Source: Crossaster papposus
Lineage: Eukaryota; Echinodermata; Asteroidea; Velatida; Solasteridae
DNA length: 64,000 bases
Assembly: GCA_037893245.1 (NCBI GenBank)
Contig: JBAIAA010000704.1
Location: 310,001-374,000 of the forward strand
Direction of reading: 5' to 3'
Shown here: positions 1-64,000 of the stretch, piece by piece
Numbering within the stretch: the stretch's first letter is position 1
Layout: every line of letters begins with the position of its first letter
The notes under the pieces: model-generated
The model's input: only the letters and a program-made list of their open reading frames with translations
Databases searched by the model: none
What the model was told of the DNA's origin: nothing
Made by a program: the position numbers and the translations under genes

Positions 1-181
1 AATTTCACAATTTGTGTGTATAAGGTTAATTAACTGTTACAAATAGTTTACACAAAAACTATGAGATATAAATCCAATGATGATGCTATAGTCTAACCTG
101 AGGTACCGTGTACCAAGTTAGATAATCGGTTAAATAATCGCTTTGCATTAGTAAGAGTTTTCTAGCAAAGGATCCACCTAC

Positions 182-3112
182 CGGAGATTTATATCCAGAT
201 AGCACCCACTCGTATCTTTTCTGACCACAGAGCATCACGGCGGGGGACGTCGTAGGGAACGCCTGGTCATGCCCAGCCATCTTCAGCACGTGGATCTTTG
301 CCTCGTCTCGGTTGCAGGTTTCGTTTGAGAGGTCCTCAATTGTTTCGTCCGAGTTGGTTTCGTGTTGGCAGTAAGGACAGCGAGGACCGAATGCGAAGCA
401 CAGCTGTGGGTAGTCCCTCGCTGTTATGCTCTTCACGGCGTTCAGCAAGAACCTCAGGAGCTTCCACACAGGATTTTGCTTCTCAAACGCCAAGGCGGTG
501 ACCGAGAGAACCACCTGTTGAGAAGAACGTCTCTCCAGCTGCAACTTAAAGCTGAAGCTCGTACTGATGTGGAACCGACAGCGGTCTGCAAAAATCAAAG
601 GCTTTGAGTTGGAATCAAGCCTGTCTACGCTGGCGTGTGTCAGGCAGCGGGTCAGTAGACGAGAGTAGACGGTGCTGGGATCGAAGAAACCAAAGTCAAA
701 GTAGAAGACATCCTCGTTACTTTGGGACTTCCAAAACTTCAGCGATTCACCCTGGTAAGGAGGCAGCATGGCAGGCACCAAGAAAGACTTCTGAGAGCAG
801 CTTAAGACAGACGCCACCGGACACATTAGGTCATAAGCCTGCAGAAGCTTGATCAGAAGTGGCACAAGATGGAACATGTCTCCGTAAATATGTTTCAGTA
901 GACCCTCCTTAATGATTCCACTGCTTTCGTAATCTCTCCAATCCACAGCAAAGCGATGCGATCGCCTAGAACCCCGAGGGATTCGTACGAGTTTCTTCAT
1001 GACGTCAATTAAAAACTGGGGGTCTAACACGACATGTTGTCGCAAGATGTCGTCGTCATCTTTGTGGATGATTTCTCCAGCCTCGCTGAAAAATCGTAGT
1101 ATTTTCTTCAAGTCGTCTTCGTTTGTTACATCGCAAGTATCTCTCGCAACGTCTCGGATTTGATCCAGGGACATCACGTAAGCAGCACAATCTGTCTGTG
1201 CCAATTTTCGACGATCCTGAATCTCGCGATAGAAGTGCAGATACTTGATGGGATATTTCTCCTGTGCGTATTCAGCGCTCTCGACCCGTCTGAATATTTC
1301 TGCTCTCAACTGCTGGAAGTCGTCGTCTACAGGTTGGGAATTTTCGACGAGAAACAGCGGTTTGTCGTCGACTGGGTTTAAGACTAGCCGATGGCAGAAG
1401 GGAGAGGTAATTATCCGGTGAAGTTCTTCAGTGAAACGCAACCTGTTTGCTTCAGAGACGCTTTCTTTGTGGGTGCCGACAATGATGACAACAGCGTCTG
1501 GGTGACGCGCATGTGCACATACTGAATGTAGCCAGAAGAGAAGTTTCTGCAGCTGCCCGTCTTCGTCAGAAACAGCGGCGTGGAGGTTGAAGACGATCAC
1601 GTACAGAGCTCTGTCTGGCATGAAGACGTGATGTGCGCAGTGGTATATAGTGTCTCCAGCAAAGTCCCATAAACTCAGCTTGGTCTCTAAGACCGGTTGT
1701 CCTTGGAGTACCGTATTTATCTGTTCACGGATAAGTTTCACAGGGAAGGTTGACTTTTCTCTCCATATCTTATAGATGTTGTGAAGATCAAACAAGGGAT
1801 GCGCCAGGACGGAAAGGAGGTAACATGTTATAGACAACACAGTTGCTTTCGGTATCCTTATTGTCCAACTAAAGACGTAAGTTAGGTACAGGCCCAAGAT
1901 GAAACCCGCAGTCTTCTTTGATACGTAACTAGCTCTGACTCCATATTTATGGATAGCTCTCCGGCCTATAATTGTCCCCCATGCCACTTGGATTGACATC
2001 AGAATTCCGTTCAGAAACAGGAACCAGTAGCGTCTGTTTTTGCAGTCTCCTTTAAGGCTCAGTGCAAGTAGCCAGGCTAGGAGGCCACAGCAGCCGGCAG
2101 TTCTGTATTTATGCCACCTGTCATTGAATGTACAGAAAAAGTAGCACCCTGTGCCAATAAGTACTCCTGTGCTTGATATCCCAGTCACCTCAAGCATGTC
2201 CCAAGAGACAACGGGAATCTCAGCAGAATCTTCTTGAGTCGCCTTGGCCTCTTTTGGATAATCACTCGCCGAGAAGGCAACAGCGACACCTGTACGACAA
2301 CCCAAACCAAAGGCTGCACCCAGCATAGCGGTATTAACCATATTCAACACCAGGTTCTGCACAGTACACCAAATCGTCTGGTTTACAAACCCGCCCACGC
2401 CCTTCTGACAGCTTGAAGCTTCTATCAAACCATCTCGTCTCATGCTTGCGTCAAAGAGGACAAGGAACAAAGATGCACACGTTGCGAACCGATAGGCAAA
2501 GTTGTAGTTGTGCATCAAGGTGAGTGCTCCGAATGTACACCACCCAAATGTCGTAAACCCGCACTTCAACCCATCAAATACAAGCACAACCTCGAGTAGA
2601 CAAAGTAACTGCAGGCCCAATTTTATTAACTCAAGTAACGTATGTGACTGTGTGGGGTGGTTCTGGCCCGATGTACCCTCTCCCTCCGATCCCAGTGTCG
2701 ACATTTCGCCAAGGACAGTCACCACTGAGGCACACTGCTGTATGTCATCTGCTTTGGCACCTTCGGATTCGTTCCATTGCTTGTCCACGTTAGTCACATG
2801 GCACATACGCGTCTCAATCCCCTCGGTGGGCTGTTCCCGGATGTCGAACTCCCTTCCCAGGAGCCGGTTCAGAAGACTGGTTTTACCTGCACGAGGCTCC
2901 CCGAGGATCAGGACCCGGGCTCGGTTGGTCGGTAGCTGACCGTCGGTCTTTGCTGCCGCGTAAGTCTCTCTCAGGGATCTATCCTTCAACAACTCAGTGA
3001 GGTGAATACTTCCGCTAAAGTCCGAAACGGGAGCCAAAGCCTGTAAGGAATCGCTGTGGTGCCCCCGGGCTGTTGACGATGATTTTGTGACGTCCATCAT
3101 TCTTCTTCTTGT
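182..3112 (-). CDS. TM-inserted Roc-COR GTPase, copy A (main coding exon, intact)
   Basis: The reading frame runs from 3100 (ATG; a second in-frame ATG at 3097 matches the start of copy B) through the whole exon without a break. Walker A GEPRAGKT lies at about residues 67-74 and switch-I TEGIE at 92-96. About 8-9 hydrophobic helices follow between residues 157 and 437. G3 WDFAGD is at 478-483, G4 THKE at 543-546, and a COR-like region spans about 615-830, including a stretch resembling other COR domains (FFSEAGEII, VVLDPQFLIDV). The frame stays open to 86, but a donor CCG|GTAGGT at 182/181, conserved in copies B and C, should end the exon; the Death exons would lie left of the window. An acceptor (AATTATAG) precedes the exon at 3113, and a consensus donor AAG|GTAAGTATG at 3241/3240 ends a non-coding leader exon. 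Predicted role: membrane-anchored GTPase in Death-domain signalling (inference). Confidence 0.85.
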
Positions 3113-5677
3113 CTATAATTAAAATAAGAAACATGTACAATTAAAGATTAAATGTTATTAATTATACAAAAATATATATATATTTATGTTTCATACACCA
3201 CCAGTTGTTACATGTATAACCTTTCACCTCACATACTTACCTTTGTCCACCTGTTAGCTCCTCTGTGTGATCCGATGTGAAACAGAAGGGTTGTTTGAAT
3301 GCCCTGTTATACAAAGCTTTACCCGATGACAAACTCGCAACGCCTGCAAAACAAATGCCTTTAGATAAAAAAGCAAAACAAAATACGTGTACAATTTCCC
3401 AACGAACCAGTGTTCAACCATTTCACACCGTGTTATTGTGAATGTCCCTCTGACCATGTCTATGCATGTATTGGGCAAGTGCCTTGCGCGTGTAGTGCTA
3501 AAAAACGACATAGAGTTTAAAACAAACACGGTGTTCAGCAGTGATTGCAATAACCACCCACGTGACAGACTCTCAGCCAATAGGAATAGGTAAACCTTAG
3601 GTAAGCATTTAATAATACTAAACCTACTCCGCGACCGGTAACTGCCAAACGTGCACTAACACGGATACACGGTTGCACTATAGCATCCGCATGTACCAGC
3701 GCTGAGCTCCACAAAGTCGTGAGCTGCTACTAACGTAAAGTAGTCAGCACCCAAACAACTATTTTCACTATTACTATTGTAACAGACCGATTGAAAGCGA
3801 AAGGTGAAGCTTGTAAAAAACACAAATAGTTCCTGTTGGAGGCAAACAATGGACCGATCCGGATTTGACCATAAGCCCCGCCCACCTTAGCAACGGCATG
3901 GCGACGCCATTACCTGGGTCAAGTTGCATGCGTGAACGTGACTGTGTGCGGGTGCGTGTACATACCATGTACATACGTACCTACGCCTACAAATGTACGT
4001 GTAGGCTTGGCCGGTAGAACACGTACAACGAAAATATTGATATAAACTTTAGGCGGGGACAAAATTACTATCAGCAAGCTAGCGGGTGAACTAAAAGGAT
4101 GACCATTATTTTAAGGAAGGGTGTAACCGCCACCAAGCCAGCTCTCATAGCCATGCAGTGTATATAACAGTTTGTTTCTTTAGTTGTATTTCCTCACACT
4201 AAAGCTAGTCACCAGCACACAGGCATCGTTGTGGCTTTCGATACATGCATGCTGCGTGGATCAAAGGGACTTGTTCTAGGTGTATATTAATAACTTGACC
4301 TTGGTTGGCCCCCTTATATTATTTCCTTAGAAGTTTGGGGTTCGTGCATTCCAAGGAGGGTGAGGTAATCTCTGGGTTTCTGTATGCCATATACATGTAC
4401 CATTATTTCATATAGCCAATTGCAGCGATCGGGAACACTACAAGTTAATATTTGCTCCATACCACCTTTTCCAGCTAATTTACAGATCATCCTTTAAGAC
4501 TTGGACCCGAGCACAGAGGTAACGATAAAGTGATTATTGTAGAACCTTGTGTAACTATTGTAGTTTATAAAAGTGAGAATTTAGGTGATTTGTAGACTAG
4601 TTTTCTGAGGATAATTTTCATATTGGATACAGACATTTTGTGAGGTCTACAGCACACATGTATTCTTGTGAGGATAATCTTTAACCTCTATTTTCGCTAG
4701 AGTTTTATTATAGCGTCTTAATTGATATTATTACATCTGTTTACTCGCATTATAATTAGTGCATGATAGTGAAAGTTTCTTACTCAAGAATTAGTTACTC
4801 TTTTGTTATTGCAGTTTTTACGTGAACCGTGAATCGTGAATCGTGAACAGCGAATCGCTAGTGTATTGCTACAAGTGAACAATTCGAGAGATCAGTAAAC
4901 TAGTGAATCGTCAATCTAAATGGTGAAAGTTATGTAGCCTCGTTAATGAAACAGTTGTTCGAGAGTGAATAAAAGACACCATATTCGAAACCAACACAAA
5001 GGGTATGTACAGTACATGGAGGATGGTTAATACCCCAGTCACAATTGGCTTGCGATGGGTTTGCGATTAGTTTGCGGCGGATTTCTAGGCATTTTCGACC
5101 GGGGCCCCACGGGACTCCTTGCGGCTGCCGGGTAATTTTTTGGCATCGGGCGGGCATCGAGTTACTTTTAACTCGGACTTAAAACCTGGTGCGGCGTTTC
5201 GCATCGCAAACTGATCGCCAATAAATCGGTCGATGCCTAGCCGATGTCTGGCAGGGCATCGCACACGTCGGGCGGGCGCCGAGCCAAATTTTGGACAACC
5301 CAGACAATCAATATTTCGGCCAGGCGCCGTCCACACGCCGGCCGGGTCCCGCCAGGCGTCCGGCCGACTTGGCGGTGCCTGGCCAGAAATCGGCCGGGGG
5401 CCAGACGGCGCCCTGCCGGCGCCCAGCCTGAAATCGGTCATGCATCGGCCGGGGCTCGCAGGGTAAAAAAAGCGGCCCATCTACATCTACACACAGTTTA
5501 TCACACAAGTTTCATAGTGCAAGTACTACATCTCTTCTTTAGCCACCAATGCAACAAGAACCAGGTTGTAGCGGTATAGCGTGCAAACGCCAACCTCTCC
5601 CTCAACCGGGCGACCTACACGCGCTGTGCAGGTGCCCGCAAGCGTTGTGGAGGTATCAACGGGATTTTCTTATTTAA

Positions 5678-6829
5678 TGGCCCTGTCACACCAGAACATT
5701 TTAGGCCAACGCGTGAGTAGCGTGTTGTAATTTTGGCAACACGCTGGCAAACGCTAACCAACGCTAGGCCAGCGTTAGCAACACGATGAGCGCGTTACTC
5801 ACACGCTGGGACACGCTGTCATACGCTGAGGAAATTTTTTTCTTCAAAATAGCTACAATTTCCAGCGTTTGCCAGCGTGTGACTGCACACGCTGGCGGCG
5901 CGTTTTAGATTCGTTACTCACGCGTCAAACACGCTAGGCGATCGTTATCAACCCGCTACTCACACGCTGGCGTACGCCGGCGTACGCTTGCGACACGTTG
6001 GTTATGGCCCTGCCACACCAGGACGTTTTAGGCCAATGCATGAGTAGCGCGTTAAAAATAGTTGATACGCTGGCAATTGCTGAACTTTCACAGAAAAAGT
6101 CAAGTGGAACCGTGATTTCAGCGTGTTCATACAGGTTGATAACGGGTTCATAGCGTATCCAGGCGCGTAAGTAGCGTGTGAGGAACGCGCTCAGCGTGTA
6201 ATGAACGCATCACTGATTTATATAAAAAATACGACAGCGGGTCGCCAGCGTGAGAGTAGTGGGTTGGTAACGATCGTCTAGCGCGTTCGACGCGTAAGTA
6301 ACGGCCTTCTTGCGCGCTGCTAGCGTGTGCAGTCACACGCTGGCAAACGCTCAATTTTTTTAGGTATGTTGAAAAACGTATTTTTGTCTCAGCGTGTTCC
6401 AGCGTGTTCCAGCGTGTGGGTAACGCGCTCAGCGCGTTGCGAACGCTGGCCTAGCGTGGGTCAGCGTTTACCCGCGTGTTGCCGAAATTTCAACACGTTG
6501 GCTTAAAACGTTCTGGTGTGACAGGGCCATTACTGTAGTAGCGCGTCATCTTTTTGTACAACTAATCATGTGTTCGTTGCCGTACGCTGGCGCGCGTTGG
6601 ACCGCGCTACTCACGCGCTGGGCAGTCGTTCATCAGTCGTCGAGCGCGTTACTAACGCGTTATTCACGCGCTGCGAACGCTATGAACCCGTTATTAACGC
6701 GTTATGGACACGCTGAAATCACGGTTCAACTTGACTTTTTCTGTGGAAGTTCAGCGTTTGCCAGCATATCAACTATTTTTAACGCGCTACTCACGCGTTG
6801 GCCTAAAACGTTCTAGTGTGACAGGGCCA
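5678..6829. mobile_element. TTAA-flanked TIR element with about 49-bp inverted ends, itself containing a related copy
   Basis: The left end begins TGGCCCTGTCACACCAGAAC and the right end is its inverse with about three mismatches over 49 bp. TTAA occurs directly on both sides (5674-5677, 6830-6833), as for piggyBac-type targets. The interior is packed with variants of AGCGTGTT, AACGCG and ACACGCTGG in both orientations. A second element of the same family (6005-6529, TTA flanks) is nested inside in matching orientation. No coding potential. Confidence 0.75.
6005..6529. mobile_element. 525-bp related TIR element nested inside the TTAA element
   Basis: Starts TGGCCCTGCCACACCAGGAC and ends with the inverse form (GTTCTGGTGTGACAGGGCCA). 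TTA flanks both sides (6002-6004, 6530-6532). It has the same CGCG-rich internal repeats as its host, so it is a younger relative inserted into an older copy. Confidence 0.65.
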
Positions 6830-7836
6830 TTAAGAAGGTCAAAGGAGAGCTTCTGCCGCCGGCCGTTGATCGCTGGCCACTCGACAGGCACACTACAGAT
6901 GCCCGTCCGGCCGCCGTACGACCTGTACGAATTGGTTGGCACCCTGCCGGATACCGCAGGGGTATCGCAAGGACATAAGCAGGGCACCGGACGAGTGCCT
7001 GCCGGACACCAGCCGATAAACGGGCCAATAATTCGACCCCATTTCCAAGAAAGTCGGCCGATCGCCGGTCGGCGACCACCCGGACCCCGTCATGGCAGCG
7101 TACGGGGCACTTTTAATTGTGACTGTGACCGCCATATCGCACGATCTTTCGCCGACCTCTACACGCCGGCCGATGCCTAGAAATCGCACACGCCGCCCGG
7201 GCTCCGCTTTAATTGTGACTGGGGTATAAGTTGCAGTTAGGGGAAATGAAGCATGCATGCCATGAGTCGATGAGAGAAGAAAAACCATGTCAATTATAGA
7301 CGGTGTACTGTATGTGTTGCTTGGTAAAGTACCGGTACTGGAATAAATCGCGTATTTTGTCACGAAAGGATCAAACCACAGCCTAATTAATAGACTGCTA
7401 TACATAGGCCCCTATCCTACCATAGACTGCACTGTCCTTGACCTTGTTTATCTTCTTGACATTCCCGCCGTGCACGTCACACGAGCACTGACGAGTTCAA
7501 CGGTAATTCTCATTTTCGAGATTTGTTTTTGTATTTAACGGGGAAAAATGATGCCTTGATCCGAGTACCAGCGTGTTATTTACATATTTCATGACCATTT
7601 TATGCATATTTTTGACAATTTTTTTAACTCCATACAGCCGTATTTTGATTGACAAATACGGTGCCTTTTGTACCGAAGCCATTTGTTTGTGTACACTTTT
7701 CTAAGCACATGTGATACAGTTTGACCGAGCTAATGGCAGACCACGCCTGGGGCAACCGTTGCTAAGTTACCTGAACAGAACTCGTAATCTTATTGGTCAA
7801 TGCGCGCGTAGTGATTGACAGGCCGGATCGGTCCAT

Positions 7837-8830
7837 TCAGACGGGTCCGCCTATTCACCGACAACACGCACAACACGCACAGCACCGACAACACACCGAC
7901 AACACATCCAAAACGTATTTTATATCACTTCGATCCTGCATGCTAAACCAGAAAGTTCAACTGGGGGCCGGGGCATTGTTTGTCCAAACTGTAACTGGTT
8001 CTAACTGCATGAAGGTTCCTTTATAATGAACGGGCAAACGAAATACGTCACTTAAACAAGTTTTCACTTTGTATTTTATTTATATACGCAGCTGTATATA
8101 ATCGCATAATTACTCTTCATTTTGATTGATGATTATATCACTAAAGTTCGACATATCAAAAACGGGAATATGTCCCCCCAACCGGAAAATGTTGAAATCT
8201 CTAATGATTCGGCCTGTTTTCTAAGGCAATCTGAGAATAGATTTAGGAACGTCTAAATATTGTTAAGTCCAATTTAAATAGTACCATAACATATTAGTCC
8301 ATGGCTGCAACCCCCAACCCCCTCTATACCCGCCACTGATTCCTAACGATTACGATAAATTGGCTCCGAGACCAACTTGACAATAAACACGGCCCTCCAG
8401 AGGCTAAAAGCATCCTGGTACATGTTTATACAAGGGGGGTCTTTGGAGTTGTGGACTCCTCGGTTTAGGAAGTTACAAACACTGCACGTCCGTGGTCGCC
8501 TGCACAAAAGTTGATGTTCCAAAAACTAAGATTGTTGGTCTTTTGCTCATATGCAAGACGTACATGTACTTTCAGAAAAAAAGTAAAACCCCGCGCCGAA
8601 ATGGATGGAGACGTTTTGATTTGACATTTCAATATTATGCCTATTCACATTACTGAATAAAACGAAAAACCCACCAAGGTTGCCAGTTACAGATATATTT
8701 TATTTACGCCTCCCCCACTTTCTACAAACTCTGATGTTGCTCACCTCCAAAAAAGGGAGATTTTTGAATTTGTTTGTCATGATTTCGCACTTCAGTCAGG
8801 TCGCAGCGTACATGACGTTTTATTTGCAGC
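7837..8830. other. Upstream DNA of copy A, duplicated upstream of copy B
   Basis: Contains a short AC-rich run (ACAACACGCAC units, 7858-7905) and then sequence matching 13585-13670 and 14745-15450 (shared words GGCCGGGGCATTGTTTGTCC and AACATATTAGTCCA). This shows that the tandem duplication included several kb upstream of the genes. No gene seen. Confidence 0.6.
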
Positions 8831-9044
8831 GAATTGACGGTCTCGCAGCAACGATATTTTACGAGGTTTTGTGAGCAGTGTGAGAAGTGCCCCGCGGAAA
8901 TATCTCGACTCTCCATATACTTTGTACACAACATATACTTTTACAAGGCTATATTCTCAGAACAGAGAGGTAATCGACAGAGAGGTCACCTGCCACTAGG
9001 TGGCGCTGTTCATGGTAAAAACAGTTATGTATCTTGCAGCAAGT

Positions 9045-9244
9045 TCAATCTGTTGTCATTTGTGCATGAATTTCTTGTATGATATCCATCCGCTGAAGTG
9101 ACGGTCTACCAAGGACTTCCAGCAAGTCGCTGACCGTGACGTCACCGCCGATCATCGACCATTCTCGCAGCAGCCGCTCGGTCGGGTTAGTTATCCGCTG
9201 GCTGTTTAACATTGCTACGGACTCCACGTCTTTACCCAGCTCTC
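9045..9244 (-). CDS. Copy B last exon, rest of Death domain and stop
   Basis: 200-bp terminal exon after acceptor TACGTTTCGCAG. The split glycine codon joins the previous exon to give LAGELGKDVESV. It continues with NPTERLLREW, GGDVTVSDLLEVLGR and MDIIQEI, the typical helices 3-6 pattern of Death domains, and ends at TGA 9047-9045. Death domains pair with other Death-domain adaptors in apoptosis and innate immune signalling. The partner here is unknown. Confidence 0.85.
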
Positions 9245-9593
9245 CTGCGAAACGTACACAAAAGAACGAATACATTGGATACCAACTAACATTCTCATTG
9301 CTGGTGCTAACGTACCAGGGCTGGTGGCCTTTGTGTAGCTAACTGAATAGTGCCACTGCCACTGACTATAGCTGCCACCATGGGCCCGATTTCATATCTT
9401 TGCTTACCGTTAGCGAAACAAATATGCTTACCGTTAGCGAAAAACCTCTGCCTACTGTAGAAGAAAATTTCGTGCCTACGGTAAAGCGTATTTCATGGGC
9501 TTTAGGCCTATGATTAATTGTTTAGTCATATGGCCGAATCGGTTAGGGCTAGTAGTACGGCTTTTGGCTTTGCTACAACTTTGAAGGTCTTAC

Positions 9594-9738
9594 CTGCCAG
9601 GACTTTCCAGTTCCTGATCTCGTGGGTGTCAAGCAGCAAGCACACCTTTTGAAACAGATTGGGAGGCAGTTTTGTGATTGGTGTCTTTGTATTGAATGCT
9701 ACCCGTTGTGGAGGAGGACAGGAACCACAGTTGGTCTC
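9594..9738 (-). CDS. Copy B exon encoding start of Death domain
   Basis: 145-bp exon between acceptor TTCCACACAG and donor GCAG|GTAAGA. It starts in phase 0, matching the GTAGGT donor of the main exon at 10094, and ends in phase 1. It encodes a linker and then Death-domain helices 1-2, containing KLPPNLFQKVCLLLD and RNWKVLAG. Copy C has an exon of exactly the same length (20116-20260), which supports the model. Confidence 0.8.
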
Positions 9739-12700
9739 CTGTGTGGAACGAAATGGGAGGAGGAGTAAATGCTTAGAGTACAAATCATTTCGTAAGCAAA
9801 CCAGACCTCTTGTCTTTCCCAAAATGCCTAATCTTTTCTAAAGAACCAGTTTCTCCAAAACTCATTTCAAGCATGCACGCTTGAAGGTATTGCCCTTTAT
9901 ATTAGAGAAATCACAATCCAGTAATTTCACTATTTGAGTGTACTGTGGGTTAATTAACTGTTACAAATAGTTTACACAAAAACTGTTAGATATAAATACA
10001 ATGATGATGCTATAGTCTAACCTGAGGGACCGTGTACCAAGTTAGATAATCGCTTTGCATTAGTAAGAGTTTTCCAGCAAAGGATCCACCTACCAGAGAT
10101 TTATATCCAGACAGCACCCACTCGTATCTTTTCTGACCACAGAGCATCACGGCGGGGGACGTCGTAGGGAACGCCTGGTCATGCCCAGCCATCTTCAGCA
10201 CGTGGATCTTTGCCTCGTCTCGGTTGCAGGTTTCGTTTGAGAGGTCCTCGATTGTTTCGTCCGAGTTGGTTTCGTGCTGGCAGTAAGGACAGCGAGGACC
10301 GAATGTGAAGCACAGCTGTGGGTAGTCCCTCGCTGTTATGCTCTTCACGGCGTTCAGCAAGAACCTCAGGAGCTTCCAGACAGGATTTTGTTTCTCAAAC
10401 GCCAAGGCGGTGACCGAGAGAAGCACCTGTTGAGAAGAACGTCTCTCCAGCTGCAACTTGAAGCTGAAGCTCGTACTGATGTGGAACCGACAGCGGTCTG
10501 CAAAAATCAAAGGCTTCGAGTTGGAATCAAGCCTGTCTAGGCTGGCGTATGTCAGGCAACGGGTCAGTAGACGAGAGTAGACGGTGCTGGGATCGAAGAA
10601 ACCAAAGTCAAAGTAGAAGACATCCTCGTTACTTTGGGACTTCCAAAACTTTACCGATTCACCCTGGTAAGGAGGCAGCATGGCAGGCACCAAGAAAGAC
10701 TTCTGAGAGCAGTTTGGGTTTAAGACAGACGCCACCGGACACATTAGGTCATAAGCCTGCAGAAGCTTGATCAGAAGTGGCACAAAATGGGACATGTTTC
10801 CGTAAATATGTTTCAGTAGACCCTCCTTGATGATTCCACTGCTTTTGTAATTTCTCCAATCCACAGCAAAGCGATGCGATTGCCTAGAACCCCGAGGGAT
10901 TCGTACAAGTTTCTTCATGACGTCTACTAAAAACTGGGGGTCTAACACGACATGTTGTCGCAGGATGTCGTCGTCATCTTTGTGGATGATTTCTCCAGCC
11001 TCGCTGAAAAATCGTAGTATTTTCTTCAAGTCGTCTTCGTTTGTTACATCGCAAGTATCTCTCGCAACGTCTCGGATTTGATCCAGGGACATCACGTAAG
11101 CAGCACAATCTGTCTGTGCCAATTTTCGACGATCCTGAATCTCGCGATAGAAGTGCAGATACTTGATGGGATATTTCTCCTGTGCGTATTCGGCGCTCTC
11201 GACCCGTCTGAATATTTCTGCTCTCAACTGCTGGAAGTCGTCGTCTACAGGTTGGGAATTTTCGACGAGAAACAGCGGCTTGTCGTCGACTGGGTTTAAA
11301 ACCAGCCGATGGCAGAAAGAATAAGTGATTCTCCGGTGAAGTTCTTCAGTGAAACGCAACCTGTTTGATTCAGAGACGCTTGCTTTGTGGGTGCCGACAA
11401 TGATGACAACGGCGTCTGGGTGACGCGCATGCACACATACTGAATGTAGCCAGAAGAGAAGTTTCTGCAGCTGCCCGTCTTCGTCAGAAACAGCGGCGTG
11501 GAGGTTGAAGACGATCACGTACAGAGCTCTGTCCGGCATGAAGACGTGATGTGCGCAGTGGTATATAGTGTCTCCAGCAAAGTCCCATAAACTCAGCTTG
11601 GTCTCTAAGACCGGTTGTCCTTGGAGTACGGCTTTTATCTGATCACGGATAAGTTTCACGGGGAAGGTTGACTTTTCTCTCCATACCTTATAGATGTTGT
11701 GAAGATCAAACAAGGGATGCGCCAGGACGGAAAGAAGGTAACATGTTATCGACGACAAATTTGCCTTCGGTATCCTTATTGTCCAACCAGAGACGTATGA
11801 TAGGTACAGGCCTAAGATGAAACCCGCAGTCTTCTTTAACACGTAACTAGCTCCGACTCCATATTGTCCCAAGAGACAACGGGAATCTCAGCAGAATCTT
11901 CTTGAGTCGCCTTGGCCTCTTTTGGATAATCACTCGCCGAGAAGGCAACAGCGACACCTGTACGACAACCCAAACCAAAGGCTGCACCCAGCATAGCGGT
12001 ATTAACCATATTCAACACCAGGTTCTGCACAGTACACCAAACCGTCTGGTTTGCAAACCCGCCCACGCCCTTCTGACAGCTCGAAGCTTCTATCAAACTA
12101 TCTCGTCTCATGCTTGCGTCAAAGAGGACAAGCAACAAAGATCCACACGTTGCGAACCGATAGGCAAAGTTGTAGTTGTGCATCAAGGCGAGTGCTCCGA
12201 ATGTACACCACACAAATGTCGTAAATCCGCACTTCAATCCACCAAATACAAACACAACTACGAGTAGAGAAACCTGCAGGCCCAATTTTATTAACTCTAG
12301 TAACGTATGTGACTGTGTGGGGTGGTTCTGGCCCGATGTACCCTCTCCCTCCGATCCGAGTGTCGACATTTCGCCAAGGACAGTCACCACTGAGGCACAC
12401 TGCTGTATGTCATCTGCTTTGGCACCTTCGGATTCGTTCCATTGCTTGTCCACGTTAGTCACATGGCACATACGCGTCTCAATCCCCTCGGTGGGCTGTT
12501 CCCGGATGTCGAACTCCCTTCCCAGGAGCCGGTTCAGAAGACTGGTCTTACCTGCACGAGGCTCCCCGAGGATCAGGACCCGGGCTCGGTTGGTCGGTAG
12601 CTGGCCGTCCGTCTTTGCTGCCGCGTAAGTCTCTCTCAGGGATCTATCCTTCAACAACTCAGTGAGGTGAATACTTCTGCTAAAGTCCGAAACGGGAGCC

Positions 12701-12903
12701 AGAGCCTGTAAGGAATCGCTGTGGTGCCCCCGGGCTGTTGACGATGATGTTGTGACGTCCATCTTTCTTCTTCTTGTCTATAATTGAAATAAGAAACACG
12801 TATAGAATTAAAGATTTAAGGTTATTAATTATTAACAAAATATCTATTTAGGTTTCATGTACCACCAATTGTTACATGTAACCTTTCACCTCACATACTT
12901 ACC

Positions 12904-13670
12904 TTTGTCAACCTGCTAGCTCCTCTGTGTGGTCCAATATGCCAAAAAGAAGGGTTGTTTGAATGCCCTGTTATACAAAGCTTTGCCCGATGACAAAATT
13001 AAAACTCGCAACACCTGCAAAACAAATGCCTATCGATAAAAAAGCGAAACAAAATACATGTACAATTTCCCAACGAACGTGTTCAACCATTTTACATCAT
13101 AATATGTTGTTGTGAATGTCCTTCTGGCCATGTCTATACGTGTATGGGCAAGCGCCTTGTGCGCGTAGTGCTAAAAAAACTCACTTTTTTACCAGATTTG
13201 GCGCAGAACGCAAGGGGTGCAGGGGATACAGAGGTCGCTAACCACACATGTGACAGACTCTTATCCAATAGGAATAGGTAAACCGTCTTAGGTAAGCATT
13301 TAATAATGGTGGAATTTTTGATAGGCGTTTCGACTAAACCTACTCCGCGACCAGTAACTGCCAAACGTACACTAACACTGGTACACGGTTGCACTACAGC
13401 ATCCGCATACCAGGCACTGGGCTCCACAAAGTCACGAGCTGCTATATGAACGTGAAAGTAGTCAGCACCAAAACAACTATTGTCACTCTTAGTACTTTGT
13501 AACAGACCCATTGAAAGCGAAAGGTGGTGCTTGTGAAAAAAAAACACTTCCTGTTACGCTGGAGGCAAATAATTCAGACTATCACTTCCAATCGTGCTAA
13601 ACCACAGGAAATTTAACTGGAGGCCGGGGCATTGTTTGTCCAAACTTTAACCGGTTCTAACTGCAAGAAT
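12904..13670 (-). other. Leader exon and proximal upstream DNA of copy B
   Basis: The leader exon lies upstream of donor position 12903; its 5' end cannot be placed. Sequence to about 13575 matches 3242-3848 upstream of copy A, with scattered small insertions and deletions. No TATA box or initiator could be assigned with confidence. Confidence 0.5.
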
Positions 13671-14720
13671 AGTCCAGGGAAAATACCTAATTGTGACCCG
13701 TTTCTACGAAACCCGACATAATTATGTCGCACAGGCTATTTCGAGATGGGGTTTAAATGGGGTGAAAAATCTGGTGGACATCGATTTTAGTTTTTCGTTA
13801 TTTTTGTATTCTTTAATATGTATACTTTAACCCTCAGTTAGGTTAAACAAGATCAACTTTAATGATGAGAAAGTACAAAAATCATGCATGTATTGAGACA
13901 AACTATGTCCTAAAAGTGGTAATTTATCTCCCAAATTACATCCAAATACAATCCTCATACAATTGAAAGTATGTATGGTATAAAGGTCGTTTTGGTACCA
14001 AATTAAAGCTGACGATGTGTACTAAATGGAAATAACAATATCTCACAATAACAAAAACCACTTATGTCTGTTTTTGTGGGAGCAGGTCACAATTTTGTTT
14101 TGTTGACCTCACACAAATTGCAATAGAATATTTTCACCACAGTGCACTTCTATAAGCTCCCTAGAATGACATACTAAAAATCTCAAAAAATCAAAGTGGT
14201 GAAAATATGACTAATTTGCATAAATCGTTAATCCCTGCCGTGTAATATATTTATTCCTATATTTGGGTATATTATTGTTATTTATTTTTTTGAAAAGTTT
14301 ATTTTGGTGATTCTACTTACATATCCTTACTTCAATAACATTCTTAAAGCATATATATGTGACTGAATAATTATGTGAACATAGTAATTATCCAAAATGA
14401 CAACTTCGTGAACCCATAAATGTGCGCACATTACACTGTCTCCAGATATCATCAAGTAGTCAGTATTGGTGAACCTCAAATTCACCAAGTTGCTTACTGG
14501 CACAGTTATGATATTAAAACCTTATGGAAAATCATATGAACAATGATAACATTGTGATATTTAGCCCAGCAAACAAAATCTGGGGAAAATGGTGTGTTCG
14601 TAAATTGGGCAAAAATGTAGTTAAAGGGTTGCCTAACATGGGAGACTTGAACAAGTTCAAGAAAATCCCCAAAATACATTTTAATGTAGATATGATTATT
14701 GTAAGCAACGAAATGCCACA
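13671..14720. mobile_element. Half of a long palindromic element, interrupted by a MITE, in copy B upstream DNA
   Basis: From AGTCCAGG onward this matches the left arm of the full palindrome at 22575-23816 (shared GTGCACTTCTATAAG, TAATTTGCATAAATCGTTAA). A separate TIR element at 13689-14094 is inserted a few bases inside the arm; the copy at 22590 is the empty site. Only one arm is left here, so this copy is truncated near its centre. Confidence 0.65.
13689..14094. mobile_element. TGTGACC-ended MITE, copy 1
   Basis: Starts AATTGTGACCCGTTTCTACG and ends GGGAGCAGGTCACAATT. About 400 bp and closely related to 33214-33622 (shared CTATTTCGAGAT, TTAACCCTCAGTTAGG, GATGTGTACTAAATGG). Non-coding. Confidence 0.65.
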
Positions 14721-15475
14721 AATATGCCACCCCTCCCCCACCCCCAAAACTTTTGAAATATATAATGTTTCGGCCTGTATTCTAAGGCAATTTGAGAATA
14801 GATTACGAACGTCAAAACAATATTTGGTCCATAGTATCATAACATATTAGTCCACTGATTTCTAACGATTTGATTCAAGAGGATAAATTGGCTCTGATAA
14901 ATTGTGCCTTATTTTGATTAGTTGGGTCACAATTATTAACAATGTTAACTATTAACTTAATAACCAAGCTGAATACCGCCATATTAGTAGGACTAGGCAA
15001 TGGTTTAGGCTTTTGCACGGGCAATTTCGTCGTCCGTCCATCCTGATGAGACCAACTTGACAATAAATACCGACCTCAAGAGGCTAAAGGCATCCTGGTA
15101 CATGATTATACAAGAGGAATCTTTGGAGTTGTGGAGTCCTCGGTTAAAGTTACAAATACTGCACGTGAGATGGTAGCCTGCTCAAAAATCTTCAAAAAAC
15201 CAAGATTGTTGGTCTTTTGCTCATATGCAAGAAGTATTTTGTACTTTGAGAAGTAAAACGCCGCGCCGAAGTGGATGGAGACGTTTTAATTTGACATTTA
15301 AACATTCTGCCTACCCCTTTCACATTACGGAATGAAACCAAAAAAAACCCGAGGTTGCCAGTTACAGATACATTTACCCCTCCCCCGCTTTCTACAAACT
15401 ATGATTTTGCCCACCTTTGAACTTGTTTGTCATGATTTAGTACTTCATGATTCAGTCATATCTGTTCTGTTCAAA

Positions 15476-16962
15476 TGAAGAAAAAAATGTCAAATTGTAG
15501 CCAAAATAGATAGATCCGGCGATCTTCCATCTTCCTATAAATACACATTGTTTTTCAGAAGTCAAGGTATACTAGGACGTAGGCCTAAACTTGGGGCTCA
15601 ACCCGCGTTTTTCAATTACGCGGAGGGTTAAGTCCGGGGGAAAATTAGGTCAACGCACTTTCCGGTTCTGACGTCCCGAATAAGGACTGTTTCCTGTATA
15701 AAACAAAACTAGATTCGCTGGTGCTCATATTTTAATACCACATAAGACCTATATAACATGTGTGGTGGTATTCAGCCAAGCGTCAACAAATTGCTCGTTT
15801 GTTTTTGCCCGTTCATGGCATATCGATTAAGAGTCGGTAATAGTTTGAACAAACACCAGTTGCCCACCCAGTGCAAACGTTGGTTTACTTATAGTGAACA
15901 TGCATCCTGGTTTTAGTTTTAGTTTCGTCATGCACGACCAGAAGCTTATACGACGGAATTGTATTTGTTTTGCCTCAAACTCGAGGCTTCTCACATAGCT
16001 TTATGGTCACATCGTCCTCTAAGTAGAAACATAAGAGTTGACTTATAACTCGATCGTCCAATACCGACTACCAGTATATGTGCTGACTGTGTAAACGCTT
16101 CTTATTTCTTCATGGTAAACGTTAGGAGCAGCTGACAACTCAACCACCACTGACTGCATTATTTTGTTAAAGGTAGTTTACACCATTTGCTTTTGCCCCT
16201 ATTTTTTTCAATAAACATCCCAAACTGGCTTACGTGACATGCAGTAGTTAGATGTATGGTGCTCTAATCTTAAACCCAGAGACTGTGTGAAAAATTCAAG
16301 TTAAAATTTGACAAATTGTGATTAATGCATGGTGTGTAAAGTTGGTCTGACTTTTGTGTATTGCAAGTTGTTCGATCGTGTTCACCGGAGGTTTTGAGAG
16401 GAACCACCCCCCCCCCCCCCCCGTTTTACGGAACATGCTGTCTTGAAATCCCCTAATATTCCATGTTTTTGTTATTGTTTACTTATCCTATTCAAAGTTC
16501 GAAAGGAAATTAACTTAAAGTCTTATTATTCTTGAGAAAATACCGAAGAACATGTATGTTTACATCCGACGTGTTGGATATTTTGTTGCATACACATACA
16601 GTCGTGAACCACATAACGATCGAGGATCGATATTGTGTTTTCTTTTATTCCTACGTTATACCCAATCCCCATTGCTTTGCGCTTGCACCGTCGATCGAGG
16701 ACCGAATTTTTCCATTCATACCGCCGACCGAGAGGCTTTTGTTCCCTTTGTTCTCTTTTGTGTCTCGCCCCTCGGTCGTTATGTGGTGCCGTAACATACA
16801 CTCTTTGGTGAGTCCGGGTGTAGGGGCCTATGCCGTTTTATCTTTTAACAAGGATGGTATGTGAGCAGATTTGTCGTCACGCCCCTCCATTTAAAGTAGT
16901 CTAGCGACAAATGCCTAATTAATGGAATCTCTAATTGTACGTGTTTCTTCTTTTAAATACAG
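15476..16962 (+). other. Upstream and leader region of copy C
   Basis: Holds a C homopolymer at about 16408-16422 and a possible small inverted-repeat element at 16609-16790 (ends ACCACATAACGATCGAG and CTCGGTCGTTATGTGG). A donor candidate at 16807/16808 would close a leader exon joined to the acceptor at 16962. No other coding exon is recognised. Confidence 0.4.
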
Positions 16963-19900
16963 ACCATGGATATCACAAAACCACCGTCGGCGAAGCAGGT
17001 CAGCGATCCCGTAAAAAATCTGGCTCCCGTTTCGGACTTTGGCAGAAGTCTTCACCTGGCTGCGTTGCTGAATGATAGTTCCCTCAAAGATGCCTACGCA
17101 GCAGCCAAGACGGACGGCCAGCTACCGACCAACCGAGCCCGGGTCCTGATCCTCGGGGAGCCTCGTGCAGGTAAGACCAGTCTTCGGAACCGGCTCCTGG
17201 GAAGGGAGTTCGACATCCGGGAACAGCCGACAGAGGGGATTGAGACGCGTATGTGCCATGTGACTAACGTGGACAAGCAATGGAACGAATCCGAAGGCGC
17301 CAAAGCAGATGACATACAGCAGTGTGCCTCAGTGGTGACTGTCCTTGGCGAGATGTCCTCGACTTGTACAGCAACGTCACCCGGACAATCGACGCACACG
17401 TTGCCCGAGTTGTTGAAATTGGGCCTGCAGCTATTTTGTTTATTCGTAGTTGTGTTTGTATATTTTGGTGGGTTGAAGTACGGGTTTACGGCATTTGTGT
17501 GGTGTACATTCGGAGCACTCACTTTAAGGCACAACTACAACTTTGCCTACCGGTTCGCAACGAATATATCTTTGTTGTGTGTTTTCCTTGACGCGAAAAT
17601 CAGACGAGATGGTTTGATAGAAGCTTCAGACTGCCAGGAGGGCGTGGGCGGGTTTGTAAACCAGACGGTTTGGTCTACGGTGCAGAACCTGATGTTGGAT
17701 ATGGTAAATACCGTTTTGATGGGTGCAGCCAATGGTTTCGGTTGTCGCACAGGTGTCGCTGTTGCCTTCTCGGCGAGTGCTTATCCAAAAGAGGCCAAGG
17801 CGACTCAAGAAGATGCTGCTGAGAGTTCCGTTGTCACCTGGGACATGTTCGAGGCGACTGTGATATCAAACACAGGAGTACTTATTGGCACAGGGTGCTA
17901 CTTTTTCTGTACATTTAATGACAGGTGGCATAAATACAGAACTGCCGGCTGCTGTGGCCTCCTAGCCTGGCTACTTGCACTGAGCCTTAAAGGAGACTGC
18001 AGAAACAGACGCTACTGGTTCCTGTTTCTGAACGGAATTCTGATTTCAGTCCAAGCGATATGGGGGACAATTATAGGTCGAAGAGCTTCCCATAAATATG
18101 GAGTCAGAGCTAGTTACGTATCAAAGAAGACTGCGGGTTTCATCTTGGGCCTGTACCTAACTTACGTCTTTAGTTGGACAATAAGGATACCGAAAGCAAA
18201 TGTGTCGTCTATAACATGTTACCTTCTTTCCGTCCTGGCACATCCCTTGTTTGATCTCCACAACACCTATAAGGTATGGAGAGAAAAGTCAACCTTCCCC
18301 GTGAAGCTTATCCGTGAACAGATAAAAGCCGTACTCCAAGGACAACCGGTCTTAGAGACCAAGCTGAGTTTATGGGACTTTGCTGGAGACACTATATACC
18401 ACTGCGCACATCACGTCTTCATGCCGGACAGAGCTCTGTACGTGGTCGTCTTCAACCTCCACGCCGCTGTTTCTGACGAAGACGGGCAGTTGCAGAAACT
18501 TCTTTTCTGGCTACATTCAGTATGTGTGCATGCGCGTCACCCAGACGCCGTTGTCATCATTGTCGGCACCCACAAAGCAAGCGTCTCTGAATCAAACAGG
18601 TTGCGTTTCACTGAAGAACTTCACCGGAGAATCACTTATTCTTTCTGCCATCGGCTGGTTTTAAACCCAGTCGACGACAAGCCGCTGTTTCTCGTCGAAA
18701 ATTCCCAACCTGTAGACGACGACTTCCAGCAGTTGAGAGCAGAAATATTCAGACGGGTCGAGAGCGCCGAATACGCACAGGAGAAATATCCCATCAAGTA
18801 TCTGCACTTCTATCGCGAGATCCAGGATCGTCGAAAATTGGCACAGACGGATTGTGCTGCTTACGTAATGACCCTGGACCAAATTCGAGACGTTGCGAGA
18901 GATACTTGCGATGTGACAAACGAAGACGACTTAAAGAACATGCTAAGATTTTTTAGCGAGGCTGGAGAAATCATCCACAGAGATGACGACGAAAGCTTGC
19001 CACAACATGTCGTGTTGGACCCCCAGTTCTTAGTTAACGTCATGAAGAAACTTGTACGAATCCCTCGGGGTTCTAAACGAGCGCATCGCTTTGCTGTGGA
19101 TTGGAGAGATTACGAAAGTAGTGGAATCATCAAGGAGGGTCTACTTAAACATATTTACGGAGACATGTTCCATCTTGTGCCACTTCTGATCAAGCTTCTG
19201 CGGGCTTATGACCTAATGTGTCCGGTGGCGTCTGTCTTGAACCCAAACTGCTCTCAGAAGTCTTTCTTAGTGCCGGCCACTGCTTCCCCTTTACCAAGGT
19301 GAATCGGTGAAGTTTTGGAAGTCCCAGAGTAACGAGGAGATCTTTTACTTCGACTTTGGTTTCTTCGATCCGAGCACCGTCTACTACCGTCTGTTGACCC
19401 GCTGTCTGACAAGGTTTTGGTTTGACCAGAAGCCAAACCCGAGTTCCCTGCCGGTGATCTTCGCGGATCGAAGCCGGTTCCCTGTCGGATCAAACTTCAC
19501 CCTCAAGCTCCAGTTGGAAAGATCGTGCCAGCAGATGCTTTTGTCGGTCACCATCTTGGCATTTGAACCGAATACACCGAGTACACAAATTCTTAAGGAG
19601 ATTGTAGACTTCGTCAGGAGCATAACCGACAGGGACTATCCGCAGTTATGCTTCGATTTCGGTCCTCGCTGTCCTTTCTGCGCGGTTGGAGTCCTATCGG
19701 GAAAATCAAGTGGGGACCTCTTCCAAGACACATGTAGAAACAACAATGGCGACCAAGTGAAAATGCACGTGATGAAAATGGCCGGGCGTGACCAGCCGTT
19801 CCCGACAGAATCACCAGTACATCTGTTCTGCGGTCAGCAGAGATACGAGCTGAAGCTGCCTACAAGTAAACCAAGTGTAGGTTCAAAATTATTTCAAGTT

Positions 19901-20115
19901 GTGAAAACACGATTTGTGATATCATTTAAAACAACACATTGACTCCACAGCAAAAACAAACTTGGCACACTTAAAAATAATAATTATCGAATCTCACATA
20001 AATGTAGACCTATGTCAGCTGCAGTAACACTCTCACGCTCATCGTCTGACCTTGATGTTATTACATGAAGTTAACTTTGTCCATTACAAGTCTCAATTGT
20101 CTCCAAATTCTTTAG

Positions 20116-20260
20116 GACTCCAACCGCAGTTGTTCTGTCCTCCCTCGAAGGACTTCATTTGGCCTGGGGACCCTCATCATTAAGCTACCGCCGGACCTCT
20201 TTGAGAAGATGTGTTCACTTTTGAACATGCCAGTCTTGCGTAACTGGAAATCTCTGGCAG
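20116..20260 (+). CDS. Copy C exon encoding start of Death domain
   Basis: Acceptor AATTCTTTAG at 20115 and donor GGCAG|GTGAGC at 20260. Same length (145 bp) and phases as the copy B exon. It encodes a diverged linker followed by KLPPDLFEKMCSLL and RNWKSLAG. Linker residues differ from copy B much more than the Death helices do. Confidence 0.75.
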
Positions 20261-20559
20261 GTGAGCAATAAACTCTTCTTAGTAGACATCTTTTTTTGCC
20301 TTCAAAAATGCTCCGATTGACGCTTTCTAAAAAAGTTTCCGAAGTGCACAAAATTCTATCCAGAAAGGTACAGATTTCGAAAGTAGAAGGTCCGTGCTCC
20401 TCAAAAGTTCTGAAACGTATTGTGTATATTAAGGTACGTACACGAATGATTGATATTTAGCCACCATGTCCGTTGTCGTACAGGAGAGCTAGGTAAAGAC
20501 GTGGAGTCCGTAGCAATGTTGGACAGCCAGCGGATAACTAACCCGAGCGAGTGTCTGCT

Positions 20560-21613
20560 TAGTCTTGGTCAAGACCAAGCTAGCCCGTTCATTTGTTCCG
20601 CGGCGCGCCGTCCGTATTATCTGGGCTTATTGAGGGCGCCCTTAATTTCTTCCCCTAACTTTGTCTTGGCGCAAGCGTCACGTGAACCCGGAAAACTCCG
20701 AGGACATTCCAAGCATAGCTCAAATAGCTACTCGCCCCCCGCATGCGCGCCAAGTCGTTTTTGTTTAATGTAGTGTTCGATTATTATAGTCTGGTTCCCA
20801 GACCAAATATTTCTGACTATTTGTGATTTTTCATTTATTATTTAGCCGTTAATGTCACGTGACCAAAAACTGGAGGAATTGCTTAACGTTCGCGATGTTA
20901 GAGTGTTTCCAGGTTTTTATAAAATAAAACTCACATTAGCAAAGGTCAACACCAGACGAAATGCCTAAGACTATCACAGTCATTGTAGTCATTATCTATT
21001 TTTTGTCGCCGGCGGCTACCTGACCGGGCGTGTAAGAAATCACATTTGGCTATACGTCTAAATTGTAGTGTAGGTCAGGTAGCCGCCGGCGACAAAAAAT
21101 AGATAATGACGCGACACAAGCAGCGTAGCTATGACGACGCAACAATTCAAATTCTAACGGCTCTTACCAAAAAATAGCACAATGACTACAATGACTGTGA
21201 TAGTCTTAGGCATTTCGTCTGGTGTTGACCTTTGCTAATGTGAGTTTTATTTTATAAAAACCTGGAAACACTCTAACATCGCGAACGTTAAGCAATTCCT
21301 CCAGTTTTTGGTCACGTGACATTAACGGCTAAATAATAAATGAAAAATCACAAATAGTCAGAAATATTTGGTCTGGGAACCAGACTATAATAATCGAACA
21401 CTACATTAAACAAAAACGACTTAGCGCGCATGCGGGGGCGAGTAGCTATTTGAGCTATGCTTGGAATGTCCTCGGAATTTTCCGGGTTCACGTGACGCTT
21501 GCGCCAAGACCAAGTTAGGGGAAGAAATTAAGGGCGCCCTCAATAAGCCCAGATAATACGGACGGCGCGCCGCGGAACAAATGAACGGGCTAGCTTGGTC
21601 TTGACCAAGGCTA
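20560..21613. mobile_element. 1054-bp foldback (long inverted repeat) DNA transposon with 9-bp target duplication
   Basis: The ends are TAGTCTTGGTC and its complement GACCAAGGCTA, flanked by the direct repeat GTGTCTGCT (20551-20559 and 21614-21622). Almost the whole element is two inverted arms of about 460 bp around a 45-bp spacer near 21023-21070. The right arm has about 80 extra bases near 21115-21180. No transposase is encoded. A 9-bp duplication with long inverted arms fits Mutator-like or Foldback-type non-autonomous elements. The insertion interrupts the Death domain of copy C after codon NPSECLL; the chimeric frame runs on to a stop at 20771-20773. Confidence 0.85.
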
Positions 21614-21746
21614 GTGTCTGCTGCGAGAATGGGCGATGATCGGCGGTGACGTCACGGTCAGCGACTTGCTGGAAGTTCTTGGTAGACCGTCACTTCAGCG
21701 GATGGATATCATACAAGAAATAAGTGCACAAATGGCACAAGACTGA

Positions 21747-22574
21747 ATGGTGTTGACAAGTGTCGGTCTACAATATACTATACAGATTAGTGTCCATAAT
21801 ATACAATAACAGTTGTATTATCGAACTAGCAAGCTTGACTTCACTTAGACATCTTCTTTGTTCGTATGGTGAGCAGCTTAACTTGTTGCTGCATACATCG
21901 GTTTGATGACATTAGTGGAAACAGGGTGAACCACGTGAAGGTTGTCACCTCCCCCCCCCCCCCCCCCCCCCCCCCCCCCACCCCCCCCCCCCCCCCCCCC
22001 ACCCCCCCCCCCCCACCCCCCCACTCTGACATGAACACACTACATGCACTCACGACTTCCTTATTTACAAATGCATGTAGTGAAACCGACTTTTGCGTGA
22101 ACAAATACTTTGAGTGAAGCCTCGAGTGTAAACCCAATTTAACCAACTGAATGAATTATTTCACTCTTATAACATTTTATTAGTTGTCTTGTTTCTCTTT
22201 TCAGTCCGTTGGATGGTGCAAGTTTCCAACATTTTTTTAAATGAAAAAAAAGAAAGCTAATAAAACAAACAGACTCATTTGCCGTCTGTCGAATGTTTGG
22301 ACAAGCCATAAATTCTAAAAATACAGCCATGGATTAGATGTTTTGGTTCATCGTATTTATTTTGTATATCTGGGTCGCGGCCGTGGGGGTTCTGTTTTTT
22401 TATTTTGATCACATGCGATAGTGACATTATATATATATATATAATTATTTAGACAAGACGATGAATCCAATTTGTTTTCAGATATTGTCTTGCAAAGGGA
22501 AAATCGGGGATACAAAAACCAAACTAAAAAGGTATGTGGTCTTGGCCAAGTATTTAACGATCAGACTTGTTACT
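21747..22574. other. Intergenic DNA with C homopolymer tract
   Basis: 21949-22022 is almost pure C broken by single A bases. It produces glycine- or proline-rich frames on both strands that are not genes. The rest is AT-rich with a short TA run near 22428-22442. Nothing else is recognised. Confidence 0.6.
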
Positions 22575-23816
22575 AGTCCAGGCAAAATACATAATTTTGT
22601 TTTGTTGACCTCAAACAAATTGCAACAAATTGTTTTTGACCACAGTGCACTTCTATAAGGTCCCTAGAATTACATACTAAAAGTCGACAAAAATCCAAGT
22701 GGTGGAAATATGACTAATTTGCATAAATCGTTAATCCCTGCCGCGTAATATATTTATTCACGTATTTGGGTATATATATGTTTTTTTTATTTTTTGAAAA
22801 GTTTATTTTGGTGATTCTACTTACATCCTTACATCAATAACATTTGCTAAATCATATAAGTGACTGAATAATTATGAGAACATAGTAAATATCAAAAATG
22901 ACAACTTCGTGACCCTATAAATGTGCGCACATTACACTGTCTCCAGATATCATTAAGTAGTCAGTATTGACGTGCTTCAAATTCACCAAGTTGCTTACTG
23001 ACACAGTTATCCTATTAAAACCTTATGGAAAATGACATAAACAATGTTAACATTGTGATATTTAGCCCAGCAAACAAAAACTGGGAGAAAATGGTGTGTC
23101 CCTAAATTGGGCTAACAAGTAGGTGAAGGGTTGCCTAAGGTGAGAGACTTGAACAAGTTCAAGGAAACCTCCCAAATTAAAGATTGTTGTTGCTTACAAT
23201 AATCCTATCTACGTTAAAATGTATTTTGGGGATTTCCTTGAACTTGTTCACGTCTCCCATGTTAGGCAACCCTTTAACTACTTTTTCGCCCCATTTATGG
23301 ACACACCATTTTCCTCCAGTTTTTGTTTGCTGGGCTAAATATCACAATGTTATCATTGTTCCTATGATTTTTCATAAGGTTTTAATATGATAACTGTGCC
23401 AGTAAGCAACTTGGTGAATTTGAAGCTCACCAATACCGACTACTTGATGATATCTGGAGACAGTGTAGTGTGCGCACATTTATAGGGTCACGAAGTTGTC
23501 ATTTTTGATATTTACTATGTTCCCATAATTATTCAGTCACTTATATGATTTAGCAAATGTTATTGATGTAAGGATATGTAAGTAGAATCACCAAAATAAA
23601 CTTTTCAAAAAATTAAAAATATATATTTATACCCAAATATGGGAATAAATATATTACGCGGCAGGGATTAACGATTTATGCAAATTAGTCATATTTCCAC
23701 CACTTGGATTTTTGTCGACTTTTAGTATGTAATTCTAGGGACCTTATAGAAGTGCACTGTGGTGAAAATCAATTTGTTGCAATTTGTTTGAGGTCAAAAC
23801 CTATTTTTCCTGGACT
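22575..23816. mobile_element. 1.24-kb palindromic (foldback) element
   Basis: The left arm starts AGTCCAGGCAAAATAC and the right arm ends CTATTTTTCCTGGACT. The arms of about 600 bp are inverted copies meeting near 23172-23222. Shared marker words occur in both arms (GTGCACTTCTATAAG, TTAATCCCTGCCGCG). No frame of interest. The fragment at 13671-14720 is a relative. Confidence 0.75.
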
Positions 23817-24726
23817 ATACCGATTTTCACATATTGGACTCTTCAAGTCTAGTTCTGCTTGGGCTCTTGTCGTACAACCGATATTCCATTGCGTAGATCA
23901 AATTTTTCCATTCGTTTCGCCCCACTGCACGCGCCCCGCCCTCGTTGTCGATCGCGTACAGTACTAGTACTCATTGAGAAATTATTTCTCCATGGTACTA
24001 GTGAGCGCATGCATAACAATGGGGTAGAATTACCACACTAGAGTTTATCCAGGGTGGATCCATGGTTGATTGCTCTCCTTTGAAAAGAAGTCAAATTAAA
24101 GGTACTACCAAAATTATTTTTTCCATAAAAAACATGTACTAAACTACAGGTTCCACCAGTTAGGTGTTAAACAAAACAACGGTTAAAGATTGACTGCGCC
24201 TCAAAGTGGAACATTCAATCTTTCACCTCATATAGAACATCTTCCGTCGCACTCGTAAACATTCATTCTAGTTGTATATACTATACATTATACAAGTACA
24301 TGTACTTCACAAATGACTCCCATCAATATAATGCACTGTGTAACTCTATCCAACGGTGATAAATGTTTATATGATTGAATGAATAATTGCATAAACTGTT
24401 CTTATAGGTAAATTGGGGTCTACATGTACATATGGTGGCGTACGTTGTGTATCATTGCTGTCTGGTTTGACGATAATTATGCGAGTTGTAGTAGTCACGG
24501 TGAGGTCAGGTTGTTTTTTTACACTTGTTCACTCGGCCGTACGTGCGCTATTGTACACAAGTAAATTATTTTCCAGTTGCGGGGTGTATACACAATATGT
24601 ACGTACATTGTACATGTACTCATGCAATGTACCCCCAAAACCGACCGTACCGTACCGCCGTTGTTCCCAACATTAACACTGTAACTTTGTAAGCCCGGTT
24701 GACTATTTCAGTATTTGGCTCGCAAA
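23817..24726 (+). other. Upstream region of the FN3/Ig gene
   Basis: AT-rich DNA with TGTACATG-type short repeats (24290-24310, 24595-24620). The promoter of the following gene should lie here, but no clear core element can be named. Confidence 0.35.
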
Positions 24727-27700
24727 ATGTCGGCCGTTGAGTTGTCTCTGCTGTTGATGTTTGCCTTGTTTCTTCATCTCGAAAGAGCTAATGGTATGTA
24801 AACCTGATGTTTTATTTGTTATTGAGTGCCCCTTGTCCCGAGTGCAAGAATATGTGGACGTTCGAATAGTACAATTTTCGTAATTAATTATATTTATTTA
24901 CATACCGGTACATTTTTGTAACATGTTTACGTTTTTAGTGTACAGTATGTAGACCCCGGTTTGTATTGTTATCATTGGAGAAATGTATTAATAAATGTAT
25001 TGAAATGTACATTATTGATAACAACAATTAATTATATTTTTATACTTTAAATGTTTCTGCAGTATTAAGGATTAGCTGTACAGGAATGTTCATAAATCAT
25101 ACTCTGTCAACTAAACTAAAGAATGCCGTACTCTGAATTTATACTAAAACAGCTTTTTTATGTTCTTCAGGCAATACAAAATAACAATATTACAATTATT
25201 GTTTGTCACTTCAGAGGTTCAAAGCTATCGTTCTAATCTACGTGTTTTATGTAGCCATTGTTACTATTTAGCCGAGTATTTAGGAGGGTGCATTACTTAA
25301 TAAACTTAGTTGTTGATTAGGCCCTAATTATTATTATAAAAAAAATATATATATAATTTCCTCAATAAATTGCCCCTCTAAATTTGGTATCCAGGGCCGG
25401 CATTTATCAAGCAACTTAAGTTAGGTATGCCCATGGAGGAATAAGAAGATTTTAGTACCCTACTAAGCTAAGTGCCATGCTTATGTTGGCATTCAGCTAC
25501 TGTTCCTTGCTCTATGCTGCAATTTACGGTGCCTAGATCATTCGAAAAGTCGTTTCCAAGGACTGTCACATTTCACATTGTGTTTATGTAGATTTATGCG
25601 GTTGACGATGATCATTCGAAAGCTCATGTGTCCAAATGGCCACTGATGATATTGTGTAAGCTACCAATTCATCCTGGGCATTGCGTTGGTCGTAGGCCTA
25701 TACCTTCTTACACCAGGAACCGGCCAATGCACAGTAATTTACTGTGCATGGGCCGCGACGGTACCCACTAGTGTAGAGCTATCATGGGAAAGCCAAAGGG
25801 AACCGACTTCAGTTCAGTTCACATGGCAATGCATGAGTTCTGTGAGTATCCGGTTCCAGGTTTTCCGTGACAACGTTGGAAAGGTCTAAAATGGTACGAC
25901 GATCAAACCAACTATTTTTGATAAAGTTCAATGTCATTGTAGGTATCCAATACATGTCTCCTGTTCCCGCCTCGTTGCGCGCCGCTAAATTATCAATTTG
26001 CGCCAACAGCAATTAAGTTAACACAGCCATCGCTAAGTAGCTCTCTTTACGAAATTATTAGAGTTTATGTTAAAAAAACCACTTAGATTTAGGGGTGGAT
26101 TTGAGTAGGATACTTTAGATAAGTAGCTTGGAGATCCCACTTAAGTATAGCACTTTTTAAGTATACCGACTTATAGGCCGGCACCGTACTTTGCTCGATA
26201 AATACCGACCGTGAACAATCTTTATAGATCAGCCAATATCATATTATTTTGATCATCCCAATCAACAGAGAAAATTGTTGAGATGTCGGATTTTAATCAT
26301 AATTATGACGAAGAAAATTCCAAAATAATATAAGAAACGTCTTTTTTTTGGCACCGTACTATAAGGCAAGTCTTTAACCTCCCCCCAAAATGTAAAGAAT
26401 TATATTATAGAGGGCGCGCGGTAGCTATATAACGGCGACTAGAGGGCGACCAACAAAGCCTCATCGGCCCCTGTTTTCGACTTCATCAGGCCCGGCCGAA
26501 AAAAACACCACTCTAGCAAATTTATTGTTAGTACTTGATGATTAGCTGTTAAAAGCAGATGTGTTGGTTCTGAAAGTTTCATGCATCAAAGAATACGATC
26601 CTAGTAGTAGTGACACTACATAATTTTTAAGACGCGCGCGTTGTCAAATTATACAATTAAACTTCTAAAACTTAAAGGCGAGCGCGTAATTTGGTTAACG
26701 GTGCAAGCGGCGCGGGGTATCTAATGTGCATAACTTATCATGTATATTGTAATACTTTCTGATGGCCGATACGACTACTATGGAGGAATAAGAGCTAATT
26801 CCTCCATGATTGGACCATGTTTTTGGAGGAAGTTTCCTTTTGTTTAAAATGGAGGTGGGTAAAAAAAAGTGAAGTCCGTGTATGGATTTTTTCCTGATTC
26901 CAAATTTGTTGATTTTTATTTGGCAAGATTTGTGCTGGTTTTTGCTCTACTCCTCTAGGAAAATAATATTTTTGCTCAAATCAAATTTTTTCCAAAATCA
27001 AATTTTTCCCAATTGTTGATATGCAATGATCATGTTAATCTACTCAACAAAGTATAAATATTTGATGTATGCAAGATGTCACAACAATTGCTGTTTTGTT
27101 TTTCTTTATTGATGCAGAGTCCAAAACAATCAACATTGAAAATTTGTTATGATCTAGTCCGAGTTACATGGACTCTAGTTATCGTTTTTTTAACATTTGG
27201 ACATCATCTGGTGCCAGATGATGTCCAAATGTTAAAAAAGCGATAACTAGAGACAGTCCAGTAACTCGGACTAGTTATGAATAATGATCCAGAAAATACC
27301 CACAGCTACTCATGGATGCAAACAATAACGAAACAATACACAAGTATTTTGCCCAATATGTTTGTCAAAATACCAATATTGTAATCTTGCAGTAAATTCT
27401 TCCTAATAATTAGTAAATTTTACACAGTGGTGAATTAATACTAATGTTGGGTGAATAAACAGTTGCTCAAATATGTTTTACCCTTGCAATGCGTTTAAAT
27501 AATTTGTTATGTACCTTAAAGTTAGGATACACCATTTGCAGATATCGAAAATAGTTACTACCGAATTATTAACAAATATCTTACTCATTTGAAAGTAAAT
27601 AATGATTCTAGGCATCCAGCAAAATGATTTGGGCTAGATATCCTGTAATTATTCCGAAAAATATAATTTTATAACAAAAATTCGCGATCGCCGTCCGGCG

Positions 27701-30700
27701 ATCGCAAAACAACAAAAATAACATAAAAATAACTGCTCGACGCCGGTTGAAAACAAACGCTGTTTTTCGTGATTTTCTCGGCATCCACGATTGTTAAACT
27801 TCGTACAGGTCAGTTAAACGATATTTACTATAAAATACAACCCCCCAAATCCACCCATTCATAATAATTCAAACAATTACCAATGGTGTATCCTACCTTT
27901 AAAATAAAATCCAAACTCATTTGGTTGTCCGGGTTAATATTTCTCATAGCCAACGACCCAGCCGTTCAGCTTTTCGCCGCCTTGGTAAAGGGAGACCCCC
28001 ATGCCCTCAACCTGACATGGACCGTCTCAAACAAGGGGCAGCAAGTCATGGAACACGGAATGCCCCGGTATTTCTCTATCAGCTACGTCTTGGTGAACCG
28101 CTACGGGTGCCAAGCCGTGCCCAACACCACCCAGTACGGCGACCGGCAGTCGGTGGACACGATCCTCCGTGGCGACGGCAGCCAAGAGTCCGGTCAGTTC
28201 ACGCTATCCGGACTTGAACCAAACTCTGGCTATCGCATTTACATTAAGGCCTACACGTCGAGTTTAACCTCCACCGAATCCACCACGTATGGGTGGACCA
28301 GCCAAAAGGGTGGGTATTAAATTTGAGGTTTGTTTTGATCTCCATTGTGTATTGACATGACATTGTAATTCTTGTAAAAAATGTGAAACAGTTATTGACA
28401 TTGGCCGTCATCGTGCAGTATACTGCAACTTCAGTGTACCTATAATGAGTAGGTTTTATTTTTTGTATACACATTTTATAGAACAAATGCCTCAATGGTT
28501 CTGATTGTCTTAACCAGTTTGTGTCACTGTCAGGTGACGTGTATACATTCAAAACGGATGACGGGTAAACGCGTCACGAGAATTGCCGGAAATGTCCGTC
28601 AGCGACTGTCTCGCAGCGAGCGAGGCTGTAAAAAATTAGGGTGTGCTACCCACAGATGCCGGCCTGAACCCGTCTCGGATTGAGGTTCGTGAAAAACAAT
28701 CCCACGCCTGCGCCCAGTCAATGACAAAATAGGCCTAATCCCGGCACGATCTGAAGTGATGAAGCCGCGGTGCACACATTTGCGATCTTCTCTCTAATGA
28801 ACCCTGTTGAGTTCATTTTTATGCGCAGTTCCAGTAGATGCACCTACCGGATTGACACTGATCCGCAACGAATCTACACAGACGTTCCTTAAGTTTGCCT
28901 GGGACCAGGTACCATGCACGGCCGGCAGCAGGTCCAGTCCCTTCCTGGCCTACCACTACAACCTAAACAGCGACGAAGACCCCACCGCTGGTCACTCGCT
29001 AGAGACGACAGCAGTGGAGGCGTCAGTGGGCGACCTCAAGCCGTACACCCGGTACAGGTTCCGGGTGCGGTACAAGAGCGAAAGGGGCAACGGGCCGTAC
29101 AGTGAACAACTCCATGCCGTCACATGTAAGTCAGACTGTCAGAAGTCTTCACTTTGCTAATGTGCGGCGCTTATAGGTGGCCACTTCCACTGCCCTTCCA
29201 CTGCCCTTCCACTGCCCTTCCACTGCCCTTCCACTGCCCTTCCACTGCCCTTCCACTGCCCTTCCACTGCCCTTCCACTGCCCTTCCACTGCCCTTCCAC
29301 TGCCCTTCCACTGCCCTTCCACTGCCCTTCCACTGCCCTTCCACTGCCCTTCCACTGCCCTTCCACTGCCCTTCCACTGCCCTTCCACTGCCCTTCCACT
29401 GCCCTTCCACTGCCCTTCCACTGCCCTTCCACTGCCCTTCCACTGCCCTTCCACTGCCCTTCCACTGCCCTTCCACTGCCCTTCCACTGCCCTTCCACTG
29501 CCCTTCCACTGCCCTTCCACTGCCCTTCCACTGCCCTTCCACTGCCCTTCCACTGCCCTTCCACTGCCCTTCCACTGCCCTTCCACTGCCCTTCCACTGC
29601 CCTTCCACTGCCCTTCCACTGCCCTTCCACTGCCCTTCCACTGCCCTTCCACTGCCCTTCCACTGCCCTTCCACTGCCCTTCCACTGCCCTTCCACTGCC
29701 CTTCCACTGCCCTTCCACTGCCCTTCCACTGCCCTTCCACTGCCCTTCCACTGCCCTTCCACTGCCCTTCCACTGCCCTTCCACTGCCCTTCCACTGCCC
29801 TTCCACTGCCCTTCCACTGCCCTTCCACTGCCCTTCCACTGCCCTTCCACTGCCCTTCCACTGCCCTTCCACTGCCCTTCCACTGCCCTTCCACTGCCCT
29901 TCCACTGCCCTTCCACTGCCCTTCCACTGCCCTTCCACTGCCCTTCCACTGCCCTTCCACTGCCCTTCCACTGCCCTTCCACTGCCCTTCCACTGCCCTT
30001 CCACTACCTATGTGAAGCACAGTCAGGGGTCCCTTTGCACCGTGGTTTAGTTATTTTTCGGTTCGAAAGGACCTCTGACTTCACTTCACAAAATAGGGTC
30101 TGGAGCTAAAAAATACTGGCCCAAATCAAGAAATATTGGAATAAATTTTCTTCTAAAAGGATTATCCATCCATTGGTATATCTAGGTAGTTGTGGCTTTT
30201 GTAGTTGTCTACTAAAAAAAGGTCAAGATTGAAATACAGCTCATTTTCCTTATCCACTCTGCAGCGGGCAAAGTGAGCCTCACTCAAGAAACCGAGGTAG
30301 CGGCTGGTGAAACGGTGGAGCTCGCCTGCAAAGGCTGGGGCTCCTCTATTTTCACTCTTCCCGGTCCAGACTACCTGATTCTTGAGGGACCAAAGGGGAA
30401 GGGTCAGAGGTCGAGCACCACGGTCAGTGGACTGGTGCGCACGAATCGCTTCCGGGTGGTCGTGGACGGACCCGAAGCTGAGTTCAAGTGCACTCTGCAC
30501 CACGATGGAGTGAGCGAGGCCCTGGGGACAGACTCCCTTACGGTTAAACTCTACGGTAAATCCAAGTCATCATCTTATGCCTCGTACCCTATCCAGCCAG
30601 GGGCCATTTTCATAGAGCTGCTAAGCACAAAAATGTGCTTAGCACAAACAAATCTGGCTCAATAAAAACAGGTTACCAGCCAAATTTCTACGTGTTTTTC

Positions 30701-33700
30701 ATGCTAAGCAAACAACCAGCTGATTATCAATCAAAAACAATAAAGATCACGTGAAAATTTGGTCTGTAACCTTGTTTTTGCCAAGGACAAATTTGCATGC
30801 TAAGCATATTTTTGTGCTTAGCAGCTCTATGAAATTGGCCCCAGGTGCGCTGGTGGTAGTCTTTTTTTCCTGAACTCTCATTGGTTTAGATTTGTGGACG
30901 GGTCGTCTAATACATTCCCCTGCGAACACGTAATGCGCATGAATTACATTAATCATGAACATGATGAGCTCTTTTTTACCTGCAGCCGTCATTAGCGCCT
31001 TAAACCATTCAGATGGGTCGATAAGAATCGAGAGACATTTCGCATTGTGTGTAACTTTATGACGGATGCCATGGTACTGTCCAGCAAGCGCTTGTTCCAC
31101 AGAACTTTAGAAAATAAGTTTAGTGGGAAGAGGTGTCCCTACATTTTTCTACATGAAAAACATACATGTTGTGTGAAAGGATTTTTGCTGGAGTGTGCTG
31201 TGGTCCCCATCTGTTGACGAGAGATTTACCCTAAAATGTAGGTTAAATTTTTGGCTTAGTAAAGTAAGGTAAAGGGGAGGTTTATAAGTGATAATTCCTA
31301 ATTGACCACAAAACAAGGTTTCCCACCATTTTGCAATCTGCGCTTCTTAGATTTACACACATAATTAGATGACTCCGAATTCGTTGTGCTGCATCCAATT
31401 AGAAAAGCCGCATCTGCAGACGGCACCCGCAGTCCAGATGGGGGTCCCCTCCTCGGACAACGCTACCGTGACGTGGCTGCCATGGGCGGCCGATGGAGGC
31501 GGCGATGGCCCGGTCGACGATCAGAAGGTCGTGTGGCGTCGCGCGGGCGATCTCGCATACAGGAACATGGCTGTTAAGTCTGGTTCGGTCTCTGCCGTGA
31601 TCGGCAATCTGGAACGGGACGCCAAGTACGAGTTTGCCGTGGTGCTCTTTCGGAAGGGAATCCCTGGACCACCAAACAAAGGTAAAGCCGAGTTCCCATT
31701 GGACTTTTTTCTTCCGCAGCCTCGCGATAACTTGCCGCGACAATTCTTTGTGTAATTCTTACATGCGTTCCCACTTGGACTTTACGTTTCATTCTCTGTT
31801 TGACAACTTTCTCAACTTTGACCTAAACGGGATATGAGGCAAAATAAAATAAAAATATGTTTAGCGTCACCAGCCGCTTCCTTTGTTCTTTTTTTGTTCT
31901 TTTTGAAAAAAATGATAAATTTGGTTAAAATAAATGGTAAATTTTTTTTAAGATCGTATTCTAGACTTTAGCATCACTGTGTACATGTTCTGGAAATATA
32001 TTTGTTTCTAATAGGAAGGCTAGGGTGTGACGTGTAGTCGTGTACGGTGCATACATGATCGACCCACATGAATTTAGATTTTTAATCGTGGGTGAACCAT
32101 GTTTTAATTTTAATACCGGTACCGCGGCTGAGCAGAAACTTTCCGCGACCACTTTCAGCCTGGTAGTTTTACATCACCGTTGCAGTACACGTTGACAGGC
32201 AATTAGTCTACCGCGCGTTCCCATTGGATTTAATTCTACAGAAATGTCGTGGTACGTTAACCCCCCCCCCCAAAAAAAAAAAAAAAAAAATCCTTATAAG
32301 AACAGGCTTAACTCGGCTTGTCATGTTTACGTCTGCAGCGACGTTTGTCGAAGCTATGGTTGAAGGCACCACTACTCCAGTCGTGCCAAATCATGCGAGG
32401 AAAAGCGCGGGAAACAAGGACGGCTACCATAATCTGTTCGGGCCGGAGACCGACAACTTGATCATTGCCGGGGTCTGTGGGATATTCTTGGGCGTTTTGA
32501 TTCTTCTGTCGGTGTTTGGAGTGTGGTGCACGAGCCAAAAGGTTGGTGGAACATCTACCAATATCTACGCTGTAAAACAAAGTTGGGTAAAAACATATTT
32601 GGCCACTGTTATTTGCCCAACATTAGTATAATTTATTACATTGTTAGTCAGATTAGGTAAACATTGACTAACTAGTGGGAAGAATTTGCAAAGGGTTGTA
32701 GGTATAGTTAATATGTTGATGATAATTGGGCAAAATATCAACCCATTTTGACCGACTTTTTTACAGTGATACCTGCCTTTCTTCTGTTTTCTTTTTTTGA
32801 TGTGATTTTGTTGTTTTCTTTTGTATTTTAATTTGAATGTATTACACATGTACTTTGTGTTGTTATGGGTTAAATTGCCTGACCCTAAGTATTATAAAAA
32901 AAACATCCAAAAACTGCAGTGGATTTATGAAGTTCAATGGTGTAATCTACAGGTTTGTTTTGCTTCCTGAAGTAAAAATTGTATCCTTGTCTGTTAAACC
33001 CAATATATTTCCAGCCAAAACAAAAAACTGTTATAGGAAACAGTCACATGCAGCAGATTATTTCATAGTGTTTATCAAGGTTTGTAATACATGTACAAGT
33101 ATTGCCAAGGAAATATGCTTAGTAGGTTGCTAGGTTCATAACATTGACCGGCCCTGATGGATATAATTGACCATCGGATAAATTGTTTAAACCAAATGAA
33201 ATAATAAATGGGAATATGTGACCTGTTCCTACGAAACCCGACATAAGTCACATAGGCTATTTCGAGATACAGCTCATTAAAGTTGAAATGGGGTGAAAAA
33301 TCTGGCGGACATCGATTTTTGGTTTTCGTTATTTTTTTATTCTTTAATATGTATACTTTAACCCTCAGTTAGGTTAAACAAAATTAACTATTGATGAGAA
33401 AGTACAAAAATCATGGATTTATTGAGGCAAACTGTAGCCTAAAATTGGTAATTTATCTCCCAAATACATCGAAATAAAATCCTTATAAAATTGGAAGTAT
33501 GTATGGTATAAAGGTGGTTTTGGTACCAAATGAAAGCTGACGATGTGTACTAAATGGAAATAACAATATCTCACAATAACAAAAAAACACTTATGTCTGT
33601 TTTTGTGGGAGCAGGTCACATATATGGGAAAGACTACACTATCTGGAAGATAATGTATCTCGCGTCTTACTCTTATAAAAAATTGTCCACAAAAGGATGA

Positions 33701-33791
33701 TTTTTATTCAAATTTTAATTTGTCTGTGTTTTTTTTTACCCAACAGATACCATATGATGACGAAGTCCCGCTGGTAGAAACAGTAGAGTAG
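24727..33791 (+). CDS. Single-pass cell-surface protein with FN3 and Ig-like domains
   Basis: Proposed coding exons: 24727-24793 (signal peptide, MSAVELSLLLMFALFLHL), 27950-28309 (FN3), 28829-29125 (FN3), 30265-30555 (Ig-like, cysteines in ELACKG and EFKCTL), 31403-31681 (FN3), 32339-32586 (stalk plus helix NLIIAGVCGIFLGVLILLSV) and 33747-33791 (tail, stop TAG). Total about 528 residues. The first five joins are phase 1 and the last is phase 0, so every domain is a symmetrical 1-1 exon, typical of extracellular FN3/Ig modules. All boundaries carry AG/GT. The tail is short and acidic with no kinase, phosphatase or TIR domain, so it is an adhesion or receptor-like protein of unknown ligand. Uncertain points are the exon-6 donor (32541 is also in phase) and possible extra exons in the long first intron. 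Confidence 0.75.
27154..27274. repeat. 121-bp hairpin-forming inverted repeat
   Basis: CTAGTCCGAGTTAC is mirrored by GTAACTCGGACTAG, and the arms continue with few mismatches to a centre at CTGGTGCCAG (27209-27218). As RNA it would form one long stem. Either a very short foldback MITE or a hairpin RNA source. Confidence 0.75.
27516..27902. mobile_element. MITE, GGTAGGATACACC family, copy 1
   Basis: Ends TTAAAGTTAGGATACACC and GGTGTATCCTACCTTTAA are inverted. The interior shares GCATCCAGCAAAATGATT and ACTATAAAA words with 41416-41766 and, inverted, with 34681-35010 and 44472-44826. Non-coding. Confidence 0.7.
28534..28785. mobile_element. MITE fragment, TTAACCAGTTCGCGCCGG family
   Basis: Shares AACGGATGACGGGTAAACGC, GTGTGCTACCCACAGATGCC and CTCGGATTGAGGTTCGTG with copy 5, but the terminal AACCAGTT repeats are degenerate. 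It lies 43 bp upstream of the second FN3 exon. Confidence 0.6.
29187..30006. repeat. 11-bp minisatellite, about 74 near-perfect units
   Basis: The unit CCACTGCCCTT repeats almost without error over about 820 bp inside the intron between the second FN3 and the Ig-like exon. Because 11 is not a multiple of 3, every frame on both strands stays open with an 11-residue period (PLPFHCPSTAL or its antisense), giving false frames of 277-310 codons. Homogeneity suggests recent expansion. Confidence 0.97.
30600..30842. mobile_element. MITE, GGGGCCAATTTCAT family, copy 1
   Basis: GGGGCCATTTTCATAGAGC at the left is mirrored by GCTCTATGAAATTGGCCCC at the right, with inner GCTAAGCAC/GTGCTTAGC palindromes. 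About 243 bp, non-coding, immediately after the Ig-like exon. Other copies: 34296-34480, 49142-49384, 53843-54074. Confidence 0.8.
33214..33622. mobile_element. TGTGACC-ended MITE, copy 2
   Basis: Ends TATGTGACCTGTTCCTACG and GTGGGAGCAGGTCACATA are inverted. The body matches 13689-14094. It lies in the last intron of the FN3/Ig gene, about 125 bp before the final exon. Confidence 0.7.
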
Positions 33792-34295
33792 GCCTAATCA
33801 AAAACACTAGGACCAGACTATCACTCACAAATTTACCTCAAACACGATGAAAACATGTATTCGCATTTTTGTATCATTGTAGAGACATGTCTTTGTTCTC
33901 GTGTACAAAATGGTTAGAAAGTCAAGCACGTTTTTCAAATTGCTCCTATTTTAACCACAATTATTTTCCTGGGTTGAAATTTCGACTCAATATACCCTAT
34001 ATTAGGCTAACCCAAACACTAACCCTAACCCACATTCTAACCCTAGTTTTTGAGTAATTTAAGTAAAATTCAAAAATCTATTTCGTGAAATTCCTAGTGG
34101 AGACCTATTTATCTATAGAAATTACCCTCTGGAGACCTTTTCACTCCCATTGTCCCCATTGTGTTCACGTCTCCAGAGGGTACCGTATTTCCCACCATTA
34201 TTTAAACTAAAGTTGAACAGTCATGTGATTACTTTGTATATATATCACCATGGGATTGTTTATGTTCAGGCTGATCAGCCAGGGTAAAAGAACAA

Positions 34296-34480
34296 GGGCC
34301 AATTGCATGGAGCTGCTAAGCACGGAAATTTGCTTAGCACAAACAAGTACCAGTCAAAATTTCATGTTCTTTTCATGCTAAGCCAAAAACAGATGAATAC
34401 TAGTCACAAACTAGTCGCAAGGAATAATATTCATGCTAAGCAATTTTTGTTGTGCTTAGCAGCTCCATTAAATTGGCCCC
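34296..34480. mobile_element. MITE, GGGGCCAATTTCAT family, copy 2
   Basis: GGGCCAATTGCATGGAGCTG and CAGCTCCATTAAATTGGCCCC are inverted ends with the same GCTAAGCAC inner palindromes. Shorter (185 bp) than other copies. Confidence 0.75.
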
Positions 34481-34680
34481 GGTCAGCCTTTAAACGAAAC
34501 GCGTTTCTGTTTTTCGTTTCTATTTTTGTATTTTGTGTGTGTATTCAACGGTTGAAGATAATTAATGTATTTCATGATAATTTATGGAAGTTGAGATTAA
34601 CGTGATGAATTTGCATTTGGGTTTAAAATTTCGAAATTTGTTTATAAATTCGGTACATTAATTATGTAGATAAAAAAAAG

Positions 34681-35010
34681 TTAAAGGCAGGATACACCAT
34701 TGGTAATTGCTTAAATTATCATTAATGGGTAGATTTGGGGGTTGTATTTTATAGTAAATATCATTTAACTGACCTGTCCGAAGTTTTACAATCATGGATG
34801 CCGAGAAAAGCACGAAAAACAGCGTTTGTTTTTAACCGGCATTGGGCGGTTATTTGTTTTTATAAAATTATATTTTTCGGAATAATTACAGGATATCTGG
34901 CGCAATCATTTTGCTGGATGCCTAGAATAATTATTTACTTTCATTCAAATGAGTAAGATATTTCTTAATAATTTGGTAGTAAATATTTTTGATATCTGCA
35001 AATGGTGTAC
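34681..35010. mobile_element. MITE, GGTAGGATACACC family, copy 2 (right end damaged)
   Basis: Begins TTAAAGGCAGGATACACC; the interior is inverted relative to copy 1 (GATGCCGAGAAAAGCACG, ACTGACCTGTCCGAAG). The right end stops at AAATGGTGTAC without the CCTACCTTTAA end. Confidence 0.6.
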
Positions 35011-36973
35011 AAGACGGTATTTATGGAAAAACTAATCGCAAAATGTAAATTTACAAAACCTAAATCCAAGACATCCAATTTAGGGAAATAAAACAACTTT
35101 TGCTGTAATTTTCAGAAATATGTCAATTTGGTTTTGTGTTCATAGATGCTGGAAAAACCAAGAAAGTGTTGTTCTGGATGTCTGGTTTCCTGACTCTACT
35201 TCAGACAAAACCAGGCAAATTATAGACCCCGCTTGTGTAACTAATAGTAAACATAAAGTGAACTAACTAAATTTGGTAAATTGGGGCAGTATTTGAAGAA
35301 GAAAAAATACCCTGTTACTTTTTTTCTTGCTACGATGGTAGTCGTGTGCGACCGTGTGCGACCATCTTCGTGAATTGATACAGGAATTCCATTTTTGTCT
35401 TTTCTGGAGAGGAGAGCACCATGCTTGAGACTATTTTGTTATCTCATAATAATTTTGTAGTTTTGTTTTTTGATGTTTTATTTTAACGTAAAATGGCCTA
35501 CAATGAGATTTGACTTTTATTCGGTGGAGGGTATGTCGTACATGGGTGTAAAGTTATTTGGATGAGTGGTCATTTTATAGAAAAGAGCCTTATTTGTGTG
35601 TATACTAAAAATATGAAATTAGACTTTCCTTTGTTTGTTTTGGGGTTTATATATTGTTAAATCACATGGTACATGCAGATGCTTCCAACATGGCAAATTA
35701 TAGAACTAGGCTTTTTTTTTTTTAACATTACTTAAATGTGGTTGCCGGGCCAGTAAGTTTAAAACCAGTTTGTGTATCCTGAACACCTACGATCGATTAC
35801 ATAACCTTTCGATTGGGTTCTTTCTTTACGTTTTCTAGTAAATACCACAGCCTGTAGTTTCACAGTCACGACACTCTATTAGTACTTGAATAATATTTTG
35901 TTCTTTTATTACACTATTCTCCAAAAAAGCATTACAGAAGGTAGTTTTAAATATATAAAAAAAAAAAAGGATTAAGCCAGTGAGTGGCAAGATAGAAAAG
36001 GTGACCAGCATCTCTACAGAGCCATACCAGTACCACAATAAAACGGAGTCTTTTAAAGATATATATATATATATATCCGAAGTCACTCTTAGTCTTAACA
36101 TGGTCTTAATTACTTCAAAATTCAAAGAGATAAAATACGAACGCAAGATGGTGCCGCGCGGAAAGCGGGTCCGGCGCTATCGCATCATCATCAAGTTTGC
36201 AAATTGTGTGATGACAAAAGACGACGGTAAGTTTCAAATTCGGGCCAATTTAATTATGTAGCTATATGCTCCAAAGCACACAGCTTTAATTTGCTAAGCA
36301 CAACAAAAAATGGTTGCTCAGTAGTTTTCATGCCAAAACCTGCTGAATGCCAAAACAAGCGCTGAAGCAGGATATTATGGAGTTACGCCTTTAATGCTTG
36401 GTCGGTAATCGGGATTTCCCTTTTAAAAATAAACACACGGGAATTCCCCGTTGGGTTTTTGTGCTTCATGTACGTACGCCGACACTGGAATTTGTCTCAT
36501 TTCCTGAATAGTACTACATGTAGTAGCATAACCATTGTTTTGAAAGGGTTAATTAGTTTGTGACTGTACGTGTGCGAGAGGAACTTCATCTGCGACTGGG
36601 CGAAAAAAAGAAGAGAAGTAGTACTAGTGTTGGTAAATTCCGATCGGCGTAAGTTGGTGTTTACACTAGACTCCTTTTAAGCATTAGTTGTTGAACAAAG
36701 AATGGATAGCATATAGTACTAGTACTGTACACTACCCGGCCAGTCCATACGTGTGGGTTCCTTTATTCTTTAAAGTTGGTGTCCTATATGGTCTTTATAT
36801 TATGCACGCAACTTCACCCATTCAAATGCAACAAAATTCTGCTCGAAATTTTCCAAGCGAAATTTGTTATGGCCGCATACTACGACTTGACTAGAACCCC
36901 TGTAATTTGCCAGAAAGTGTTTTTGAAAAACAAAGGTGTTTTGCAGGTATATTCCTTTACATTATGGTATGAT

Positions 36974-37073
36974 CTAGCCCCATAAATGGGGCTGTGATTA
37001 GCTGTCTTTTGTCTTTATCTTGTTGCTATAAAGAAAAAAAGAGAGCTAATTACAGCCCCAATTGTGGGGCTAG
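36974..37073. mobile_element. 100-bp hairpin MITE
   Basis: CTAGCCCCATAAATGGGGCTG is mirrored by CAGCCCCAATTGTGGGGCTAG, each arm itself palindromic around GGGGCT. No coding potential. Confidence 0.6.
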
Positions 37074-37229
37074 GTAATCAGAAGGCATTAATTAAAGAAT
37101 GTCCTTAATTTAAAACAAAATCTTATGTATTTCCCCTCAAACCATGCTGTGTTTGTATACTACCAAACTGTTTTTTAAATTCACCTACATTATACTTGTA
37201 CATTATAATAATTGTTGTGCTTGCAGCAC

Positions 37230-37510
37230 TTTCTACATGTATCATATCTCAAAAGTGCTTTACAAACCCAATTCATTAGGCCGAGGAACATGCAGATGTT
37301 AATATGGGTACTCATTTCGGCCTCCACCCTCTTAGGTACCAAATTATACTTCTTGGTGGAGAGAGGCAATTGTAGTTAAGTGTCTTGTCCAAGGGCACAG
37401 ACACCATGTTTCTGGGAGGGTTTTAACCCAACCACCATCATACACTTGATCAAGTCGAACACTAGCTGTAACCACTGGGCCATATGAGCTGCCTCCATTG
37501 GGCTGCCAAC
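37230..37510. repeat. SINE-like dispersed repeat
   Basis: Contains GAGAGAGGCAATTG, AAGTGTCTTGTCCAAGG and a degenerate terminal block ending AACCACTGGGCCA. The same word order recurs near 48740-48860, and it resembles a SINE-type repeat known widely from marine invertebrates. Boundaries approximate. Confidence 0.45.
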
Positions 37511-37536
37511 TCATGATGTTATCTTCTCTGTAACAG

Positions 37537-40500
37537 ATAGCAATGGATGCTAAGTTTTCAACCTATCTCTCTGGCTTCAATGGGTTTGGCCGCAGTTTCA
37601 ACCGCGGTGTGTTGGCTGACGACTTGGGCTTACACCAAGAGTACAGGGAGGCTCTCATCAACGGCTCGCTGCCCTGCAATCGACTGAGAATCCTGACCAT
37701 TGGCGATAAAGGTGTGGGCAAGTCTAGCACCCTAGGGTACCTGCGGGACGAAGTGTGCGATCCAGGTGCTGAACCGCAGGCAACAGAAGGGATTGATATT
37801 ACCATATGCGAGACCAGCGACCAGGAACCAGCCTGGAAAGCCTGCGTCACCGGCAAGTGCCAGTCGGCTGATGATCCTACTCTATGCGCTGCTTGGTGCG
37901 TTTGTAAAGGTATCGATAGCATGGCAGGCGTCTTTCACAACATAAAAAAGGATCAAGAGACTGCACCTGACCAGGGAATTCTCGGACAACCTCTTCAGTG
38001 TCTTGGCTCCCTCCAAGCAAAGTGTACAAGTTCATCAGGGCATTTCAGAAGTGTATTTCAGGCTCTCAGTCAAATCCTCCTGCGTTTGTTTTACCAGATA
38101 AAGTTGTCTACCCCATCAGTTATTCTGTTTTTCCTGCTTTCTTACGTATGCAACCTCAACGATTTTGGTGTCCTCTGCTGGCTGGCAATATTCTTGTCGG
38201 TGCCATCGTTTAAATGGGACTTCAATTCCTCCTACCGCTTCATCACAGTGGCGTCTATTCAGTTAGTATCCAATGGCATAGTTGTTTCTGTCAAAGAATA
38301 CAGTGAGAGTCTAAGAGAGAATCAAAATGTGCATCCGTTATGGTTGCTGACGATATCTATCGTCTTGTACTTGGGAGTGTGTGCCATGGGCGTAGGGTTG
38401 GGATTGCTCTGTGGACTGGGATGTCGTAGCGGGGTGGCGGTTGCTTACTGTCTGATGAACCAGCGGTACCTGTTTCACCAGAATGGCAAAGGTTTTGCTG
38501 TCTTGGCCATCAGCAATCTTTTAGGACTTCTCCTATTGCGGGATGGCTTTAAGTGCATCCAGAAAATCGTTCACAGCCGGAAGTTATTCCGTGCAAGTCT
38601 CTTTGCTGTGGTAGTTGGCCTGTTGGTGACAAATTATCAACCACTGGTCAACTATATTGATAAGGTGTACATGTATATTTTTGATGTTGTGGTTGGCATT
38701 CTGATGGGGTTCGGGTTACCCTACGGAGTCCTCAAAGGACGCGAGATTGTCGTCGTCAGAAAGCTTATGCTCCCATACATGTTGAAAAAGTCTTTTGGCT
38801 TTTTTGTTGCCATCTTAGTCGGCCATCTAATTGGATGGGAGCTGTTGATATTTAGTAAGACTTCAACATGGCTGTCGGTCATTTGTTCTGTACTCGCTGC
38901 TTGCGGGTTCCCACTGTATGATTGGCTGGTGACTCAGAAGGTGAAGCGTCTGGAAAAGGATAACATCCCAATCACAATCTTTCAGAAGTTTTTAATTGAC
39001 TCTGCCTTCCAAGACAACCCTGTTAGCCTCAAGCTTCACTTCTGGGACAATGCCGGGGACAGTGCCTACCAGACCATGCAGCAATTCTTCAGACCAGCAG
39101 AGGCTGTTTATCTGCTGGTGTTTAATCTGAAGGATGCCATGGAAGATGACCGGCAGCAGCTCCAGCGTTTGCGCCAGTGGCTCTTCGTGGTGAAGGCTCA
39201 CTCCAAGAATCCAAACACACTGGTCTTCATTGTCGGCACACACAGAGACAGTGTTGAAAGGGACTTCATTGTGAGTTTTGGCTCCCAAATCGATGACCAA
39301 CTTTACAATGACTTTTGCAGCATCTTGGCCATAAATGGTGACAAGGGACCTCTATTTCTTGTCGAGAATTCCCAGGCAGTTGATGAAGATGGTCTTAAGC
39401 TTCGTCAGTCTATTATTAGTTTTGCGAAGACCGCACCGTTCATGAATGAGCTCTTCCCCATTCGACACCTGAGTATCTTAAACAAGATACAAGAGATGCA
39501 GTTCGATCTCCATCTGCCATGGATCATGACTACGTCTGATCTTCTTCGTGGCATAGCCAGAGAGGACCTGACCCTGGAAGAGTTGCACAAAATTATTGTA
39601 TGTTTGCATCGCACTGGTGATGTCATATACAGAGACGATGACCACATTCTGAAGGAGTATGTCATCATCAGGTCTCAGAGTCTCCTGGATGTCCTGAAAG
39701 CACTTGTACGCATTCCTCCCAGGGATACTCGACGTTTGACTGAGGCAGAAGACTGGCGGGCTCTGGAAGTGCAAGGCATTGCCTCGCTGAGCCTCATCAA
39801 GGCTGTAGTTGGTTCGGCAACCCTACTACCATGTGTACTGAGATTGATGGAGGCTTATAATCTACTAATACCTGTCTATTCAAGCAGCTCTTCTCTGCAG
39901 CCGCAGAAGCAAGATGATGAAGCCCCACCCTCATCACCAGAATCCAGCTTGGATTTAGGAGCTCCCCAAGAGGTGCTTCCTAATCACTGCATCCTACCGA
40001 GTCACCTTCCTGAGTTCACTGGAGAGAATGCTGACTTTTGGGAACCCTCTTCAGAAGATGAAGAATACTTTTTTGACTTTGGCTATGCTGCCCCACTGGC
40101 AGACTCCATCATCCATCGTCTCTTGGCCAAGTGCTGGTGCGACAGGGATATTGTTGAAAGGGTGAGTACATCAAACAAAATATTTTAGCCATTGACCTAA
40201 TAACGCCGGTACTCAATTGTAGCACATTGTGTTTTTTCACTAAAGATTAAAACTAGAGCATACTTCGGCGGGGCGTTTGTTGGCAATTATTGACTATATA
40301 TAGACTCAGGAAGCCAAGATAAAGCATTCATCTTCTTTTATTGTGAATTATCTTACAGGTCTACAAAACCAGAGGTCGTTTCAGGTACCAGGGAGCAAAC
40401 TTCTACACCATTCAGCTACTGAAGATTTCCGTCTCTCAAAACACGATCCAAGTGATTGTCTTGCATGATGGGCAAAACAGATACGCTTTGCAGGTATGCA

Positions 40501-43500
40501 TTAAAAAAAAACTGTTTCGTATCAATTGTCGTCAAAGCCACTTGTGTTAACCAGTTCACGCCGGATGACGTATATAAACGCAAACATTTCCCCAAACTTA
40601 AACGGATGACGCATAAACACGCCAAGGTTAAGTTCGGAAATGTCTGTCAGCAGCGAGCAAGGCCGGAAATGCGTGGGTGTGCTTCCTGGCACTATCAGCC
40701 TAAACCCGCTTCGGATCGAGTTTCGTTAAAAATAATCCCGCCCCTCGGCTCGGCGATGTTAAAATAATCCCGGCGCGAACTGGTTAAAAACAAATCAGTC
40801 TTTGGGTCACAACCTTGTTCCAGGTTTTCGTCTGCGGCGCTCTGCTCTTAACAATTTGTGAGGGTCGACAGTCCGAAAGCCAAGGGCACAAGGATGATCC
40901 CAACTTTTGAATAGTAAATCCTATTCACCCATGGACAAATAGGAATTTTTGAGCCCATGCGTGAATGGGAGCAATAATGAATGTCACGTGATGCGAGTTC
41001 CACCAATCCAATGAAAAAGATCTGTATGTCAGTCGGGATTTTTCTCTGATGATCGTTGTCTGGATATAATGTCCGGTGATAATGTTCTCCCACCATTTTT
41101 TACACTACCAGGTGCTCCATTTTCTGTACACTCTCCTGGAGGAAATCCGCGGCAAGGATTTTCCCAACCTGCCGTACACCTGCGGACCTGCCTGCCGCAC
41201 ATGCAGCTCCAGCAATTTCCTGCAAATCTTCAAGGTCTGCGGCGACGACAAGACGTTCCCCACGGCTAACATGCCGTTTGAGGCATTTATGCCACAGGGG
41301 AAGTACCACGAGGTTCATCTGACGCCACAGGTACAGTAGCTGTCACACATTCGATTCCTAAAGTTTTTTTACTATTTTTTCACGATGAAAATCAATTACA
41401 TTTTGTTCGTTGGTTTTAAGGTAGGATACACCATTTGCAGATAGCGAACATATTTACTACAGAATTATTAAGAAATATCCTACTTATTTGAAAGTGAATA
41501 TTGATTGTAGGCATCCAGCAAAATGATTGCGCTAGATATCCTATAATTGTTCCGAAAGTTTAATTTTAATAAAAAAAACATTTATGGACGGCGAAAAACA
41601 AGAACAGCATAAGAACCACTGCCCGACGCCGGTTGCTTTCTTCGGCATCCATAATTGTAAAACTTCGAACAGGTCAGTTAAATGATATTTACTATAAAAA
41701 ACAACCCCCAAAATCCACCCATTCAGGATAATTCAAGCAATTACCAGTGGTGTATCCTACCTTTAATTGGGAATTATACAACATTTGCAAACATAAAAAA
41801 AAACAAACTACCAAATTATTATGAAATATACCTTTCAAGATTTTCGTGAACGACAGTCTAAAGCATTCTGTAAAATTATGACACCTGGTGTGTCGTCATT
41901 TTAAGGAAAGTGGTATTTTTATCAGTTTCCAATTAGTTTGTTGCTGATTTTTGTTAATTTGCCTCTTGGAAAGACAAGTTACATTTTGTCAATACATGTT
42001 TACCGCAGTTGAAAGTAACATGTGGAAGGCAAAGGGCTAGTTCCTCCAATTCATCTAGCAACTCACAAACAGACTGCGAAACGTCTGAAGGTGAGACTTT
42101 CTTAAAAAAAAATAAACTTGTCAAATAAATAATGTATTATTTAATTATTTTGTTTTTGTATTGGATTCTTAACATTCTTTTGGCCTTGGAATCAAGGCAA
42201 AGGAACGCTCCGAAATTTTATTACTGAGTGCTACTTAAAGTTTTTATTAGAATTTTAGTAAAATTGTTATTTAAAGGGATTGTATACGTTTGGTAATTAC
42301 TCCAAAAAATTTTGGCAATAAAAACTTACTTGGTAAGAAGTACAGCAGCTTTGGATAGTATAATGCATTTTTAGAAACTTTTCACTTCGAAGTACTCCGG
42401 TTATGGAAAAAGATATTACTTTTTATACCCAAAAATTTGAATCTGAGAAGCGTTACTGCAGTGACGTTTCTCAGATTGTGTATTCTTCCTGCGTGGTCAT
42501 AACCGCTCGAGAATTTCGGCAATATCTCAAAAATCGCTACCACCTTTTGAAATGAAACTTTTACAGGTTAGTTTTATAGTATATATCTATAACTATATAG
42601 GATTGAAATAAACAGTGGGTCCCAATTACCAAACGTATACGATCCCTTTAATACCATTTCTGCACCAAATTATAATTAAATCCATACATCATAATGTGAT
42701 AGTAATACAAACTCTATCATGTTTCCGTTTAGCTTCGGTTTCGGTTTTGAGTGCCATTGTAGGAATGAACACAGATTTGCTTAAAATTCTTTTGAATATA
42801 CTTGGATTGAAACTACAGTAAAATATTTTGTACTACTGTCTGCAGCACAAATATAATACGTCAAGAAGAATGGACGAGGCGAAGCCGAGTTAATTGTTGC
42901 ACGAATCTACAGTTCCGACTTAATCTTTTTTCTTGTTAACAACAAGGGTTTGTTCAAATAACATTTTTGGCTTGCCGCAATCCCCACGTTTGTGAATAAT
43001 TGTGGATTCGTAAAGTTACCCATGCGCACATGTATATTTAGTCGATGTATATGTACAACGAATGGAAGGCATCCGTAGTTCGGTTCGTGTCTCCTCAAGG
43101 TGGCACCTCGCTCACAACAAAAACTGTCGATTCGAGACGAATCAACAGGTACATGTAGATTCGTGAAAATAATCTACACTTTCAACAATAGTACGACGTC
43201 ATAGAAATATATTACTGCAGTAGAAGTAATTTGTATTTGTCAAAATAATTCCATTTGACGTCACAAAGCATTCTCCGGATCTGAAATGTGTTTATTTGCG
43301 AATTTGCAGCACAATTAAAACACTTCTACAGATGTCACAAATATATGTTGGCGTTCGCTTTCAAGTTCACGCCAATTATGAACCAGGCATAATTCTGTGG
43401 ATAAAAGTCGAATAAATATTCTCTGTTTGTTTGAAGAGCCTCCGCCGAATAACCAGATCTTCGTGGGGGAAACTTCCAACCGTGTCACTGTGATTACTGC

Positions 43501-43573
43501 AGGCAGCCGTGCTAGGTTTGACATCCACCGGGAAAGAAGTGTGTCTGAGGAAGATGACAATCAGGAGCATTGA
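37537..43573 (+). CDS. TM-inserted Roc-COR GTPase, diverged paralogue D (intact, five coding exons, no Death domain)
   Basis: Exons: 37537-40161 (acceptor CTGTAACAG, ATG 37543), 40359-40493, 41112-41330, 42009-42090, 43437-43573 (TGA). Phases 0,0,0,1 agree at every join; about 1063 residues. Walker A GDKGVGKS at 54-61, TEGID at 81-85, hydrophobic helices between about 190 and 460, WDNAGD at 501-506, THRD at 566-569, then a COR-like region. Exon 3 ends the region shared with copies A-C (FLYTLLEEIRGKDFPNL beside A's FLLNAVKSITARDYPQL; CxxC in both). The last exons encode a serine-rich acidic tail ending EEDDNQEH instead of a Death domain. Like A-C, an intron ends just before the ATG. Sequence identity with A-C is low, yet the insert position and the G-L-G-C-R-S-G-V-A-V-A motif are kept. 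Confidence 0.85.
40547..40787. mobile_element. MITE, TTAACCAGTTCGCGCCGG family, copy 1
   Basis: Ends TTAACCAGTTCACGCCGG and CCGGCGCGAACTGGTTAA are inverted. About 240 bp in intron 2 of paralogue D. Inner words GGAAATGCGTGGGTGTGCTT and GATGTTAAAATAATCCCG are shared with the other copies. Confidence 0.85.
41416..41766. mobile_element. MITE, GGTAGGATACACC family, copy 3
   Basis: TTAAGGTAGGATACACC and GGTGTATCCTACCTTTAA form inverted ends. The interior carries GCATCCAGCAAAATGATT like copy 1. In intron 3 of paralogue D. Confidence 0.75.
42271..42651. mobile_element. 381-bp MITE with TTAAAGGGATTGTATACG ends
   Basis: The left end TTAAAGGGATTGTATACG and right end CGTATACGATCCCTTTAA are inverted, with GTTTGGTAATTAC and AATTACCAAAC just inside. 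A second inner palindrome (GAGAAGCGTTACTGCAGTGACGTTTCTC) sits mid-element. In the last intron of paralogue D. Confidence 0.75.
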
Positions 43574-44410
43574 AGATAGACTGGGGCTCTCTATTCGCGC
43601 CGGGATTATTTTGACATTGACCGGACGCAGGCGCGGGATTGTTTTTCACAAACCTCGATCCCAGACGGGTTCAGACTGGCAATTTGAGGGTCTACTAAAA
43701 TACCGCAATGCACCATAAAACACATGGCACCCCACAGAAAAAGTGCTGAAAAGTTTGTGTCTCTCCCTCTCAATTTGCGATATTTGGAAAGCTTGAAACT
43801 TTTAGGCAATAGACGATGTGCCCTCTGTTTAAATCTGTATTTAAATGTGCCCGGCAGTATGCGCACGCATCATGTTTTACATAAATTTGGTTAAGAGATG
43901 ACATCAGAGGTCACATAATTCAAAGGCGATCTGACCTGCAACGTCAGTCTTTAAGCAAATTTTATGTAAAACACGATGTGTGCGCATACTGTCGGGCACA
44001 TTTGAATACAGATGTAAACACGTGACGTCAGAGGGCACATTGTCTATAGCCAATATGAAAAACATAGGTTTTGTACAAAAATCGGAGACCTTTTCCAAAT
44101 AGCATCCCCTATTTCAATAAAAAACAAACTCATGACCAAAGCAAATAGCATTTTGGGATTTCACGTCTGCAGCTTTTATATCTATCATATGCTGTTTACT
44201 TTTTATATCCTTATAGATAAAATATCAAGGGTAATATTTAAGCACATTATTACTATTCTGATATGACTATATTTTTCTAGGTAGTAAAACAAGTGAATTG
44301 TAAATATGAAAAGCCTTGGGTTTTTAAACTTTTTTTGTCCACTTTTAAGTAAATGTTAATTTCTCAGAAAGGTATAATAATGTATTTCTCCTGAATTTAT
44401 AAATTGGGTT

Positions 44411-44915
44411 GAAGAAGCAGCCTTTCACCGCTGTGACCAGGGTTCGAATCCCACATAGGCCGATTTGGGTATTAAAGGTAGTATACACCACTGGTAACTG
44501 CTTGAATTATCATGAATGGGGGGGGTTGTATTTTATAGTAAATATCTTTTACCTAACCTGTCCGAAGTTTTACAATCAGAAAAGCACGAAAAACAGCATT
44601 TGTTTTTAACCGGCGCTGAGCAGTTATTCTTATGTTTTTTGTGTTTTTTCGCGATCGCAAATTTTTCTTTATAAAATTATATTTTTCAGAATAAATACAG
44701 GATATCTAGCGCAATAATTTTGATGGATGCCTAGAATCATTATTTACTTTCAGATGAGTAAGATATTTCTTAATAATTCGGTAGTAAATTTTTTCGATAT
44801 CTGCAAAAGGTGTATCCTACCTTTAAGTCCCAGCCTGTCTGATTCCTTGGGTTTTTCAACCTCTAAAACTGTACCTTTTTGTTTCTTCAGGATTGAAAGT
44901 TCAAGTGCCTAGAGC
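44411..44915 (+). repeat. tRNA-derived SINE copy split by a MITE
   Basis: The head at 44411-44471 has a B-box-like GGGTTCGAATCCC. The GGTAGGATACACC-family MITE occupies 44472-44826, and the SINE resumes with GTCCCAGCCTGTCTGATTCC and CTCTAAAACTGTACCTT. The same head and tail are contiguous at 49419-49640, which acts as the empty site. Confidence 0.65.
44472..44826. mobile_element. MITE, GGTAGGATACACC family, copy 4
   Basis: TTAAAGGTAGTATACACC and GGTGTATCCTACCTTTAA are the inverted ends. Inserted within a SINE; TTAA at both ends suggests a TTA/TTAA target. Confidence 0.75.
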
Positions 44916-45139
44916 ACTTTTTTTCCTCAAAATCCATGAAAGCATGTAGAAGTTGTACATTTTTTGAAAAACTTAACCTGAAACTTTAAACATACAATGA
45001 TACGTGGCTACAGTCAAACAGATGTTTTTGACTGTTAAGTTTCTCCCAAACGACACAAAAATCATGTAGAAAACGAAAACTTGTGTTAACATCATGTTTT
45101 AAACAATTTATTTTCTTAATAATGTCTGTACTGTATATA

Positions 45140-45778
45140 ATATGTGACCGGCTCTACAAAAAGGTGTATTAACCAGTTCGCGCCGGGATTATTTTAACAT
45201 CGCTGAGCCCACGGGCGGGATTATTTTTAACGAAACTCGATCCGAAGCGGGTTCAGGCCGATAGTGCCGGGAAGCACACCCACGCATTTCCGGCCTTGCT
45301 CGCTGCTGACATACATTTCCGAACTTGAACTTGGCGTGTTTATGAATCCGTTTTGAATTTGGGGAAAACTTTGCGTTTATATACGTCATCCGGCGCGAAC
45401 TGGTTAAGTCGCGCTGTGCACTATCGTGTAATGGCTCGTTGAGAGGGTAAACATTTCATCAAAATGTGATTTTTATTTTTTGTCATGAATGAAATCTTTA
45501 ATACCTACAGTTTCAGGTTTCATTCAAAGAAAAAAAATTACCATTTTGTGTGCATCGTTCTGTTGTAGTACAGCAGAGCCAGCTGTTTTCTCAGTTGTGT
45601 AATTTGAACTCCAAGGAAGTAATCAATATGTAAACACGTCAAATCTCCAATGAGAGGGGCTATGGAGCTATATTATATACCAAATGAAAGCTGACGTTGT
45701 GGGCTTTTCAACCATGTATATAACTCAATTCATTGTTTTTGCGACATAATACACCTTTTTGTAGAGCCGGTCACATAT
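45140..45778. mobile_element. TGTGACC-ended MITE, copy 3, with a nested MITE
   Basis: Ends TATGTGACCGGCTCTACAAA and TTTGTAGAGCCGGTCACATA are inverted. A TTAACCAGTTCGCGCCGG-family element (45169-45407) is inserted just inside the left end. A truncated relative of the right part is at 49748-49926. Confidence 0.75.
45169..45407. mobile_element. MITE, TTAACCAGTTCGCGCCGG family, copy 2
   Basis: TTAACCAGTTCGCGCCGG at the left and CCGGCGCGAACTGGTTAA at the right; about 239 bp, in inverted orientation relative to copy 1. Nested in the element at 45140-45778. Confidence 0.85.
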
Positions 45779-46743
45779 AGCTTGATATTTCCACCTGCAC
45801 GGAAACAGAATTAAACAATTATTAAATTCATATTGTGTTAGCTTATGTAGTTAATAACGAAAATATATCTTTAATTAGCTGTGTAACAATTTTTCAAAAT
45901 CAATATTCCATGTAAATTTATCCGAAGATTTTTGTTTACCAAGGTGTAAAGGCACTATTTAATATCATTTTCAAAATTTTATAGTTTGCCTGACTTTGTT
46001 AAAATCTAGATGTGTGTAATCGGAATGTAAAAAAAATTCATAAACATTCGGATTATATATATCTGAAATTTAATATAACCAAGCTGTGCTGTGCTAAAAC
46101 ATCTTTATCACCTAATTCACTTAGCAATGCAAGGTCAAAAGATTTTTAATCAATTTTGTGTACATCACTATTACCCAAGTGTTTTTCTGTTTTGTAAATA
46201 CAAATGCACAAAAAAGCTTGTTTCAATAGTGAATAAACCTTTGAGACCTAAATTCAGTTTTTGAATGTAACAAAATAAGAGCACCATAACAATGTTACGA
46301 CCCAAATTCCCTAAAAATGCTAGAGGTTCAAAAGTACTATATATTTACGATGTATACAAAAAACAAAACTAATAAGCACATATTGAATTAGCAGGAGTGG
46401 GTGTATTTTGTAGTAAATGTCGTTTAACTGACCTGTCAGAAGTTTTACAATCATGGATGCTGAGAAAAAAGCAAGAAAAACGGCATTGGGCATTTTTTTT
46501 TTCTGCGTTTGGCGATTGTGAATTATTTTATGTAACATTAAAATAACAATTACAGGATATCTAGCACAATAATTTTGCTGGATGCAGTAGAATCATTATT
46601 TACTTTGTAAGATATTTCTCATAATTTGGTTGTAAGAAAAATATTGATATCGGCAAATGGTATCCTACCGTTAAATAAAGAGAAATTTTCTTTATATGAA
46701 AAAAACCCCCAAAACAAACAATTGGGGTAACCAACCAAAAGAC

Positions 46744-49700
46744 TTATTCAACTTTTTGTGCCTTTCGCTTTGGTTTTCCCTTTTTCCCGGTACCCTGTTT
46801 CGATAGGTGTCCCGATGCCGCATTGTTGGGTATGTCCGTCTCCACCGGAGTAGTCAACTGCATAATGTGGAAGACGATCAGAAAGATGACAAAGTGGAAG
46901 CAGGCATAGATAGAGACCAGAACGGCAAAGAGATCGGGGTATATCGCCGGTGGCTGAACCGTAACGCTGACAATGCTGAGGATGGCCGCTCCTAGTAAGG
47001 AGCATGAAAACTGTGGAAGGAACGATGAAACATAAAGGTAGGACCCATTTTTTGTTTGATGTTTATAGAGCGCTTTATTTTAATATTAACCAGTTCGCGC
47101 CGGAATTATTTAAACATCACCGAGCCGAGGCGCGGGAATATTTTTAATGAAACTCAATCAGAGGCGGGTTCAGGCCGATGGTACCGGGAAGCACAAACGC
47201 ATTTCCGGCCTTGTTTATGATGTGTTTATGCGACATCCGTTTTGAATCTGGGGAAAACTTTGTGTGCATATACGTCCTCTGGCGCGAACTGGTTAACTAG
47301 GGTTATAAAGCACTTTACAATTATTGTATTAACCCTAACAATCCCCGTCCAGCCAAAATCCTAACACCAGGTTTTGTAGAGATCTGTTGGGTACTGGACC
47401 CAAAACTGACTGACTTTTACAGTGGGTTAGGCATACCTCCAGAATCCAATAGTTTGTGCGTAAAGTTTGCCATATGGTGTTGGAATTTGCAAGGGTGATA
47501 TATGGTTTCTAATGAATTACACTAGGGAGTTAATGAGACCATTTATACTACTGGGTGGAGAGGTCATTTTAGCAAAGTGTTTGCCCTGACCTTACTTCCG
47601 ATAAAAACTGAGGGGTAATGTGTAGATATACACAGAGTCAATATCAGATCTCCATACAGTGTCATCAACACTGAGTTCGATTTCTACTCGACCAACAAAG
47701 GATACACAGAGATTATGACAGCATTCTTACCACAATTTTGAATTTGACTGACTTTTCCCTGAATGACAACCTTGCCACGGTTAGGAACATGATGCATAGG
47801 GCAAGGTAGGGAAGGAGGAGCTCATCCTTGATGAGAAGGGGTAGCATGCTGCAAGAAAAGGAGTGGTGTTAGAATACAACACTAGAATATATGTGACCTG
47901 TCGCCACAAAATGAGAGTAAAGTCGGAAATATTGAAAATTGAGATATTGGTATTTTCAAATTCCCGAGGAAAAGAGCTTTCCAATGGTACATAACACTTG
48001 GGGGTTTTGCGATAAATAATTTTTTACGTCGCTCTAGAAAGTCATGGGTTTCACAAAACGTGTTTGTGAGAAAACTTACTTTAAACATGCAAAACATTGC
48101 AAAACAGGACATGTAAGGTTCGGTTGAGATCAGCAAAGGCTATGTTCTAATCATTATTTCTTCTTGAAATATTCCACACATACAAACTATTGTATAAACA
48201 ACAAAATATCAAAATTTTGATAACGTGGGATACTTACGAGGACCTGATTTGCATATTTAATTACCCCACTAATGAACTTTATTCCAAACAATAACTACGC
48301 AAACAATACACAAAATCGCGTAATTTAAGAGGTTTTCGATTATCTGATCTCGCTCAAAAAATGGGAATATGTAGAGGAGGACTCGGGCTTTCCAAATTAC
48401 ACAAACTCTCAAATTTGACCACCCCTTCATATTTTGACTTTGGATGGCTATATCTCTGAATCACATGGTGTGACTTTACTCTCATTTTGTGGTGACAGGT
48501 CACATATTAACCCTTGCTCTATGAGAGTTGTTTACTGCATGGCAGCGGTACATGCCCACTCCAGCTGTGTGCATTGGAGGAGTTTATAGCAGGGGTTAAA
48601 GTAAAGTCTGTCCCAAGTCAATATGGCTCATCAGGCCGGCGTTTAACTCTAGTTTCAGTCGCACGAAACGACATATTTCTATTTTCCCTGGACGGGATGC
48701 CAGTCCATCGCAGGTTACTCCCCAGCTAATGCCTGTACCCATTTATACTCCTGGGATGAAGAGAGGCAAGTTGGGGTGAAGTGGCTTGCCTAAGTACACA
48801 ACATATGGCCAGCAGCTGGATTCGAACCACTGACCCTCTGTTCATGAGTCGCGAACCCCTAACACTCGGTACGTAATATGTTGGTAATGGGCAAAACCCA
48901 ACGTTCTCAAATCAACGTTTAACACAATTGCATTTCATTTATACCAAATGATTGTAGCTGTAATACTGACCTGAATGTTGATATGAGTAGAAACCAAGAA
49001 CACATTAGTGGATGGCGATCAAACAGGCAACAAATGGGTCTTGAATATAAAAACAGGAAAACAAAATATGTAATCCAACGTACATAATAATTGTTGCACT
49101 ACAATGGTGGTTTCATTACGTTTTTTCTATCCATAACCCCTGGGGCCAATTTCATAGAGCTGCTAAGCAAAAAAAATTGCTTAGCACAAGAAGTCTTGCT
49201 CAATAAAAACAGGTTACCAGCCAAAAATTATACATGTTTTTTTATGCCAAGCCAACAAAAGCTGATTATTAATCCAGAACAATAAAGATCAGGGGAAAAT
49301 TTGGTCTGTAACCTTGTTTTGGCCAAGGACAAATTGTCATGCTAAGCAAATTTTTGTGCTTAGCAGCTCTATGAAATTGGCCCCTGGTCTGTCTGTATTT
49401 TGATTATCTCGAGAACCAGGAGTCAGGTTCTTTCCTCGCCTTCCAGCGGTGTGACCCGGGTTCGAATTCCGTCTGGGCCAATATATGGATTGGGTTTTCA
49501 GTCCCTGCCTGATTCCGTGGTGTTTTTTTCCCAGGATATTCTTCTGGGGTTTGCCTCCCACCTCTAAAACTGTACCTTCTCATTGTCTTCTCTCTGTAGG
49601 TTTCTTCAGGCACTGCGAGCTTTTGAGCTTGCGAGGGATCATTGGTTTTATTACCCAAAAGAAATAATAATAATACAAAAAATCGGCAGGTGTATTGCTC

Positions 49701-52700
49701 AGGACCCAAGAATGTGCAGTGCCCAGTTTGAAGTTGTTTGGATAAGCGATGAACTCCAAGGAAGTAATCAATATGTAAACACGTCATATGTCCAGAATGA
49801 GAGGGGCTATGAGATCTTTTATATACCAAATGAAAGCTTGCATTGTGGGCTTTTCAACCATGTACTGGTATATAACTCAATTTCCATTTTGTTACATAAT
49901 ACACCTTTTTGTAGAGCCGGTCACACACTGCTGAACATTTTGAACGGGCACTGCACTAAAAAGCAGAGCGAGTGGTGGATTTTCTCCGATTTGGTCCCGG
50001 AGTTTAGAGGGTTAACTCTCCGAAGGAATTGTCTGTAGAAACCAAAGCCAAACATTGCGACTATTGTATCCCCTCCAGTTATACTTGAACATTTTTTGTA
50101 ATAAAAACCACGCAAAAACAGGGTGTACGCGACAACGAAAACAACTAAGACTACTTACAGAGCTACTAGAAGAATGCTCTTCTCATGAACTTGATAGGAA
50201 AACAGAAAGAACACTAAAGAGCTATTAACCTGTTGGGGGGAAAACAAGTCACACAAAAAAAATATAAAGATAAAACAATCTACCTTGGAAGCTGGCATAT
50301 TTTGACAAAAAGATTCCCCCCAAAGAAAAAAAATAATAAAACAATAATAATAAAACAAAAAAATTATATATATAAATAACTAAATTAATAAATTAAATAA
50401 ATACACAAAAAAGTATTCACATATTTGTAAGTTATTTTCTTTTAATACAAACCAGTGATTTTAAACAAGAGGAATATTACAAAAAAATGTAGGGAAAAAT
50501 GGGAACAGCTCTCCCTGCTTAGCATTTTGCTTACCAAGGCATAGTGGAATTTTAATATACTGTTTGCTGATCTGGTACCAGCTCTTAACAGGTCAATGGA
50601 CAGGGGTAGTAAGCATACACCGGTGGTTGCTAAGCAGAGTCTGACCAGTGCATCCTGGGATAGGTGTTGCTGGATTTTGAAGAGGATGTTGATACTGCAC
50701 CAGATATTGGCTACTTTATCCTGGCAGGAGAAAAACAAGTAATTTTGTTTTCATGGCAATAACGTTACTTTAATAACTTTTGTTGAGATCTGTTAGAATG
50801 GGCACTAGACCCCTAAAACCGACGGTCTTTTACACTGGGTTTAGCCATACCTCCAGAATCAGATTCCAACAGTTTGTGTGTACAGTTTGCCATATGTGAT
50901 GCGATCAAGCAAAATCAGTCGGAACTCGGCAATTCTTGTTTTGAGATCGGGCCAAAATATGTTCGTAGGGGTGGAAAAATCAAAATTGACTTTTTTACAA
51001 AAACAGAAGGGGAAAATATTTTTCTTTTCCATGAAAATACTCTTTTAACCAAATTCAGAAGGAAGTGATACAAAAACATGCTTTTCTCAGTTTCTTTATT
51101 TTCTACGTGCTGGTGTTCAAATGGTTGTAATTTTTTAACCAAAGGTCGTATTCACATGGGGTTTTCACTGAAATGGAGCCTGAAGTACGCTACAAAAGAA
51201 TATGTAAAAATCCCAAAAATGGCCAAGGCCTACTTCAGACTGATTTTGCTTGATCGCATCACATATGGTGTCAGAATTTGCCAGGATGGGTTCTAGTAAA
51301 TTACACTAGGGAGTTAGGGTTAATGCTTTACCTAATGTTTAACCAGTTCGCGCCGGAGAATGTAATATACACGCAAAGTTTTCCCCAGATTTAAAACGGA
51401 TGACGCATAAACACGTCACGAGCAAGGCCGGAAATGCGTGGGTGTGCTTACCAGTACCATCGGCCTGAACCCGCCTCAGATCGAGTTTCATTAAAAATAA
51501 TCCCGCGCCTTGGCTTGGTGATGTTAAAATATTCCCGGCGCGAACTGGTTTGGCTGATAGTTTGGTGCCTGCTGCATGTACTTACAACAGATGGAGAGCA
51601 GACAAAAAAAAAATAACCTTCCCCAACCCCAAATAACTGAACTTTTAGGAAGTATAATGCATATAACTTGCCTCAAACAGCCCTCTATCAAAGGGGAAGA
51701 CCCTACGTAGAACCTGTAAGGAGACGTCTAAGTCCGATAAGAAAGGCAGCCAGCACAGCGCAAAGGTGACAATCACCACCACACCGATCTGAACTAACTT
51801 CCAGAAACGAAACAGCAAAGGTAATCTGGTATCCCTGAAAGACAGATGCATATTTGTGTATACCATCAGATTTTACCTATAAAATGTTTATTTTTGATGT
51901 GAAATCCAATTTTTTTATTTTTTTCTAAATTGTTAGCAAAGACAAGATTAGGGCTGTTTCAAATTTATCGAATATTTGAATATTAATCAAATACTCAAAT
52001 AGCATTTTGCCGGTTCGAATACTCGTATTTAAAAAAAAAAACTACCACGCTCATTTCTTTGTTATACCGAGACAAAGATGCCAGGGCCGGTACTACACAT
52101 CACATGGAGTGTCGTGGTCGGGCGGTTAAGAGCGTGGGTTCGAGTTCCGGTGTCGACACGTGTGTCCTTGAGCAAGGCAATTAAACCACTATTGCTTCGT
52201 CCTTCGGATGGGACGTTGTAGGTCCCGTGCGTTGTGTAATGCACGTAAAAGAACCCAGTAACACTCTTCGCTAAGAGAAGGGGTTCGCCCCGGTGTTCCT
52301 GGCAGCGCCTCGGAATAGGCAACTAGATAGATGGCGCTTTACAAATGCATGATCATCATCATCATCATCATCATCACATAATGCCTTGTGGTTTTAGAAG
52401 GAGAGTTATTTTGTCGCAGAGCTTGACAAATCCCGGCTGGGACAACCACGCCAGGGCTCCGTGCAACCCGTGCTATACCAACTGTATCGCACATGTTTTT
52501 GAGAGAATCAAACTCTATAATCATGTACCAGAAAGTTACACAGATCAGCAGGTACAAGCAACAATATTCACTTTTTTTCTTGTGAATATTTCCTTTATTT
52601 TTAAGTTATTTATTAAATTTGTAATGTACAGTGTATGCAGGCCGGGCCAAAATGAAAACCATTTTAAACTGTTTTGGCATTTCTTTTTACAGAAATGAAA

Positions 52701-55700
52701 AAAACAACAAAAAAAACCCCCAACATACCGAATACATCTTGCCAGCAAACAGCAGAAGAATGGCAGGGCGTGGTACAACTCCATCTGCTTGTAGTTCAGT
52801 GCCAAGACAAAAGCGATGGAACCCATGAGGTCATGATTGGTTGCCAGGGCAACCACGGCCCACAATGCAAAGCCAAGGCTGGCACAGTTGTATCTTATCA
52901 CGGGTGTGAAGGACAAACAAAATTTGAATTTAATTTTTGTGCACCTGATTTTGTTTTGTCGGTGTACAATTCTTCTTCTTTAAATGGATGGATAAATATA
53001 AAGAGAGGATACTGGAAGTGGCCATGGTCAATGAGGATTAGTCCGGGGTACAGCAGGAAGGCAGCTGCAACCTTGAGTTGGTTGACCTCGGACTGGTGAG
53101 GCAGGGCCCAGATGCAGAACGCCAGGACTGCTGGGATGTACAGCAAGACGTCTACGGCTACAACTGAAACGAATGTACAGTCCACAGTAAGGATGTCAAT
53201 TCAATCTCTGGGTTCTGCATGCTCACCAATGTGTTTTATAAAAACCGTAAACTCCAATGTTATCCCGAGTAAAGCGCGGTTTATACTCGGTGCGAAAACG
53301 AACGCTAACTTTGTGACATCAAGGGGAGTTTTCGTGCTGCGAATTCGAAGAATTGAATACATTTCAACTTTTCAACAAATGCTAGGTGACGTCAAATTCA
53401 TAGCGCATTTGTTATCGCGTAAAGTACGCACCGGCCTTCATTGTGAGAAAAGAAAAGACATGGGTGGGACTTGAACCCACGACCAACTGCTTACCACTGC
53501 AGACGTATTCACTCTTTAACCAGTTCACGTCGGATGTTTTTCCGGGATTCAAAACAGATACTTATGATAAACACGTCACAAGAAAAGCCGGAATCACCTG
53601 TCAGCGAGTGATTGAGGCCTGATATATCAGGGTGTGCTACCCACAGATGCCAGCCGTAACCCGCCTCCGATTGAGGTTCGTGAAAAACTATCCCACGCCT
53701 GGGCCCGGTCAATGTCAAAATAATCCTGGCGCGAACTGGTTAATATCACTTGATTTCCAGGGGCAGCTAGCTGTTTGAATCTGATATAGCAGGGGGCATC
53801 TCAACCAAACTATTTATAAGATGGAATTAGCAATGTTGATCAGGGGCCAATTGCTAAGCAAACAAATTTGCTTAGCACAAAAAGTCTTGCTCATTAAAAA
53901 CAGGTTACCAGCCAAAATTATACGTGTTTTTCATGCTAAGCAAAAAAACAGCTGATTATCAATCCAGAACAATAAAGATCAGGTAAAAATTTGGTCTGTA
54001 ACCTTGTTTTTGCGAAGGACAAATTGTCATGCTAAGCAAATTTTTGTGCTTAGCAGCTCTATGAAATTGGCCCCAGGTGGTAAGACATTGGTATATAAGA
54101 GGAAAGATATACTCTGATAGGAAATACATGTACACATTACCTGAATACCTCATAAAAAGTTTATGTTCGTAGCTCTCATATCCTCTGGAGGAATTCAACG
54201 CCACCCAGTCCGGGTTTATCTTGTGAGCGCTGTCAAGTTTAAAACAAATATTTGAAAAACAGAAAACAGTGGATAAGGGATTTATTACTTGAATCTTTGC
54301 CCGAGACTTGATTTTGGATTCTGGATTACGCTACCTAAACGTGAGGTAGCCAGGCTCCGCCTTGGCACGGAGAAATTTGAGATAATTTCTTAAACGCCGA
54401 GGTTTCTTCAAACCGGGATTGGAGTCATCTTGTTTATACTGGCCATCTTCCACTTGTGACTTTTTCTTTCTTTAATCCTCTCCAAAAAGGAGAACATCGC
54501 AACCCCAGATGCCAAGGCCGAGTCCGAATCTCTTGTCTATTGTCTAGGTGTTCGTCCCATTACAACTACGTTTTCGGACATGGCATAATTCTCCAAGTGA
54601 AGAACGGATGGAGAAGCTACTCACATTATCCCGCAGACCCAGCTGTGATAGGCAGTGAGCGGCGGGTAGTCTAGCCCCCAGTATAACAGGTCATTTGCTG
54701 TGCTGTTGGAGTACCTGAACAAAAAATAAATAAATTGTGAACACAACAATTTAAGATGGATGATTGATTGATTATTTATCATAATTATTTGATCTTATTA
54801 AATCTATTTTATCGGAGATCTCAGGCCTCGTCTGTTCTGCGTTGCTCTCATACCATCCCTTATACATCTTGCTGCTTCATCCTAAGATGTCTGTAGTCCA
54901 CTTGCTTTCATGTGCTACATTGCCTAGACCTTTTTTGTGACTTTTAGTATTTTGTTAAAAAGCGTACAGTCTTTTGATGAAAAACATGCCTTTCCCCCAA
55001 GATCTTTAGGCTAATGCTAACCCTAACCCTCCAGGGTATTTTGGCTAGAAAGCCTGCCAGATGCAACAGATTGCATACTTTGTCACATCATAGAGAAAGG
55101 AACAGAATTTTCTATGGTCACATTGACTTGTGTGCAGAGTCCAGCAAGGTCAAGCAGTCATCACAGATGCACCGTGCTGGATTTGGCAGGGTTAGGGTTG
55201 TGTTTTAAGTTGGACCCTGTATCATGTACGCCTATACGCAGATTTTTTTTTTTTACTTAACAACGATTGTTTACCATTGTTTGATGGGCAGGTTGGTAGT
55301 AATTTCCATCCAGTGTCTCTGTGCTTCATAGTCACCAAACATCGGTGGCTTGCCTGCACCTTTAAAAATGCCCAAAATAATCACATTCATAAATTCACTT
55401 AGATTAATAGTCGGATGCCACTTTGCGTGACCTCGAGTAATAAGACAAACGCTTAGAAATGTAACTTTAAATTAAACCACAAAACACAAAAGAATGTTGC
55501 AACCTGAAAGTGAAACTGCTTTTTGCTTTTATAAATAATTATCATCTCCATGAAGGTCAATTAGTGCAAAAATGTCGAAAAGACAGATCGCAAATATTTT
55601 TGCCGCTCTTCTAACATGGCGGTGACCGTGGGAAATAGTCAGTAACAGGAAATGACCCGAAAGTTGCGTCGTCCAATAACGTTCAAAAAAGCGTCACAAC

Positions 55701-55975
55701 ATTCATTTAATAATAGATAATTTTAGGCTCAATGGTAGATCAACCATGAGGACAGGCAACAGCCGTCGATATTTTGGGGAAGCTTAAAAATCACGTTACT
55801 GCCGTAACAATAGACATTGCACATAAGTAGGTTGGATGATTATAACGAAATAGATGCAGTGTCAAAACGGAAAGAACGTTTTACTCAAACCTGAATATGG
55901 GTGCAAAGAAACACCCCATCGCACTGTGACTGCATACAACACCAAACAAACAGTCATCGCTAGTCTATTCTCCAT
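46744..55975 (-). CDS. ALG6: Dolichyl-P-Glc:Man9GlcNAc2-PP-dolichol alpha-1,3-glucosyltransferase (ALG6)
   Basis: ER multi-pass enzyme that adds the first glucose to the lipid-linked oligosaccharide before N-glycosylation. Twelve exons (minus): 55975-55891, 55359-55275, 54714-54625, 54229-54141, 53163-53013, 52893-52729, 51834-51672, 50720-50535, 50229-50159, 49039-48971, 47848-47731, 47010-46744. All phases agree; 512 codons, close to the 507-509 of vertebrate ALG6. Diagnostic stretches: [111 protein letters not shown]-type [27 protein letters not shown]. The DxxYPP loop and HExxIL-type motif suit the GT-C family. The C-terminus is basic ([11 protein letters not shown]), as expected for ER residence. 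The intron after exon 7 uses a GC donor (GAG|GCAAGT). Introns hold many MITEs. Confidence 0.96.
47086..47296. mobile_element. MITE, TTAACCAGTTCGCGCCGG family, copy 3
   Basis: TTAACCAGTTCGCGCCGG and GGCGCGAACTGGTTAA ends; about 211 bp, with an internal deletion relative to copies 1 and 2. In the last intron of ALG6. Confidence 0.8.
47889..48506. mobile_element. TGTGACC-ended MITE, copy 4 (618 bp)
   Basis: TATGTGACCTGTCGCCACAA at the left and TTGTGGTGACAGGTCACATA at the right are inverted; the similarity continues inward (ATGAGAGTAAAGTC against GACTTTACTCTCAT). In an ALG6 intron. Confidence 0.75.
48600..48880. repeat. SINE-like dispersed repeat
   Basis: Contains GGGATGCCAGTCCATCGCAG, GAAGAGAGGCAAG, GTGGCTTGCCTAAG and GGATTCGAACCACTGACCC. 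This word order recurs in many marine invertebrate genomes. Boundaries approximate; in an ALG6 intron. Confidence 0.55.
49142..49384. mobile_element. MITE, GGGGCCAATTTCAT family, copy 3
   Basis: GGGGCCAATTTCATAGAGC is mirrored by GCTCTATGAAATTGGCCCC. 243 bp, same as copy 1, flanked by CCT and CTGG. In an ALG6 intron. Confidence 0.85.
49419..49640 (+). repeat. tRNA-derived SINE, contiguous copy
   Basis: Head with GGGTTCGAATTCC (B-box-like), then TCAGTCCCTGCCTGATTCC and CCTCTAAAACTGTACCTT. Full-length relative of the interrupted copy at 44411-44915. No complete cloverleaf, so not a tRNA gene. Confidence 0.6.
50895..51263. mobile_element. 369-bp mariner-like MITE with TA duplication and known empty site
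   Basis: TGTGATGCGATCAAGCAAAA at the left is mirrored at the right (TTTTGCTTGATCGCATCACA) with TA on both sides. It interrupts a dispersed repeat whose other copy at about 47467 reads straight through (GTTTGCCATATGGTGTTGG). Confidence 0.8.
51339..51550. mobile_element. MITE, TTAACCAGTTCGCGCCGG family, copy 4
   Basis: TTAACCAGTTCGCGCCGG and CCCGGCGCGAACTGGTT ends; about 212 bp. In the intron that has the GC donor of ALG6. Confidence 0.85.
52098..52376 (+). repeat. tRNA-derived SINE with ATC-repeat tail
   Basis: Degenerate tRNA-like head (TGGTCGGGCGGTTAAGAGC and the B box GGGTTCGAGTTCC), a body with TGAGCAAGGCAATTAAAC and CTTCGGATGGGACG, and a 3' end ATGGCGCTTTACAAATGCAT followed by a run of ATC. 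The short distance between boxes shows that it is not a functional tRNA. Confidence 0.75.
53516..53743. mobile_element. MITE, TTAACCAGTTCGCGCCGG family, copy 5
   Basis: TTAACCAGTTCACGTCGG and TGGCGCGAACTGGTTAA ends. The interior resembles the fragment at 28534-28785 (shared GTGTGCTACCCACAGATGCC). In an ALG6 intron. Confidence 0.8.
53843..54074. mobile_element. MITE, GGGGCCAATTTCAT family, copy 4
   Basis: The left end GGGGCCAATTGCTAAGCA lacks about 13 bases found in the other copies; the right end GCTCTATGAAATTGGCCCC is complete. It lies about 60 bp from ALG6 exon 4. Confidence 0.8.
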
Positions 55976-56251
55976 TTCTGATTGAAATCGCTACACAATA
56001 TTTGCCGATAACGGGTGAAAAACGTCAAGATCTGTTCGATTTCTCAGCGATCACGCGCCAGCTATAGATCTGGTGTCCGCCGCGTTCATATGTATTTATG
56101 ATGTACATAGTAAAATCTTTTCGATGTAAATATTGCGTAAACCAGGCTGTTGGCTGTTACATTCTCGTACTCAGACCATCGCCATGTGTGTAGGGCGCGC
56201 AAAAAAGTTCTAGCTCTGATGACAAGGTTGTGCTTTTGGCAAAACAGAAAA
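55976..56251. promoter_or_regulatory. Divergent (bidirectional) promoter region between ALG6 and RanBP3-like gene
   Basis: Only 276 bp separate the two start codons, which point away from each other, so both promoters and leaders must share this stretch. It is less AT-rich than its surroundings and has GGGCGCGC near 56192. No TATA box is clear. Confidence 0.6.
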
Positions 56252-59200
56252 ATGGCGCACGTCCAGAAAACAGTGTCAGGTGAGTGGACATTTTCACATG
56301 AAATGCCTGAAACTATTCACTCTTGATATGAAATTATAGTTGCAAACAATGTTTACTTTCTTAGCTCTTGAAATTAAGTTTTGATTGCCTTGTTGTTTTT
56401 CGTCAGATTTGTCCAAAGATGAGACTGAAGTGAGTGGAGGCGGTCAAAACGGTGAGATTGCTTTTCCATTGACATTTCCATTTTCATTGACTGTTTGTTT
56501 TGAATGGACAGATGGAAAGTGGAATGATCCGATTAAGTTGACATGATTTGGTGTACACTTCACACTTTGACATTTGTTGAAGTGGTATAAGTTATTTTTC
56601 AAACACTGGTCAATCAGTTTGTTATAAATTGTGTTGCGGTAATATTTTTATTTTAATCTATAGGCCTATTATAACGGTTGCTACCGTCACTTCAGGTTCG
56701 GATGGTCAATGTTGGAAGGAAGATACATCGCAGACAGTCTTGAAATACCATTAGCAAACAATCGCCTTTTAATCACACATCTCAACTCTGAAGATCCATC
56801 TTGTCAAGCCCCAAGCACATGGCTTGGTTTTCCCATAATGCACTAGCAACTTCCTAGTATGGAGCGCCTAATAGTACAAATCTTAAAACACACTATATTA
56901 AGTATTATCCCGTTACACTCCCTCCCCCTAGATACGACTTCTCTAACAGAAGGAGTGTCTCACAATTTAAACTAAGTAATTTAGCACAAGCAAACATGTC
57001 TAATAATCTTAGCTATCTGTTAGTACAACAATTAAAGATATTTGGTCCTCATTCTCTGTTTCACTATTTCCTAAACACAATGATATTGATAGGCAATCCT
57101 AGTATTCTTTTAAGTTCAAAAAGGTTCATTGATATCCTCAGTTATCTTGCAATAAATCATACTTAACATGTTAAGGTCCATTAAAGCTACATAATGTAAT
57201 GTTCAATCAGGTATGATCAATTGTCTCATAATCTAATGTTCAGATAAATCATGTTCATGATTGGGGTGACAAGTCGAGTCGTAAAGGCAGACACGATCGT
57301 TCAAGGGCTTGAACACTTCTCTCGAACACAGCAAACAGTCAGGACTTGACGACACAGGTACTCGGGTAGTACAGGACACAGGTACTCGGGTAGTACAGGA
57401 CACAGGTACTTGGGTAGTACAGGATACAGAACACCAGCAGATCAAGCAGGGAACTTGGTCGTACTCTTCAGTCGTACACGGGGGTACGGCAACAATCAGC
57501 AGCCACAGCTTCAGACAGATCCAATGCAGCGCAACAGCAAGAGTGCATAGCGTGCTAGAGACTTCTTACAGCATGTGATGCAGCAACAGTTAGATAGATG
57601 TGATCGGAAAGAGGCTCGAACAAGGTCGACATCCTCGCAACCACAGGCTATTTGACAAACAATGATCAGTCAATGGGGAGTCAGAGGACTCGCTTATGTT
57701 GAGCGGGGTCAACACGACAGCAGATGTCTACTTCATCACCATGACGATATGACGAACAGCAATACAGTCAAACATTTGTAGAAATACAGTGATGAAAACT
57801 GGAGTGTGGACTTGATGGGTAACCATGGTAACAGTTAACGTTAGGAAGAACAATAAACGGTAAATGAGTTTACAACCGAAACTCGCTTATGATGACACAT
57901 GGCTTTCGCGGGGTCATCATGACAGCAGAGCTGGTTGCTCCCAGTCACAGTCACAGCAGACTAGACGAAAAACAAGATACAGCCGAGGCTCGCTTATGTT
58001 GCACCACATGGCATTGCAGGGCCAGGGCAAGGGCCAACAAGACGGCAGAGCTGGTTGCTCATCAGTTCACAGCAGACGATGACATTTTTGATAGTCAAAC
58101 GGTCATGACAGTATAATGTAGGTTTGAACAGACGAACGTCGACATACGAGGAACTGCACAGTCGAAGGTACAGCACAGACTTGCTTATGTTGGCGCATGG
58201 CCGTGGCGGCGGGGCCAACAAGACGGCAGAAGTCCGGCATTGCGTAGGTGCACGCAACGTACAAAAACGAGACAAAAAACTATCCACAAAAATCACTTTT
58301 CCAACACGCCATCCTGCCGACTACGCCAGTATAACGGTTGCTACCGTCACTTCAGGTTCGGATGGTCAATGTTGGAAGGAAGATACATCGCAGACAGTCT
58401 TGAAATACCATTAGCAAACAATCGCCTTTTAATCACACATCTCAACTCTGATGATCCATCTTGTCAAGCCCCAAGCACATGGCTTGGTTTTCCCATAATG
58501 CACTAGCAACTTCCTAGTATGGAGCGCCTAATAGTACAAATCTTAAAACACACTATATTAAGTATTATCCCGTTACACTATAATGCACCTATCATTCAAT
58601 TGTATGACGCACCCTCAGCTCAGACCCCCGGGGGATGTGCGTCAATGTTAACAGTGAGGCCAGATTTTGGAGTCGCATGACGCACCCGTACGTCGTATCC
58701 TTGACGCACCATTCTTGGAAAACAATGACGCACACAAATCGCGACGGACAAAAGTCGCGACATGAAGCGGGGCATCGCGCTGTGTGTATGCACGCATGTC
58801 GGGCGTGTGGCCGCGCCGCGCCAGTGGTGAATGAAAGAACGGCTTTTACTTTGGTTTTCTGCTATGGCATGCTACGGTAAATAACCACAGCCGTACCGTA
58901 TAAACTCAAATTTTCCAGGAACGCTTTACTTTTGGATCGTTACCAGCACATGTACCCCGATGCGCGCCATCAAAGGGGTTTTCCAACGCTGCACATGAGT
59001 CACCCCTCTAGTCTGCATGCAGGCGCTTTGTCTCGCAAGCACCCTAAAGTACCGCCAGGCATTATACACCCATTCATAACCCGACTGGAGTGTAAGCCTA
59101 CGGATTGTAGTGAGAATTTAAACTGTATACCTGACTAGTAGTGGCGATAAGCATACATGGAAAGTAATGTGTACGACAAATTCTCCCTTGTCGTTTTGCT

Positions 59201-62200
59201 GAGGGGAAGTTGGCCGCGATCGAACTTGGGAAATCACATGCGGCTAAGTAAGCAAAGCAGCTGCATTGACGCTGTGTTATTCTCAATGTTATTCTTCCAT
59301 TACATAGCCGAGAATTCGGATGCAACTGGTACCTATTCTGTGAGATATTTTACGTGCTTGTCCCAACTAGGAAGGGCTCACGCACGCAATATCTCGTGTT
59401 CTTGTAAAAAGGACGACGCGTTGTAGGCCACCTAGACTTCCACATTTTGCGATGGGAAAACTATCGCTGTTACTTGTTAGTGTAAAATGTTGATAAAGTT
59501 GTTTGCAGTCGGCGATTCTGACTAACAATGATCAGAAGTCGATATGGTACAATTTTTTTTTACTCAACAAGCACAGTTTATTCGCGGCATTGACGCCCGG
59601 CAATGGTTCGAAACAGACGCACCTCGACACACCACGACGTGTTCGTGACGCACCTAAATTGCACTTTACGCACCCCCATCGTCCAGTTTTGACTTAACAT
59701 TATGGAGACATGACGCACCTCCCCCGGGGGTCCAAGGGTGCGTTATACAATTGATAGGTGCATAATGTCATATTCTGGAGAAGAAAAAATAAATAAAAAA
59801 ATCCGTTCGGGGCCCGTTCGGAGAGTCGGGCGAGGATGATCACCAACTAATTTTTTTATTTGGCCTAATTCATCCCTCTGGATGAAAAAAACAACTGATT
59901 TCCGTCTCTTGAATACCAAATCACAATGACAATGAAGACATCGAACCAGATGAAATTCGTGGAGGGGGATGGAGTATATGGGAATAGTAATACACATTAA
60001 AAAGGGTTTTGAAAGCTGTTATGTGACCTTTAAAATATATTCTAGGCCAAGGTACTTTATTTGAATTTTTGGGCTGAAAGTCTAAGAATCGTTCCCAGAA
60101 TGAACAACGGTCGACGCTAGAATGTTCCTCGGTCCACTCTTTACTGTTTATACTGTAAAAATTTCATACACGCAGCAAGTCATGAAATAGTTTGAGGTGC
60201 CTTCTATTCAGTGAGCAATTTTTGTTTAACCACAAATTCATCTTTTTTTTAAAGGTATATGTAGTACTAGTATACACCATTTGCTTTTGCTGCAATTTCC
60301 AGAAAAACCAACAAAAAAATTTAATATGTTCATGTAGTCTAGTTCCTTGACTTTCTTCAGACGAAACAGAGCAATTGTGACCTGTTCCAACGAAACCCGG
60401 ACAAAGTCGCACAATGTGTTTTGTCACAATGTACTCCTGAAGTCATTTCTGGATGGATTTTACCATTTTGAGGTTTTAGGTTTTCCTAAGTCACTCACTA
60501 TTAATCTACAATCTCCTCAAATTTGAACAAAATCCGTCTACCAGAAGTGTGTTTTTTTGTCAATTTTGTGAAACATTTGTGTATAGAAATAATACGCTTT
60601 TCTGAACTTCAAAACTGTTTATCTCATAATTAGGTTGTCAGGGTTTTATTACTAAATCCAGACCCCAGGGAAGATAGGGTGGGCGTACATATGTAAATGA
60701 TACATCATTTTAACCCTAACTCCCTCACCCCTTTTACTAGAAAGTATCCTGAATCCACCACAGTCCACCAATTTTGGTTTGCAAAAACTGCTGGTGTCGT
60801 GAGTCCATCAGACTCCACCAGTGTGCATTCTGGAGAGATCCTGAGTCCATCATACTCCACCAGCAAAAGTTTGATGGACTGTGACGGATTCAGGATACCT
60901 AGGTGGCATACAAAACATTGCAGTGCGTTTCTCCATAGAGTCCATCACAGTCCATCACCTGAATTTCTGTATCCTGAATTCATCACACTCCTGCAGTAAC
61001 GCTAGGCTTAAAATCCTCAATCCATCACACTCCTCCAGTTGGTTCAATATGGAGGTATCCTGAATCCGCTAAAATCCTCCAAAACAGGAAATGGATTTTG
61101 ATGGACTCAGGGTGGTTAGGGTTAAAGCTGAGAACCTAGAAAATTTAAAAAAAGCAAAATCTGAAAAACTAAAAAGTTGACTTTGTCCGGGTTTCGTTGG
61201 AACAGGTCACAATTTATAGATCTCAGGGACTTTTTGGAAACAGACTAATTGGCTTGCACCCATTCACAGATGCAAATAAAATGTAGACTAAAATAAACTT
61301 AATAAATTGGGGAAGTGTTTGAAAATAGTCGGGCAATCGTTGGAAATTGATACAAACTAAGGCCGTGTCCGAAATGAGTGTCTACAGCTACGGTCTACGT
61401 CTACAGCTACAGCTACGTCTATGAATTGAATTCGGACGCGGCTACGGTAGAGCCTACGGCTAGTTATTGCGCCCCCAAGCGATGCTTGAATTAGTGTTTG
61501 CAAAATTACGATGTAGGAATTCACAACAATTATCGTCTGCTAGATGTTACGCAATGTTTGTTTACAGCCAGTCGTAATACCTGATGATATTGACATATTT
61601 GTTGATCTGTTAGTTTTAATTCAATGCACTATCATTGAAAAATAAACAAATATTTGCTCCAGAATTAACGTTAGTGCTGCCGCCATTTTGTTTTGCCTGA
61701 GCTAGACAACTTCCTTTACGGCTAGATTTTTTGTGGCGTTGTAGCCGTAGCTGTAGCTCTAGACGGCATTTGGACAGCGCTACAAAATGGCCGACGTAGA
61801 CAATAGCCGTAGCTGTAGCTCTAGACACCCGTTTCGGACACGGCCTAGCACTTATTTCACTGGATGCTTGAGACTGTTATTCCCTTATATTAGTAAATTA
61901 ATAAATATTAATAAATTAATAAATACCTAGGAGAGTTGATGGCTTCTGATTGGTCTAGACTCGATCACGAGGAGGGGATTATCATGTAGTAATAACCCGG
62001 CTTTCAAGAAGAAGGGAATAAATTTCCCGTGAACCAGCATTAATCAAGCATCATGTAAGCCAATGATTGGCCGAATGCAACAGTCCTACGGTAACTTGTA
62101 ACAAGGACGCATCAAATCTGATACGGCGCGCTATAATTGTACGCGTAAAACGTTTGCATCTATACGCGCGGCATTTTTCAAAATGCGCGTGTCGTCTGTT

Positions 62201-63238
62201 AACGCTAGCGCGTTGCTATGCACAGTGGGCATCAGTGGTCAGCTAGTCTGGTCTCAAAGTATGGGTAATAATAACAACACATATTAAAGAGACAGGGTAC
62301 CATGCATAAGCTAAAATATGGCCCCTGAACATAAAAACAAAACACTGGAAATATCGCCGAAAGAAAAGTCACGAAATGTGGAGCATTTTCACAATTTTTC
62401 TCGTTAAAAAGGTATTTATTAAAGGTAATAACAGTGCGAGGACCCGGTTATTACTGCGTGATAATGACCGGGTTGTGGGATGACCGCTGGTAATGGATTG
62501 AGCTGAAGTAATGACCGGGCCCTCGCACTGTCATTACTTGTAAGGTATTTCAAAATTAATTCAGTAGTTGTGTTTTTTATGTTTACAAACGATGTATACC
62601 CCCTTTAACATACACATACATCTACATGTACTTTGATATATGGTCCTCTTTCAATCGTCGATGAAACGGAAATTGTTAATTAGAATCCTAGAAAACAACA
62701 TTTCTCATTCTTATTTTTTAAGTGCATGTGTCACACTGACTTTTCAATATAGAGCAGTTCATCGCACTATACAATTACAACCCTTGACTTCTAATAGGCG
62801 AAACAAAAATACCTCAAAGCGATTCTATCATCTGAATTTCCTTAATGTCATTTCTAAAGGTTAAGGATTTTTATAGAAAGCTTCCTTTTTGGGAGTGGCT
62901 GTCGGCCTAATTGAATACAACTAACTTTTGCATGTACATGTGTACGCACATGTTGGTGCATGTACATGTGTACAGTGCATGTACCGTTGTACAGTGCATG
63001 TACATGTGTACAGTGCATGTACAAGTCGGCAGTGTTTTCGTATTTTTCAGTTCTTTGCCCCGGAACAGGAAATTGATTGATTCCATAAAGAAACTATTAG
63101 TGGTACTATAAATAGCAATTATAACCTGCAAGTGGCTTGAAGATAGTTCCTGCGTCCTGGCTGTGGGTTGGGTGTACATAAACGTAGCAACATGTACATG
63201 ATGTATAAATTGTACCCGTGTGTTATGCATAGGGTGGG

Positions 63239-63269
<31 letters not shown>

Positions 63270-63886
63270 AGAGTAGTTGGGCGTTTACAATAGGGTTTGC
63301 ATTTACGGGTAGTACGGGAACCTGGTACCCAATTGAAAACAAATATGGGTACGCGTCAAAGAAACCCAACCCTAAAATTGTAATCTTGGAAAATGCTGCT
63401 CAGTTGTACATGTAGGTGTTCAGACAAATATTAGGCAGACCGATTAGAAAAAGGAAATAACATCTGACAGTACCGTACATGTAACTTCACCCTCTGTCAA
63501 TTCAGATGAATGTTTCACATTACATTCACCACAGCCATGGAAGTGGTGTTGATGATAATATATAGTGGAACCATTCAAACTCATGTAATCATGTCAATTC
63601 TCTTCGCGGTTGCTGTCCGTTCCGCACTCTCGACAGGATGGTGACAATTTAAAATGATTTATCAAAATGTCATCAACATGTGCACCATCCTCGATTAAAA
63701 GTCCGAACTTTTCTGTTCCGTCAAAGTAAACAAATTAATAATGTCAATTCCAATATATTTTAATTAACAAATTCCTCACATTCTTCACCAGGAATTGACA
63801 ACAGGAACGGTGGTGGGGCCAGCGGTGCGGTTATAGGCCCGTCGTCCTTTGTGTTCGGCGAAAATATGGAAAGTCGTGTTCTTAAG
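56252..63886 (+). CDS. 5' exons of a RanBP3-like gene (partial, runs off the right edge)
   Basis: Exons: 56252-56279 (ATG, MAHVQKTVS), 56407-56451 (DLSKDETEVSGGGQN) and 63792-63886 (GIDNRNGGGASGAV, then SFVFGENMESRVLK). Joins are phase 1 and 1; the last exon ends in phase 0 at AAG|GTGAGC. The FVFG-x-N-M-x-x-RVL motif matches a segment of the nuclear-export cofactor RanBP3, which uses FG motifs N-terminal to its Ran-binding domain. The Ran-binding domain would lie beyond the window. The short N-terminus is not otherwise diagnostic, so another FG-containing Ran-binding protein remains possible. Intron 2 is 7.3 kb. Confidence 0.55.
56670..58577 (-). mobile_element. Small non-autonomous LTR retrotransposon (TRIM-like), minus strand
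   Basis: Two 248-bp direct repeats (56670-56917 and 58330-58577) differ at one base by eye and are flanked by CTAT on both sides (56666-56669, 58578-58581). Read on the minus strand the LTR starts TGTAACGG. Just inside the 5' LTR lies a primer site whose plus-strand form ATCCTGCCGACTACGCCA (58311-58328) equals the 3' end of tRNA-Ser(AGA) with CCA. A purine tract AGGGGGAGGGAG precedes the 3' LTR (plus strand 56918-56929). The 1.4-kb interior has no gag or pol. Short tandem blocks (GGTACTCGGGTAGTACAGGA, about 57355-57420) lie inside. Confidence 0.9.
58581..59767. mobile_element. 1.19-kb TIR element with subterminal GACGCACC repeats
   Basis: TAATGCACCTATC at the left and GATAGGTGCATAATG at the right are inverted, and similarity continues about 70 bp (ATTGTATGACGCACCC; GACCCCCGGGGGA). 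GACGCACC or a close variant recurs at about 58605, 58678, 58703, 58728, 59605, 59648 and 59712, clustered toward the ends like transposase binding sites. No transposase. Confidence 0.7.
59768..60372. other. Intron DNA of RanBP3-like gene
   Basis: AT-rich. Contains only a fragment resembling the GGTATACACCATTTGC MITE ends near 60253-60290. No gene recognised. Confidence 0.4.
60373..61214. mobile_element. TGTGACC-ended MITE, copy 5 (842 bp)
   Basis: AATTGTGACCTGTTCCAACG at the left and CGTTGGAACAGGTCACAATT at the right are exact inverses; GAAACCCGGACAAAGTC and its inverse follow. The middle (about 60740-61110) is a degenerate array of GAGTCCATCA and ACTCCACCAG words. Non-coding. Confidence 0.8.
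61360..61846. mobile_element. MITE with AGGCCGTGTCCGAAA ends and CTACAGCTACGG repeats
   Basis: AGGCCGTGTCCGAAA and TTTCGGACACGGCCT are inverted. Both ends are followed by runs of TACAGCTACGG and CCGTAGCTGTAG, including a second inner block at 61735-61760. About 487 bp, no coding frame. Confidence 0.75.
62425..62537. mobile_element. 113-bp mini-MITE
   Basis: GTAATAACAGTGCGAGGACC and GGCCCTCGCACTGTCATTAC are nearly perfect inverted ends, with ACCCGGTTATTAC and GTAATGACCGGG inside. Confidence 0.65.
62935..63020. repeat. TGTACATG-type short tandem repeat
   Basis: About four imperfect units of GTGTACAGTGCATGTACAT. A G homopolymer follows at about 63240-63269. Confidence 0.75.
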
Positions 63887-64000
63887 GTGAGCATGGAGGT
63901 TAAAGTGTACAAATTGACGTGATGCTGGACAGTATTCAAGCATAAGTTATGAGGGATGATTGATAAGGTCGTGGTCTATTGCTGCGTTCCAGTCGCGTCG

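Follow-up and report, generated by a model that had tools for sequence, protein, structure and literature searches.

Roc-COR genes of Crossaster papposus with a putative polytopic membrane domain between G2 and G3 of the Roc domain

Introduction

Can a Ras-type GTPase domain accommodate a whole membrane domain between two of its nucleotide-binding motifs? The question is raised by a stretch of 64,000 nucleotides from Crossaster papposus (assembly GCA_037893245.1, contig JBAIAA010000704.1, positions 310,001 to 374,000 of the forward strand), hereafter the window; its contig is designated C704. An earlier note on this DNA had described a Roc domain split between G2 and G3 by a hydrophobic insert of many segments. 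This description is borne out by the alignment of five paralogs, by Pfam Roc matches in two stretches, by the lack of an acceptor-like splice site in the insert of A (generic matrix of limited sensitivity) and by a homology-aided model. The reading favored here, to which a probability of about 0.6 is given, is that of a Roco (Roc-COR) protein with a polytopic membrane domain inserted between G2 and G3, in the interswitch hairpin formed by beta2 and beta3, probably with eight (six to eight) spans, and linked to the switch. Its coding status, its conservation in five genes, its position, the two halves of one Roc profile and the homology-aided model of a single G domain are the elements of this reading that are supported in the present work.

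Organization of copy A

Copy A, on the minus strand, is encoded by 1004 codons without interruption, from the ATG at 3100 to a last codon ending at 89. The span of 182 to 3112 proposed in the earlier note was slightly wrong at both ends, the actual frame being 3100-89 with the stop at 86-88; its motif positions agree with those found here (GEPRAGKT at 67-74, TEGIE at 92-96 and WDFAGD at 478-483), and the separation of about 380 residues that it gave between G2 and G3 corresponds to 381 residues counted between TEGIE and W478. The Roc halves, residues 57-105 and 472-610, are located on either side of 366 residues. The features of the gene, all on the minus strand, are as follows.

3113..3240, minus: probable 5' untranslated intron, predicted with a splice matrix (donor AAG|GTAAGT, 12.5 bits; acceptor TTATAG, 8.5 bits)
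89..3100, minus: coding sequence of copy A, 1004 codons in one frame, stop at 86-88
2786..2932, minus: N half of Roc, residues 57-105, with beta1, P-loop, alpha1, switch I and beta2 (Pfam profile and model)
2879..2902, minus: G1 or P-loop, GEPRAGKT, residues 67-74 (sequence, paralog alignment)
2813..2827, minus: G2 or switch I, TEGIE, residues 92-96 (sequence, paralog alignment)
2645..2785, minus: polar N linker, residues 106-152 (boundaries chosen by the analyst from alignment and hydropathy)
1781..2644, minus: putative membrane-domain insert, residues 153-440, with nine hydrophobic segments (alignment, hydropathy)
1688..1780, minus: C linker, residues 441-471, with a predicted helix at 453-466 (structure model, low confidence)
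1271..1687, minus: C half of Roc, residues 472-610, with beta3, G3 and the remaining G domain (Pfam profile and model)
1652..1669, minus: G3, WDFAGD, residues 478-483 (sequence, paralog alignment)
1463..1474, minus: G4 position, THKE, residues 543-546 (paralog alignment; THKA in B', C and E, THRD in D)
764..1210, minus: COR-A, residues 631-779 (PF16095)
89..757, minus: C-terminal part, residues 782-1004 (no Pfam match; COR-B-like by eye)

Paralogs and second copies

Five genes bearing the insert (A to E) were found in the genome. A, B, C and the divergent D lie in the window, and E, a frame of 1012 codons on contig C179, is 61% identical to A over residues 21-976 of the latter in the genome search. 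The copies other than A are placed in the window as follows.

10013..12762, minus: copy B, its insert broken near 11866 by a deletion of 250 bases
16966..19302, plus: copy C, insert intact in the window, frame changing after codon 771
19271..19942, plus: C-terminal part of C, read in a different frame, with 58% identity to A 777-975
37543..40188, plus: copy D, 33% identical to A, with an intact insert and 881 codons before the first stop

On contig C690, A, B, C and D each have a second copy, arranged relative to one another as in the window, and these copies are read as the other haplotype; none was seen for E among the genome matches listed. The copy of B on C690 (L003) has a full open frame; designated B', it was used in the paralog comparisons. 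The broken B of the window may be either a broken allele or an assembly fault. The frame of C is lost near codon 771 in both copies, the second of which also carries a TGA in the insert; the C-terminal part of C is nevertheless open for 223 codons. A probable donor at the end of the first exon of D, at 40161/40162 (10.0 bits), is followed by further C-terminal similarity at 40992-41315. On C690, the second copies of D and C flank an additional C-terminal fragment (621498-621911; 52% identity to A 843-978), of which no counterpart was present among the matches listed on C704.

The insert of D is present and in frame, with hydrophobic segments at places matching those of the other paralogs, and the motif GLGCR(T/S)GVAVA is common to the aligned paralogs. 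When the genome was searched with the insert (E up to 1), all 12 matches fell in A to E or their second copies, two of them at E 0.43-0.44.

Roc-COR identity and nucleotide site

The Roc profile PF08477 (cut-off 27) was matched in two stretches each by A (68.5 bits), C (65.4), D (53.8) and E (62.7). In the genome-wide scan, the stretches of A cover profile positions 1-50 and 28-118, that is nearly all of the 119 positions, the insert being surplus. COR-A (PF16095, cut-off 35.3) follows Roc with 40.2 bits in A and 36.6 in E, while C scores just below the cut-off (35.2) and D further below (15.5); a genome search with the same profile gave 18 matches, of which A, B, C, E and their second copies account for 7 and D for none. 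No LRR, kinase or any other Pfam domain was detected in A, D or E, and PADLOC reported for A a single weak match to the P-loop (mads_8, E 0.0025).

At least 124 matches to PF08477 were obtained across the genome (150 of 268 candidates scored), and most of the loci looked by eye like Rab, Ras or Arf genes, as judged on 26 of 30 fetched loci, four of these 26 not being legible. On contig C292, a Roco of several exons shows no hydrophobic insert in the exon that encodes G3; as no P-loop exon was identified for it within 13.6 kb, it offers no clean control.

The motifs G1 to G3 are present in the aligned A, B', C, D and E; the P-loop, the G2 Thr and the G3 Asp are conserved in all five genes, with an Asp directly after DxxG. 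At G4, A, B, C and E lack the Asp and carry THKE (A) or THKA (B', C and E), and D keeps THRD. Nucleotide binding appears likely because the P-loop is conserved; guanine specificity is uncertain since the G4 Asp is lost in four of the five genes, and the term GTP is not assured. Both the altered G4 and the Asp after DxxG would suit a pseudo-GTPase scaffold, in which the Roc fold would be kept with little or no affinity for guanine nucleotide and the insert would be a mere membrane anchor for Roc-COR. The THRD retained by D speaks against this alternative, as does the known variation of G4-G5 among Rocos, reported in a Roco review that also describes the length of switch I as highly variable (PMC6337361).

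Coding status and selection on the insert

Copy A had been described as lacking an intron in the hydrophobic stretch, which agrees with the absence of any acceptor above 6 bits in its codons 60-500, as judged with a generic splice matrix of limited sensitivity. Codons 97-470 of A contain no stop in the coding frame and 12-22 in each of the other five frames, and the frame of the insert is open in A, in the window copy of C, in D, in E and in the second copy of B. Apart from the B deletion, the gaps that separate A, B and C in the insert have lengths divisible by three, or, in C, are two neighboring gaps of 4 and 17. The insert is thus coding and kept in five genes.

Under an alternative explanation the hydrophobic stretch would be spliced out, as a retained intron or exitron, leaving a mature protein with an ordinary Roc. 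It has no direct support; C does have donor-like sites of 11.1 and 8.4 bits close to the two ends of the region, one of 8.1 bits precedes it in D, and the matrix is not fully sensitive, as it gave no acceptor above 7 bits in 40701-41030, before the presumed last exon of D. Acceptors above 6 bits were found early in the insert (three in C, one in D) but none near its end in either gene. Together with the open frames, the gap lengths, the conservation of the insert in D and E and the dN/dS ratios below 1 reported hereafter, this renders splicing-out very improbable.

Ratios of dN to dS were calculated by the Nei-Gojobori method with bootstrap intervals. Between A and C the ratio is 0.56 (0.37-0.88) for residues 106-440, against 0.19 in G3-G5 and 0.17 in COR-A. 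For residues 153-440 it amounts to 0.67 (0.44-1.13) in A/C, 0.51 (0.32-0.82) in B'/C and 0.57 (0.35-1.02) in A/B', the interval reaching 1 in two of the three pairs (A/C and A/B'); COR-A itself gives 0.56 in A/B', with a wide interval of 0.18-2.51. D compared to its second copy over the same residues yields 0.51, based on 16 changes. These values point to purifying selection on the insert, looser than that on the G domain. Synonymous sites are saturated between A and E, where residue identity is 42% in the insert versus 78% in G3-G5. An insert evolving faster than the G domain is what would be expected of an anchor, and in this respect the pseudo-GTPase scaffold gains support.

Constraint is strongest in the P-loop and switch I, residues 60-105 being identical at 46 of 46 positions in A and E, which argues against the scaffold; possible gene conversion weakens the point. 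Over residues 47-106 of A (window 2783-2962), the DNA of the P-loop and switch I is 90-93% identical to that of E, other blocks of 20 codons ranging from about 25 to 87%. The A/E dS is 0.26 for residues 60-105 and above 1.3 or saturated in all other regions; the low dS and the high DNA identity suggest gene conversion between A and E. On balance, the pseudo-GTPase scaffold is considered possible but doubtful.

Hydrophobicity and topology of the insert

Hydrophobic segments were counted as non-overlapping windows of 19 residues with a mean Kyte-Doolittle value of at least 1.0. The earlier estimate of roughly eight to nine segments in A holds, with nine windows in residues 150-440 and two elsewhere; inserts of A, B', C and E contain nine such windows and that of D eight. 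Mean hydropathy in A is +0.52 in the insert and -0.31 outside, and in the five genes it ranges from +0.42 to +0.84 over about 290 residues of insert and from -0.19 to -0.31 outside. The number of peaks in A is by itself within chance, as shuffles of the whole protein average 9.35. Shuffling of the insert only (n=1000) gave means of 5.9 (A), 5.7 (B'), 5.2 (C), 8.1 (D) and 7.2 (E) peaks, with maxima of 9, 9, 8, 12 and 10, respectively. Residue order therefore adds to the number of peaks in A to C and nothing in D. What tells is that the peaks cluster in a single region and recur at equivalent positions of the paralogs, rather than how many there are.

As both flanks belong to one domain, expected to be cytosolic, an even number of spans is needed and, nine being odd, at least one segment probably does not span the membrane. 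Arrangements with both termini inside were scored as Lys plus Arg inside minus outside, summed over the five paralogs. Eight-span scores were 57, 55, 47 and 43 when segments 1, 3, 4 and 2 were omitted, respectively, and negative when 8 or 9 was omitted; six-span variants reach 63. The putative membrane domain would probably comprise eight (six to eight) spans. None of the PDB chains matched the insert at E up to 10. Pfam comparisons of the five inserts gave at best E 0.22 (TMEM100 and CyanoTRADDas_TM, each in one of the five members) and no transporter family. FeoB, in which a FeoB_N G domain precedes a membrane transporter, is not a match either: FeoB_N scores 12.9 bits in A and 13.4 in E, below the cut-off of 27, and covers the P-loop part only.

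The insert might instead be helical and hydrophobic without crossing the bilayer, or be only partly embedded in it, in reentrant or peripheral fashion. The moderate peaks of A to C (best 2.05-2.33, several 1.0-1.4), the odd count, the charged residues between close segments and the fact that D has no more peaks (8) than its insert shuffles would fit such a domain. The hydropathy sustained over some 290 residues in all five genes, the peaks of D and E reaching 2.0-2.3 and the placement of Lys and Arg inside by the best even topologies are in favor of a spanning domain, and the non-spanning alternative is held to be improbable.

Structure model

Whether G1/G2 and G3-G5 can share one site was addressed with a homology-aided model of A, which puts both halves in one G domain, a closure partly imposed by homology as ordinary Rocos were included in the alignment. 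The model matches Roc-COR structures, including the archaeal Roco2 4wnr; the insert has a pLDDT below 50. AlphaFold2 run on five window sequences without ordinary Rocos reached a pLDDT of 33.7 and was not used. As a refinement of the position between G2 and G3, the insert is located at the beta2-beta3 interswitch turn, joined by polar linkers of about 47 and 31 residues; with linkers of this length, the closing of the fold need not be strained. An archaeal Roco (L071) has one short beta2-beta3 turn; counted by eye, its GKT and the Asp of its WDFGG are some 41 residues apart.

Proposed mechanism

In the favored Roco with a membrane domain in its interswitch, this domain would enter and leave the bilayer on the cytosolic side, the Roc halves would close into a single nucleotide site beneath it, and the chain would be permanently membrane-bound. 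The membrane domain would most likely sense or anchor, the main rivals to such a role being the pseudo-GTPase scaffold and the non-spanning helical domain. Its state could reach the interswitch, the connection between switch I and switch II, by way of both linkers and so bias nucleotide loading, with the Roc-COR conformation or dimer cycle as output. The interswitch is a plausible coupling point because ARF proteins tie it to membrane association by another device; that the interswitch toggle is absent from Ras and G-alpha, as an ARF review states (PMC12554972), counts against the favored reading. In a more tentative version, itself thought rather unlikely, receptor and G protein would be united in a single polypeptide. 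A multi-pass sensor would be lodged in the interswitch of a Ras-type GTPase, where a signal in or across the membrane would directly displace switch I relative to switch II and thereby serve as an internal exchange or hydrolysis factor for Roc-COR output.

If the favored reading is true, a Ras-type switch tolerates, and perhaps uses, a whole membrane domain in its interswitch, and membrane sensing is mechanically linked to nucleotide state within one natural protein. Work on LRRK2-type Roc-COR cycles mostly uses proteins whose recruitment to membranes occurs in other ways; a Roco bound to the membrane permanently could help to ask how membranes control these cycles.

Other observations in the window and assembly

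A perfect tandem array of an 11-base unit occupies 29184-30005 of the window (74.7 copies, 100% matches). Open frames at 27868-28320 and 32167-32631 resemble, by eye, a fibronectin-type domain and a single-pass segment, and are perhaps receptor exons between C and D. Contig C8 (L084), over 5.2 Mb long, is probably a bacterial genome within the assembly, as bacterial genes for subunit I of haem-copper oxidases are found on it (CyoB being the best match in NCBIfam, though below its cut-off). On the mitochondrial contig C1841 (L085), tRNA-Gln and cox1 are followed, by eye, by nad4L and cox2, with nad1 on the opposite strand, which is the order of sea stars. The matched COX1 stretch contains 13 TGA and no TGG codons, and 6 of 7 AAA codons stand at Asn of the mitochondrial COX1 structure 8ugh; AAA is read as Asn in the echinoderm mitochondrial code. 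The mitochondrial evidence points to an echinoderm, and probably to a sea star.

Comparison with known systems

Scans with the family alignment returned 47 pattern stretches in viral contigs and 57 in prokaryote genomes, none of them a relative by tblastn. Ordinary Rocos (LRRK1/2, the archaeal Roco2 4wnr and the C. tepidum Roco) likewise have Roc followed by COR and gave the best sequence and fold matches; they differ by their short beta2-beta3 turn, where the present family has 366 residues with a putative membrane domain. In the open-access literature searched, no Roco with a membrane domain inside Roc was described. Ectocarpus ROCO proteins may, according to one report, carry C-terminal domains homologous to other ROCO or transmembrane proteins (PMC4104024), and a long brown-algal ROC domain with a non-conserved inserted sequence is mentioned in another (PMC11378527). 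The former regions are C-terminal and the latter insert is not said there to be membrane-spanning, whereas the present one lies inside Roc.

Among other GTPases, the helical insert of G-alpha is soluble and sits between G1 and G2, the insert studied here being hydrophobic and placed between G2 and G3. The resemblance lies in the interruption of a Ras-like GTPase domain by an inserted region, which in G-alpha is helical (PMC8358228). The ARF family also couples the interswitch to membrane association, as set out in the review (PMC12554972), but its device is an N-terminal myristate and not an inserted membrane domain.

With G-alpha, the closest precedents are the KAP P-loop NTPases (Kidins220/ARMS, PifA and Tmn), in which transmembrane helices lie within the P-loop NTPase domain, between Walker A and Walker B; the present family has a hydrophobic insert that would suit such an arrangement, its spans being predicted from hydropathy. 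The title of Aravind et al. (2004) reportedly names transmembrane helices inserted in the KAP P-loop NTPase domain. The KAP family was absent among the Pfam matches of A (E up to 1) and of C, D and E (E up to 10), HMMER filters dropping most weak matches. Two papers give two or four transmembrane helices inside the KAP NTPase domain (PMC7145615) and describe Tmn as a KAP NTPase with such helices inside that domain (PMC11846954). KAP proteins differ in belonging to another P-loop family and in having two or four helices; the principle of transmembrane helices in a P-loop domain already exists there.
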